DNA of 42,905 nt from a virus: positions 1 to 42,905 of IMG/VR virus record IMGVR_UViG_3300025099_000044. The stretch is one strand, 5' to 3'. The notes beneath the pieces are model-generated. The model worked only from the letters and a program-made list of their open reading frames with translations. It made no database searches and had not been told where the DNA came from. Positions within the stretch are counted from its first letter, which is position 1. The number at the start of each line of letters is the position of its first letter. Both the position numbers and the translations under genes were made by a program. Positions 1 through 42,905 of the stretch are shown one piece after another.

Positions 1-855
1 GTAAAAAAAGTATTTGGTTTTCAGCCTGGCATAGTTGGTAGTGGTAAATTTGATATATCAACCCCAGTAGTAGTTGGTAATGTTCAAACAATATACCGCA
101 AAGTCCCAGAGCTTAGACGAGAGTTCGGAACAATTATACTAGATGAAATGCATCATGTTAGTAGTCCAACTTTTTCAAGAATTATAGATAAAAACTGTGC
201 TATGCATAAGATAGGCTTATCAGGCACATTACAAAGAAAAGATGGTAAACATGTGGTCTTTAGAGATTATTTTGGAGATCATGTATTAAAACCACCAAAA
301 GAAAACTTTATGATGCCTAAAATTGATGTGTTAAAACTTCCAATTAGGTTCATGGACGGATCATCAATACCTTGGGCTAATAGAGTGAATGAATTAGCCT
401 ATAACCCAGAGTATCAAAACTCTGTCGCAATGACTGCAAGTGCATACGCTGCACGAGGTCATAAAGTATTAGTGGTTAGTGACAGAGTAGACTTCCTAAA
501 ATCTTGCGCGAGACTTACTGGTGACGACGCAGTTTGTGTAACGGGAGCAATACCACACGAAGAAAGACCTGATTTAATTAAACAGATTTTTGAAGATAAA
601 AATATACTGTATGGAACGCAAAGTATTTTCTCAGAAGGTATATCATTAGATATTCTTAGTTGCTTAATTCTCGGGACACCAGTAAATAACGAACCTTTAC
701 TTACTCAGTTGGTTGGTAGGATAATAAGGAACTATGAAAATAAACCACAACCAACAGTAGTGGATATACATCTTATAGGGAATACAGCTAAACGACAAGC
801 TAACGCCCGACTTGGATATTACATTAAACAAGGTTATGAGGTATCGACCTTATAA
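1..855 (+). CDS. Superfamily II DNA helicase, UvsW-like (5'-truncated by window edge)
   Basis: ATP-dependent DNA helicase or branch-migration enzyme, likely acting in recombination-dependent replication with the gp46/gp47 genes downstream. The reading frame is open from base 1 to the stop at 853-855 (284 codons seen), so the Walker A N-terminus lies outside the window. The ATG at 148 is internal: it is the Met of the motif II box DEMHH (residues 48-52 of the visible part). Other motifs in order are VVVGNVQTIYRK (motif Ia/Ib region), GLSGTLQRKDG (motif III, where many relatives have GLSATPxRxDG), VLVVSDRVDFL (motif IV), GTQSIFSEGISL (motif V) and QLVGRIIR (motif VI with its arginine finger). 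Motif order and spacing fit T4 UvsW and related phage helicases. The exact subfamily is inferred. Confidence 0.9.
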   Translation, partial: VKKVFGFQPGIVGSGKFDISTPVVVGNVQTIYRKVPELRREFGTIILDEMHHVSSPTFSRIIDKNCAMHKIGLSGTLQRKDGKHVVFRDYFGDHVLKPPKENFMMPKIDVLKLPIRFMDGSSIPWANRVNELAYNPEYQNSVAMTASAYAARGHKVLVVSDRVDFLKSCARLTGDDAVCVTGAIPHEERPDLIKQIFEDKNILYGTQSIFSEGISLDILSCLILGTPVNNEPLLTQLVGRIIRNYENKPQPTVVDIHLIGNTAKRQANARLGYYIKQGYEVSTL

Positions 856-875
856 TGACCTCCGAAAAATATTAC

Positions 876-904
876 TTGACAAGACTCTTAATTTTTGGTA
901 TAAT
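876..904 (+). promoter_or_regulatory. Consensus sigma70 promoter upstream of the ssDNA-binding protein gene
   Basis: TTGACA (876-881) and TATAAT (899-904) are separated by exactly 17 bases. TGG immediately precedes the -10, giving an extended -10. All 12 core positions match the sigma70 consensus. The predicted start of transcription is about 911, just downstream of the best ATG (908) of the next small gene, so the transcript would serve mainly the ssDNA-binding protein gene at 1309 and those after it. The spacer half next to the -10 (CTTAATTTTTGG) nearly repeats that of the promoter at 22113-22141, which argues against chance. Confidence 0.8.
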
Positions 905-907
905 ATA

Positions 908-1297
908 ATGATAAAATATAATTGGGAAAAGATTTTACAAACAACTAATGCTGACGCAGGTCAAGTTATGTTAATAATACATATGCTTACCTACAATATC
1001 AAAGTACCTCAAAACTATAACGATCCAGTATATAAATACTGTGGTCAAAGTTTCGAGGGGTATAGTTTTCTTGTAAATCCAAAGAAGCTATTACTAGAAA
1101 GAAAAAACTACAGCAATTCAGAATGTGCTGAGTATGTAGCAATAGCATCTTATCGTAATTATATGGATTACCAAACTACTGGTGATACCACACTACAACT
1201 AATTAATCTTCCCTTTTTAGAGGAGATTTTCGACAACAACAGACTTCTCACTATGAAGAAAGGAATAATCCACTTCAAGTTTGAAGACGCTAAATAA
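908..1297 (+). CDS. Hypothetical protein, 129 aa
   Basis: The frame is open upstream to an ATG at 812 that overlaps the helicase gene by 44 bases, with another ATG at 836. The ATG at 908 (MIKYNWEKIL) is chosen because the stretch before it holds a consensus promoter and reads less like protein. No good Shine-Dalgarno sequence is visible for any of these starts, so the start is uncertain. The product is small, aromatic and acidic, with no signal peptide, membrane segment or motif I recognise. It lies between the helicase and the ssDNA-binding protein gene, so a replication or recombination role is possible but unproven. If transcription starts at the 876-904 promoter, ATG 908 would lie at or before the transcript's 5' end. 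Confidence 0.65.
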   Translation: MIKYNWEKILQTTNADAGQVMLIIHMLTYNIKVPQNYNDPVYKYCGQSFEGYSFLVNPKKLLLERKNYSNSECAEYVAIASYRNYMDYQTTGDTTLQLINLPFLEEIFDNNRLLTMKKGIIHFKFEDAK

Positions 1298-1308
1298 CAG
1301 AGAATACA

Positions 1309-1941
1309 ATGGCTATAAAATTTAATCAAGCGCAAGGTAGCGCAGTAAAAAACAAAATAGATCAATTTCAATACAAAGAAGGCAATAACACAGTACGCAT
1401 AGTAGGCGATCTACTACCAAGATATGTTTACTGGGTCAAAGGTGAAAACGGCAAAAATATTCCTATGGAATGTTTGTCTTTTGACAGAGCAACAGAAACC
1501 TTCAATAACAAAGAAAAAGATTACGTCAGAGACTTTTTCCCCGAAATCAAATGTGGTTGGGCATATGCTATACAATGCATAGATCCAGCTGACGGTAAAG
1601 TCAAGGTCTTAAACCTTAAAAAGAAGTTAATGGAACAAATTATGGTTGCCGCTGAAGATTTAGGCGATCCTACTGATCCAGAAACTGGTTGGGATATATT
1701 TTTCCAAAGAGTTAAGACTGGACCAATGGCTTTTAATGTTGAGTATAGGCTTCAAGCACTTAAGTGCAAGAACAGACCTCTCAACGAAGCAGAGCAAGCA
1801 GCAATAGCAGAATTACGTTCAATGGACGATGTTCTCCCCAGACCAACTGCTGATGCTCAATTAGAGCTGCTTCAAAGAATTACCACACCAGATGGTAATG
1901 AAGCTCCAGAAGAAATTAATTCAGAATTTAAGTTATCTTAA
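1309..1941 (+). CDS. Single-stranded DNA-binding protein, gp32-like
   Basis: Probably coats single-stranded DNA during replication and recombination. The 210-aa product starts with a basic segment (MAIKFNQAQGSAVKNKID). It continues with an OB-fold-like core containing NTVRIVGDLLPRYVYWV, an early Cys (PMECLSFDR), further Cys residues at KCGWAYAIQC, and the segment LNLKKKLMEQIM. In that segment the Lys-rich helix before a D-x-x-x-GWD(I/L) motif resembles phage gp32-type proteins. The C-terminus is acidic (EAPEEINSEF), as in ssDNA-binding proteins that recruit partners through an acidic tail. Placement between helicase and recombination nuclease genes fits. The assignment rests on overall pattern rather than a decisive catalytic motif, so family membership is moderately certain. 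Confidence 0.65.
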   Translation: MAIKFNQAQGSAVKNKIDQFQYKEGNNTVRIVGDLLPRYVYWVKGENGKNIPMECLSFDRATETFNNKEKDYVRDFFPEIKCGWAYAIQCIDPADGKVKVLNLKKKLMEQIMVAAEDLGDPTDPETGWDIFFQRVKTGPMAFNVEYRLQALKCKNRPLNEAEQAAIAELRSMDDVLPRPTADAQLELLQRITTPDGNEAPEEINSEFKLS

Positions 1942-1953
1942 GGGGGGTGTGAC

Positions 1954-2469
1954 ATGTATGGAGTAGGAAACGAATTTCCAGAAAACCATTGCCTTCAAGG
2001 GGTTGCTTCAAATAATGAATTTATAGAAGTGGAATTTAAACCAAATTATCATTGGAGAGTTATTTATTTCTATCCAAAAGATTTTACTTTCATTTGTCCT
2101 ACCGAGATTGCAGCAATGGATAAAATTGCTGTAGAAACAGACGCTCATGTTATCGGTATAAGTGGAGATAATGAATTCTGTAAACTTGCTTGGAAAGAAA
2201 ATAATCCAATGATAGCTAATATACACCATACTTTAGCTGCAGATACTGGTTTGTATCTATCAGATAATCTAGGTATAATAGATCATCAAAATGGTGTATG
2301 TTATAGAGCAACTTATATTGTTGATCCTGATAATACGATTCAGCATGTATCAGTCAATGCTCTCGACACAGGCAGAAATGCAGACGAAGTTCTAAGAACC
2401 CTACAAGCTCTCCGTGCGGGTGGTCTTACAGGGTGTTCTTGGCAACAAGGAGAGGACTTCGTAGCATGA
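1954..2469 (+). CDS. 2-Cys peroxiredoxin (AhpC/TSA family)
   Basis: Thiol peroxidase reducing H2O2 or organic peroxides in the infected cell. The 171-aa thioredoxin-fold protein carries the family signature P41-K-D-F-T45-F-I-C48-P-T-E, with peroxidatic Cys48, then GISGDNEFCKLAW and the conserved Arg in GVCYRATYIVDP. A second Cys (C161) sits in GCSWQQGEDF near the C-terminus, where typical 2-Cys members place the resolving cysteine. The local sequence is closer to the CNW-x-x-GD type of actinobacterial AhpC than to VCP. A strong ribosome site (AAGGGGGG) precedes the ATG. The stop overlaps the gp47 start (ATGA), so it is co-expressed with recombination genes. No reductase (AhpF/D) is encoded here, so host thioredoxin or a similar donor must be used. 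It is an auxiliary metabolic gene. Confidence 0.93.
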   Translation: MYGVGNEFPENHCLQGVASNNEFIEVEFKPNYHWRVIYFYPKDFTFICPTEIAAMDKIAVETDAHVIGISGDNEFCKLAWKENNPMIANIHHTLAADTGLYLSDNLGIIDHQNGVCYRATYIVDPDNTIQHVSVNALDTGRNADEVLRTLQALRAGGLTGCSWQQGEDFVA

Positions 2470-3413
2470 TTCTATTTACGGCAGACTGGCATATAAAGCT
2501 AGGGCAAAAGAATGTTCCTTTGCCGTGGGCTTGTTCACGCTTCGAGTTGTTTTTTGAAGAAATAAAACTCATTGAAAAATCAGCAGATATTCATGTAATA
2601 GGTGGTGACCTTTTCGATAGAGTTCCAACGATGGACGAACTAACACTATACTTTGATTTTGTCAGAGGTGTATCGATTCCAACTTATATCTTTGATGGAA
2701 ACCATGAAGCAACGAAGAAGAACAAAACATTCTTTTCAAATTTAAAGCGGGCAACACAAGATGTCAACCCTCTCGTAGAAGTAATTGACACTACAACCGA
2801 ATTTGAGTGGGGTACATTGTTACCCTATGTGGACTTACACAAAAAGAACTCAATAGAGAAATGTAATAAAGATAAACCGCTTTTTACTCATGTGAGGGGT
2901 GAAATACCCCCTCATGTGACACCTGAGGTAGACTTAGATAGATTTAATGATTTTCCTGTAGTATATGCTGGTGATCTTCATGCTCACAGCAATACACAAA
3001 GAAATATAGTTTATCCAGGCTCTCCTATGACTACTTCTTTTCATAGAGAAATAGTTAAAACAGGATATCTTATGATATCTGAACATGACAAGTGGCAATG
3101 GTATCAGTTTGAATTACCACAACTTATAAGAAAAACAATTAGGACTCAAGACCAAATGGTTCCAACTGACTATCATCATACGATCTATGAGATAGAGGGC
3201 GATGTAGCAGATCTGGCAACGGTTAAGAACTCAGAGTTACTCGATAAGAAAGTAGTAAAACGAAGTACTGAATCTACACTTGATTTAAAAGACTTGACGA
3301 TGGAAGAAGAATTAGTAGAGTATTTTACCTCTATTCTTAATTTACCATCAGATAAAATTCAAAACATAATGGGTGTATATAATGATTACTCTAAAAACGC
3401 TACAATGGGATAA
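2466..3413 (+). CDS. 47: Recombination exonuclease subunit gp47 (SbcD/Mre11-like phosphoesterase)
   Basis: Nuclease subunit of the SbcCD/Mre11-Rad50-type complex that resects DNA ends and feeds recombination-dependent replication. All calcineurin-like metallophosphoesterase motifs are visible: ADWH (D7, H9), GGDLFDR (D48), DGNHEATK (Asn-His), a His in the THVRGE segment and GDLHAHSN. The longer frame opens earlier, but the ATG at 2466 is chosen because it overlaps the peroxiredoxin stop as ATGA and has AAGGAG about 11 bases upstream. The resulting 315-aa protein begins MILFTADWH, as expected for the family. The 3' end overlaps the gp46 gene, so translation of the two subunits is probably coupled. 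Confidence 0.93.
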   Translation: MILFTADWHIKLGQKNVPLPWACSRFELFFEEIKLIEKSADIHVIGGDLFDRVPTMDELTLYFDFVRGVSIPTYIFDGNHEATKKNKTFFSNLKRATQDVNPLVEVIDTTTEFEWGTLLPYVDLHKKNSIEKCNKDKPLFTHVRGEIPPHVTPEVDLDRFNDFPVVYAGDLHAHSNTQRNIVYPGSPMTTSFHREIVKTGYLMISEHDKWQWYQFELPQLIRKTIRTQDQMVPTDYHHTIYEIEGDVADLATVKNSELLDKKVVKRSTESTLDLKDLTMEEELVEYFTSILNLPSDKIQNIMGVYNDYSKNATMG

Positions 3414-5172
3414 CTGCTTTAGTTATGGTGAAGGAAATAAACTTGACCTAGATGATGCAACCCTTACTCAACTTGTCGGTACTAACGGACAAGGAAAATC
3501 TAGTATTCCACTAATACTAGAAGAAGTTCTTTTTAATAAAAATTCAAAAGGAATTAAAAAGCAAGAAATACAAAATCGTTTTATTAATAAGGGCTATCAT
3601 ATTAATCTCACATTTGATGTAGACGAAAATGCTTATGAGATAGATATAAACCGTAAAGGTTCAATTAAATGCAAACTTTACGAAAACGGTGAAGATATAT
3701 CATCTCACACCGCAACTAATACATACAAAACAGTACAAAATCTACTTGGTTTAGATTTTAAGACTTTTACTCAACTTGTATATCAGAATACAAATATGAG
3801 TTTACAGTTTCTTACGGCTACAGACACAAATCGTAAGAAATTTCTAATTGAACTTCTTAAGTTAGATGAATATGTAGAATTCTTTGAAATCTTTAAGCAA
3901 GCTGCTAGAGAGATTCAATTAGAAATTAATCGCCTAGACAGTAAGTCTGACACGATAGTAAAATGGTTAGATGAAAATAAATTGGAGACTATAGATGTAC
4001 TAGACATAAAAAATGTTCCAATTTACTCGGAAGAAGATGAAAAGAGATTAAGGCATCTACGAAACGATTTTGAAAAAATCTCTGAGAAAAACAAAAAAAT
4101 TATAGATAATAATTATTATAAAGACGAATTAGATAGACTTGAAAATTCGACAGAGAGATTATATATAGGTTCTTTGATTGACCTTGACGCTAAATCGGAG
4201 ATGCTTGGCACTTTAAATGCCAACTTGCTCAATGCTGAAGCGCATTTGGACAAGTTAAGAGATTTAGAGGGAGTTTGCCCTACTTGTGAACAAGATATAG
4301 ATAAAGCGAAACATGATGAAATGAAACTCGGATATCTATTGAACAAGAAAGATACAATCTCAGAGAAGGATAAACTCTCATATGAGATACACGTAGCTAA
4401 ACAGGAAAATGAGAAAGTTCTCGTAAGAGATCGACTTCAGAATGAATTTGAAGAAGCTGTTCGCCGTTGGGATAGTTTGTTACCTTCGCAGATTCTCGAC
4501 GGAGAGAACATATCCCAAGAGATTGACGAACTTTCTTCAAAAATCTCAAATCTTTCCGCAGAGATACAAAGAATCTCTGCCGAGAATATGAAGGCGGAAC
4601 GCCATAATACTCGCCTTGAGATAATTCAAGAACAAACGGAAAGTATGGAGAATGAGTTGGAAGGAATTGTCGCGGAGTTGGGTCAAGTCGAAGAACGCGC
4701 AACATACTTAGAGATACTTAAGAAAGCTTTCAGCACGAACGGCCTTCTTGCATACAAGATAGAGAATCTTGTAAAAGATCTCGAACAACTTACGAATGAG
4801 TATTTAGCTGAACTATCAGATGGTCGATTCAGCTTAGGATTCGTAGTTACAAACGATAAGTTGAATGTGGAAATCACAGACAACAGTAAGACAGTAGATA
4901 TATTGGCTTTATCTAGTGGAGAACTCGCTAGAGTGAATACATCTACTCTACTTGCAATACGCAAATTAATGAGTAGTATTTCTAGCTCAAGAATAAATAC
5001 GCTATTTCTTGATGAAGTTATAGCAGTACTTGATGATAATGGTAGAGAAAAACTAGTAGAAATTCTACTTCAGGAAGAACTAAACACATACATAGTATCG
5101 CATGGTTGGACACACCCGTTATTAGCGAAAATAGATGTGATTAAAGAAGATAATATATCTAGACTGGAGTAA
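3382..5172 (+). CDS. 46: Recombination ATPase subunit gp46 (SbcC/Rad50-like)
   Basis: ABC-type SMC-like ATPase partner of gp47. From the ATG at 3382 (596 aa) the protein shows a Walker A GTNGQGKSS near residue 33 and a long charged coiled coil. A CPTC zinc hook near residue 299 is followed by a second coiled-coil arm. The ABC signature LSSGELARVN is near residue 510, with Walker B TLFLDEVIAVLDD and the D-loop near 541. The ATG at 3373 (MYIM...) is an alternative start three residues upstream. It overlaps gp47 by 32 bases. The segment from about 4190 to 4790, in the second half of the coiled coil, uses markedly different synonymous codons (CTC, CTT, TTG, GAG, TCG) from the flanks. Confidence 0.94.
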   Translation: MITLKTLQWDNCFSYGEGNKLDLDDATLTQLVGTNGQGKSSIPLILEEVLFNKNSKGIKKQEIQNRFINKGYHINLTFDVDENAYEIDINRKGSIKCKLYENGEDISSHTATNTYKTVQNLLGLDFKTFTQLVYQNTNMSLQFLTATDTNRKKFLIELLKLDEYVEFFEIFKQAAREIQLEINRLDSKSDTIVKWLDENKLETIDVLDIKNVPIYSEEDEKRLRHLRNDFEKISEKNKKIIDNNYYKDELDRLENSTERLYIGSLIDLDAKSEMLGTLNANLLNAEAHLDKLRDLEGVCPTCEQDIDKAKHDEMKLGYLLNKKDTISEKDKLSYEIHVAKQENEKVLVRDRLQNEFEEAVRRWDSLLPSQILDGENISQEIDELSSKISNLSAEIQRISAENMKAERHNTRLEIIQEQTESMENELEGIVAELGQVEERATYLEILKKAFSTNGLLAYKIENLVKDLEQLTNEYLAELSDGRFSLGFVVTNDKLNVEITDNSKTVDILALSSGELARVNTSTLLAIRKLMSSISSSRINTLFLDEVIAVLDDNGREKLVEILLQEELNTYIVSHGWTHPLLAKIDVIKEDNISRLE

Positions 5173-5173
5173 T

Positions 5174-5383
5174 ATGGATAAAGAATTATTAAACGCCTTG
5201 TATACTTTTTACGAGGGAAATATAGCAAAAGCACAAGCAAACTTAATGGTATACTTAGATAACCCTGCTGGTATAGGTGAACACCCAGACGTTATTGAAG
5301 CAATGGATTCACAAGTACAAATATTAGTAGAGAATCAAGATAAAAGAGATGCTGTGCAAGAAATATTAGATAACATAAAATAG
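5174..5383 (+). CDS. Hypothetical small acidic protein, 69 aa
   Basis: Starts one base after the gp46 stop, with GGAG a few bases upstream of the ATG, so it belongs to the same operon. The product (MDKELLNALYTFYEGNIAKA at its start) is predicted mostly helical and acidic, with a central NPAGIGEHPDVIEAMD segment. Similar small proteins accompany replication genes in marine T4-like phages, as I recall the pattern. No catalytic motif, membrane segment or known fold can be assigned. An accessory role in the recombination/replication module is the best inference. Confidence 0.75.
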   Translation: MDKELLNALYTFYEGNIAKAQANLMVYLDNPAGIGEHPDVIEAMDSQVQILVENQDKRDAVQEILDNIK

Positions 5384-5396
5384 AATTGGAACAAAT

Positions 5397-5546
5397 ATGA
5401 AACTTAGAAAATGGATAGTGCAAATTTTAGGCATTTCTGCTCAGATAGAAGAACTAGAACAACAAATCCAGCATATTGAACGAGATATCGCAGGTCTAAA
5501 GATGGAAGCAGATGTACTTTATGCTAAATCTTTAGAACGCGAGTGA
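5397..5546 (+). CDS. Small coiled-coil protein, 49 aa
   Basis: A short gene filling the gap between the 69-aa gene and the exonuclease gene. It starts at ATG 5397 (MKLRKWIVQILGI) and ends with TGA at 5544-5546, overlapping the exonuclease's GTG start by four bases (GTGA). The N-terminal 13 residues are basic then hydrophobic, and the rest (IEELEQQIQHIERDIAGLK) is a clear heptad coiled coil. The tight overlap and open frame through the whole gap support a real gene. The ribosome site is weak. Function is unknown; it may oligomerise or bind a replication partner. Confidence 0.7.
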   Translation: MKLRKWIVQILGISAQIEELEQQIQHIERDIAGLKMEADVLYAKSLERE

Positions 5547-6394
5547 AGTTTACAGAAGCTGGAGTACAAGAACACAATAACAACCTACTAATAGTAGATG
5601 GACTAAATGTTGCATTTAGATGGCGATATAAAAAAGTACCTTACTACACTAATGATTATGTAAGAACAGTAGAAAGTCTAGCAAAATCATACAACTGTGG
5701 TAACATTATTATATTAGCAGATGGTGGAAGTACATACAGAAAAAACATCTATCCCGATTACAAAGCAAATCGGAAGGATAGATATGCAGATCAGACAGAA
5801 ACAGAGAAAAAAGAATTCGAGCAGTTCTTAGCTGAGTTTGCAAGTGCCTTTAAAAGATTACAAAATAAAGGACACTTAATAATAAAGCAAAAAGGACTGG
5901 AGGCGGACGATTTAGCCGCATGGATAGTAGGAAAACGAAAAGAATACGGAGTAGATGAGACTTGGTTAATATCATCAGATAAAGACTGGGATTTACTTAT
6001 AGACGAAGATGTATCTCGTTTTTCAACTGTAACCCGTAAGGAAGTTACAGTAGATAACTGGGACGAACACTATAATTTCGATAAAGAGATGTTTCTCACT
6101 TTCAAATGCTTAGCAGGAGATTCGGGAGATAACATACCAGGAATTAAAGGTGTCGGACCAAAAAGGGCAGAGTCATTAATAGAGCAATATGGAGATTTAT
6201 TTGACATATACAATGCGTGTCCTATTGATAGCAAGTATAAATTTATACAAGAACTTAATGAAAACGCCGATAGATTGTTGCTTAATGCAGAACTAATGGA
6301 TTTAGAGAGTTATTCGGAACAAGCAATAATTGAAGCGGGAATGGATATAGAGGATTTATCCTCAAAAGTGAAAACACATTTAGCGGGAGCATAA
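5543..6394 (+). CDS. 5'-3' exonuclease / flap endonuclease (T4 RNase H / T5 D15 family)
   Basis: Structure-specific 5' nuclease that removes RNA primers and 5' flaps. The 283-aa protein shows the metal-binding and helical-arch motifs in order: LLIVDGLNVAFR (D19), ILADGGSTYRK followed by YPDYKANR, KGLEADDLAAWI with paired Asp, and LISSDKDWDLLI. It ends with the helix-3-turn-helix DNA-binding segment DSGDNIPGIKGVGPKRAESL. The start is GTG at 5543, in a four-base overlap with the previous stop. The next in-frame ATG lies far inside the nuclease domain, so GTG is favoured. The RNR gene starts directly after the stop. Confidence 0.92.
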   Translation: MKFTEAGVQEHNNNLLIVDGLNVAFRWRYKKVPYYTNDYVRTVESLAKSYNCGNIIILADGGSTYRKNIYPDYKANRKDRYADQTETEKKEFEQFLAEFASAFKRLQNKGHLIIKQKGLEADDLAAWIVGKRKEYGVDETWLISSDKDWDLLIDEDVSRFSTVTRKEVTVDNWDEHYNFDKEMFLTFKCLAGDSGDNIPGIKGVGPKRAESLIEQYGDLFDIYNACPIDSKYKFIQELNENADRLLLNAELMDLESYSEQAIIEAGMDIEDLSSKVKTHLAGA

Positions 6395-6395
6395 A

Positions 6396-8363
6396 ATGCC
6401 TAGTACAAGAGCACAGGTAATCACGAGACGGACTTATAATAGACCTCTAAATGCAGAGGGAACTAAGTTTGAAACTTGGGAACAAACAGTAGGGCGAGTA
6501 ATTGCCCATCAAAAATGGTTGTGGGAACGAGCAAAAGGTGAAACTCGTCTTACAGATGAAGAATGGAATGAATTAGTAGAGCTTCAACAACTTCTTATAG
6601 AAAGAAAGATTTGTGTAGCTGGTAGAACTTTATGGTTAGGAGATACAGAAATATCTCGTAGGCGTGAGAGTTCTATGTTTAACTGCTCATTCACAATAGT
6701 AGAAACAGTATATGACTGTGTAGATGTCTTGTGGCTTCTGTTACAGGGTTGCGGAGTAGGGTTTAAACCTATTACTGGTACATTAAATGGTTTCTATAAA
6801 CCTATTTCTGATATTAGAGTAATACACACTAAAAGAACAGAAAAAGGTGGAGTAGAAGATAATGTAGAAACATGGGATCCAGACACTAAAGTATGGACTA
6901 TCTCAGTTGGTGACTCTGCTGAAGCATGGGCAAGAAGTGTTGGTAAACTACTAGCGGGTAAATACCCAGCAAAAACACTAATACTTGATTTTAGTCAAAT
7001 TAGACCTGCGGGTGAAAGACTTAAAGGATATGGTTGGATTTCCTCTGGGAGTGAAGCAATCGGAAAAGCATATCTAGAAATAGCTAAAATATTAAATTTA
7101 CGAGCTGGTAATCTTTTAAGAAGAATGGATATATTAGATATCATTAACTGGCTAGGCACAGTTCTTTCTTCACGCAGAAGTGCTGAAATTGCACTATTTG
7201 ACTACGGATACCCCGAATGGGAAGACTTTGCAGTTGCAAAGAAAGACTGGTGGGTTACTGGAAACGAACAAAGACAACAAAGTAATAATTCTTTGTTGTT
7301 TAGATATAAACCAACGAAAGAACAATTATCACACATATTTAAACTTATGGGTGACGCAGGAGGTTCTGAGCCTGGCTTCATTAATGGTATGGCAGCTTTA
7401 GAACGAGCACCTTGGTTTAAAGGTGTTAACCCTTGTGCTGAAATTTTATTAGGAAATAAAAGTTTCTGTAATTTAACAGAGGTTGACTTAGGAAAATTTG
7501 TAGGAGATCAAGCAGGATTAATACAAGCCCTAAAGTTAGTTGCGAGAGCAAACTATCGTCAAACCTGTGTAGACCTCAATGATGGAGTTCTACAAGAAGC
7601 CTGGCATCTAAATAACCAGTTTTTACATCTATGTGGTGTAGGACTTACAGGGATAGCTAGGAGGAGGAATTTAGGAGCATATGACTACAAACAAATGCAA
7701 AGAGTCACTACCTCAGCCGCATACCGTATGGCTGATGAATTGGATCTTCCCCGGCCAAAGAACGTTACAACCGTCAAACCTTCGGGAACATTGTCAAAGA
7801 TTATGGATACTACTGAAGGTGTGCATAAGCCTCTTGGCAAATATCTTTTTAACAATGTTAATTTCAGTAAGCACGATCCTATTATTGATACTTTGCGGAG
7901 TGCTAATTATAATGTATTTGACCACCCTACAGATCCAGAGGGCATATTGGTTACTTTCCCCGTATCTTATGAAGATGTGGAATTCGATCGCGAAGGAACT
8001 AAGGAAGTTAATTTGGAAACCGCCATCGAACAATTAGAAAGATATAAGTTATTACAAAATAATTGGTGTCAACAAAATGTTAGTGCTACAATTAGTTATA
8101 GCCCTGACGAAGTTGAAGATATTATTGACTGGTTATATGAAAACTGGGATAACTATGTTGGTGTAAGTTTTATTTATAGAAACGACCCAACAAAAACAGC
8201 AAAAGATTTAGGTTATTTATACTTACCACAAGAAGTGGTTACAAAAGAAGAGTATGAAAACTATAATAAACAGCTTCTTCCAATAGACTTAGAAAAAGTA
8301 GAAAATACTTTCTTAGAGATAGAAGATGAAGAATGTGCAACGGGCGCTTGCCCAATAAAATAG
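6396..8363 (+). CDS. nrdJ: Adenosylcobalamin-dependent class II ribonucleoside-triphosphate reductase
   Basis: Reduces ribonucleotides to deoxyribonucleotides using vitamin B12 coenzyme and needs no oxygen or radical subunit. The 655-aa monomeric form fits the Lactobacillus leichmannii type. Cys97 in FNCSF and Cys358 in SFCNL are the substrate-reducing pair, and N345-P-C347-A-E349 holds the thiyl-radical Cys and Glu. The 11-residue spacing of C347 and C358 equals that of the leichmannii enzyme. The C-terminal shuttle pair C647/C652 lies in ECATGACPIK. A good ribosome site (GGGAG) precedes the ATG. No intein or intron interrupts it. Bases 7735-8030, around the conserved KPSGTLSK motif, show a different codon preference from the rest of the gene. 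The cofactor must come from the host. Confidence 0.96.
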   Translation: MPSTRAQVITRRTYNRPLNAEGTKFETWEQTVGRVIAHQKWLWERAKGETRLTDEEWNELVELQQLLIERKICVAGRTLWLGDTEISRRRESSMFNCSFTIVETVYDCVDVLWLLLQGCGVGFKPITGTLNGFYKPISDIRVIHTKRTEKGGVEDNVETWDPDTKVWTISVGDSAEAWARSVGKLLAGKYPAKTLILDFSQIRPAGERLKGYGWISSGSEAIGKAYLEIAKILNLRAGNLLRRMDILDIINWLGTVLSSRRSAEIALFDYGYPEWEDFAVAKKDWWVTGNEQRQQSNNSLLFRYKPTKEQLSHIFKLMGDAGGSEPGFINGMAALERAPWFKGVNPCAEILLGNKSFCNLTEVDLGKFVGDQAGLIQALKLVARANYRQTCVDLNDGVLQEAWHLNNQFLHLCGVGLTGIARRRNLGAYDYKQMQRVTTSAAYRMADELDLPRPKNVTTVKPSGTLSKIMDTTEGVHKPLGKYLFNNVNFSKHDPIIDTLRSANYNVFDHPTDPEGILVTFPVSYEDVEFDREGTKEVNLETAIEQLERYKLLQNNWCQQNVSATISYSPDEVEDIIDWLYENWDNYVGVSFIYRNDPTKTAKDLGYLYLPQEVVTKEEYENYNKQLLPIDLEKVENTFLEIEDEECATGACPIK

Positions 8364-8372
8364 GAGAAAATC

Positions 8373-8606
8373 ATGGCTATTGCCAAAGATGAACCAGTAC
8401 TAATACTGGGAGATAAAAAATTTATTATTAGTGAGCTTTCTCCAGAAGCGCAGTATTGCGTTGCTCAAATGAATGATATCCAAGCAGATATAACAAATAC
8501 ATCTAAAATCTTGGACAGGCATCGAGCAGCTTATTCTGGCTTTCAGGTACAATTAGAAAAACTAGTTGCCGAGCCAGAAGAAACTGGAGAGACAGATGAG
8601 TCGTAA
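8373..8606 (+). CDS. Small conserved phage protein, 77 aa (DUF6447-like)
   Basis: Starts nine bases after the RNR stop with AGGAG well placed before the ATG. The product has the layout of small marine-phage proteins of the DUF6447 type: a short N-terminal strand region with GDKKFIISELSPEAQ, then a helical segment (QYCVAQMNDIQADI) running into a charged, acidic C-terminus. The family has no established function. Its end overlaps the SecB-like gene by 11 bases, so the two are translationally linked. The family name is offered from pattern memory only. Confidence 0.7.
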   Translation: MAIAKDEPVLILGDKKFIISELSPEAQYCVAQMNDIQADITNTSKILDRHRAAYSGFQVQLEKLVAEPEETGETDES

Positions 8607-9009
8607 AGAAATAAAAGTAGAAAAAATATTTCTAAAAGATTCTAGCATAGAAACCCCCTCTAGTCCTGATCAATTTCAATATGAAAGAGAGGAAGTTATA
8701 GTTAAGATGGACATGAATGTTCGAAATAAACTGTTACTAGCTCCTTCGTATTATGAAGTCATATTAAGTTTAGGCATTACGGGAAAAGATCAAGAACATT
8801 TTTTATATATAGTTAATGTAATATATGGGGGTTTATTTGACTTAAAAGGGTATAACAAAGAAGAAGCAGAGAAATGTGTTGCTGTAGACTGTCCTCATAT
8901 ACTATTCCCATATGCTCAACAGTTTGTATATGATATGACTTCAAAATCAGGATTCCACCCAGCTTTTCTACAACCTGTGGATTTTGAGGAAGACTTTGAA
9001 GATTCGTAG
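8596..9009 (+). CDS. secB: SecB-like protein-export chaperone
   Basis: Homologue of the bacterial cytosolic chaperone SecB, which holds preproteins unfolded for SecA/SecYEG. The 137-aa product follows SecB end to end. It has IFLKDSSIETPSSPDQFQ (SecB has YVKDLSFE-P-AP-x-F), a YYEVILSLGITG strand, FLYIVNVIYGGLFDLKG (SecB has AFxxEVxQAGIFxIxG), then CPHILFPYAQQFVYDM (SecB has CPNxLFPYARE). It ends in GFHPAFLQPVDFEEDF (SecB has GFPxLxLxPVNFDALY). The ATG at 8596 is chosen over an upstream in-frame codon at 8566 because GGAGAG lies 8 bases before it and SecB similarity begins there. A SecB gene is not a standard phage component. Clients could be phage structural or modification proteins or redirected host preproteins; none can be deduced here. 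Confidence 0.88.
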   Translation: MSRKEIKVEKIFLKDSSIETPSSPDQFQYEREEVIVKMDMNVRNKLLLAPSYYEVILSLGITGKDQEHFLYIVNVIYGGLFDLKGYNKEEAEKCVAVDCPHILFPYAQQFVYDMTSKSGFHPAFLQPVDFEEDFEDS

Positions 9010-9670
9010 ACTTAATTGGGATAAAGAAAAACATGGATTAGTTTGGAAGATATCAAATGTATTTAAAGAATACGAAATGGAACATATTTTAGCAAAACTT
9101 CCTGAGAATGAAATAAAAATACCTAAGGAACACAGAACACTTGATAAAGCAGGTTTTACAACAAGTAGGGCTGCCTATAGGGCGTCCTCCTTACCTGCTT
9201 TAGAAGGCAGAATGGAACGAAAATTAAAAGAGTTATATCCTACTCTTAGAAAAGAATACAGAGATGAGGGTGTAAGTGTTTATGCGGATAATTATGCTGA
9301 AACCAAAGATAATTGGGACACTAAACATTTCAAGCTTGATATGTCTTTACAAGGAACTCCTAAAGGAATGAATTATCAGATGCATACAGATGTTGATTTT
9401 AAATTTCTTACAGCATTAGTATATATTGCTCCAGAGTGTTCAGAGCCTACTTACTTTCATGCTTATCCAGGATATAGAATTAAGTATAGAGAAGAAGATA
9501 AAAACCCTATAATGGCGGTTCCTTGGGAAATAAATGCAGGTTATATCTTTTTAGCGGGTTCAAAATCACAACACAGCTATTCTAATAATATATTTAATAC
9601 AGATAGATATGTTATATTAGCAAACTTAGTATCAGATACAGATAAGATGCAAGACTTAGGAACTTGGTAA
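8996..9670 (+). CDS. Putative 2-oxoglutarate/Fe(II)-dependent oxygenase
   Basis: The likely fold is a double-stranded beta-helix (jelly roll) of the prolyl-hydroxylase-like superfamily. The metal triad appears as HTD in NYQMHTDVDFKFL and a distal His in SKSQHSYSNN. Arg in FNTDRYVILANL is placed to bind 2-oxoglutarate. The strand alternation LTALVYIAP...GYIFLAG supports the jelly roll. The start is taken as TTG at 8996 (MKIRRLNWDK), with GAGGA five bases upstream; another TTG at 8984 is possible. The gene overlaps the end of the SecB-like gene. The substrate is unknown: protein, nucleobase or small molecule are all possible. Phages often carry such oxygenases in DNA or protein modification modules. 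Confidence 0.78.
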   Translation: MKIRRLNWDKEKHGLVWKISNVFKEYEMEHILAKLPENEIKIPKEHRTLDKAGFTTSRAAYRASSLPALEGRMERKLKELYPTLRKEYRDEGVSVYADNYAETKDNWDTKHFKLDMSLQGTPKGMNYQMHTDVDFKFLTALVYIAPECSEPTYFHAYPGYRIKYREEDKNPIMAVPWEINAGYIFLAGSKSQHSYSNNIFNTDRYVILANLVSDTDKMQDLGTW

Positions 9671-10365
9671 TGCATTTTCAAGACTTAATAGACCCTATGA
9701 CTTTAGATGAATTTCATACAAAGTATCATAGAAAAAAGTTTTGTGTTATAAAGGGCAATGCTTGGAGAAAAAATCTATTTACAAAGATTATTACTTGGGA
9801 AGAGTTTTCAACTTATATAAATAATGATAGAGCAGTAAGTGGTTTACAGGCAATACTACCTGGAGGTGAAAAACTATGTATGGAAAAAGATAACCTTTAT
9901 AAGCATAGAAAACCTAGCTGGTCTAAAGAGTTTTATTATGAAAAAGAATATTTGCATAAAATATGGAAAGATAATGGCTCTATCATCTTAACAAAAGCTT
10001 CTCTACTAACTAAAGAAATTTCTGCAATAGCTGGTGCTATAGAAAAATACTTTGAAGGTGCTGCTGATGCTCACTTTTATTGTAGTAGAGCTAAAGATGG
10101 TTGGTCGTTTCCCTTCCATAGAGATAATGATGATAATTGGTTAGTTCATGCACACGGAACAGTAAGGTGGACGGTTAATAATTCTTTATCAAATTTACCA
10201 GACGATAATACAGAATTTGATTTAACAGCGGGGGATTTATTATATATTCCTAAAGGCTTAATACATAAAGCAGTTGCTCAAACAAGAAGAATATCAATAT
10301 CAGTTCCTTTGTTAGAAAACCACACACCTAAGCCACTAGATAGAATTTATTACGACTTTGCGTAG
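9670..10365 (+). CDS. Cupin/JmjC-like putative Fe(II) oxygenase
   Basis: The 231-aa protein starts at ATG 9670 in a TAATG overlap with the previous stop. A TTG two codons upstream opens the longer frame, but AGGA supports the ATG. An N-terminal FxxxYxxKxFCVIKGN segment resembles the entry region of JmjC/cupin_8 hydroxylases. The metal site appears as WSFPFHRDNDDNWL (H-x-D) with a later GDLLYIPKGLIHKAVA (His), a typical cupin tail in which the protein provides PxG and His. With the preceding gene it forms a pair of different Fe(II)-oxygenase-like proteins. The substrate is unknown; protein hydroxylation is plausible. The gene ends 30 bases inside the convergent methyltransferase gene. Confidence 0.75.
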   Translation: MHFQDLIDPMTLDEFHTKYHRKKFCVIKGNAWRKNLFTKIITWEEFSTYINNDRAVSGLQAILPGGEKLCMEKDNLYKHRKPSWSKEFYYEKEYLHKIWKDNGSIILTKASLLTKEISAIAGAIEKYFEGAADAHFYCSRAKDGWSFPFHRDNDDNWLVHAHGTVRWTVNNSLSNLPDDNTEFDLTAGDLLYIPKGLIHKAVAQTRRISISVPLLENHTPKPLDRIYYDFA

Positions 10366-10869
10366 TACTAAAACTAAGTCATCTTGCTTAGGGTTATCTC
10401 TAGCAAAGTCTATAGATTCTATAAAAGCATACTTTTTTATTAAGTTAATCCACCAATCTGCTGGTTTAACAATTAAATGAGCATTTCTACCGTCTGGCAA
10501 AGTTTCTCGAGCTTCTTTCATTGATATAGCAACAAATGCTTTTTTACTAAACTTGGAAACCATGTGTTTTAGTACTGATTCTATATATTCTGGCTCTACA
10601 TGCTCTAACACATCTGTACATAGTACATAATCTACAGGTTTTGGATCTCTTGACCATTTAGGTACAGCTGGATCATAATTACGAACTATTATAGGTAAAA
10701 ACCAAGGTAAGTTTTCTCCTTTACCACACCCATAATCTAACATATCTTTTATATCATTTTTGTATATCCAATTACAAATTCTTATAATATTACCTCTTGG
10801 TCCCGTTCCCCAGTCTTCATTTTCTTCATGTAGTTCTTCTAGCTGTTTTCTATATTTATCTGATATCAC
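10336..10869 (-). CDS. SAM-dependent methyltransferase (class I)
   Basis: The 177-aa Rossmann-fold methyltransferase has motif I MLDYGCGKGENLPWF, a motif II acidic turn in VRNYDPAVPKW, and motif IV VDYVLCTDVLEHVEP. This set is typical of type 11/12 small-molecule or protein methyltransferases rather than DNA methylases: no NPPY or DPPY is seen. It is the last gene of the leftward arm. Its 3' end overlaps the rightward oxygenase gene by 30 bases, and its start overlaps the previous gene by 14. Neighbouring glycosyltransferase-like genes suggest that it modifies a glycan or a tail protein; this is inference. Confidence 0.85.
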   Translation of the reverse strand: MISDKYRKQLEELHEENEDWGTGPRGNIIRICNWIYKNDIKDMLDYGCGKGENLPWFLPIIVRNYDPAVPKWSRDPKPVDYVLCTDVLEHVEPEYIESVLKHMVSKFSKKAFVAISMKEARETLPDGRNAHLIVKPADWWINLIKKYAFIESIDFARDNPKQDDLVLVLRKVVINSI

Positions 10870-11566
10870 TTAACGCTTTCCTCATTTTTGATATTCTAAT
10901 TTTTGATAGATTTCCTAAATACTCAATACGCTTTCTATATTTGGGAGATAAACCGTCCATATAAGGTAATAGTTTTTCAAAGTGATAGGCATAGGTTTCG
11001 TCTACATTTATAGTATCTTTATGTATACAATCATTATAATTATGTATAATAGCCTTTTCGCCGTCTACTCCATAATGTAAAGCGTCTATAGTTGCACACG
11101 CTTCTTTGGCAAAAAGAATATCCTCTTTATGATTCATTGTTCTAGGCATATACAATACTTTTTTAGGAATAACACCTCTATCTGATTGAGGAATAGAATC
11201 CCACTTCTCAGGATTAATTACAAATACGGATAAGTCTAATAAATTTGGAGTTATATTTTTATCAACTAAAGGGTAATGTTGTTTGAGTCTATCGTCTGTT
11301 ATATAAACCCCTCTCCTACTAACACAAAGAGGAAAGTCTTTTACCTTATCAGGTAATTCAATTTCTCTATCCACAACCAAACCACTTCTTAGTACTAAAG
11401 TAATACCTTTTGCGTATTTAAAAGTAGTAGGAAATCTATCACCAGGATTACAGGAAACAACTGTATAAGGTACAGTTGCCATATTTTTATGTAAAGAGTT
11501 TACCGTTAGGTTTACTAGATTATTCTCTTCCAGTATCAAGACTCTTAGGTCGTTCGGGGGGAACAT
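10856..11566 (-). CDS. Hypothetical protein, possibly glycosyltransferase-like (GT-A)
   Basis: The 236-aa product starts at the ATG at 11566 with AAGGAAG upstream, overlapping the preceding gene by 47 bases. The N-terminus (LRVLILEENNLVNLTVNSL) and the following VVSCNPGDRFP resemble the first strand-helix and the NDGS-type turn of family 2 glycosyltransferases. A later LLDLSVFVINPEKWDSIP resembles acceptor-side segments of GT-A enzymes. A canonical DxD motif is not obvious, so the call is tentative. Neighbours (a GT-B-like protein and a methyltransferase) support a sugar-modification cassette. Confidence 0.45.
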   Translation of the reverse strand: MFPPNDLRVLILEENNLVNLTVNSLHKNMATVPYTVVSCNPGDRFPTTFKYAKGITLVLRSGLVVDREIELPDKVKDFPLCVSRRGVYITDDRLKQHYPLVDKNITPNLLDLSVFVINPEKWDSIPQSDRGVIPKKVLYMPRTMNHKEDILFAKEACATIDALHYGVDGEKAIIHNYNDCIHKDTINVDETYAYHFEKLLPYMDGLSPKYRKRIEYLGNLSKIRISKMRKALSDIR

Positions 11567-12428
11567 GAGTTTCTTCCTTAAAATAGTTAAAAAATTCGTT
11601 TATTTTTTCTTGGGGATTCCAAGATTGGTGGTGTATTAAACCAGAGTACTTACAAGAAAATAAGCGTTTGACTCCAGTTTCATTAAAGGTCATATTTCTA
11701 GATAGTGCATTATAAATTGTTGTATATGTAAGAAATTTCTCTAACCCTTTCTGATCGTATAGTTTTACTTTTTTACCTTTGGCAAGAGCAACAATACCCA
11801 TTTCTGAGTTAGTGCAACACCCAACAGTTTCTGCGTTGTTTAATATAGCATGACCAGAAAATTTCTTATCTATAATTGATTCTTCACCAAAACTATTTTT
11901 CAAATCACTCAGAGCAAAGGGAGATGTTAAAGGGTGACATTTAAGTTTTGCCCCGTACACATCTATAGCTTGTTTTATTTTTGTACGGTCTATTACATCA
12001 TTTAATATATTAGTGCCGGGTAAAAATATAACAAACGGATATGATAGGTTTGTTTTCCTTAATTTATATTTATCATTATCGCTATCAACTACATCTTTAA
12101 ATATTTCTTCACCTTCTTCGGTTATTTCACTTTGAACTACCTCATTCATTAACTTAGTGCAGTATAGACTAGATGCGGGTCTTAAATATACAAATTTTGT
12201 CATTATATCTGTATATACATAACCTCTTATCTTTTTCTCACCCTGAAAATCATACCAAAGATCATACTCTAAATTAGTGTAATTATTTCCTTTTTCAGGT
12301 AATAAATAATGAATAGGGTCTAGTTTATCATTTTGTTTAGATCGCCTTGTAGTTCCTGATTTAAAAAAGTGAGCTACGTCATCATTTAAAACATCATTAA
12401 AAGCTAATATTTCAATCCCTTTCGCCAT
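11520..12428 (-). CDS. Glycosyltransferase-like protein (GT-B, capsule-synthesis type)
   Basis: The 302-aa product has the C-terminal arrangement of GT-B nucleotide-sugar enzymes and capsule-synthesis proteins. AKLKCHPLTSP (the K-x-HP segment) is followed by ILNNAETVGCCTNSEMGIVALAKGKKVKLYD. That region matches the usual pattern of a hydrophobic strand, a T/S-rich nucleotide loop, EAL-like helix and GK-x-V strand. A GAGAGG ribosome site precedes the ATG. The N-terminal half is not recognisable. It may glycosylate a phage tail component or alter a host surface glycan. The Asn/Thr/Ser-rich repeat protein encoded three genes upstream would be an obvious acceptor candidate, but this is inference. 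Confidence 0.6.
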   Translation of the reverse strand: MAKGIEILAFNDVLNDDVAHFFKSGTTRRSKQNDKLDPIHYLLPEKGNNYTNLEYDLWYDFQGEKKIRGYVYTDIMTKFVYLRPASSLYCTKLMNEVVQSEITEEGEEIFKDVVDSDNDKYKLRKTNLSYPFVIFLPGTNILNDVIDRTKIKQAIDVYGAKLKCHPLTSPFALSDLKNSFGEESIIDKKFSGHAILNNAETVGCCTNSEMGIVALAKGKKVKLYDQKGLEKFLTYTTIYNALSRNMTFNETGVKRLFSCKYSGLIHHQSWNPQEKINEFFNYFKEETHVPPERPKSLDTGRE

Positions 12429-12558
12429 TTTCTAGCCTCTCGATCTTTTCTTCGAGCTCTTCCATGCGCTCTTCCATATCTTTAAAGTGTTCGATTATAA
12501 TAGAGAGAGTTTCTTCAGCTCTTCTAGTTATAACCTTTAATTCTTCTTTTATTTCCAT
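12412..12558 (-). CDS. Small coiled-coil protein, 48 aa
   Basis: This short gene fills the interval between the 302-aa and 187-aa genes, overlapping both (17 and 10 bases). It starts at ATG 12558 (MEIKEELKVITRRAEE) and ends with TGA at 12412-12414. The product is highly charged and an almost perfect heptad coiled coil (FKDMEERMEELEEKIERL). The open frame and four-base-scale packing match the style of the operon. The ribosome site is weak. It could be an oligomerisation partner of a neighbouring modification enzyme; function is unknown. Confidence 0.65.
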   Translation of the reverse strand: MEIKEELKVITRRAEETLSIIIEHFKDMEERMEELEEKIERLENGERD

Positions 12559-13112
12559 TGTCCAAATTCCTGTTCAAATTCTAAGTTATAATCTTCCTGA
12601 CGCTTACTAAAGTAATCAGGATCTGCTTTTTCTCCCTGTATAAATTCATTTACTACTCTATTGGTATTAGCCCAAGTTTTATAGTAATTAGTTTTTCTAA
12701 GTCTTGTTGCAAACTTAAATGTTTTCTCGTGATTCTGTGCAAAGAAAACTATATATTCACCATTAGTTATGTCAGTATTTCCTATTACTTCATGCCAATC
12801 TGGGTGATCTTCTACAAAAACCAAGCCTCTATTCTGCGCTATAGCTTCTGTTTTTCGTGCTATTTTGAAAGTATCTTGTATACTCCACCTATCTTTTTCA
12901 AAAATTAAAAGTGTTATATCGTGTTTTGATAAATCTATATCTTTAATACACTTTTCAATATCTGAATCTGGTTTATCATTACTAAACTCTATAATATTTA
13001 ATCTATTAGATCTTCTTGCTTCTTTTGCATACGGACAAACAGGTAAGTTACCAAAATCTGAGTTAGGTACTTCTACAAATGTTTTAATCCATTCAAGGAT
13101 TTTTTGCTTCAT
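12549..13112 (-). CDS. Conserved hypothetical protein, DUF1415-like
   Basis: The 187-aa product contains a conserved-looking N-terminal motif, FGNLPVCPYAKEARRS, which resembles the LNLCPFA signature of DUF1415 proteins. It then has repeated acidic-hydrophobic strands (DITLLIFEKDRWSIQD) and an EDHPDWHEVIGN segment. The function of that family is not established. The single Cys in a CPYA turn could be functional. The start ATG at 13112 shares four bases with the stop of the next gene upstream (13112). The gene lies in the cassette with glycosyltransferase- and methyltransferase-like genes. Family attribution is weak. Confidence 0.6.
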   Translation of the reverse strand: MKQKILEWIKTFVEVPNSDFGNLPVCPYAKEARRSNRLNIIEFSNDKPDSDIEKCIKDIDLSKHDITLLIFEKDRWSIQDTFKIARKTEAIAQNRGLVFVEDHPDWHEVIGNTDITNGEYIVFFAQNHEKTFKFATRLRKTNYYKTWANTNRVVNEFIQGEKADPDYFSKRQEDYNLEFEQEFGQWK

Positions 13113-13675
13113 TATACTAATACCGTGATTATGTATTTTTTATAATTATGACCAAAGTAGTCTGCTTTGGTTTCACCAACCGTATAACTTATATGCCCTG
13201 CTACAACTGATTTTTCCCAAGCTGCTGCCATACCTGATCCTTCAATAACCCATGAAGAAAATGTAGCACAATTTTCAGATTTACTTTTAAAGAATGCATC
13301 TAATTTCTGGTAGTATTCAGCTGAATAACTCCAACCTTGACTACCACTAGCGTCTTCTCTCATCAAATCCATTCTATGACACATCATTTTAGGTCTGTCA
13401 CCATATCCACTTTCTCTTCCAGCATAATTATAATTAACAATTCTACCATCTATGTCTATTTTAAATATAGTTGTTCCTGTAACTCCATTTTGAAAAGCGT
13501 TTGCTACTACATCAAATTTTGCATCTTCAGATACATCTTTACTAGTGCCCATTTCTTCCCATAAAAGATTTGGAACAGGTGTTGCGTCTAAATAAGGTAA
13601 GGATTTATTAAAGCACTCTCTCAAAATTGCTTGATCTATATCGTCCCATGTTATTTCTGTTACTGTCATTGTCAT
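13112..13675 (-). CDS. Hypothetical protein downstream of the repeat protein, 187 aa
   Basis: The frame is open to 13750, inside the repeat-protein gene. The ATG at 13675 (MTMTVTEITWDDID) is preferred because it lies just after that gene's stop and has GGAG about 11 bases upstream; ATG 13669 is an alternative. The product is a mixed alpha/beta globular protein with TTIFKIDIDGRIVNYNYAG, a GWSYSAEYYQKLDAFF helix and a C-terminal YIITVLV strand. No enzyme motif is recognised. It directly follows the Thr-rich repeat protein gene, so it may be a virion partner, chaperone or modifier of it. Confidence 0.7.
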   Translation of the reverse strand: MTMTVTEITWDDIDQAILRECFNKSLPYLDATPVPNLLWEEMGTSKDVSEDAKFDVVANAFQNGVTGTTIFKIDIDGRIVNYNYAGRESGYGDRPKMMCHRMDLMREDASGSQGWSYSAEYYQKLDAFFKSKSENCATFSSWVIEGSGMAAAWEKSVVAGHISYTVGETKADYFGHNYKKYIITVLV

Positions 13676-13679
13676 TTTC

Positions 13680-15425
13680 TTAGCTCTCCGTCCAACTGTT
13701 AGCAGGATCAGTCGAATATCGTGAATTATGTGCGTCTGCTGAAGCAACATTTGTTACCTTATATCCGTTTGCTGACGCTGGATCAAATGTTACTCTTTCA
13801 TAAATAGTTGTATTAAAGTTACCTGAAGTATTTCTAGAGGTATTGTATGTAGTCGTAGTACTGTGTGTTGTATTATATGTTGTTGTTGTACTATGAGATG
13901 TCGCAGTAGCCCGAGTCGTATTATATGTAGTCGTTGTAGTCTGCGAAGTATTAAATGTAGTTGTTGTATTGTGCGAAGTATTATACGTAGTCGTCGTAGT
14001 ATTAGACGTTGCTGTATCGCGTGTAGTATTATATGTAGTTGTAGTATCCTTAGAAGTAGACCATTCTGTAGTCGTACTTTTAGAAGTAGCAAAAGTAGTT
14101 GTAGTATTAAACGTAGTTGTAGTACTGTGCGAAGTACTAGCAGTAGTCGTAGTAGTCTGTGACGTATTAAACGTAGTCGTTGTAGTCTGTGATGTATTAA
14201 ACGTAGTCGTTGTAGTCTGTGATGTATTAAACGTAGTAGTAGTGTCGTGAGTAGTATTGTAAGTAGTCGTAGTACTATGAGATGTACCATAAGTAGTTGT
14301 AGTACTCTTTGACGTATTATAACTAGTTGTTGTGCTTTTTGTAGTATTATAACTAGTTGTTGTAGACTTCGAAGTACCATAAGTAGTTGTAGTACTCTTT
14401 GACGTACCGTAAGTAGTTGTAGTACTGTGCGAGGTACCGAAAGAAGTATTACGACTTGTAGTCCAACTTGTAGTATAACTTGTAGTGTGACTTGTGCTAT
14501 TTGAGTTATTTACTGTAGTAATTCTTTGATATTGGTTGTGTTTACCCCAATATGTCCACCAACTAGTAGAAACACCTGTATTATATGAAGTGGTATAACT
14601 TGTAGTACGAGAAGTAGTCCACGAAGTACTACGAGATGTATTATAACTTGTTGTAGTACTCTTTGACGTATTATAACTTGTTGTGGTACTATGAGATGTA
14701 TTATAACTTGTTGTTGTACTGTGCGAAGTACCGTAAGTAGTTGTAGTACTGTGTGACGTACCATAAGTAGTTGTAGTACTATGAGATGTATTATAACTAG
14801 TTGTTGTAGACTTTGAAGTACTATAAGTAGTTGTAGTGGTTTTCGAAGTAGACCAAGTAGTTGTAGTATCTTTAGAAGTAGACCAAGTAGTTGTAGTATC
14901 TTTAGAAGTAGACCAAGTAGTTGTAGTATCCGCAGAAGTATTATAAGTAGTAGTAGTAGAATTTGAAGTACTTATAGTAGATGTTGTATTATAAGTAGTC
15001 GTAGTTGACTGCGACGTATTGAATGTAGTCGTAGTAGTTTTCGAAGTATTAAACGTAGTCGTAGTGTTATACGTAGTAGTAGTGTCGTGAGTAGTATTAT
15101 AAGTAGTTGAAGTAGTTTTAGACGTAGACCAAGTAGTTGTAGTATCGTGCGTAGTACTAAATGTTGTTGTCGTGTTATAAGTAGTTGTGGTACTTTTTGT
15201 AGTATTATAAGTAGTAGTTGTACTGTTTGAAGTACTAAAAGTTGTAGCGTATGTACCTGAAGTTTGTTGGGCTGTTCCGTAGATTGCGCTCCACGAAGTT
15301 GTTAAAGATCCGTCAGTTTCCTTTACTACAATATAATTGACCATATGGAGAGTACCAGCAGTTGCTTTGATGGCAATTGCTTTTGGTTCCTCTATCGCAT
15401 CTACGCTCCAAATTTTTATAGCCAT
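13680..15425 (-). CDS. Thr/Ser/Asn-rich decapeptide-repeat virion protein, probable fibre or adhesin
   Basis: The 581-aa product starts at ATG 15425 with AAAGGAG upstream. The first ~60 residues (MAIKIWSVDAIEEPKAIAIK at the start) and last ~50 are ordinary; the rest is about 40 copies of a ten-residue unit, T-[ST]-[KHQ]-[SDT]-T-T-T-[TS]-[YFW]-[NSG]. Some shortened six-residue units occur. Most units end in Asn followed by T-[ST], an N-x-S/T sequon. At the exact middle (about residues 280-310) the repeat is broken by an aromatic, basic insert, WWTYWGKHNQYQR, flanked by TS-rich half units. No signal peptide or membrane segment is seen. The regular spacing of Thr and aromatic residues suggests a beta-solenoid or stacked beta fibre. 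Position at the end of the fibre operon suggests a surface fibre. Function is inferred. Confidence 0.85.
   Translation of the reverse strand: MAIKIWSVDAIEEPKAIAIKATAGTLHMVNYIVVKETDGSLTTSWSAIYGTAQQTSGTYATTFSTSNSTTTTYNTTKSTTTTYNTTTTFSTTHDTTTTWSTSKTTSTTYNTTHDTTTTYNTTTTFNTSKTTTTTFNTSQSTTTTYNTTSTISTSNSTTTTYNTSADTTTTWSTSKDTTTTWSTSKDTTTTWSTSKTTTTTYSTSKSTTTSYNTSHSTTTTYGTSHSTTTTYGTSHSTTTSYNTSHSTTTSYNTSKSTTTSYNTSRSTSWTTSRTTSYTTSYNTGVSTSWWTYWGKHNQYQRITTVNNSNSTSHTTSYTTSWTTSRNTSFGTSHSTTTTYGTSKSTTTTYGTSKSTTTSYNTTKSTTTSYNTSKSTTTTYGTSHSTTTTYNTTHDTTTTFNTSQTTTTTFNTSQTTTTTFNTSQTTTTTASTSHSTTTTFNTTTTFATSKSTTTEWSTSKDTTTTYNTTRDTATSNTTTTTYNTSHNTTTTFNTSQTTTTTYNTTRATATSHSTTTTYNTTHSTTTTYNTSRNTSGNFNTTIYERVTFDPASANGYKVTNVASADAHNSRYSTDPANSWTES
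13835..15236 (-). repeat. 30-bp tandem coding repeat array in the Thr-rich protein gene
   Basis: About 40 imperfect 30-bp units encode the decapeptide repeat. Units at 14851-14880 and 14881-14910 are identical, and 14911-14940 differs from them at only three bases. Units at 14161-14250 are also nearly identical. Elsewhere Thr codons alternate (ACT, ACA, ACG), which keeps DNA identity lower than protein identity. Truncated 18-bp units are scattered through it. The array is interrupted at about 14505-14585 by the aromatic cassette. Near-identical runs are sites where copy number could change by slippage or recombination. Confidence 0.9.
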
Positions 15426-15436
15426 TAGTTACTCCT

Positions 15437-18400
15437 TTAGATGACGTACCAAACATGACCAGTTAATTTCCCACTTCCAGAAGTTGGAGCCGAGGTAACA
15501 ATGTTGTGAGCACTAACATCTCCAGCCGGGGTAGAAAGTTCACCTGCACCTTTAATTTGGAAAGACTTTTGCATACTATTTCCATTTCTAGTATAAAAGT
15601 CCAAACCACCTCTTCTAGAAGTACCCGATCCTGGATCTTGTGCAATACCTACCATATAGGCATATTCAAACTCTTGTGCTGATCCATCTTTATCATCACC
15701 CATGAACCTAATTTGACCCATCCAAGCATTATCAGGTATTCCTGCGTTATTGCTGTCATCACTATAAAAAGTTAATCTACCAGCACCATCTGTAACAGAT
15801 GATGTATTATGGTTGTTTTCTATTTTTAGTTCTGGTTCTAATGCTCCTGAGCCTGTTGCTTTATATAAGTGAAGTAATGTATCAGGGGCATTTGTTCCAA
15901 TACCCATATGACCTGAAGTATTAATACGCATTCTTTCTGAATAACTGTTATTTGAACCCGTATTAACTTGAACAGTTAAACCACCATCATGTCCTACAAA
16001 TTTTGCACCCTTACCTTCATTACCATCACCAGTAATTTTAATTGTGCCATCACCACTTGCAGAGTGAACATGGAGAGCATTATCAGGTGTAGTAGTTCCT
16101 AAACCTAGTCCTGTAGCCGTTAGTGTCATTTGGTCAGCATCATTAATAGTAAATGTATGTGCATCTCCTGAGACAACTCCATAATTCAAACCACCACTAT
16201 GTCCAACAATAGACTGCTCATCTGTACCAGACTCAAGTGTAATTTTACAATCACTTGAATTTGTTATATGTAAATCAGAAGCTGGAGCCGATTGATTCAT
16301 TCCTATTCTATTAGTAGATGCATCTACAAATAGTGCATGAGTATTACTATCAGATTCAACTCTAAAGTCTACATCTGCACCACTTTCATTAACGGTTACT
16401 GCACCATCAACACTTAATCCAGTCAAAGTTCCAAGACTTGTTATTGCTGATTGTGCTGCTTGAGTTACAGTTAAAGCTGTTCCTGAAGCATTACCAGTTA
16501 CATTACCAGTCAAGTTACCAGTAAATGTTGAAGTAACACCTGTAGCTGTTAACATTCCTGTACCAGCATTATATGTTATTCCAGCATCTGTTTTCGGTCC
16601 TAAATCACCAGTTGCTGAATCAAAGAGAGCAACATAAGCAGATGTATCTGTTGTATCTGCAACGGTTACTGTTGCTGGTACTATATTCGCTGTACCATCA
16701 AAAGATGTCCCACCAATAGTTCTTGCATTTGCTAAAGCTGTTGCTGTTGCGGCATTACCTGTTGCGCTTCCTGCAGTACCACTTACATTACCTGTTACGT
16801 TACCAGTTAAGTTACCAGTAAAAGTTGTTGATGTAAGATTACCGTCACTTGGATTATATGTAAATCCTGAATCTGTTTCTATACCCTGTGAACCAGATAC
16901 TCCATCTACGAAGACTGGGTAAACTGTTTCATCAGTTGAATTATTAGCAGTTGCTGTAACGTTTGTTGCAAGCGTCGCTGTTCCTGTTGTATCTTGATCT
17001 CCTGCAGTATTAACACCTGGCAAGTTAATATTAGCTGTACCGTCAAATGATACTCCACCTATTGTTCTTGCAGTTGCAAGTGCTGTAGCAGTACCTGCTA
17101 AACCTGTAGTGTCTTGGTTAAGAGTGCCAATGACTAAATCAATTGTATTATCTGCGTCCTGATAAGTAGCGGTTATATTTGTTTCAGTATTAGAACTAAA
17201 CATTGCTCCTGCTGTATCAGCAATATATTCTGCTAATGTTGTTCCATCAACTGTAATTGCATCTGCTTCTAGTGTTCCGTCAATATCCGCATCGCCTGAT
17301 ATATCAAGACTTGTTGCATCTACTTCACCTGCTACTGTAACTACACCACTTGATAGTGTAATTAAATCTGTGTCGCCTGTGTGTCCAATTACTGCACCAT
17401 CAATTACAACATTGTCTACAGTAAGTGCTGTTAAAGTGCCAAGGCTTGTTATGTTTGTTTGAGCTGCTGTTGTAACTGTAGCAGCAGTACCACTCGTATT
17501 ACCAGTTACATTACCAGTAACATTACCTTCTATATCTGCTACTAACGTTGCTTTTGCATATCCTGTACCACCTGTATTTACAGTAGTTGTAGGAGCCGCT
17601 TGATTGTCTTTAAATAATTTCCATTTACCAGAGTCGTTAGCATCTCTAAATAAACCACCATATAAATCTTGAGATCCAGAAGTATCATATAACCCATATA
17701 AACCAATATCTACTGCATCAGCAGAATTATTTGTAGTTGCCAATGCTATTAAAGGATCAGCAACATTTATTGTTGTACTAGAAACTGTGGTTGTAGTTCC
17801 TGATACTGTTAAGTCACCCGCGATTGTTACATCATCTGGTAAACCGATGGTAACTGTTCCAGAACTTTCTGCGACAGTTACTTCGTTTGATGTTCCAGCA
17901 AAAGTCATAGTTCCACCTAAGGCAGTTGCTGTGCTATTAGATCCGTCTGAAATTGTTATCGCTGAATTTGCGAGTTTAGCGTTTGCTATACTTCCAGCTA
18001 AATGATCATTAGTAACCTGAGCATCATCTATATGTCTAGTAAGAATACTATTTTGTGCGATTTTAGTGCCATCTATTGCGTTATCCGCTACATTACTGGT
18101 TGCTATTGTATTAGCCGCAATTTCTGTAGTTGTTACACTACCTGCTACTATCGAAGCCGTAACGACTGAATTAGTTGCTAATTGATCTGCTCCAACTGCG
18201 TCATCTGCTATCATAGATTGTTCTACTGCGTCTGATTGTATTGTTGCAGCTGCAGTTACGTTTCCGCTACCAGTAAATGAAGGCGAAGTCCAAACGACAT
18301 CTCCCGTCATTCCAATAGTTCTTCCAGTAGCTAATGCTGTTGCTGTATCTGCATTACCTGTAACATCACCGACTACATCACCTGTAAAACCAGCTGAAGT

Positions 18401-19489
18401 AATTGTACCTAGTGAAGATCCTCCATCTGCAAAAGTGACTGTGCCACTATCAGCATCTAATGTTATACCACCAGCTGAATCAAGAGTAACTGTTGTTCCT
18501 GCAAGTTCTGCTGTACCATCTGCTGTAATTTGAATATTACCTGCAGCTGCTGCTGTATCGGTTGTAGCTATATCTAGTGTTCCATTAGTACCTACTGTTA
18601 TTGTAGCAGTATCGTCAGTAGAACCAGTCATTGTAATAACTTTTCCGTCTACTGCTACATCATCAACTGTTAACGCTGTTAAAGTACCTAAACTTGTTAT
18701 ATTTGACTGAGCCGCTCCTGTTACTGTAGCTGCTGTACCACTTGCATTACCTGTAAGGTTACCAGTAACATTACCTGTAATTGTAGCAGTAACACCAGTA
18801 GTTGTTAACATACCTGTTGAAGGATTATAGTTTAGTCCTGTGTCTGTTTCAGCTCCTTGTGGTCCAGTTGCACCATCAACAAATACTGGATAAACAGTTT
18901 CATTAGCTGAATTATTTGCAGTTGCTGTAAATGTTCCTGCATTTCCAGTAGTGTCTTGGTTAAGAGTATCAACTGTTAAATCTATTGTTCCGTCGCCGTC
19001 TTGATATTGTGCTGTTATACCTGTTTCAGTATTTGAAGTAAACATCGCTCCAACAACGTCTTGAATTTCTTCGTCTGTTTTTCCTAAGTCGGTTCCCCAA
19101 GCTATATCAGTTCCGTCTGATTTAAGTACTTGTCCACTTGAACCCGCAGCTAGTAATGAAGGGTCTCCACTTGCATCTCCTACAATAATTTTACCACGAG
19201 CAATACCCGCTAATTGAGCAATACCTATTGAATCATTAGCTATTTGATCTGCTGTTATTTGATTATCGTCTATATGTCTAGTAAGAATACTATTTGAAGC
19301 AATTTTAGTACCATCTATAGCATTGTCTGAGATGTTTGCTAAGGCAATAGTGTTTGCCGCCAGTTCTCTGCTAGTAATAGCATTTTCAGCTATTTTTACA
19401 GCAGTGATCGCGTTATCTGCTATTAAGGTGTTTGTAATAGCATTATCCGATGGGAAAGAGTCCGTTGGTCGTCTACCTATATAAGCCAT
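15437..19489 (-). CDS. Large modular tail fibre protein, 1350 aa
   Basis: Structural adhesin assembled from repeated fibre modules. The N-terminus carries NAIT/DNAI-type repeats (IADNAITAVKIAENAIT), the kind that makes trimeric left-handed fibres, and a second block of them occurs near residues 420-500. Three copies of a module containing GTLTALTVD plus the GNVTGN-type ladder follow, with a DLTVSGTTTTVSSTT module in between. The C-terminus changes to a globular region with RMRINTSGHMGIGTNAP and SGKLTGHVWYVI, resembling phage fibre knobs. The gene is preceded by GGAGACAACATA. Its start overlaps the previous stop (TAATG). It probably forms a long receptor-binding fibre. No intramolecular chaperone (S74) Ser-Lys motif was recognised. 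Confidence 0.9.
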   Translation of the reverse strand: MAYIGRRPTDSFPSDNAITNTLIADNAITAVKIAENAITSRELAANTIALANISDNAIDGTKIASNSILTRHIDDNQITADQIANDSIGIAQLAGIARGKIIVGDASGDPSLLAAGSSGQVLKSDGTDIAWGTDLGKTDEEIQDVVGAMFTSNTETGITAQYQDGDGTIDLTVDTLNQDTTGNAGTFTATANNSANETVYPVFVDGATGPQGAETDTGLNYNPSTGMLTTTGVTATITGNVTGNLTGNASGTAATVTGAAQSNITSLGTLTALTVDDVAVDGKVITMTGSTDDTATITVGTNGTLDIATTDTAAAAGNIQITADGTAELAGTTVTLDSAGGITLDADSGTVTFADGGSSLGTITSAGFTGDVVGDVTGNADTATALATGRTIGMTGDVVWTSPSFTGSGNVTAAATIQSDAVEQSMIADDAVGADQLATNSVVTASIVAGSVTTTEIAANTIATSNVADNAIDGTKIAQNSILTRHIDDAQVTNDHLAGSIANAKLANSAITISDGSNSTATALGGTMTFAGTSNEVTVAESSGTVTIGLPDDVTIAGDLTVSGTTTTVSSTTINVADPLIALATTNNSADAVDIGLYGLYDTSGSQDLYGGLFRDANDSGKWKLFKDNQAAPTTTVNTGGTGYAKATLVADIEGNVTGNVTGNTSGTAATVTTAAQTNITSLGTLTALTVDNVVIDGAVIGHTGDTDLITLSSGVVTVAGEVDATSLDISGDADIDGTLEADAITVDGTTLAEYIADTAGAMFSSNTETNITATYQDADNTIDLVIGTLNQDTTGLAGTATALATARTIGGVSFDGTANINLPGVNTAGDQDTTGTATLATNVTATANNSTDETVYPVFVDGVSGSQGIETDSGFTYNPSDGNLTSTTFTGNLTGNVTGNVSGTAGSATGNAATATALANARTIGGTSFDGTANIVPATVTVADTTDTSAYVALFDSATGDLGPKTDAGITYNAGTGMLTATGVTSTFTGNLTGNVTGNASGTALTVTQAAQSAITSLGTLTGLSVDGAVTVNESGADVDFRVESDSNTHALFVDASTNRIGMNQSAPASDLHITNSSDCKITLESGTDEQSIVGHSGGLNYGVVSGDAHTFTINDADQMTLTATGLGLGTTTPDNALHVHSASGDGTIKITGDGNEGKGAKFVGHDGGLTVQVNTGSNNSYSERMRINTSGHMGIGTNAPDTLLHLYKATGSGALEPELKIENNHNTSSVTDGAGRLTFYSDDSNNAGIPDNAWMGQIRFMGDDKDGSAQEFEYAYMVGIAQDPGSGTSRRGGLDFYTRNGNSMQKSFQIKGAGELSTPAGDVSAHNIVTSAPTSGSGKLTGHVWYVI
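18027..18053 (-). repeat. 27-bp direct repeat within fibre gene (copy 1; copy 2 at 19269-19295)
   Basis: The 27 bases here are identical to those at 19269-19295, about 1.24 kb away, and both encode NSILTRHIDD in the same frame. Flanking sequence encoding NAIDGTKIA is also similar. The fibre therefore contains a duplicated NAIT-type module with a recently conserved core. This provides homology for deletion or duplication of about 1.24 kb of the fibre by recombination. Confidence 0.9.
19269..19295 (-). repeat. 27-bp direct repeat within fibre gene (copy 2)
   Basis: Partner of the repeat at 18027-18053. It sits near the N-terminal end of the fibre, in the first NAIT-type block. Identity between the copies is exact over 27 bases and imperfect beyond. 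Confidence 0.9.
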
Positions 19490-19824
19490 TATGTTGTCTC
19501 CATGTACGATATAAGTGTATCGACAGAACTTGCTGTATCTGATGTCACCTTAAGTATATCTCCTGCCTCTAGTACTACCTTTTGATCTCCACCAACGGCT
19601 ACTAGAGAGCCTCCTTCAAATATTTCTGCTTCTTTTACCATATAGTAATGAGCTGATGCAGAGCTATCATATAATCTAATACTAACTCTTATAGGGCTAG
19701 TACTTGTTAAATTTGCGCAAGTAAGTCCAATTATAGTAGCAGTAGTAGAACTAGGACAAGTGTATACGGAAGCTTCAGAAGTCCCCGTAGCTGCTGCCCC
19801 TATTACTTTAAATGCGTTTGCCAT
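19489..19824 (-). CDS. Small virion/fibre-associated protein, 111 aa
   Basis: The product (MANAFKVIGAAATGTSEASV at its start) is an all-beta protein with TTATIIGLTCANLTS, a strand-rich middle, and a C-terminal EAGDILKVTSDTASSVD. Proteins of this size and pattern are common beside fibres of marine phages and are taken as structural. A single Cys-containing loop (TCAN) is present. The stop shares one base with the start of the 1350-aa fibre gene, so translation is likely coupled. It may be a fibre adaptor or decoration protein; a precise role is not known. Confidence 0.75.
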   Translation of the reverse strand: MANAFKVIGAAATGTSEASVYTCPSSTTATIIGLTCANLTSTSPIRVSIRLYDSSASAHYYMVKEAEIFEGGSLVAVGGDQKVVLEAGDILKVTSDTASSVDTLISYMETT

Positions 19825-19828
19825 TTTA

Positions 19829-20023
19829 TTATCCTAACGCTATAGCCATAGCGATTGCTTCATCTACTGCAGCACCTGCAACATCTACAATGTCATTGTT
19901 TGTTTTGCGAAGATATATTTTACCATCAACGGCACTAACTGCTAATTCTCCTACAACTATATCACTAGTAGTTGGAGCATTGGTATTAGTCTCGTTGCGT
20001 TTTAATTTAAATACTTGAGCCAT
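19829..20023 (-). CDS. Short fibre-type protein, 64 aa
   Basis: The product (MAQVFKLKRNETNTNAPTTS at its start) matches the N-terminal module of marine fibre proteins: a basic K-x-K-R start, then ELAVSAVDGKIYLRKTN, as in the neighbouring 439-aa protein (VIKIKRTTGTTAPSSLNAGE). It lacks the rest of the fibre and ends in an Ala-rich helix (AGAAVDEAIAMAIALG). It is either a short adaptor or the remnant of a fibre's attachment domain. The start is directly next to the 439-aa gene's stop. Confidence 0.75.
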   Translation of the reverse strand: MAQVFKLKRNETNTNAPTTSDIVVGELAVSAVDGKIYLRKTNNDIVDVAGAAVDEAIAMAIALG

Positions 20024-21342
20024 TAGCTGTATGTTCCTCCATCAATAGCTTGCATAACCCAGGCACTACCATCAGATACTGGTATATATCCAGCTGATCC
20101 TGCGGCAGTTAGTCCTGTTCCACCTTTATTTATTGCTATTGCTGTACCTTCCCATACACCTGTAGCGATTGTTCCAATCGACGTTAGATTAGAAAGAGTG
20201 TCTATTGCGTTTTCAATTGTTGCTTCCGTTGTAGCATCTATATTATCAATATTTGTAAGTGTTAATGTACCCGAAGAATCACTAAACGGATAAGAGTCAC
20301 CAATTTTTAAACCACTTCCTCCACCTACTGTTTCGATGTTTGCCATTAATGTTGATTGAGTACCAGAAAAAGTACTGCTACTATCTGTAGCTGCGTGTAG
20401 CATAGCAAATTTACCACTTGAATCGTCCCAACCCATAAAGGCAAGTTTTGCACCACCAGAGTTGTATTTCATTTTAATACCACGATCAAGGTTATCATCT
20501 GAACCAGATTCGCCTAATTCAAATACAGGATCTGCTATAGAAACTGTTGTTGAGTTTACGGTTGTAGTAGTACCAGAAACTGTTAAATCTCCTGTAACTG
20601 TTAAGTTATCATTGACTGTAGTTTCAGAAGTTGTATGTCCAATAGAAATTGGAACACCTGAGGTTGCTGTACCTATTGCTATACCACCTGTGGTATCTGT
20701 AGTATCAATATCAATGTCATCTGTTGCATCAATATCAAAAGTAGTAGCGTTTATATCTACTGCTCCATCTACAGTTAGTGATCCATCTATGTCTGTATTA
20801 TCTAAGTTGGTTGTTCCATCAATATCAACATCACCCGAAACATCTAAGCTTCCAGCATCTAGTTCACCTGTTAAAGTAATATTTCTAAAACTAGCAATAT
20901 CTTTGTTTCCGTCTACAACTACAGCTTTACTTGCTACTACTGTACCAGCTGAAGAACCGTCTAATAGATTAAGTTCTGCTGCTGTAGAAGTTACTCCATC
21001 TAATATATTTAATTCAGCCGCTGTTGAAGTGACTAAAGTATCGGAACCAGAAGTTCCTATGTATAATGCTGGGGTTCTAACTTCTGAAGTCGATTTATTT
21101 GCGTCTACAATTAATACCGAACTTGCTGTTGTAGTACCATGTGCATGATCCATTAAATTGCTAAAGTAATTACCGCCAATTACTGTTACAGCATTTGAAT
21201 TTGCAGGGTCTCCAATAAATAGCCGTTGTCCCATGTTGCCCTGAGTACCAGCGCCACCTGAAAATGCTAATTCTCCTGCGTTTAACGAACTAGGTGCGGT
21301 TGTTCCTGTCGTTCTTTTAATTTTAATTACATTTGTTGCCAT
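20023..21342 (-). CDS. Tail fibre protein, 439 aa
   Basis: Fibre with a basic N-terminal attachment module (MATNVIKIKRTTGTTAPSSL), an AELNILDGVTSTAAELNLLD repeat of a kind widespread in phage fibres, and Asp-rich ladders (VDIDGTTNLDNTDIDGSLTV). It also has a GDLTVSGTTTTVNSTTVS module that is clearly shared with the 1350-aa fibre. The C-terminal part has KFAMLHAATDSSSTFSGTQS and ends in AIDGGTYS. A similar DGG-[ST]-[FY] ending closes the next protein. It is probably a receptor-binding or side fibre. It is transcribed from the promoter at 22113-22141 with its neighbours. Confidence 0.85.
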   Translation of the reverse strand: MATNVIKIKRTTGTTAPSSLNAGELAFSGGAGTQGNMGQRLFIGDPANSNAVTVIGGNYFSNLMDHAHGTTTASSVLIVDANKSTSEVRTPALYIGTSGSDTLVTSTAAELNILDGVTSTAAELNLLDGSSAGTVVASKAVVVDGNKDIASFRNITLTGELDAGSLDVSGDVDIDGTTNLDNTDIDGSLTVDGAVDINATTFDIDATDDIDIDTTDTTGGIAIGTATSGVPISIGHTTSETTVNDNLTVTGDLTVSGTTTTVNSTTVSIADPVFELGESGSDDNLDRGIKMKYNSGGAKLAFMGWDDSSGKFAMLHAATDSSSTFSGTQSTLMANIETVGGGSGLKIGDSYPFSDSSGTLTLTNIDNIDATTEATIENAIDTLSNLTSIGTIATGVWEGTAIAINKGGTGLTAAGSAGYIPVSDGSAWVMQAIDGGTYS

Positions 21343-21351
21343 TTATCTATC

Positions 21352-21753
21352 CTAAAATGATCCACCATCTAAGGTGAAGGCTGTGGGAGATGATCCCCCG
21401 GCTGAGGCAATGATATGCCACTCATAGCCGCCTGATACTTGTCTATATACTTTTAATTCTTCGTTTGCAGTATCATACCACAAATCGCCCTCTCCTAGAT
21501 TATCACCAGAAGGGGTTGAGCTTTGTCTAAAAAATTGGTCAGCTAAGTCTGCTAATGCATCTTGTAAGTTTCCACCCGGTAAAGTACCTGTTGCACTATA
21601 AGTAACATCAGTTGCTAAACTAGCTGCTAGTGTTAAATCATAAGAAGTATCCACTGTTATAGGGTTATCACTCCTATCTAATGTAACGGTATTTGTTGTA
21701 GTATCTACTGTTACATATGTTGGAGTTTCTGTTACTGTTACAGTTATAGCCAT
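21352..21753 (-). CDS. Fibre-associated structural protein, 133 aa
   Basis: All-beta protein starting with strand repeats (TVTVTETPTYVTVDTTTNT). It then has a short helix (LQDALADLADQFFRQS) and the segment GEGDLWYDTANEELKVYR, which is a common fibre/baseplate signature in marine phages. It ends FTLDGGSF, similar to the 439-aa fibre's ending. The start shares its first base with the stop of the upstream gene. It is likely an attachment or spacer module for the fibres, and its exact role is not known. Confidence 0.75.
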   Translation of the reverse strand: MAITVTVTETPTYVTVDTTTNTVTLDRSDNPITVDTSYDLTLAASLATDVTYSATGTLPGGNLQDALADLADQFFRQSSTPSGDNLGEGDLWYDTANEELKVYRQVSGGYEWHIIASAGGSSPTAFTLDGGSF

Positions 21754-22088
21754 TATCTAGTTACCTCAGGAGTTACCGTAATATTTCCTTCCATTAATCT
21801 GGTTACAGTTCCTGAGCCACTAGTAATTTCTATGTCGTAAACATATACTCCTTCTTCTATGGAAGCAGTGGTGGTAGCCGTCATAGTTAGAAGTATCTTC
21901 CCACCTGAAGCATCATTAACTGTACACGTAAAGGTGCCTGCCACCGTACTCGAATCGTGGGTGGATCGCATTTTAGACGCAACCGAGTAGCCTGATAGAC
22001 TCATTGCCGAGCCGTTTTCTTTAACCGTTAGTTGTCGGCTGAATGTGGCTCCCTGTTCTAATATAAAGTTGTAAGTTCCTGCTGCCAT
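21753..22088 (-). CDS. Ig-like/BppU-like small structural protein, first gene of the fibre operon
   Basis: The 111-aa product (MAAGTYNFILEQGATFSRQL) begins with the EQGATFSRQLTVKENG pattern found in N-terminal domains of baseplate/upper-fibre proteins. It continues as alternating beta-strands (KILLTMTATTTASIEEGVYVYDIEI) and ends GNITVTPEVTR, consistent with an Ig-like or jelly-roll fold. It is preceded by GGAGA and a perfect promoter (22113-22141) with a leader of about 18 bases, so it opens the fibre operon. It probably links the fibres to the tail; this is inferred from family pattern and position. Confidence 0.78.
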   Translation of the reverse strand: MAAGTYNFILEQGATFSRQLTVKENGSAMSLSGYSVASKMRSTHDSSTVAGTFTCTVNDASGGKILLTMTATTTASIEEGVYVYDIEITSGSGTVTRLMEGNITVTPEVTR

Positions 22089-22112
22089 AATATATAATTC
22101 TCCATTTATAAC

Positions 22113-22141
22113 ATTATACCAAAAAGTAAGGTAGTTGTCAA
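22113..22141 (-). promoter_or_regulatory. Consensus sigma70 promoter of the fibre operon
   Basis: Read on the minus strand, TTGACA (22141-22136) and TATAAT (22118-22113) are 17 bases apart and TGG precedes the -10. All core positions match consensus. Transcription should begin near 22106, followed by GGAGA and the ATG at 22088. The spacer shares its CTTA-N-TTTTTGG half with the promoter at 876-904 (12 of 17 spacer bases identical). The site lies in the only non-coding gap (22089-22172) of this region, between two convergently spaced structural genes. Confidence 0.85.
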
Positions 22142-22172
22142 GAAATATTTTCTGTAGGGGGTTAGGTATTCC

Positions 22173-22364
22173 CTAAGGCTTTGGGTATTTGTCTTTTATA
22201 GACTTTCTATGTAAATAGAAGTTTGAAGTTTTTGCTGTTTCTCCAAATTTACCCGCAACAATATCTTGGTACAATATATCTAATTGTTCCCCAAAATACC
22301 AATAAGCTTGGGCTCTCTTTTTTGCGTAGTCGTCTCCGCCTTTATTAACCGATAATGTTATCAT
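22173..22364 (-). CDS. Hypothetical small protein, 63 aa
   Basis: The frame is open to 22385, but the ATG at 22364 (MITLSVNKGGDDYAKKRAQA) is taken because the earlier one lies deeper in the upstream gene. The product is a helical, basic protein with AYWYFGEQLDILYQDI and FYLHRKSIKDKYPKP. Proteins of this size with a QLDxLYxDI-type helix occur beside phage tail genes. It overlaps the upstream gene by 20 bases. A gap of about 84 bases containing the fibre promoter follows its stop. Confidence 0.6.
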   Translation of the reverse strand: MITLSVNKGGDDYAKKRAQAYWYFGEQLDILYQDIVAGKFGETAKTSNFYLHRKSIKDKYPKP

Positions 22365-22800
22365 ATAAATACTCGTCTGATGCATTAAATTGCATTCCTA
22401 TTCTTCTATAGGTGGGTTTTGTAAATACTACACCATAGAGTCCAACTTCCGTTGCTTTAACTCTAAGTGTACCGCTTGAATCCATGTCCCCTTTAGCAAC
22501 GCCATCTATTGAAATAGATGTGCCAGCAGGAACGCCTGTGAAATCTATATAATCTGTACCATTTGCAGACATATAAGATTTGCTTTGTGTTATTGAGAAC
22601 TCGGTTAAATCACCAAGTGTAAAAGTAATACCATCGCTATCAATAATAGCATATTTTCTATAGGTATCCTGGAAATCTGTGTCGCTTTTAGCAATTTTAT
22701 AACCAGACCTGTTGTAACTACTCCAATCGGAAGCTACATACTTCAAACCAGGGTGGCTTGCCGCAATCTCAAATGTTGTTGTGTTATATTCAATAACCAT
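22345..22800 (-). CDS. Hypothetical structural-region protein, 151 aa
   Basis: The product (MVIEYNTTTFEIAASHPGLK) has an N-terminal beta region and a middle AIIDSDGITFTLGDLTEFS. An Ig-like segment follows (GVPAGTSISIDGVAKGDM... GLYGVVFTKP), which looks like a small carbohydrate-binding or bacterial Ig-like domain in phage structural proteins. The start overlaps the Cys-rich gene's stop. It is probably a minor tail or fibre-associated protein. No catalytic motif is visible. Confidence 0.65.
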   Translation of the reverse strand: MVIEYNTTTFEIAASHPGLKYVASDWSSYNRSGYKIAKSDTDFQDTYRKYAIIDSDGITFTLGDLTEFSITQSKSYMSANGTDYIDFTGVPAGTSISIDGVAKGDMDSSGTLRVKATEVGLYGVVFTKPTYRRIGMQFNASDEYLYDNIIG

Positions 22801-23186
22801 TAATTTTCTCCGTCATATATTAATTCATATTTTTTTGTTGCATATTTTTCTAATTCTGTGACCGCTACATCAGTATTGGTAAAATTTTTCTTATCAATCC
22901 AAAATCTAGCAATGTTTGGGTTGTTGTCCATTGGTTGTAGTACTACTCCTACTTTGTTGGGTTTTAAATTATCAGGTATAGTTTCATCTAACTGCCATGA
23001 ACATTTAAATTCTAAACAAAGACTTTGTTGCTTTGTCCCGTATATGTTGCAACCAGGTTTAGCACAATGTTTACACCAATCTCCTGTTGGAGTAAAATAA
23101 CCGTTCGGTTCAAACTCGTCTTCAGTAGGGGCAAATACGGTAGGTATTAATCTACAGCATTCACTACAATCTCCACAAGCTCTCAT
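22800..23186 (-). CDS. Cys-rich YkgJ-like putative metal-binding protein, 128 aa
   Basis: An N-terminal cluster MRACGDCSECCRLIP is followed by WCKHCAKPGCNIY and then LCLEFKCSW. This gives about ten cysteines in the first ~70 residues in the order used by the YkgJ/CxxCxxCC family (proteins that bind zinc or iron-sulphur clusters). The remaining half is a mixed alpha/beta tail with no cysteine. It overlaps the upstream MANRVLLG-type gene by four bases and sits among tail genes. An iron-dependent role linked to the 2OG/cupin oxygenases, or a structural metal site, are guesses only. Its chemical function in the family is not settled. Confidence 0.75.
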   Translation of the reverse strand: MRACGDCSECCRLIPTVFAPTEDEFEPNGYFTPTGDWCKHCAKPGCNIYGTKQQSLCLEFKCSWQLDETIPDNLKPNKVGVVLQPMDNNPNIARFWIDKKNFTNTDVAVTELEKYATKKYELIYDGEN

Positions 23187-23773
23187 CTCAACTCCAAATC
23201 ACAAAGAGCAACATATATACTCCGTTGACTTGTATCAGTACCAGGCCAATCACCTGCACTTAGACCCGTCATATTGTAATGAGCTTCTGTACCCGATGCA
23301 TAAACTGCTCTAGCTTCTGCTTGAATATTTATTTGAATTCTTCCCTGCGTTGTATCATAGTATGGAAAATGTCTATAACGAAAACCTTGAGAAGTTCTAT
23401 ATTCACCAATAGAAGTTGTATAATACGTAAATCCTACTGCATTTTGTGTATTATGATCCCCTCTAACTGAAGTTTGAATAAGAACCAGCGGGCATCTATC
23501 TGTAGATCCATCAGAAAATAGACTTCTATTATAATAGTGGTATACAAATAATACTCTATCAGTCGCTCCAAAAGTAACATTATAAGTTGCGTGATCTTTA
23601 ACTACAAGAGTTTTGCCTTCTTGCGAATCAATGCCTATTGTTGTATCTGCAATATCACTTCTAAATGCAAAATTATTATGAGTAGTTCCAGTAACATCTT
23701 GTCCTGGTTTTGATACCCATAAACCCCATTTACTAAGTCCGGCATGCTTTCCTAATAATACTCTATTTGCCAT
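23183..23773 (-). CDS. Tail-associated paralogue 1 of the MANRVLLG family, 196 aa
   Basis: The N-terminus MANRVLLGKHAGLSKWGLWV is shared with the two next genes, followed by VSKPGQDV and a beta-rich body (TYNVTFGATDRVLFVYHYY). Such proteins follow the central tail-tip genes in many marine siphoviruses and are considered virion surface proteins, though no enzymatic activity is evident. The body shows Arg and aromatic residues placed as in a globular beta-sandwich (SQGFRYRHFPYYDT). The start overlaps the neighbouring stop. Confidence 0.8.
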   Translation of the reverse strand: MANRVLLGKHAGLSKWGLWVSKPGQDVTGTTHNNFAFRSDIADTTIGIDSQEGKTLVVKDHATYNVTFGATDRVLFVYHYYNRSLFSDGSTDRCPLVLIQTSVRGDHNTQNAVGFTYYTTSIGEYRTSQGFRYRHFPYYDTTQGRIQINIQAEARAVYASGTEAHYNMTGLSAGDWPGTDTSQRSIYVALCDLELR

Positions 23774-24279
23774 TATACAGCCTCCGAATAAACAAGAACC
23801 TGTATAGATATATCATTACCTGTGCCACCCTCCCAATAAGGAGTTATACTAATTGTTCCAGTATTGCTACTATTAGTTATTCCAATTGTATAAGTAGGTA
23901 CAACAAAAGTATTTGAATAATCAATGGTACCACCATGTAATCCTATTTCTGCTGTTGCTCTTGCTACACCTGTTGTTTGAGAAACACATCTTACATCAAC
24001 CCATGAGTCTGTAGCGCTGGCAGTTGTACTAGCAAAACTTTGAGCAAAACACTTATTACCAAAAGAATTAAAAGTTTGATTAACAGCAGTATTATGGTAC
24101 GAATCCGTAAAGTTAAATTCTTTCCAAAAAAGTACTTGAATAGAAGAAGTTTGAGTAGCAGTACTAGAATCAAATATAAAATGATCATTATCACTACCTG
24201 TTACATCAACACCACCCTTAGATACGTATAAACCATATCCAAAAGTTGCGTGATCTCCTAATAGTACCCTGTTTGCCAT
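23773..24279 (-). CDS. Tail-associated paralogue 2 of the MANRVLLG family, 168 aa
   Basis: The N-terminus MANRVLLGDHATFGYGLYVS and the next VSKGGVDVTGSDNDHFIFDS parallel the other two family members. The body (VLFWKEFNFTDSYHNTA and a STIDYSNTF-like strand region) is a beta-rich fold of comparable size to paralogue 1 and to paralogue 3 without its Hint domain. A well-placed ribosome site is not obvious, but the gene is in the tight tail operon. It is a probable virion surface protein. Confidence 0.8.
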   Translation of the reverse strand: MANRVLLGDHATFGYGLYVSKGGVDVTGSDNDHFIFDSSTATQTSSIQVLFWKEFNFTDSYHNTAVNQTFNSFGNKCFAQSFASTTASATDSWVDVRCVSQTTGVARATAEIGLHGGTIDYSNTFVVPTYTIGITNSSNTGTISITPYWEGGTGNDISIQVLVYSEAV

Positions 24280-24288
24280 AATTTTTCC

Positions 24289-25290
24289 TTATTGATTAGT
24301 TTTTATTCTATATACAATTACTTTATAAGACTTTCCATGAATGCTTGATGGATAAGTCAAAGCATAATTACTATGATGAGAAGTAGTGTAATTCATAGTA
24401 TCACCGCTAGAAGCAGAATTATCTGCTGCACCAAAAATAGTTACACTAGAAGTAGTAACTCTTGCTCTAAATTCAGAGTATCTAATTTGGGCAAAACCTT
24501 TTCCACCGCCGGGTCCGCCGGGCATTCCACCAGGATTCCCACCCATAGCACCGCCACCGTTATGAACAAGTATATTATCTGCAAAATAATTCTGAAATTT
24601 GTCTATTTCTATATTAAATACGTGACTAGTCCCAGTTACTGTTTCTATTGTTTTAACTTTCTCATTAAGTAATTGATCTCCAATTTTTAATTTTCTCATC
24701 TGTGGTATAGGATATTCAGCACCCCAAACCATACAATCTCTATAATATTCATCTGGACTTACACAACTCCAACCTTTACCTACAACCCAAAAAGGGTGAC
24801 CAGAAGTTAGTCTTAAACCATTAACTTTAACAAAACTGTGTACTTCATGTAAACTTTGGTTTGATATATAACTTTCTACTTCTTGCCCTTCATTAGTGTC
24901 ATAACTAATAACTGCATCTCCGATTTGTAAATTCTGTATTTCTTGTTCTCCCTCTGGAGTTCTAACTAAAGTATCAGGTAAAAGACAACCACTGCCACCA
25001 CTTACTCTACCCCACCATGAAGGAATACTTTTAACAGTAGTTCCACTAAATTCTGTTATTTGTATATATGGAATATAAGCTAATCCAGTTATTGTTCCTG
25101 TCTGCGTCGGAGTACCAGAACCAGGAATTGTTAGAGTCATAATTTGATGTATTTGACCACTACCATAAGGCGTATTGGTGTTAAAAATTAAATTATTTCC
25201 CGTAGCAGATTTAACATCTTGACCACTCTTAGATACAAAAAGCCCATATCCTTCGGTGTTATGTTTTCCTAATAATACTCTGTTTGCCAT
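24289..25290 (-). CDS. Tail-associated paralogue 3 carrying an intein-like Hint (BIL) domain, 333 aa
   Basis: Residues 1-100 follow the MANRVLLG family (MANRVLLGKHNTEGYGLFVS). The sequence then runs into a Hint domain, residues 102-244, starting at Cys102 (block A: CLLPDTLVRTPEGEQEIQNL). It has block B TSGHPFWV and blocks F/G HVFNIEIDKFQNYFADN with terminal ILVHN. The next residue is Gly245, followed by a Gly-rich linker (GGGAMGGNPGGMPGG) and then the rest of the virion protein. Without the Hint domain the product would be about 190 aa, like its paralogues. Cys at +1 is absent, so classic splicing is not expected. Inteins with Gly at +1 resemble A-type bacterial intein-like domains that cleave. 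The gene sits right after the tail-tip gene. Confidence 0.85.
   Translation of the reverse strand: MANRVLLGKHNTEGYGLFVSKSGQDVKSATGNNLIFNTNTPYGSGQIHQIMTLTIPGSGTPTQTGTITGLAYIPYIQITEFSGTTVKSIPSWWGRVSGGSGCLLPDTLVRTPEGEQEIQNLQIGDAVISYDTNEGQEVESYISNQSLHEVHSFVKVNGLRLTSGHPFWVVGKGWSCVSPDEYYRDCMVWGAEYPIPQMRKLKIGDQLLNEKVKTIETVTGTSHVFNIEIDKFQNYFADNILVHNGGGAMGGNPGGMPGGPGGGKGFAQIRYSEFRARVTTSSVTIFGAADNSASSGDTMNYTTSHHSNYALTYPSSIHGKSYKVIVYRIKTNQ
24559..24987 (-). other. Hint/BIL domain coding segment (residues 102-244)
   Basis: The segment encodes one complete Hint fold of about 143 residues with the nucleophilic Cys102, TxxH (T162, H165) and terminal His243-Asn244. No homing endonuclease is inserted between blocks B and F, so it is a mini-Hint. 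The residue after Asn244 is Gly, which argues for self-cleavage rather than complete splicing, although A-type BIL domains can sometimes splice. Confidence 0.85.
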
Positions 25291-25292
25291 GA

Positions 25293-28200
25293 TTAACTAT
25301 CCGCTATTAAAATATAAGGTTGAGACGTTGTTGCTACTAATTCGATTCTTGCTCCACTACTATTTCCTAGTTTTAAAGCTCCTGCAGTAATAGTAGTAGC
25401 CCAACCATTTATAAGTTGGTTTGCAGGGGAATAGTTACTGACATTTCCTAAACCTACATTTGATGCTGTTGTTCCTGATCGTATAGTTGAAGTAGAATCA
25501 TTGTCTACATTTCCTAAACCAATATCAGTTGCAGTTAAAGATATTCTATTTGCATTAATAGAAACACTTCCAGCATTTACATCTGCGGCTGCATTACCAG
25601 AAGTTACTGGAGTGAAATTAATTTCATTAGCTGTAATTGAGTTACCAGTTATCTGACTTGCAGTAATACAATTAGCTGCTAAATTAGCGGTACTAACTGT
25701 GTTTGCTGCTATTTGACTTGCAGTAATACTCGATGCTGTAATTTTTCCACCATCAATAGTAGTAGTTCCTGCATTTACTACAGTAGCTGGATTATAGGTT
25801 GCTGAACCATCTGTTAAGTTATTACTTGAGAAAGTTACAAGACCACTAAATCCTATACCCTGAACAGAAGCTGAAAATGTTAAGTTGCTAGAAGCAGATG
25901 TTGCACTACCACCACCCGCAGTATCTTCTACAGCTGTAAAATATGAATACCAGTATTTGTTTGCGTTGCCTGCGGCAAAAGTTGGTGGAGTTAGTGACCA
26001 CCCACTTGTTAAACCATTAAAAGAGTTATTAGAAAAAGCATAAGAAGTTGCAGAAGGCGTATTTGGTTGACTAGCCGCACTTGCTTGATGATATACAAAA
26101 TGATTTACTCTTGCTTTACCTGAACTACCTGGACTACCTGGACTACCATCATCACCTGAGTCAGTTCTAAGAATTGTTACAGATGAAGTATATGTATTAT
26201 TTGCTCCTGAATCTCTTTCAGCTGTTGTAGATGTTACAGTAGCGGTTATTTGAACATTTGTATTACTACCCATATTCGCTTTACTTAAAACACGAGTATC
26301 CCCCGAACCTGTTAAAGTCACACTAGGACTAGTAGTAAAAACAACTGCCGCTGATAAATTATGTCTTCGAGCAGTAAAAGTTATATCATTAGGGCTTGAT
26401 ATATTTCCATCAGTATCAGACTTAAAGTTGTGTGAGTCAGCTTGAAGTATTACCTCAAATAAGCTACTAGGTATAACTGTGGTAGCGTTCGCAGAACCAT
26501 GAAAAGCACTATATAATACTTTTTGTTTGCCTCTTCTAAAAATACTTTTTTTATGTCTTATCCAATAGTATCTAGTAGCACCATCTAAACCTACATTATG
26601 TTGGAAAGTTGTTGCTGTACCTTTTACAGTTGCTAAAAGATTACCATATTGACTATTTGAAGTATTAAACCAAATTTCTGATTCACTACTTGCTTTTGTT
26701 CCACTAGCGTTTGTCCAACTTAAGTTAATAGAACCAACAGCTCCAGCACTTGCTGCCAAGTTACTCGGAGTTCCTGGTACTGCTTCAATTGGTGCTCTAA
26801 AGTCATCATTAAGTACACTAGGTAATCTTGGAGGTTGTATAGTATAAAAACTATCATCATATTCGTCTGCTGAAACAGTTACATTACAGTTTTCTTGAAA
26901 GTTTAAGTTTTTAATTCTAAATAGTTTACCTGACCAACCAAACTTAGTGTGTGATATTTTAATTGTATCACCCGCTTTAAGTAATAAACCTTTTGGACCC
27001 ATTGTAAAGTTTATAGACATACCAAACCGAGACTTTCTTAAAAAGTTCTCTACATTTATACGAGCATTAAAATAGTTAATTACAGAAGGTTGTGATAAAC
27101 TACCTTGTTTAACTATCATTTTGTCTGCTTTAAGCATATTTGAATCGTAGAAACTAACTGATTTACCCTTCCACTGAGATGCTGGCATTTCTATTTGAGA
27201 GTTTACAGTATTATACGCTTTTGATACACCTGCATCTTTTACAGATATATTACCTATAATATCAGATTCTGTAATATATCTAACATTTAACTCTGATCCT
27301 TTTGTATATCCTGTGTCTCCAGAATTTGCTATATCTGAAGCTATTGTATCTGTTGTTGTAGCTATATTTATTACATACTTGCCAGATTCAAAAGTTAACA
27401 TAGCGTTCATTTGTTGTAAGAAACCAGAAACGGTATCTAAGACAGATGAAGAAGTATCTACTGTTCCACAAGTCTGGTGTCTAGTAACCCATCTTTGATG
27501 ATGTTTTTCCCACCCTAAGTATCTCCAATATTTTACAAATGACATATCATATAAACTAAACACAACTGGATTCATATAAGAAACAGCATTACTTGCTGCT
27601 GTATTAGTTAAACTAATAGTTAATGATGTGCTACTTATTGTAGTAGACTTACTATTTGTGCTTCCTGATTGAGATATTTTATAAATAGGAAAGCTTGTTA
27701 AGTATGCCATACCATTTGTTGTTCCAGAGGTATGTGTAGGTTTAGTGCTTTTTGCTCCAGCACTTGTTACTCTATAATATCCCTTACTTGTATATATAAT
27801 ATCACCCACTTCATATGAGTGGCTATTTTTCATAAATTCTTTTGTAAAACTACCGAAACATTCTTCCATAACAACTTCGGTGGCACTACTAGTGGACGCT
27901 CGGACTCGACCCATAGTTAATATGTTTCCGCTAGTAGTGCCGTCTGAGGTCAGAACATATCTGTCTCCCGCAGTAGCTGATGCTGATGCTATATTTAGAG
28001 TTTGAGTTCCACGACTATCACAAACTCTTGCTGCATGTAACCAATCTGATTTCGATAAATCATTATTAGCATCTAATCCTTTTCCGTAAACTTTAGAAGT
28101 CATATAATCCATTAACTGCATAGTAGGGTTAATGGTTACTCTTAAATCTGGTCTTGAGAATATTTTATATTTATAAGTTACTCCTGATCTTTCAGCTGGT

Positions 28201-30908
28201 GCATCTCCTGCGTCCCATGGAGTAGTTATTGATGCTACTCTAGTTGAGCCTATATAATCTTCTATCATACGAACTTGTCTTGTTATTTCTCCACCACTAT
28301 CAGTTGCAGTTAGTTCTATTTCTAAACCATTATAAACATCATTAGTACTAGAAGCTGTGTCAGGTAATTTTACCTGATTTCTAGTAATTACTTCTACAGT
28401 TTGGGTTGTACTAACATTCGCTGAAGTTGTTCCTGTTTCACCTGTTAATAGTATCGGATTTCCAGTTCCGTTAGGTTGTGTAATTTTTACAGGAATTTGA
28501 TCATAAATACTTAAGTCTAAATTTTCTAATTGACCATCTGTATAACCCATATTCATGATGTCATCTAATCCAAAAAATTGTGGTCCAGTAGTTGTCCATA
28601 ATTCTGTACCAACTGTTCCTCCTATTGTATATACAGGAGGTGCAGAACTAGAAGTAGTTACTGATGTAGTTGTTACTTTTAAACAAGTACTAATAGTTCC
28701 TTCATCAAATACGTGATCTGCAGTATTCATATGCCATGTCTGGTTGGACGCATTCTTCATATAGAAGTTTTTAATTGCAGGTATACCATCAGTATAATTT
28801 AAGTCTGGTGCATCGCTGAAGCGGAATCTATATTCTTCTACACCATCTGGACCAATCATTGCCCATTTATCTATAATAAACACATCTGCATTTAAAACAC
28901 CATCTCCTGTAGTATTATAGAGTGTAACACTATCTCCAACGCTAAAATGAGCGTGTGATTCTGAACCACTACTATAGCTTCCATTTGGAACATGCTGATA
29001 GCTATAATCATAATTAGCACATTTTACTAATTTTCCTCTAACTACATACTCTAGTTCTGGCACGGTAGTAGCATCTTGAGCTATTTCGATATCATTTAAT
29101 ACATATGCTGTATCCAATAATCTATGGTTTGGACTCCAGTATATTTCTTTATCATCATCAAAATAGTCTGCTTGTCTTTTAAATTTTGGAGAGTTAGCTA
29201 TAGATACCATAGTACTATCAGCTTCTTGATCTGATTTACCACTATGAACTGTCATAAGAAGATTATTAGGTGTTGTAAATTTTGCTGTTTCTCTGTCAAT
29301 AAGACCTTGAGCATCAGAAACAGTTGTAGCACCTACTAAAGAAGTATTAGTAGTATTATAATGATTTATACCTCTTACAGTTACCTTCTGAAACCCTTGT
29401 CCATATTGTCCATCAGTTCCATAAGATATACCTAATTGTTCAATAGAATCTCCATGGTCTGTCCAATCTTGAGTAGTAGAACCAGTAACTCCAACACCCG
29501 ACATTTGAGCTCCACCAAGTGTTTGTCCTAAATCTGCTCTACCTCTACAAACTACACTTGCTTCATCTTTTAAAGTACCACTAGTAACATCTCTATCATC
29601 AGAGTCTTCTTTATTAAAACATATAGAAGGAACTCCATCTATATAAACATCATATATTCCACCAATTTCTCCTTCACAAAGCATATCCATAACAAATACA
29701 TTATTTGAATCATTACTTTTAGTATCTACAAATACAGGTCTGCCTTTTACTTTATCTATTCCATAAACTACAGGTATATATTTAGAACTCAATGAAAAGT
29801 TTAAATCTACATCTCTATCGGTTATTTCCGTTTCTGTGTAAGTTTTAACTTTAGTAGATAAACCAAAGAATTTTTTCTTTACTTTTAACTTTTCTACTTG
29901 TTCAGAGTGTTTATATGTTGCTAAAATATTAATAGTATCTTCGGCATGAGCAAATCCCATATCTGTCGCATATACTTCTCTTTTTGCTACATCTGGTTGA
30001 GGAAAGCCATTATTATTTAATGCTCTATGTACTGCATCATTTGATAATCTTCCGTTTACTTGTACAAAATCTCCCCAATGACTTGTAAGATACCATTTTA
30101 CTTTTAAATTTCTTGTAGGATCATCTACTATATCTGTTTTAGAAATAAGACCTCTAAATATAATATAAGGTGCTCCTATTATTGAATTATCTGTTGGATC
30201 TAAAAATACTTTATAAACAGATACTTCTCTGTTATGATATGACTTAAGGTTATCCTGATTATCCATCTCAACCAAAGGCCCTTTCATTTCATCAGTATCA
30301 AGTTTAAGAGTTATAGAAGTACCAGAACTTTGATCTGTAATAGTACTGTTTTCCATAATATTAGCATCAGCAGTTGTTGGTTTTAAAACTTTACTTACTG
30401 TCATAACAGTACCGTTTGTTTTAATTCCTGTAATTACACAAGTTTTTCCAGAATTAGTACCACCAGTTATTAATACTTTATCTCCTTCTCTAAAACCTTC
30501 TTCGATTAAATTTACTACATTAGGTACAGTAATAGTACTACCACTATTTGCCATAGTAATATCGCTACGAGTTATGGAATTAAATAAAGTTTCTGCAGTT
30601 ACAGTAAGAGTTAAACTTGTCGCCTTTGGATCGGTACTTTCACTAAATCCACCCGCACCTGACATACTATTAGCATAATATATTTGGGCTCCATTACTAT
30701 TACCATTTATATCCGTAGTACCATCATCAAATGAAATATTAAAAGCTGCGTCTGTTAAATACCCATATCTAGCCGCATCTGTATTTACGATAGTAGATAC
30801 ACTAGGTATTTTACGAGGTCTTTCAAATTTTATTAAATGTGCATAAGCAAACGGCTGATTGTTTATAAGCCGTTTTTTTGTTGCTACATTTAAAGCTCTT
30901 TCACCCAT
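25293..30908 (-). CDS. Tail tip / central fibre protein (gpJ-like), 1871 aa
   Basis: Large host-specificity protein at the distal tail end. The N-terminal ~500 residues resemble the gpJ/tail hub region (RGLISKTDIVDDPTRNLKVK and GEIGGIYDVYIDGVPS). The middle has CxxG-type beta domains, DTVSGFLQQMNAMLTFESGK and SDIIGNISVKDAGVSKAYNT, as in phage tail tip proteins that bind a receptor. A fibronectin-III-type domain follows (GTPSNLAASAGAVGSINLSW). Next comes a short collagen-like segment (DDGSPGSPGSSGKAR), then NAIT-like repeats (SITASQIAANTVSTANLAAN). The end has a fibre-like stretch. It starts with GERALNVATKKRLINNQPFA; the gene overlaps the 247-aa gene by one base. It likely determines host range. 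Confidence 0.88.
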   Translation of the reverse strand: MGERALNVATKKRLINNQPFAYAHLIKFERPRKIPSVSTIVNTDAARYGYLTDAAFNISFDDGTTDINGNSNGAQIYYANSMSGAGGFSESTDPKATSLTLTVTAETLFNSITRSDITMANSGSTITVPNVVNLIEEGFREGDKVLITGGTNSGKTCVITGIKTNGTVMTVSKVLKPTTADANIMENSTITDQSSGTSITLKLDTDEMKGPLVEMDNQDNLKSYHNREVSVYKVFLDPTDNSIIGAPYIIFRGLISKTDIVDDPTRNLKVKWYLTSHWGDFVQVNGRLSNDAVHRALNNNGFPQPDVAKREVYATDMGFAHAEDTINILATYKHSEQVEKLKVKKKFFGLSTKVKTYTETEITDRDVDLNFSLSSKYIPVVYGIDKVKGRPVFVDTKSNDSNNVFVMDMLCEGEIGGIYDVYIDGVPSICFNKEDSDDRDVTSGTLKDEASVVCRGRADLGQTLGGAQMSGVGVTGSTTQDWTDHGDSIEQLGISYGTDGQYGQGFQKVTVRGINHYNTTNTSLVGATTVSDAQGLIDRETAKFTTPNNLLMTVHSGKSDQEADSTMVSIANSPKFKRQADYFDDDKEIYWSPNHRLLDTAYVLNDIEIAQDATTVPELEYVVRGKLVKCANYDYSYQHVPNGSYSSGSESHAHFSVGDSVTLYNTTGDGVLNADVFIIDKWAMIGPDGVEEYRFRFSDAPDLNYTDGIPAIKNFYMKNASNQTWHMNTADHVFDEGTISTCLKVTTTSVTTSSSAPPVYTIGGTVGTELWTTTGPQFFGLDDIMNMGYTDGQLENLDLSIYDQIPVKITQPNGTGNPILLTGETGTTSANVSTTQTVEVITRNQVKLPDTASSTNDVYNGLEIELTATDSGGEITRQVRMIEDYIGSTRVASITTPWDAGDAPAERSGVTYKYKIFSRPDLRVTINPTMQLMDYMTSKVYGKGLDANNDLSKSDWLHAARVCDSRGTQTLNIASASATAGDRYVLTSDGTTSGNILTMGRVRASTSSATEVVMEECFGSFTKEFMKNSHSYEVGDIIYTSKGYYRVTSAGAKSTKPTHTSGTTNGMAYLTSFPIYKISQSGSTNSKSTTISSTSLTISLTNTAASNAVSYMNPVVFSLYDMSFVKYWRYLGWEKHHQRWVTRHQTCGTVDTSSSVLDTVSGFLQQMNAMLTFESGKYVINIATTTDTIASDIANSGDTGYTKGSELNVRYITESDIIGNISVKDAGVSKAYNTVNSQIEMPASQWKGKSVSFYDSNMLKADKMIVKQGSLSQPSVINYFNARINVENFLRKSRFGMSINFTMGPKGLLLKAGDTIKISHTKFGWSGKLFRIKNLNFQENCNVTVSADEYDDSFYTIQPPRLPSVLNDDFRAPIEAVPGTPSNLAASAGAVGSINLSWTNASGTKASSESEIWFNTSNSQYGNLLATVKGTATTFQHNVGLDGATRYYWIRHKKSIFRRGKQKVLYSAFHGSANATTVIPSSLFEVILQADSHNFKSDTDGNISSPNDITFTARRHNLSAAVVFTTSPSVTLTGSGDTRVLSKANMGSNTNVQITATVTSTTAERDSGANNTYTSSVTILRTDSGDDGSPGSPGSSGKARVNHFVYHQASAASQPNTPSATSYAFSNNSFNGLTSGWSLTPPTFAAGNANKYWYSYFTAVEDTAGGGSATSASSNLTFSASVQGIGFSGLVTFSSNNLTDGSATYNPATVVNAGTTTIDGGKITASSITASQIAANTVSTANLAANCITASQITGNSITANEINFTPVTSGNAAADVNAGSVSINANRISLTATDIGLGNVDNDSTSTIRSGTTASNVGLGNVSNYSPANQLINGWATTITAGALKLGNSSGARIELVATTSQPYILIADS

Positions 30909-31651
30909 TATGCCTGCGCTTCCTCTAAGTTAAGTGAAAAAGCAAAAAGATTATTAGTACCTAAACTATACTCTTGTACGTCGCTTTTCATTATTACTCT
31001 AAATAATGGTTGGTAATAATCTATACCACTACCACTACTTACAGCTCTTTGTAAGGGTGGAGAAAAATAAACTAATCTTTGTGCTGTTGTAGGTTGTGAG
31101 TGTAAACCACTATGATAATCTCCATTATTCATAACTCTCGTTACCCTGTATGCTTTAGTATGTAAACTATCGTCACTATCTGTAATAGTAAACATATCAC
31201 CCGGTTTTGGTGTAGTTGCTTGAGTAGTAGAATGACCAGCTTGTAGCATAAACTCTGCTCCCTGGTTTAAAGCACTTGCTGCAGTGGGTGTATTACTAGC
31301 GGTATGGGTTGCAAAAGAAGATACTCTACCTTTGTATTGATTTGGTAGCTGTACATAAAAAGGATTTAATCTTCCTTTCATAAGAAGAAAGTTAAATATA
31401 GGCTCAAATTGATCTCTAGTCATAGGGTTATAACTTATTGCTATATCCCACTTTTGTCCAGCTTTTCGTCTAGTAATGACCCTACCACTATTAGTTCTAC
31501 TAACTTGCGTGGGAGCGTTAGAGGTAAATTTAATTGAAGCAAATCCGGGACCAGCAACTCCTCCACTATTTGTAGCTAAAGCTTGTCCTGCATCACCGAT
31601 TGGATTATTCGGATCAGGTAATATATCTAAAAAACTAGTAAATGTTGCCAT
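30908..31651 (-). CDS. Distal tail / minor tail protein, 247 aa
   Basis: Product between tape measure and central tip. The N-terminal MATFTSFLDILPDPNNPIGD and RTNSGRVITRRKAGQKWDIA pattern matches the distal tail ring or minor tail proteins of marine siphoviruses, in which an ordered PMTRDQFEPIFNFLLMKGRL segment follows. A C-terminal KSDVQEYSLGTNNLFAFSL region is typical. It probably forms the ring joining the tube to the tip complex. The assignment rests on position and pattern, and both neighbours overlap the gene by one base. Confidence 0.72.
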   Translation of the reverse strand: MATFTSFLDILPDPNNPIGDAGQALATNSGGVAGPGFASIKFTSNAPTQVSRTNSGRVITRRKAGQKWDIAISYNPMTRDQFEPIFNFLLMKGRLNPFYVQLPNQYKGRVSSFATHTASNTPTAASALNQGAEFMLQAGHSTTQATTPKPGDMFTITDSDDSLHTKAYRVTRVMNNGDYHSGLHSQPTTAQRLVYFSPPLQRAVSSGSGIDYYQPLFRVIMKSDVQEYSLGTNNLFAFSLNLEEAQA

Positions 31652-34600
31652 TAGTAATCAATTCCTCCTGCACTTTTAGGTGAGCCACCTATTAAATGAT
31701 CAGTTTCTACCGACTCTAGGAACTCTTGTCCATAATCGTTTGCTGCAGATCTAATCATACTTATTATATTTCCTTGTTGGGCTTGTAGCACTTCTTCTAC
31801 ACCTTGTGAATCTATTGCATTAATAGTAAAGTGTGCTGCTACTTGTTTTCCACCCATAGCATCGTTTGGTACAACTTGCATAGAATCGAGTGGTCTAATC
31901 ATTTCTGGTCCGCGTTCTCCTACAAGTACGTTTCCTCCATCTGCATAACCTTTGCGTAATCCTGCAGCACCTCCTTGTGCTTGGAAGTTATTTGCATTTG
32001 TTCCAATACCACGCTGTCCCATTAAGTATGACATTTCACCAGCACCTGCTGATTTTGATACATCAACTCTATTTGATCTTTTTCCTACTGTTATTGAAGG
32101 AGGTGTTGGAGTACTGGCATCTCCTGACGCACCTTGATATTGTTGTTTTCTTATTATAGCTACTTGAGCTAAACCCATAGCACCTATAAGCATTGCAGGA
32201 ATAGATGCAAAGAATCCCATTCTTTTACCCTCTTCTCCAAGAACTCCAGCTACTGCTGCTGCTGTACTTGCAATTGCTCCTGCTATTTGCATCTTTTTAG
32301 TTCTTTCAAAATTCTTTCTTGCTATAGCATCTTTTTTACTTTCAAGTGCTTTTATTTTATTTACACTCTCTGCTGATTTACCGTCTCTTTTCTTTTCTGC
32401 CTCTATTTGTTGATCAATAGCTGCTATAGCTTGTTTTCCGCTAGCTGCCATTATAGAGCTTATAGATTGTATAGCTGCTGCAGCTGCAGCGAATCTATCT
32501 GCGGCTGTATTAGAAGAATTAGCCATTATTTCAAAAGCACTAGCCATTTGAATTCCACCCTCAAATACAGCACCTGCAAGTTCTCCTTCTGGACCAAGCT
32601 CTCTTAAACTTTTTAACATAGGTTGAACTGCTTCATTCATTGCAGATACTCTAGTTTGGAATACAGCACTTTGTTCTTCACTAATACCACCAATAGCCTC
32701 TAGTCCTTGTTCTCTAAGGGCATCAAATTGGGCTAAATCTTCACTATTAGTACCACTATCTAGCATCTCTAATCTTGCTTCGTCAAAAGCTTTATTTAAG
32801 TTTTTAGCTGCTGTAACTTTATCATCAATAATTGCTTGTATTATAGAAGCATTTTGATCTCCTTTAAACATAGCATCTCTAACAGTATTTAAATCCTCAC
32901 CAGCCGCTCCTGTCATATTACCTACACCACCACCAAAATCTAAACCTGCATATGACTTATCTGTTTCCATTTGTCTTATTTTTTCTTGGCTTATAGATTT
33001 TTCTATATTAAAAGTTTTCTTTAAATCATTAAGAATACCCTGTCTTGTTTCTAATGCAGTTCCGTCTGCTGTCATTTTAGCATCTAATATAGCCATTTCT
33101 ATGTTAAATTTGGCTTCAGTAAGTTTTAAATCTTGTTTTGCAGTTTTAATTTTTATCTCGGCTGCTCTTTGTTCTATTTCAAACTGTTGTCTAGCGTTTA
33201 AAGCACCACCCTGCCCTTTTGAAATATTTAGTAGTCTCTGTTGTATTTTAAACATTTTTTCTTCAGTTTGAGCACGCTCTTCTGCTAACTTATTTTCGAG
33301 ACCTTTGTCTTTTAATTTAGCTTTTTGTAATAAGGCTAATTTATGTGCATCTGTAATTTCTTTAGCCATAATTACCGACCGTTTTTCTTCCATCTGTAGT
33401 AAAGTAGCTAAATTTTGCTTATCTTCAGCAGTTAATTCCTTTGCGTCTGATCTCGCCTTGTATTCGTCTGACAAGAATCCCATTCTTGCTTTTTGAGCTG
33501 TTATCTCATCATCTATCGCAGTCTTTTCTATCTTGTAGCTTTCATTAGTAAGATCTATTCTTTTCTTCATACCTACTATGGTATCATCACCTGCAAGTTT
33601 AAGAGATTTTTTTAATCTTTCATTTGTAGCTATTAAAGTTTTATTCTTTATTTCAGCTTCTGCCATTCTAGCGGTTAATTCTGTAAAACTCAAAATATTA
33701 TCTTGTATGGTGCTATTCATATTCTTTGCAGCCATGTCCATAATACCCTGTTGTTTATTAAATTCATCTGTGCCTACTGCATATTTTTTTATCTCTCTGC
33801 TGGCATCTTCAAACGATTTCTTATGTCCTTCAAAGAAATCGTCCACCCCTAAACCTTCTACAAGTTTTTTAGTATTTTCACTTAAACCCATATATTGTTC
33901 AGCTACTGCCGTAATACCTTTCTTTTCATCTAACTCTGTTACTGCTTTATTAATATCATTAAACACATCAGCAATAGAAGCAGATGAACCTCTCATTCTA
34001 CCTGCAGCCATAAATTTATCTATTTTTATACCTTCATTTTGAGTTATCTGACCCAAAGCACCAACAGCATCAGCCATTGCCATAGTTTCTGAAGTACCTA
34101 CTTTCATTATTTTTGCTAGTATTTGAGAATTTGTCATCAGACTCAGTGAGCCCTTCTCTAGTTTTTCTTGTTTTTCTATTTGGTCTACAAAGCTTTGAGT
34201 TAAAGCTCCAAAAACACTTCCTTCTTCCTTTATAGCAGCTACAAAATCATTTACTCCACCGGCACCTGTACCTAAAGCATCTGATAGCTCTTCCGAAGCT
34301 TCTCCCGTGCCCATTAATATTTCTTCTATACCCCTAAGACCTGTCATTGCTGAGCTATCAAAGTTAAGACCTACTACTGAGTCGAGTCTTTTTGCTCTCT
34401 GTGCGGCAAGTTGCTCTTGATATTCTCTTGCAATTTTTAGAGCTTGATTAGTGTCCTTTTCCATGGCGTCAACGTTTATATAGTCTACATTACCTTCTTC
34501 AGCACCAGATAAAGTATTCATTGCACCTGCTAGCGTTTGCCTCATTCCTAAAGTCACACTCATAAATTCAGCTACTTTTGTCTGTATAGCTGCAAAAAAT

Positions 34601-36585
34601 CTCATTAATTGATCTAATAAATTCTTAAAAGCTCTTGTTATAAAACCTACGAAATCTCGTCCTTTTTCTTTAATGGCTTCAAATAAACCTGCCATAATAC
34701 CTAATTTTTCATTTACTTTTTCTTGTGCGGCTACTTGTAATTCATATGCAGATACTAACTCTCTTACTGATGTTCCAGATATTGTAATCTGCTCAGATTG
34801 AGTCTTTCCCGCCATATTAGCTTCTCTTGTAGAAGTAGCAACATTTTTTATTGCAGAATTAGTAGCCTGCATAGATTTTGCTAATTTACTAGATTCCGGT
34901 ATTAATCCACCTACAAACTTAAATAATTTTTTCAGAGCAACTAAAACTAAATCAATAGCAAACAAAAACTGACCAATAACAGGTATAGCGGTAAATATTC
35001 CTTTTACTGCAACTTTTGCAGATAAACCAAAACTAGTGAAACCAACCTTTGCTCTTTTCAATGGTTTAATTATGCCTTGTATTCTTCTTCCAAGAAATGT
35101 AGTTGCTGTAGCAGTAGTTCTTTTATTTTTTGCAATTCTATTCATTCTTTTAGAATATTTTTTACCTTCGGCTCTAGCATCAGCCATTGCTTTTTTGTAG
35201 TTTTCAAATCCACCACCGCCCGGCTCATCAAGACCACTAAGTATACTTGCTCCTTTTGTTTCAAAATCAGCTCCAGCTCTACCACCAAGTCTTGCTTCTA
35301 AAGATTGCGAACCTAATTGTTTTCTTTTTGCCAAAAGATTGTCTAACTGTTGGCTTTCTTCTTTAGCAGCTTTAACCCTTGCTTGAATAAATCCTTTTTG
35401 ACTATTTTGATTTTTCTTTATATATTCATGTAAATCTCTTTGTGCAGCTTTAATTTCGTCAACAGATACTTTTTCTCTTTTCATTTTTTCTATGACTCTG
35501 TCGTAGTTTTTAAAGCCTGTACCTAGCGTTCTTGTTTTTTCTACAATCGCTTTTTGGGCTCGTTCGTTAGCTCTTACTTCTGCTTCTGCAGTTTGTTGTA
35601 TTTTCATACCTAATTCAGCCATTTTACCGCCCATAGTACTAAGAGCTGGTAGTGCAGCTTTTATAACGCCTTTAGTAATTATAGCAAAAAACCCAGCTAA
35701 TAGTAGCTGATTATTTGCCAATAAATCAACAAAAGGCCCAAGCACGCTGTTGACAAGATTCATGAATTTTTTAGATAAATCTGTTAAAGAAGCTGCTAAT
35801 CTATCGTATGGGTTAGGGTCAACAGCATCTGCAATTTCAGAAAACTTTTCACTACCTTGAGTTATAATTTCATTTGTAAATGCTTGTCCTTTTTGAAATC
35901 TTGTTAATTCACTCGCTGTTTTACCAATAGAGGCAGCATATTTTTCAGCTGCATCATCTAGTCTTACAAAGATACCTAATTCATCAAGAATCTCAGGCTC
36001 TAGTTTTGCAGCACCACGAACTAATCTATCTTGTGCATCTCCGACATCTCTGCCTAGTGCTAAAGCTGCTCCTTTAGCTACTTTGGTAAGTCCTAATAAT
36101 TGTGCGTCACTGAAATTAGCACTAGCACCTGTAGCGGCTGTTCTGAGTGCTTGGTCTAAAGATAATGCTCCGTCAGCAGCCTCTCTTATTCTTTGTGCTA
36201 ATGCACCAAGGTTTCTACCGGAGGCTTCCCCTACGGCTTCTAGACCTTGTACTAATTGGGCTGTTTGAGCTGCTGATCGTAAAGCAGTAAATGCTGCGGT
36301 TGCAGCAAAGACGTTTGCGGCTAATGTTGCGTAAGCACCAACAAGACCTGAGGAACCTTTCCCCATTCCTTGTTGCATTTTTGAAAATTGTTTGGTAGAG
36401 TTGGAGGTCATTCCCGCCATGCCGTGAAGCTGACGTCTAGCGCCTCCCGTTTTATGTCCTAAGTTTTCCGTGGATTTTGCAGTCTTATCTACAGCTTTAG
36501 TAGTTTTCTTAGCTGCCGCCTCAGCCTTCATAAGCTTCATAGCATCTACATCTATAGTTAGTACAATTTGATTTTCATTAGCCAT
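31651..36585 (-). CDS. Tape measure protein, 1644 aa
   Basis: Sets tail length and is ejected with DNA. It is long, helical and Lys/Ala/Gln-rich, with coiled-coil regions (LDNLLAKRKQLGSQSLEARL). Hydrophobic segments occur near the middle (VKGIFTAIPVIGQFLFAIDL and LLLAGFFAIITKGVI) and near the end (MQIAGAIASTAAAVAGVLGE, ASIPAMLIGAMGLAQVAII). The C-terminal region contains the common tape-measure motif YADGGNVLVGERGPEMIRP. At the usual 0.15 nm per residue it predicts a tail of about 245 nm. It follows the tail-assembly chaperone genes directly, with one base between the stop of the upstream gene and its start. Confidence 0.95.
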   Translation of the reverse strand: MANENQIVLTIDVDAMKLMKAEAAAKKTTKAVDKTAKSTENLGHKTGGARRQLHGMAGMTSNSTKQFSKMQQGMGKGSSGLVGAYATLAANVFAATAAFTALRSAAQTAQLVQGLEAVGEASGRNLGALAQRIREAADGALSLDQALRTAATGASANFSDAQLLGLTKVAKGAALALGRDVGDAQDRLVRGAAKLEPEILDELGIFVRLDDAAEKYAASIGKTASELTRFQKGQAFTNEIITQGSEKFSEIADAVDPNPYDRLAASLTDLSKKFMNLVNSVLGPFVDLLANNQLLLAGFFAIITKGVIKAALPALSTMGGKMAELGMKIQQTAEAEVRANERAQKAIVEKTRTLGTGFKNYDRVIEKMKREKVSVDEIKAAQRDLHEYIKKNQNSQKGFIQARVKAAKEESQQLDNLLAKRKQLGSQSLEARLGGRAGADFETKGASILSGLDEPGGGGFENYKKAMADARAEGKKYSKRMNRIAKNKRTTATATTFLGRRIQGIIKPLKRAKVGFTSFGLSAKVAVKGIFTAIPVIGQFLFAIDLVLVALKKLFKFVGGLIPESSKLAKSMQATNSAIKNVATSTREANMAGKTQSEQITISGTSVRELVSAYELQVAAQEKVNEKLGIMAGLFEAIKEKGRDFVGFITRAFKNLLDQLMRFFAAIQTKVAEFMSVTLGMRQTLAGAMNTLSGAEEGNVDYINVDAMEKDTNQALKIAREYQEQLAAQRAKRLDSVVGLNFDSSAMTGLRGIEEILMGTGEASEELSDALGTGAGGVNDFVAAIKEEGSVFGALTQSFVDQIEKQEKLEKGSLSLMTNSQILAKIMKVGTSETMAMADAVGALGQITQNEGIKIDKFMAAGRMRGSSASIADVFNDINKAVTELDEKKGITAVAEQYMGLSENTKKLVEGLGVDDFFEGHKKSFEDASREIKKYAVGTDEFNKQQGIMDMAAKNMNSTIQDNILSFTELTARMAEAEIKNKTLIATNERLKKSLKLAGDDTIVGMKKRIDLTNESYKIEKTAIDDEITAQKARMGFLSDEYKARSDAKELTAEDKQNLATLLQMEEKRSVIMAKEITDAHKLALLQKAKLKDKGLENKLAEERAQTEEKMFKIQQRLLNISKGQGGALNARQQFEIEQRAAEIKIKTAKQDLKLTEAKFNIEMAILDAKMTADGTALETRQGILNDLKKTFNIEKSISQEKIRQMETDKSYAGLDFGGGVGNMTGAAGEDLNTVRDAMFKGDQNASIIQAIIDDKVTAAKNLNKAFDEARLEMLDSGTNSEDLAQFDALREQGLEAIGGISEEQSAVFQTRVSAMNEAVQPMLKSLRELGPEGELAGAVFEGGIQMASAFEIMANSSNTAADRFAAAAAAIQSISSIMAASGKQAIAAIDQQIEAEKKRDGKSAESVNKIKALESKKDAIARKNFERTKKMQIAGAIASTAAAVAGVLGEEGKRMGFFASIPAMLIGAMGLAQVAIIRKQQYQGASGDASTPTPPSITVGKRSNRVDVSKSAGAGEMSYLMGQRGIGTNANNFQAQGGAAGLRKGYADGGNVLVGERGPEMIRPLDSMQVVPNDAMGGKQVAAHFTINAIDSQGVEEVLQAQQGNIISMIRSAANDYGQEFLESVETDHLIGGSPKSAGGIDY

Positions 36586-36993
36586 TTATTTTTTCTTTAT
36601 TTTATCATATGCCGCTTTTATTTGATCTTGCGACTCTTTTCGAGTTATTCTTTCCATTTCAAGACATAATTCGAGTATATATTCTTTGTTATACTCAGGT
36701 ACTTTATGAAAGTTATAAAGTAACTCTAAGTTTGTAAAATCTTTTCCTACAAAACCTACATCAGGGTACATTCTATCTCCTAATGCGTTAAATATATTTA
36801 TAGCAGTATGAACCATGTCTGGAAAATCCTCTACGTCAGGAGGACATCTATCCCAATCTATTTCTTCGCCAGTTTGCTCTACCATTCGCAAATACTGGTC
36901 TTTATTCATACCTATTTTTTCATGGTTTAGCCACAGTTTTAATTTTTGGCTTACTTGTTCGCGGTTTTGCAGTACGAAAATTCTCGAGGTCAA
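36586..36993 (-). CDS. Second half of tail-assembly chaperone (frameshift product), acidic C-terminal part
   Basis: The frame opens at a TTG (36993) inside the upstream gene, and the ATG at 36909 lacks a usable ribosome site, so the segment is best read as the downstream part of a frameshifted fusion. The protein body is helical with TGEEIDWDRCPPDVEDFPDM and FHKVPEYNKEYILELCLEME, similar to gpT-type extensions of tail-assembly chaperones. It ends directly before the tape measure gene. As a separate protein it would be about 108 aa from the ATG. As a fusion with the 149-aa part it gives about 260 aa. Confidence 0.8.
   Translation of the reverse strand: MTSRIFVLQNREQVSQKLKLWLNHEKIGMNKDQYLRMVEQTGEEIDWDRCPPDVEDFPDMVHTAINIFNALGDRMYPDVGFVGKDFTNLELLYNFHKVPEYNKEYILELCLEMERITRKESQDQIKAAYDKIKKK
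36920..36925 (-). promoter_or_regulatory. Probable +1 frameshift site CCA_TGA in the tail-assembly chaperone
   Basis: The upstream chaperone frame ends in CCA TGA, and the downstream frame is +1 relative to it. A Pro codon followed by a stop is a known kind of +1 slip site (for example CCC UGA in a Listeria phage). Skipping the T would continue as GAA AAA ATA GGT ATG. The +1 direction differs from the usual -1 in lambda gpG/GT. The overlap also contains A-rich runs where a -2 slip could give the same frame. Mechanism is inferred. Confidence 0.55.
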
Positions 36994-37369
36994 AGACTAC
37001 CTCGTTGAGCCAATTATCAAACTCACTTGAGTTTTCTACAAGATGTTGAGCATTTTCTGCAGAGTAAGGTAATTCTGCTGTAGGGTCTGCTTGTTTTAAA
37101 TCAACTAGTACTAAATCTTCCAAGTAAGCTAGTTGTAATCCTTTCCAGCCTTTAACTGTAGCATTTGTAAACTCTACAATAAACTTTTCCTCATCTAATG
37201 ATTCCTCAAAGCCCCGAGTTTTTCTGTTAAATTTGTTTTGTGTGCATCTTTTTCGTAATGCGACGAGTTCTTTTCGGGAGAGATTTGCTAGTTCGACTTC
37301 AAATCCATCAAGACCAGGAAACTCCACCCAAACGGTCTTAGTGTCGACCAACAGGGATTTTAATTCCAT
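36920..37369 (-). CDS. Tail-assembly chaperone (gpG-like), first frame
   Basis: The 149-aa product has the family start: VEFPGLDGFEVELANLSRKE followed by LVALRKRCTQNKF, helical and charged (FIVEFTNATVKGWKGLQLAY), and ends FRTAKPRTSKPKIKTVAKP. It sits between the tail tube and the tape measure, the standard position for gpG/gpGT-type chaperones which bind the tape measure during assembly. A Lys/Pro-rich C-terminal tail precedes the stop at 36920-36922, where the frameshift to the next frame is proposed. Confidence 0.85.
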   Translation of the reverse strand: MELKSLLVDTKTVWVEFPGLDGFEVELANLSRKELVALRKRCTQNKFNRKTRGFEESLDEEKFIVEFTNATVKGWKGLQLAYLEDLVLVDLKQADPTAELPYSAENAQHLVENSSEFDNWLNEVVFDLENFRTAKPRTSKPKIKTVAKP

Positions 37370-37378
37370 TATATTCTC

Positions 37379-38314
37379 CTATGAATATTGTGTGATTCTA
37401 GATTCTAATGCGGTATTGTCTAAAGACCGAAAATCATAACTTTGACTGTAAGCTTCGCCCATTTGTAATCTTGCTGTATACATAATAGGATTTAAGTTTA
37501 CCTGAAAAAATGGAGTTCCACTAGTTGGAGTTCCCATTTTAAAGCCTTTTATAGTTAAGTTACTACTAGTGCTAAAATCATCAAATTGTGTGACATTATT
37601 GTCAGTTTGGTATTGACGTATTTCTCCCGATGCAATACGTTTACCTAAAGTAAATGTTGTTGGAAATATAGCATTACTAGAGTCTGTTACTTCAAGACTA
37701 TCGTTAAGAGTTTCGTAAGGTGTCCATGCTATCTCATTTTGAATTTGTAAATTACAGCTTATAATACTGCTCATATTTAAACTATCAATTGTGAGATATG
37801 GATATACTATGAGAGGTGTTCTCGTGGCAGACTCAGATTGAGCACTACCTGGGATTGAATATGATTCATTTCCTACTCTCGTTAGTTTTTTTCCTTGTCC
37901 TTCACATCTTATTTGAAATTGATTCGTTGGTACAAAATCAAATGTAGCTCCTGTAATAACAGCACTTTCTAATTTAAAAGTACTACTTCCAGTTTGTATG
38001 TAGATATCGAACGTTCTTAGATTCTGAGTAGTAATTCCTGCATCTACTTCTGTTTCAACTATCGTTGCTAAATCTACTATAAGGGACTCGTCTTTTTCAA
38101 CTGTTAAAGGAACATCAAAACTAAACGAAGCAGGGTTTGCTTTTGTTACGCTTGTGCCTTCAAACATTTTTGATTGATCGTGCAGAGTCTTTACTGAGTA
38201 CGCATCTTCCGCAAATGTTTGGTCTAAGGATATGGCGGAAGTAGTATAGATTCTATACTTATTTCCGCCATAAACTATGTATAGCTTACTCTCGCGAAGA
38301 AAACTATAAGACAT
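37379..38314 (-). CDS. Tail structural protein, 311 aa
   Basis: The product (MSYSFLRESKLYIVYGGNKY) lies between the tube and the chaperone genes. It has an N-terminal YRIYTTSAISLDQTFAEDAY, a middle TFDFVPTNQFQIRCEGQG, and many beta-strands (LRTFDIYIQTGSSTFKLESA). The layout resembles a second tube-like or tail-collar subunit, with similar SFSQ-, GPT- and ITQ-like strands in tube proteins. A tube-related minor protein or tube-tip adaptor is the best guess. Its start is ten bases from the major tube gene's stop. Confidence 0.65.
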   Translation of the reverse strand: MSYSFLRESKLYIVYGGNKYRIYTTSAISLDQTFAEDAYSVKTLHDQSKMFEGTSVTKANPASFSFDVPLTVEKDESLIVDLATIVETEVDAGITTQNLRTFDIYIQTGSSTFKLESAVITGATFDFVPTNQFQIRCEGQGKKLTRVGNESYSIPGSAQSESATRTPLIVYPYLTIDSLNMSSIISCNLQIQNEIAWTPYETLNDSLEVTDSSNAIFPTTFTLGKRIASGEIRQYQTDNNVTQFDDFSTSSNLTIKGFKMGTPTSGTPFFQVNLNPIMYTARLQMGEAYSQSYDFRSLDNTALESRITQYS

Positions 38315-38323
38315 TTAAATTAC

Positions 38324-39958
38324 CTAGGCAGTTTCTGCTCTATGCGTAGTACCATACTTGTTGGCTTCACTATGCGAGGTAGAACCTAGATATTTGACTT
38401 TCATTTCATCTCCAGTTAGGAGGTCTGTTCCGTGAGCTGCGAACTCTACAGAAGCTGAAATTAAGTCACCGACTTCAATAACTGGTACAGTTAAGTGAGC
38501 TTTTGGCATGTTGAATTCAACACCAGGTGCTGTAAAGTCACCTGAATCCATTGCGTCACCATCTGAACCAACGGCTCCTGCTACACCCATGTATAAGCGC
38601 ATATCAAATGCGTTAGTCACGAGGTCAGTCGCTGCTGCTAAATCGGTTAATAATTGGTTTGAACCATTAGATTTTGTATCAAGATACATGGTTAGTGAAC
38701 CACTAATAGTTCTGGCACCTGTAAAGGAGCCGATTGGTTTGTCTACAACACCAATAGTTTCTGGAGTTACATAAGTAACATTATTCTCTATACTAATAGA
38801 GCCGCCAGTTATATTAATATCGTATGTACGATCGTCCAAGCCACCTGAGCTTGCACCACCGCCTTGTGCGTCTGCATCAAGGTATAAACTAGAAAGTTTG
38901 TTTCTCAAGTAATCTGCATCACTCGGACCAGTAGTATCGGCATAGTTATAACCTTCTACATAAGTATCGGTTGTGCCACTAGAATGTGTTAAACTAGCGC
39001 CATCAGCATCATATGCTTCGATAACGTATTTAGAAGGATCATCATATGCTTCTGTTACTTGGTCAATAGTAGTTGCACTACCAGACCATGTAATCTGTGC
39101 GATCCCATCAATAGAAAAATCTACTTCTGCAGAATTTATTTGAGCAGCATTAAGTCTATATGTTGTATTCTCAAGTGCAAAAAATATGTTCAATTTCATG
39201 AGTTCGTGGTTATCTGATTCCAAGAAATCAACTAGAGCACCATTAGTAGCACTAGTACTGGTTGCTATTGCAGCGCCTGAGGCGTCTGATAGACCTGTAC
39301 CAGCTAATGCTGACCATAGTATGTTTTCACACATATCATATGTTCCATTTGCTCTGAAACTTGCTGAACCATGAACAAAAGGTCTTACATAAGTTGCAAA
39401 AGACCATTCTGCTGGTGGTAGCGAATCGTTGAATCGTTTCGATCCACGATTGGGTGCTGCACCCGCTTCATTAATAGTTACATCTGTAGATTCACTTCCT
39501 TGAGAGAAGCTGTATCCATCTAATACACCTATTCTAAAACAGTTTGCGCTTGTACCATTTCCTACAAAACGTCCCGATCCTGCTCTTGCTCCATCAGCTG
39601 TTGTTGTTCCTGTAACAGTTTTAACAGTAACAATAAGTCCACTAGCTGAACCGTTATTAGTTCCTGCATAGTTTTCTACTGCTGTTTCTGTAGCTGTTTC
39701 ATCTGCAACAAAACCATTTCCTCTGTAGTTATTTGGAATTGCTATAGTTTCAACGGCACCTGAGCCTGAGATAGAGAGAACGATACATTTTGCATTGTCT
39801 CCTGAAGCGGAGGTAGTACCTAAAGTAACGATATCACCCACAGCATACCCAGTACCTTTAGTACTAACATATGCAGTAAGAATACCACCACCTGCGGTAG
39901 GGACTCCATTCGCGGAGCTTACAAATACTTTCGTATTCCGTGAAAGATTTAAAGCCAT
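38324..39958 (-). CDS. Major tail tube protein with extra surface domain, 544 aa
   Basis: The product starts MALNLSRNTKVFVSSANGVP, as in phage tail tube proteins, then carries an inserted domain GTGYAVGDIVTLGTTSASGD with NGSASGLIVTVKTVTG, a pattern of glycine-rich beta domains in surface proteins. The tube core returns at GRFVGNGTSANCFRIGVLDG, with SFSQGSESTDVTINEAG and YVRPFVHGSASFRANG. The C-terminal half ends with a typical hub strand, HLTVPVIEVGDLISASVEF. The 544-residue length exceeds usual tubes (150-350), so the insertion likely decorates the tail surface. A good AGGAG ribosome site precedes it. Confidence 0.78.
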   Translation of the reverse strand: MALNLSRNTKVFVSSANGVPTAGGGILTAYVSTKGTGYAVGDIVTLGTTSASGDNAKCIVLSISGSGAVETIAIPNNYRGNGFVADETATETAVENYAGTNNGSASGLIVTVKTVTGTTTADGARAGSGRFVGNGTSANCFRIGVLDGYSFSQGSESTDVTINEAGAAPNRGSKRFNDSLPPAEWSFATYVRPFVHGSASFRANGTYDMCENILWSALAGTGLSDASGAAIATSTSATNGALVDFLESDNHELMKLNIFFALENTTYRLNAAQINSAEVDFSIDGIAQITWSGSATTIDQVTEAYDDPSKYVIEAYDADGASLTHSSGTTDTYVEGYNYADTTGPSDADYLRNKLSSLYLDADAQGGGASSGGLDDRTYDINITGGSISIENNVTYVTPETIGVVDKPIGSFTGARTISGSLTMYLDTKSNGSNQLLTDLAAATDLVTNAFDMRLYMGVAGAVGSDGDAMDSGDFTAPGVEFNMPKAHLTVPVIEVGDLISASVEFAAHGTDLLTGDEMKVKYLGSTSHSEANKYGTTHRAETA

Positions 39959-40025
39959 TGCTTTTCTCCTATTTCTTCTTTGAAAGTACTAAGCAAGATA
40001 TTTATCTGCCTGTAATTTCACTTTT

Positions 40026-40481
40026 TTAATACCTAACTTGTAAAGCTATTTCACCTAATGCTAGTGGGGCTAACACACCCTCATCAGTTGCAATAGTTAG
40101 TATAGTTGAGGAAGTTGTTTTGAGGTTCGGACTGACTGTATCGTCATATGTCAAAACGTCATTATTATCAATAACTCTCTCAATATCTTCTAATAAAAGA
40201 GCTAATTCTTCTTGTGAGTCGGTTTCATCAGAAACATATATTCTTATTTCTAAACTTAAAAACCGCCATTTAAAGCCATCGGGTTGATACTCTCGTGTTT
40301 CATCACCCGCTACCACACATATTGATGGAAATTGGGTTATTTGATCTATAAATAATGTATGCCCGTGTACATTATTTGAAACATTAGAGTTGTAAGGAGA
40401 TTGACCATTTAGCCTTAATTTGATCTCATTTACAAAGGCATCAACTACTTTATTTCGTTGTGTTCTATACTCAGATGCCAT
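40026..40481 (-). CDS. Tail terminator / completion protein (gpU-like), 151 aa
   Basis: Caps the tail tube at the neck. The 151-aa product (MASEYRTQRNKVVDAFVNEI) has a helix-strand layout with FPSICVVAGDETREYQP and EIRIYVSDETDSQEELALLL, then LEDIERVIDNNDVL. This is the arrangement of minor tail protein U/terminator-type proteins (strand-rich core with E-x-EL helix). It lies between the neck protein and the tube gene. The stretch to the tube gene (39959-40025, 67 bases) is the longest gap in this half, with AGGAG but no clear promoter. Confidence 0.8.
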   Translation of the reverse strand: MASEYRTQRNKVVDAFVNEIKLRLNGQSPYNSNVSNNVHGHTLFIDQITQFPSICVVAGDETREYQPDGFKWRFLSLEIRIYVSDETDSQEELALLLEDIERVIDNNDVLTYDDTVSPNLKTTSSTILTIATDEGVLAPLALGEIALQVRY

Positions 40482-41962
40482 TATACTCTCCTAACTGTTA
40501 GTTTTTGTTCAATTCTTCCCTGAGCCAAGTTTCTTATACTTTTGGCTATTAGCGGCTTAGGGTTGTAAGCTAATGGCCATCTTCTTTGTCCTGCATTCTC
40601 AAATGTTGCATAAGGATTTAATAAATAAGTGTATTTTGCCACCACACTATTTTGTCCTTCTGTTAACTCTAGTAGTTGTACTGAGTTTGAAAATCTACCT
40701 GATTTATTCATAAGAGCAGGTCTTCCCATATTTCTTCTAACTTCTGCTCCTAATCTACTATTTATATATTTCTTTATTTTAATTAGTTCAGCGTTTCCTG
40801 CTGTTCCTTTTTCGCCTTTCTTTTGTCTAGCTTGTTCCGCTTTTGCTACAGATACTTTCTGAGCAAGTGTCAACTTTTTAGTTGAGGGTTTTTTACCAGA
40901 TCTAGGTTTTTTAAGTGTTGCTTTCCTAGGTTTAGCTTTAATTTTTGGTATTGCACCCCTTACACTAACTTTCTTAATATTTTTCTTTTTCTTAGCGTCT
41001 TTTACAACAGTTCTAATAAAATCTCTTTTAGCTGCTTCCTCTACTTGTTTCTTAAAAGGTTTACTGGCTTTAAGAGCTGCCGCTTTTTCTTTATTTAAAT
41101 ATGAAAGATTATCTTGTAGTATCTTTTCACACGCTTTTATAAACTTTCCTTTAACTTTTCCATCAATATTATCGTATTTTAATGGTATATCTTTGTCGTT
41201 AAGTGTTAGTTTTACTACCCTTTTTTGTCCATACTTTTTCGTATCAAGTCTAGTATCTTCTTTTAATTCAATTCCTAAAGCATTAATTAATGTTTCTGCT
41301 ATTGGTACTGACTTGAGCAGTGAACTAAATTGACCTTGTATTTCATCTGCTTTTAAGGTTAAAAAAGCCTCATAAACTGATGCATCTAGATGAGTTGTTC
41401 TCATACCTTTTTCATCGCTTTGATCAGGATAACCTCCCGAGCCTACCTCAACATCTAATTTTAACTCACTATACTTTTCTAACCAAAGTTTAAAGGTTTT
41501 TTCCGCAATATATTTATAAAACATTTGATAGTTTGTATTACTCCAACCACCTGTTTTATTCTTAATCGTTCCCGGAGTAATTATAAATTCTGGTAAAGTT
41601 TTTGAACTTCCCTTAATTCTATAAGCACCTGGTACTGGACCTGACATACTTGGAATAGATGTACCTGATGTGGTAGTCCACTCATTAAGTACTTTTTCTA
41701 CTAAACCTTTCCAAGTTCTTTCCGTAAATGCTCCTGGTTTAGCTTTTTTAATAACTAATGGGGCAATGTTTGGTCTATTTTCATATTTTTTATAAATAGC
41801 AAATATAGTTGCCTTAGCCATTGCTGTTGCAGCTTGAGACATATTTACAGTAACAATATGAACCATCTTGTCCCCTACTGCTTCTACTGCTTTGTCATAA
41901 GCTTTACCGCCTTTAGAGCTAAATAGGTCAGAGACTTCTTTTTTTATTGAGCCTATAGCCAC
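40481..41962 (-). CDS. Neck/head-tail joining protein with Lys-rich central segment, 493 aa
   Basis: The gene lies between the connector and the terminator gene, where HK97 gp10-type neck proteins occur. The C-terminal part (NMGRPALMNKSGRFSNSVQL, then YLLNPYATFENAGQRRWPLA) looks like such a domain, in which an RF-N-S-V-type segment and a FE-G-type turn recur. The centre is exceptionally basic (KKKKNIKKVSVRGAIPKIKA and KPRKATLKKPRSGKKPSTKK) and could bind DNA or the capsid vertex. The N-terminal region is helical with VTVNMSQAATAMAKATIFA. At 493 residues it is much longer than usual neck proteins, so it may be a fusion. Confidence 0.7.
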   Translation of the reverse strand: MAIGSIKKEVSDLFSSKGGKAYDKAVEAVGDKMVHIVTVNMSQAATAMAKATIFAIYKKYENRPNIAPLVIKKAKPGAFTERTWKGLVEKVLNEWTTTSGTSIPSMSGPVPGAYRIKGSSKTLPEFIITPGTIKNKTGGWSNTNYQMFYKYIAEKTFKLWLEKYSELKLDVEVGSGGYPDQSDEKGMRTTHLDASVYEAFLTLKADEIQGQFSSLLKSVPIAETLINALGIELKEDTRLDTKKYGQKRVVKLTLNDKDIPLKYDNIDGKVKGKFIKACEKILQDNLSYLNKEKAAALKASKPFKKQVEEAAKRDFIRTVVKDAKKKKNIKKVSVRGAIPKIKAKPRKATLKKPRSGKKPSTKKLTLAQKVSVAKAEQARQKKGEKGTAGNAELIKIKKYINSRLGAEVRRNMGRPALMNKSGRFSNSVQLLELTEGQNSVVAKYTYLLNPYATFENAGQRRWPLAYNPKPLIAKSIRNLAQGRIEQKLTVRRV

Positions 41963-42573
41963 TACTTATAAATCTTATAAAAATCTAGTATCCTTTTTAT
42001 GTGATCTGGAAAACCAATGTTTCCAGATATACCAGAAGTGCTTTGATTTTCAATCATAGCTCCTGCAATCTGCATACGAGCCTTTCTTTCATCTTTCATG
42101 TAATATTTGATTAAATCATATACCGCTAATTTTAAGTCTGCAGGAGTTGAAGCGTAACCGGCTCTATAAACAACTTTTACTGCTTTATAACCTTTTGGAA
42201 AATATTTAACACCAGTACTAGTTGTACGGACTATACTGTCCGTTGTAGTATCAAGTATATATTCATATTTACCACTACTATCAGAATTTTCTGTGATTAG
42301 TGTAACGTATGAACTTGCTTGATCATCTCTTTCTTGTACTTGGCTTACTGAAACTAAAGGACTTTCATCTAGCATAACTCTAGAAGTCACGCCATCTAGT
42401 ATATCAAAATATTCCGTTTTATTTGAACTGTAGTAGTCTACAAAAGATACTCCACAGTACGTTTTAACTATTTGAGTAACTTGAGGTATTAAAGTATTAA
42501 TTCGAGCATCTTCCTGAACGCCTTTGAGTCCCGAAAAGTCTTTATACTCTTGTAATGTTACTAAATTTGCCAT
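41962..42573 (-). CDS. Head-tail connector protein (gp6-like adaptor), 203 aa
   Basis: The product starts MANLVTLQEYKDFSGLKGVQ, followed by EDARINTLIPQVTQIVKTYC, which is the helical N-terminus typical of HK97 gp6-type head-completion adaptors. The second half has FPKGYKAVKVVYRAGYASTP and LKLAVYDLIKYYMKDERKAR, a common connector pattern. It follows the major capsid gene on the same strand. The ring attaches below the portal and receives the neck protein. Confidence 0.85.
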   Translation of the reverse strand: MANLVTLQEYKDFSGLKGVQEDARINTLIPQVTQIVKTYCGVSFVDYYSSNKTEYFDILDGVTSRVMLDESPLVSVSQVQERDDQASSYVTLITENSDSSGKYEYILDTTTDSIVRTTSTGVKYFPKGYKAVKVVYRAGYASTPADLKLAVYDLIKYYMKDERKARMQIAGAMIENQSTSGISGNIGFPDHIKRILDFYKIYK

Positions 42574-42590
42574 AATTTCCTTTAAAGATA

Positions 42591-42618
42591 TTATGTGGGG
42601 AGAAACCTCCCCACATAA
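42591..42618 (-). terminator. Strong hairpin downstream of the major capsid gene (possible attenuator or processing signal)
   Basis: A perfect 12-bp inverted repeat (left arm 42591-42602, right arm 42607-42618) with a four-base loop contains the GC-rich core GTGGGGAG/CTCCCCAC, in an otherwise AT-rich gap of 58 bases after the capsid gene stop. On the minus strand the hairpin is followed by ATATCTTTAAAGG, so the classic run of T is poor; TTTTT precedes it instead. It probably acts as a leaky terminator or RNA stabiliser that raises capsid expression over downstream genes, as in T4-type capsid genes. Confidence 0.65.
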
Positions 42619-42631
42619 AAATCATTAGGTA

Positions 42632-42905
42632 TTAACTACCTTTGTACTGATAAGCCCACTTAGAAGTAGCACCATCGATCATGTCGGTGAAGCCAAGTCT
42701 TTGTGAAGCAACAAGCACTCTGCGCTGATTCGCAACTTCGTAATCAGACTCGATGGTTACACCGCGGAGTCTAGGCATTACGTAGTTCTTAGCATATACA
42801 GCTATTGCTGCTGGCATGTTAACTGCAGCAGTTGGGAATTCGTCACAGACTAAGACTTTAGAGCCAAAGACCATTCCGATTTCGCCATTCAATTTAGTAG
42901 CCATA
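42632..42905 (-). CDS. Major capsid protein, HK97 fold (C-terminal end, truncated by window edge)
   Basis: The last 90 codons are visible and the gene continues to the right. The Met at 42904 is internal, not a start. The segment GSKVLVCDEFPTAAVNMPAA has AIAVYAKNYVMPRLRGVTIE and SDYEVANQRRVLVASQRLGF, the C-terminal A-domain pattern of HK97-like major capsid proteins in marine siphoviruses. The conserved loop QRLGFTDMIDGATSKW ends the protein. Together with the connector downstream it fixes the direction of the morphogenesis operon. Confidence 0.8.
   Translation of the reverse strand, partial: MATKLNGEIGMVFGSKVLVCDEFPTAAVNMPAAIAVYAKNYVMPRLRGVTIESDYEVANQRRVLVASQRLGFTDMIDGATSKWAYQYKGS

Follow-up and report, generated by a model that had tools for sequence, protein, structure and literature searches.

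In gp37 of bacteriophage T4, the chain runs out to a tip and back. Its receptor-determining residues lie in the terminal domain, which has conserved flanks and forms a six-stranded antiparallel beta needle (PMC9659904), about 15 nm in length, and trimerization of the T4 fiber requires gp57A, a small chaperone of 79 residues (PMC3004832). In serine-rich repeat adhesins, a Ser/Thr-rich repeat stalk with a binding region goes together with adjoining and cooperating cytoplasmic glycosyltransferases (PMC7661464). Phage glycosyltransferases that modify capsid and tail-tube proteins are reported for mycobacteriophages (Freeman et al. 2023, as cited in PMC10877033 and PMC12619734), and the retaining beta-Kdo transferases of families GT99, GT107, and GT140 (WbbB, KpsC, and KrkA) carry a (K/R)xHP motif (PMC12887879). 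Our search of the literature on fibers and on phage and adhesin glycosylation, with most subscription papers lying outside it, returned no paper on a Thr-rich palindromic phage fiber.

In the window, i.e., the whole 42,905-nt stretch of DNA analyzed here, a gene for a Thr-rich repeat protein (REP) stands close to genes for a small coiled-coil protein (CC) and for two proteins with glycosyltransferase folds (GTB and GTA) (Table 1). As the original prediction had it, the genes from REP to the methyltransferase form one tight operon; all lie on the minus strand, with neighbors overlapping or nearly so. The gene that it called DUF1415-like is present, with DUF6875 as the better Pfam match (DUF1415 reaching only 0.024), and the 187-aa gene g212 was missing from its gene list. 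No match to Rfam, to tRNAs, or to GT2 family PF00535 turned up in the window.

Table 1. Features of the REP locus and its surroundings in the window
Feature	Position	Strand	Basis
Upstream tail-fiber gene, 1350 aa	15437..19489	-	PHROG tail fiber, E 6e-15; C terminus GHVWYVI
REP, putative Thr-rich fold-back fiber protein, 581 aa	13680..15425	-	Composition and symmetry tests
REP conserved N-terminal base domain, about aa 1-55	15261..15425	-	Alignment of 32 sequences
REP arm 1, about aa 56-279, TTTTYNTSKS-type repeats	14589..15260	-	Symmetry analysis
REP central tip, about aa 280-305, lowest T/S density	14511..14588	-	Center at 0.50 of repeat region
REP arm 2, about aa 306-539, mirroring arm 1	13809..14510	-	Axis at residue 299, p = 0.02 for window REP
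REP conserved C-terminal base domain	13683..13808	-	Alignment of 31 sequences
Accessory gene g212, 187 aa, beside REP in a subclade	13112..13675	-	Homologues in 9/81 groups
DUF6875 accessory gene	12549..13112	-	Pfam E 1.2e-5; 1/81 groups
CC, small coiled-coil protein, 48 aa	12412..12558	-	Homologues in 79/81 groups
GTB, GT-B fold, KxHP motif	11520..12428	-	AlphaFold model mbcaa39fff8eb; KpsC/WbbB/KrkA and polysialyltransferase matches
GTA, GT8-like GT-A fold without DxD	10856..11566	-	AlphaFold model m30f1d351eb49; GlyE, WbbM, LgtC, glycogenin, and UGGT matches
Methyltransferase, local to window genome	10336..10869	-	Pfam Methyltransf_23 E 1.8e-7; 0/81 groups
JmjC-type oxygenase (JmjC_2), occasional module neighbor	9664..10365	+	Pfam E 8e-11; 4/81 groups
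Phage SecB, occasional module neighbor	8566..9009	+	Pfam E 3e-33; 6/81 groups

We propose that this region encodes a fold-back tail fiber together with dedicated maturation proteins, an explanation to which, taken as a whole, we give slightly better than even chances. The proposed model is as follows: (i) the conserved N- and C-terminal domains of REP would attach it to the preceding tail fiber, as suggested by gene order and by the common GHVWYV-type end of that neighbor; (ii) the chain would run outward as one long beta strand, turn in the variable central tip, a candidate receptor-binding tip, and return antiparallel alongside itself; (iii) the most likely assembly would be trimeric, a six-stranded needle resembling that of the T4 gp37 tip, its arms being roughly 70 to 970 residues long (about 23 to 320 nm at 0.33 nm per residue); (iv) CC, a candidate trimerization or folding chaperone, probably brings the three chains together, as gp57A does in T4; and (v) GTB, a putative CMP-sugar-type GT-B, probably acts in the cytoplasm to add sugar to the Thr/Ser-rich arms, GTA (encoded by a gene overlapping that of GTB) serving as its partner, possibly non-catalytic, or as a second transferase. 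Glycosylation of REP by the enzymes of the module is what we infer from this arrangement, and the resulting glycans would maintain the solubility of the Thr/aromatic ribbon and cover the exposed fiber protectively.

The GT-B-like and GT-A-like folds originally guessed for the two enzymes agree with their AlphaFold models (pLDDT of 91.5 and 93.9, respectively). The GTB model is a Kdo/sialyltransferase-like GT-B that matches KpsC (Foldseek E value of 2.5e-5; Z score of 9.8, rmsd of 4.1 over 213 residues), and K163, H165, P166, N207, S208, and E209 are invariant in all 56 sequences. The QxxxD nucleophile is missing at the aligned position, whose equivalence to residue 138 is deduced from the preceding strand: residue 138 is G in 56/56 sequences and residue 142 is never D, a QxxxD string occurring in the 130-150 block of only two sequences and never at 138/142. 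The GTA model shows a GT8-like GT-A fold (Foldseek E value of 5e-5 to LgtC), with GlyE as its best structural match (Z score of 13.2, rmsd of 3.4 over 180 residues) and LgtC at a Z score of 11.8. At the site where topology would place the DxD motif, residues 61-62 are [SG]-G in 56/56 sequences, with no Asp at 62; a D.D string is found further along the 54-70 block in 18/56. Pfam recognized Capsule_synth in 5 of the 56 GTB members (best E value of 8e-4) and nothing convincing among the GTA members, and searches with CC gave only the usual unspecific coiled-coil matches. GtfA and GtfB, glycosyltransferases of the serine-rich repeat adhesin systems, were not among the structural matches listed for GTB and GTA, an absence that excludes nothing.

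Since GTB lacks QxxxD and GTA lacks DxD in every sequence, either protein, or each of them, may be a partner with no catalytic activity. Taken further, both could be former glycosyltransferases, now chaperones that bind the Thr-rich chain and hold its arms in register during folding with no sugar transfer: both lack hallmark catalytic residues of their nearest solved relatives, a small coiled coil resembling a fiber chaperone accompanies them, and it is plausible that a fold-back fiber as long as 2084 aa requires folding help. We nevertheless consider such a conversion unlikely, because a pure chaperone need not keep the CMP-contacting K-x-H-P and N207-S208-E209 residues that are invariant in GTB, and because glycosylation is the simpler account of two glycosyltransferase folds joined to a Thr-rich target.

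The window REP contains 246 T, 96 S, and 43 N. Before counting, the 66 distinct full proteins were clustered at 85%, which left 55 clusters of 230 to 2084 aa; across these, threonine is constantly high (median of 36%, minimum of 24%). The original prediction stressed N-x-S/T acceptor sites, and the window REP does carry 34 of them, but the emphasis is not supported: the excess over shuffled sequences is modest (25.1 +/- 3.0 in 1000 shuffles), and sequon density varies between 1.6 and 7.6 per 100 aa across the 55 clusters, so that the sequon is not a constant feature of REP. On account of this several-fold spread, N-linked (sequon-directed) glycosylation was set aside. In the arms, 2702 of 2854 aromatics fall in one alternation phase, and K/R/H/Q/E make up 16% of the aromatic-phase face versus 2% of the opposite face. 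A phmmer comparison of REP with PDB sequences gave nothing at an E value of 1 or below, a comparison weakened by low complexity.

REP is built symmetrically about its center, a property unremarked in the original prediction. Symmetry tests were restricted to REPs with both ends present on the available piece. The sole non-repeat tip lies at mid-sequence in 55/55 clusters, its relative position along the repeat region being 0.499 +/- 0.043, compared with a standard deviation of 0.30 for the tip position in 147 other T/S-rich open reading frames, and the lengths of the two arms correlate (r = 0.98; arm fraction of 0.42 to 0.56). Equal arms could also arise in a disordered mucin-like or beta-solenoid stalk, by turnover of low-complexity repeats, which change length easily, around a fixed insertion and without arm pairing. 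However, turnover predicts independent arm lengths, whereas both arms shifted in the same direction in 16 of 17 independent close REP pairs (r = 0.96). Moreover, the irregular aromatic spacing of arm 1 is mirrored in order in arm 2 of all 16 REPs of at least 800 aa, beating all 100 gap shuffles with a mirror axis at 0.50 to 0.51, and the strict alternation, with a period of two residues, points to extended beta strands. Most short REPs individually lack a significant mirror signal, a point in favor of such a stalk: among those of 368 to 581 aa, p was <=0.01 in only 4 of 16 tested. In one REP (that of L120), the parallel match was as good as the mirror match, and our initial count for aromatics had the mirror ahead in only 19/31. 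A five-class summed score mostly placed parallel ahead of mirror and was dropped as a test because the REP repeat motif is directional. Altogether, we regard an unpaired stalk as distinctly improbable, and REP is best read, from its sequence, as a giant fold-back beta fiber; the antiparallel register is a pattern present in the sequence, and its three-dimensional form is predicted from that pattern.

Of 81 genome groups, 66 carry the whole four-gene module REP-CC-GTB-GTA, in which CC has about 50 residues, upholding the tie between two glycosyltransferase-fold proteins and a Thr-rich fiber. GTB starts a median of 124 bp after the end of REP, on the same strand in 63/63 groups measured, and the GTB and GTA genes overlap in every case, by 7 to 130 bp. 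Retrieval by REP alone yielded 45 groups, in which the CC-GTB-GTA trio was found in 39, a contig end in 5, and no trio in 1 (L217, on an 11.8-kb fragment). The original prediction had named the cassette in relatives without the repeat protein as a finding against it, a check that it largely passed: in eight groups the trio stands apart from REP, with REP elsewhere on the contig in three of them, the other five being pieces of 5 to 36 kb. In three genomes the trio sits near the terminase, and REP is retained elsewhere. CC homologues occur in 79/81 groups (66 + 8 + 3 + 2). A script scored a W[YF]V end for the gene preceding REP in 45 of 58 groups, and reading the same list by eye gave an end of the form G[YHF][VI][WF][YF][VI] in 57. 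The methyltransferase, in contrast, recurs in 0/81 groups, so that adding and methylating sugars does not hold up as one system, and a place for the DUF6875 gene (1/81) in the cassette is not supported either. Scans of the species-genome collection found no GTB and GTA relatives in bacteria or prophages. A sugar-nucleotide synthesis gene was not noticed in the module upon unsystematic inspection, which counts against the glycosylation explanation.

Among named phages, reading the neighbors of GTB homologues located a Thr-rich gene one or two genes before them in 9 of 10 records examined, including KVP40, QD01, and Caulobacter phages. The N-terminal domain of these proteins in KVP40-like and Caulobacter phages differs from that of REP. 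With tips picked by eye, the arms measure 54/54 in KVP40 and 50/50 in QD01; whole-protein mirror tests were not significant in 7/7 named-phage proteins (p of 0.20 to 0.73), and the aromatic phase is not kept in the Caulobacter and Cr30 relatives. A tblastn search of named phages with the full-length REP of L152 gave no match. Three queries did not find GTA in named phages, and a GTA profile run on five named-phage pieces found a weak homologue only in DLP6 (E value of 8e-7). By hhalign, KVP40.0257, which follows GTB in KVP40, is not homologous to GTA. A published proteome of KVP40-like virions might already tell whether the particle contains the KVP40.0254 type (PMC12028318). That the enzymes act instead on phage DNA bases or host surface polysaccharide, their place beside the fiber reflecting a shared late operon, seems very unlikely: phage glycosyltransferases are known on DNA and host antigens (PMC12619734) and GTB resembles capsule and lipopolysaccharide Kdo transferases, but the linkage to REP survives relocation of the trio near the terminase, and in KVP40-like and Caulobacter phages the neighboring gene is once more Thr-rich, although its product begins with another N-terminal domain.

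A Thr-rich mirror-arm fiber in many marine and a few cultured phages, almost always accompanied by tiny coiled-coil and sugar-transferase-like genes, suggests a hairpin fiber that is decorated with sugar while being made. Whether this amounts to a distinct fiber class we consider an even call: a protein palindrome with two self-matching Thr-rich beta arms (up to ~970 residues), a mid-sequence receptor tip, matched insertions in both arms, and a cotranslated GT-B/GT-A pair glycosylating the arms during folding, a design that recurs on different anchor domains in marine siphoviruses, KVP40-like giants, and Caulobacter phages. If so, a widespread unannotated fiber type and its maturation enzymes would be recognizable from sequence alone in metagenomes and in cultured phages (KVP40, QD01, and Caulobacter phages), and roles could be given to several proteins of KVP40-like and Caulobacter phages that are now labeled "hypothetical." It would also offer a new system in which to test whether glycosylation helps fibrous proteins fold, and an evolutionary puzzle, namely, the joint gain or loss of length by two distant arms of one gene.

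Compared with the described systems, GTB shares with GT99, GT107, and GT140 the overall GT-B-type fold and the (K/R)xHP CMP-binding motif but has no QxxxD catalytic nucleophile at the aligned position, and GTA resembles the GT8 family (LgtC, GlyE, and glycogenin) in its GT-A fold but has no DxD metal-binding motif after the sheet strand. Pneumococcal GlyE, the best structural match of GTA, belongs to the PsrP glycosylation island. Like the serine-rich repeat systems, the module sets a Ser/Thr-rich repeat protein, a candidate acceptor, beside glycosyltransferase-fold genes (66/81 groups); unlike them, the REP repeats are Thr-rich and palindromic, the matches listed for GTB are not GtfA-like, and no accessory Sec genes were noticed upon unsystematic inspection. 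In mycobacteriophages, the targets are the C termini of capsid and tail-tube proteins, whereas for the module a dedicated Thr-rich fiber is the putative target. REP shares with the T4 gp37-like needle a tip inside the chain between flanks of equal length (55/55 clusters), its tip being a candidate for receptor binding, and differs from it in having Thr-rich arms of up to ~970 residues accompanied by two glycosyltransferase-fold genes.

The main finding of this analysis, larger than the enzyme function originally predicted, is that the Thr-rich repeat fibre protein (REP) belongs to a family that is palindromic at the protein level. REP consists of a conserved N-terminal domain, Thr-rich repeats broken once, and a conserved C-terminal domain. 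Defining the interruption (tip) as the 25-residue window with the least Ser+Thr, we placed it, in 55 of 55 REP clusters (230 to 2084 aa), at a repeat-region fraction of 0.499 +/- 0.043; a control of 147 further T/S-rich ORFs taken from these loci was scattered on this measure (sd 0.30; 33/147 within 0.39-0.64). The lengths of the two arms are tightly correlated (r = 0.98), with arm fractions of 0.42 to 0.56 over the 55 clusters, which represent 15 families of the neighboring GT-B-like protein (GTB) at 60% identity. Moreover, in 16 of 17 close pairs that do not overlap (GTB identity of at least 70%, REP length difference of at least 20 aa), the two arms shift the same way (r = 0.96), e.g., by 218 and 218, 13 and 14, or 37 and 39 residues. 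Arm length in this family is gained or lost jointly and near-equally, by changes widely separated along the gene.

We then compared the succession of aromatic spacings in arm 1, starting at the tip and moving outward, with that of arm 2, against a null of shuffled spacing order. In the mirrored comparison, each of the 16 REPs with at least 800 aa beat all 100 shuffles (z 4.3-15.1), and the symmetry axis fell at 0.50-0.51 of the repeat region; compared in parallel, 15 of them gave z 0.2-3.8, and the remaining one (locus L120) scored equally in both. Among 16 shorter REPs tested, mirror p was <= 0.01 in 4, of which L078 and L144 scored slightly higher in parallel, and the window REP gave a mirror p of 0.02, the parallel signal being absent. 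Earlier, cruder mirror tests gave a less clear result. At the best register, an aromatic lies opposite an aromatic 5.35 times more often than expected (20 REPs), partly by construction, since the register was picked on aromatics.

REP aromatics also shun odd spacings (the observed/expected ratio is about 0.3 for most odd lags and mostly 1.3-2.3 for even ones), with 1057 odd versus 5662 even pairs, whereas other T/S-rich ORFs have no preference (2150 versus 2338). One phase of the arm is shared by 2702 of 2854 arm aromatics; T, F, R, Y, and K predominate on this face, and T, S, A, N, and G on the opposite one. Such alternation of a bulky and a small-residue face is the pattern expected of an extended beta strand. 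Taken with arms that are equal, covarying, and mirrored, it makes a fold-back ribbon the simplest form, and REP is probably a fold-back fibre.

In a first set of 11 viral GTB loci, the GT-A-like gene (GTA) immediately follows GTB in all 11, and a Thr-rich repeat gene lies ahead in 10. Wider scans with the GTB and GTA alignments (the 80 best relatives out of 101 and 107, respectively) and the REP C terminus (the 80 best out of 84) raised the number of loci to 224, which with the window form 81 groups by shared 31-mers. REP, the small coiled coil (CC), GTB, and GTA are all present in 66 of these; in 8, CC-GTB-GTA occurs without REP in the stretch examined, and the others end inside GTB (3) or in or just after CC (2), start inside GTA (1), or hold REP only (1, L217). 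Of 45 groups reached via REP, 39 have the trio, 5 reach the contig end, and 1 lacks it. Whole contigs of the eight REP-less groups held REP elsewhere in three (one an N-terminal match only, near the contig end) and no REP in five (pieces of 5-36 kb). In this clade (members read: L003, L036, L039, L103, and L107), the trio has moved away from REP to the terminase region, a few small genes ahead of one particular gene, the terminase large subunit in L103. Since three of the eight groups encode REP elsewhere, the coupling outlasts this relocation. GTB and GTA overlap in every group measured, which suggests that their products form a complex. Three genomes (L012, L013, and L017) carry two REP genes, one ahead of the trio and the other past GTA by accessory genes.

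Homologues of GTB are present in 29 records of named phages. In 9 of the 10 examined (KVP40, QD01, F86, D479, BL199, BL198, Lullwater, Quill_5.2, Cr30, and DLP6), a Thr-rich gene lies one or two genes ahead of GTB, as an unannotated ORF in F86 and D479. With tips picked by eye, 54- and 54-residue arms flank TKGSY in KVP40.0254, followed by the coiled coil KVP40.0255 and GTB KVP40.0256; the arms measure 50 and 50 residues in QD01_260, 57/59 in F86, 49/52 in D479, 98/96 in Lullwater, 96/100 in BL199, 47/53 in Cr30, and 98/65 in Quill. In the four Vibrio proteins, the 48 arm aromatics all stay in a single phase within each arm; the Caulobacter phage proteins do not keep a single phase. DLP6 has CC-GTB-GTA, and the Thr-rich C-terminal end sits instead on a baseplate protein. 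Since the N-terminal domains vary between these phage groups, arms, tip, and enzyme move together while the anchor is exchanged. The KVP40 module (L237, 131-133 kb) may lie near a recombination hotspot of uncharacterized function described at 125-130 kb in the related phage 6E351A (PMC12028318).

The tail genes of the window, a 42.9-kb virus record, are of siphovirus type, PHROGs identifying a distal tail protein and further tail proteins among them. The original description of its cassette was accurate except for one omitted gene.

Genes of the window in order, and features observed at related loci
Feature	Coordinates	Length	Strand	Placement or remark
Tail fibre gene		1350 aa	minus	precedes REP
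REP (42% Thr)		581 aa	minus	after tail fibre gene
187-aa gene		187 aa	minus	between REP and DUF6875 gene
DUF6875 gene			minus	between 187-aa gene and CC
CC, coiled coil		48 aa	minus	between DUF6875 gene and GTB
GTB		302 aa	minus	between CC and GTA
GTA		236 aa	minus	between GTB and methyltransferase
Methyltransferase			minus	last, after GTA
SecB, 228-aa gene, JmjC_2 oxygenase	window 8566-10365		plus	recur around module in a sub-clade
SecB, 228-aa gene, JmjC_2 oxygenase	L002:1330-4661			same sub-clade
DLP6 AAY80_265, baseplate wedge protein	L241:1408-5274			Thr-rich C-terminal end; no separate REP found near trio
Vibrio phage F86 unannotated Ser/Thr-rich hairpin-like ORF	L244:3077-3634			ahead of GTB homologue; Cys close to tip on both sides (CSKGGC)
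Vibrio phage D479 unannotated Ser/Thr-rich hairpin-like ORF	L245:2942-3454			ahead of GTB homologue; Cys close to tip on both sides (CWSSGKSGSC)

The window accessory genes are much less recurrent than the REP-trio module. By tblastn with the window proteins as queries (E <= 1e-4), homologues were found in 9 of 81 groups for the 187-aa gene, 6 for SecB, 4 for the JmjC oxygenase, 3 for the adjacent 228-aa gene (by eye, resembling a 2-oxoglutarate oxygenase), 1 for DUF6875, and 0 for the methyltransferase. The predicted methylation of the fibre fails, as does the emphasis on sequons. SecB and the oxygenases could possibly serve REP as chaperone and hydroxylases. Gene linkage lends weight to the remaining proposal, that the repeat fibre is the substrate on which the enzymes act; we consider it likely, lean towards a sugar really being transferred, and give the whole model slightly better than an even chance.

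AlphaFold2 models built from 56-sequence alignments (pLDDT 91.5 for GTB and 93.9 for GTA) indicate that both proteins almost certainly carry glycosyltransferase folds. GTB matches the retaining beta-Kdo transferases KpsC, WbbB, and KrkA (Foldseek E 2.5e-5; Z 9.8, 213 residues); a single domain of it also matches a polysialyltransferase (Z 9.4 over 131 residues). It has the (K/R)xHP motif, invariant in 56/56 GTB sequences and a CMP contact common to Kdo and sialyltransferases (PMC12887879). A GTNIL-like stretch replaces the QxxxD nucleophile of the retaining enzymes. GTA resembles enzymes that are of GT8 type or related to it (GlyE, Z 13.2; WbbM, 12.3; LgtC, 11.8; also glycogenin, UGGT, and LARGE), but has x-[SG]-G in place of the DxD of GT8 enzymes. 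Because of these replacements, neither protein fits into its nearest enzyme family. GTB would likely be an active enzyme using a CMP-sugar, and GTA its partner or a second, metal-independent enzyme. As for the fibre itself, the ribbon would probably be a trimer, as in the T4 gp37 needle (PMC9659904 and PMC3004832).

Follow-up and report, generated by a model that had tools for sequence, protein, structure and literature searches.

The closest described counterparts of the domain reported here are the type A BILs. These domains can splice, by a proposed route in which Cys1 forms a thioester, Asn cyclization follows and the freed amine of the C-terminal flank attacks the thioester (PMC4031507). 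Cleavage products nevertheless dominate over ligated ones in type A BILs (PMC4031507), and BILs as a group yield mostly cleaved products (PMC7664689). Known BILs sit in variable, non-conserved bacterial proteins (PMC7765530). A different outcome is reported for the ciliate BUBL locus, where BIL2 forms isopeptide bonds by moving the Ubl of its N-terminal flank onto lysines without ATP (PMC8616854). In phage tails, fibres and spikes carry the S74 autopeptidase, an intramolecular chaperone that cleaves itself off during maturation (PMC7824862). Here we describe a Hint domain that interrupts a tail-region protein between two Gly-rich stretches, and compare it with these systems.

The window, by which we mean the whole stretch of DNA analysed, is a linear viral contig of 42,905 bases from IMG/VR, and is possibly a fragment. 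An intact ORF of 333 aa runs on its minus strand from 25290 to 24289, and contains the features listed below; L008 and L009 are related contigs in which the protein has no Hint.

24289-25290, minus strand: MANRVLLG-family tail-region gene with inserted Hint, 333 aa plus stop (ORF list, translation)
24988-25290, minus strand: N-terminal flank, residues 1-101, with homology to MANRVLLG proteins that lack the Hint
24988-24999, minus strand: GGSG, residues -4 to -1 ahead of Cys102 (translation)
24559-24987, minus strand: Hint (BIL-type), residues 102-244, without endonuclease insert (Pfam, AlphaFold, Foldseek, own HMM)
24985-24987, minus strand: codon of Cys102, Hint residue 1 and expected nucleophile of the N-S acyl shift (translation)
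24796-24807, minus strand: TSGH, block B motif, residues 162-165 (translation)
24559-24564, minus strand: His243-Asn244, block G, where Asn cyclization is expected (translation)
24496-24558, minus strand: Gly-rich stretch GGGAMGGNPGGMPGGPGGGKG, residues +1 to +21 (translation)
24292-24558, minus strand: C-terminal flank, residues 245-333, counterpart of the second half of MANRVLLG proteins (aligned with L008 and L009)

An earlier note on this DNA had placed an intein-like Hint domain inside a phage tail protein. Upheld is a Hint/BIL-type self-processing domain whose catalytic residues are intact and which lacks a +1 nucleophile, hosted by a member of the tail gene block. That note counted the gene as the third MANRVLLG paralogue; in transcription order it is the first of three adjacent genes that start with MANRVLLG. 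The other two (23773-24279 and 23183-23773) both lack the Hint, as the note had stated. The gene lies directly behind an ORF of 1871 aa. This ORF had no strong match in Pfam or PHROGs; its position, following the genes for the tape measure and distal tail, leads us to regard it as the tail hub. Elsewhere in the window, 22800-23186 encodes a Cys-rich protein that starts with MRACGDCSECC (PHROG 9155, unknown function) and occupies the same position in L008 and L009 at about 50% identity, and 6396-8363 encodes a ribonucleotide reductase, of the class II type by Pfam (B12-dependent insertion domain).

The Hint is 143 aa long and has all its catalytic residues (C102, T162-S-G-H165 and V-H243-N244). 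Its +1 residue is Gly245 rather than Cys, Ser or Thr, and the translation confirms the Gly-rich stretch that had been reported behind it. A profile search had been proposed as a check, and Pfam did find Hint similarity, with every score slightly under the curated cut-off: Intein_splicing (E 9.9e-7; 29.1 bits against 35.8), PT-HINT (E 4e-5; 24.3 against 27.7) and Hint_2 (E 4.3e-5; 24.4 against 28.4). A curated cut-off does not define the Hint fold, and the assignment is carried by the predicted structure. AlphaFold models most of residues 101-240 at pLDDT 93-98, with a dip to about 73 at 181-200. The best Foldseek match of this model is BIL2 of the Tetrahymena BUBL1 locus (PDB 6y75, 6tmm; E 7e-11, target TM 0.81); the C. 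thermocellum BIL is another strong match (PDB 2lwy; E 3e-8, target TM 0.80), and the top matches comprise BILs, inteins, Vint and Hedgehog. Sequence matches to PDB entries are weak (2lwy BIL, E 0.0066; gp41-1 intein, E 0.013), and our own HMM reached E 1e-25 on the window Hint, which is itself among the sequences used to build it. The agreement of profiles, AlphaFold and Foldseek on a Hint domain is far beyond chance, and bears out the complete Hint (Cys102, TSGH, HN) earlier proposed at residues 102-244.

With the type A BIL of C. thermocellum (2lwy) the window Hint has in common the fold, Cys1, the T..H of block B, the terminal His-Asn and the lack of a +1 nucleophile. Unlike known BILs, however, it is hosted by a phage tail-region protein that has Hint-less homologues, and it lies mid-protein between Gly-rich stretches. 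The kind of host protein is a matter of where known examples have been met and not of chemistry, and on this account we call the domain BIL-like. Type B BILs are defined by the lack of a His-Asn end, and the window Hint ends in VHN. BUBL1 BIL2 is its best structural match, and in related phages a gpI-like region followed by a Hint offers a possible parallel to the Ubl-BIL order; in contrast to this ciliate locus, the window protein has no Ubl and its N-terminal flank is the MANRVLLG domain. Phage inteins and mini-inteins (gp41-1; those of terminase, portal and helicase) share the fold and blocks A, B and G, but the window Hint has no +1 Cys, Ser or Thr and no endonuclease, and lies outside any conserved functional site. 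The fibre Hints of Erwinia and Dickeya jumbo phages (PHROG 38766, "virion structural protein") also belong to tail-region proteins, but occupy the C-terminal end of collagen-like proteins, where 7-12 residues follow the His-Asn and there is no Gly loop. The S74 autopeptidase likewise acts in the maturation of tail proteins; going by its description in the literature, it is an unrelated Ser/Lys domain that detaches itself, and its flanks are not rejoined. As for PT-HINT, the C-terminal flank of the window protein corresponds in alignment to the second half of MANRVLLG proteins without a Hint, and holds no C-terminal toxin domain. A polymorphic toxin was also considered and rejected; one match (L006) is a YD-repeat protein with PT-HINT, which is a different thing.

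The same protein is found at the same place without a Hint in L009, which is closely related to the window, and in L008, which is more distant. L009 is 75-89% identical to the window in the hub part and three downstream genes, and 34-54% identical in the MANRVLLG paralogues and two small genes. The N-terminal flank of the window protein is 52% identical to L008 over 89 aa and 40% identical to L009 over 97 aa. At the position of the Hint both relatives have a Gly-rich loop (TGGGTGGGGGGGGMGGGGGGGGRC in L008 and VGGGSAPSGSGGHAMAGGKS in L009, aligned with VSGGSG^GGGAMGGNPGGMPGGPGGGKG of the window, Hint omitted), and this loop varies in length and sequence among relatives. All three proteins end in a strand of the VYRI/VYKI type. 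The C-terminal flank matches L008 and L009 weakly in pairwise comparison (scores reached by 9 and 109 of 1000 shuffles), and its probable homology is argued from position and the common end rather than from score. In L009 and L008 the Gly-rich stretch forms a loop within one chain of 182-206 aa. The Hint therefore interrupts a single chain, and the release of a Gly-rich C-terminal module, as suggested earlier, is not supported. Clean excision of the Hint would, judging from these alignments, restore the form of the Hint-less relatives. A near-repeat, GGTGGC.GTG.T, is present at both ends of the Hint; it may be a recombination seam, but it also consists simply of glycine codons.

A Hint was found in none of 57 other MANRVLLG loci fetched, making the window the single case in this sample. 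The whole window protein had no confirmed relative in IMG/VR, and a narrower, completed pattern scan gave 23 stretches with no new case of a Hint in a MANRVLLG protein. Outside the Hint, the window protein is modelled by AlphaFold at pLDDT below 50 almost throughout. The Hint-less MANRVLLG protein is modelled only moderately well (mean pLDDT 69.9) and Foldseek gave no significant match for this model in the PDB, so we leave its fold unnamed.

We propose, with moderate confidence, that the Hint of the window protein is self-processing and type A BIL-like, and that it frees itself from the Gly-rich loop of this small protein of the tail-tip block and rejoins its flanks at least partly. In this scheme Cys102 would take over the acyl group of Gly101 as a thioester after translation, Asn244 would cyclize to free the C-terminal flank, and, in at least a fraction of the molecules, the unhindered amine of the +1 Gly would attack the thioester at Gly101. 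The flanks would be rejoined into a protein of 190 aa, of the kind that relatives encode directly, and the Hint would be discarded; where the last step failed, two halves would remain. Gly on both sides should favour amine attack, as Gly lacks a side chain. Excision with partial rejoining is favoured by three features together: the likeness of the Hint-less relatives to the ligated form, the Gly flanks, and the gpJ proteins described below, whose N-termini look normal with the Hint omitted. Autocatalytic activity in some form is, in our judgement, likely; rejoining as a substantial outcome is a prediction that could go either way. The earlier view, by which a missing +1 nucleophile tends to mean cleavage and not splicing, is half right: cleavage products dominate, but type A BILs, which lack this nucleophile too, can ligate their flanks by aminolysis (PMC4031507).

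Relatives were sought in IMG/VR with MANRVLLG, with a pattern for the Gly-rich C-terminal end (VHN-GGGG) and with one for the N-terminal end (G-CFPAGT); an alignment of five distant Hints offered no stretch conserved enough to serve as a query. Counts of Gly-flanked Hints are lower bounds, as they come from selected patterns and not from an unbiased survey. The VHN-GGGG scan revealed at least dozens of mini-Hints in uncultured phages, with Gly behind and often before them. They are located in Gly-rich stretches of tail-tip proteins, at the N-terminus of gpJ, in the linker of gpI-like proteins and in fibres. These tail mini-Hints generally have no +1 Cys, Ser or Thr and no endonuclease, and retain the catalytic residues. 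Among the C-end matches listed, with near-copies removed, 24 of 42 have at least four Gly in the ten residues before the Hint, compared with 1.6% of background ten-residue windows. Of these 42, which were selected on the C-end only, 40 have Cys1. His-Asn is intact in all 12 mini-Hints selected on the N-end only, among the matches listed, and 9 of the 12 have at least three Gly in the first ten residues behind the Hint. In the same N-end set, again among the matches listed, all eight Hints with a large insert have a +1 Cys or Ser, against one of the 12 mini-Hints (Fisher p 7e-5).

Over 58 Hint clusters the seven most conserved columns are C1, the T and H of block B, HN, G13 and V128. The Cys1 column is Cys in 56 of the 58, as are block B T and H each, and the conservation of HN is partly guaranteed by selection with VHN-GGGG. 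Related tail Hints are under purifying selection, with dN/dS about 0.08 (Nei-Gojobori median 0.076 for 54 pairs, which share sequences and are not independent). Both measures describe the related tail Hints; the window Hint has no close pair, its nearest relative, L080, being only 43% identical.

When the Hint is removed from gpJ, the N-terminus of the protein resembles that in Hint-less phages, as in MSNVYISGSGG^GGGGKGSYTPVDSPDSLKS compared with MNNVVISGSKAGESEQHTPVEAPNDLRS of Vibrio phage Her. In such cases the N-terminal flank may comprise no more than about 10 aa. A Hint-bearing gpJ of this kind, with a Gly-flanked Hint near the N-terminus of the gpJ-like protein, is also encoded by a cyanobacterium available as a sequenced culture-collection strain, Leptolyngbya sp. 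PCC 7375 (L305, NZ_JH993797). In contig L086, two tandem Lambda_tail_I (gpI) genes (1734-2842) precede the gene for a Hint-bearing gpJ.

The Hint of the L065 protein is preceded by an N-terminal region and followed by a hydrophobic C-terminal one. Among phage records this protein has a single match, a tail assembly protein of Pseudomonas phage ZQG1 (29%), and its upstream neighbour is a gpK-like protein with JAB and NlpC/P60 domains. The Pfam family Lambda_tail_I did not match the L065 Hint protein and matched two Hint-less proteins of L086; the label gpI-like is a provisional one, taken from the single distant match. In lambda gpI a Gly-rich linker connects a ubiquitin-like domain with the remainder of the protein (PMC1779556), and this remainder forms a plug in the tail lumen (PMC11101478; PMC10721106). 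A role of the Hint as substitute for the JAB peptidase of gpK was rejected, because a Hint occurs together with a JAB/NlpC gpK in L065 as well as in L086.

In a tree of the Hints, whose reading is limited because the alignment is short (130 columns) and the root was placed at the midpoint, the window Hint falls together with the L080 Hint near the C-terminus of a hub-like protein (support 99/71) and also with the Erwinia-type fibre Hints (98/85). The gpI-type Hints cluster with Hints located inside the product of the adjoining gpJ-like gene (93/100), a pattern suggestive of transfer from one tail gene to the next. Pairs of Hints in tandem, with Gly-rich linkers between them, occur in one gpJ-like protein each of L126 (149-961) and L262 (2275-3159); they are 53% and 69% identical and are sisters in the tree. 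Some further arrangements were seen. The C-termini of hub-like proteins of L080, L295, L296 and L310 hold a second Hint-like domain (CLTPAMLPENL...ITNDHP...TVKGWTVGGKY) after GGGGGGGYK, without a His-Asn end. One contig, L093, has two Hint-like domains without Cys1 in two nearby ORFs, and in Phage NCTB (L007, BN7874_135) a stand-alone Hint-like ORF of 153 aa that ends in VHNKVD sits beside a Hint-bearing tail protein.

The strongest competitor of excision with partial rejoining is cleavage alone, an adapted form of the idea in the earlier note. Here the Hint would cut one or both of its ends and leave the flanks unjoined, giving a nicked protein or the loss of one half. With no +1 Cys, Ser or Thr the usual transesterification is impossible, BILs yield mostly cleaved products (PMC4031507; PMC7664689), and an N-terminal flank as short as about 10 aa in the gpJ-type cases would be cheap to lose; for the Erwinia-type fibre Hints, near the C-terminus with 7-12 aa behind them, cleavage fits better than ligation. 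In the window and the gpI-like cases, however, the Hint is mid-protein with substantial flanks on both sides, and relatives that have the window protein without its Hint make it as a single chain; we consider cleavage alone a serious but rather unlikely reading. Less probable still is a Hint that is inactive or decorative and processes nothing; the flexible Gly loop would accommodate it, and recombination at Gly codons may have copied it. Insertions may well be tolerated in Gly-rich loops, and the tandem duplicates (L126, L262) and the two L093 Hints without Cys1 would suit such a history, but the catalytic columns are among the most conserved, dN/dS of the tail Hints is near 0.08, and the window copy keeps every catalytic residue.

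Transfer of the N-terminal flank to another protein is a long shot, and very unlikely. By analogy with BUBL BIL2, the Cys thioester might in principle hand this flank to an amine of another tail protein as a crosslink or tag; the earlier note had raised such crosslinking. BIL2 is the best structural match and is reported to conjugate its Ubl flank to lysines without ATP (PMC8616854), and the L065-type Hint comes directly after a region resembling Hint-less tail assembly protein I, the lambda counterpart of which is ubiquitin-like. But the structural match is one of fold and not of reaction, any acceptor would be hypothetical, transfer alone would not require an intact His-Asn end, and gpI is assigned to L065 by one distant match (29%) without Pfam. 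A plain class 1 mini-intein, its endonuclease lost, is disfavoured to the point of being scarcely credible, although it would have the same fold and there is weak gp41-1-like sequence similarity: it requires a +1 Cys, Ser or Thr where the window has Gly, the +1 Cys or Ser goes with the large-insert Hints (8/8 against 1/12 mini-Hints, among the N-end matches listed), and the site is a variable Gly loop and not a conserved functional site.

Various phage proteins already carry the database label "Hint domain containing", and a Hint in a phage structural protein is therefore nothing new as such; Gly-flanked Hints in gpJ or gpI were not found described in the open-licence literature. To our knowledge, few type A BILs have been studied so far. 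The recurrent arrangement in tail-tip proteins suggests a putative widespread post-translational processing of phage tails. Tentatively, Gly-flanked BILs may be a common tail-tip device, in which aminolysis splicing between two Gly would time the assembly competence of gpJ, gpI-like and window-type tip proteins. If the domains are active, tail-tip assembly would gain a self-processing step, of which we found no description in the open-licence literature, and the gpI-like proteins of some phages would parallel the ciliate Ubl-BIL proteins. Phage tail tips would then offer many natural cases in which proteins are ligated with no nucleophilic side chain taking part, and with an unhindered glycine on either side of the junction.
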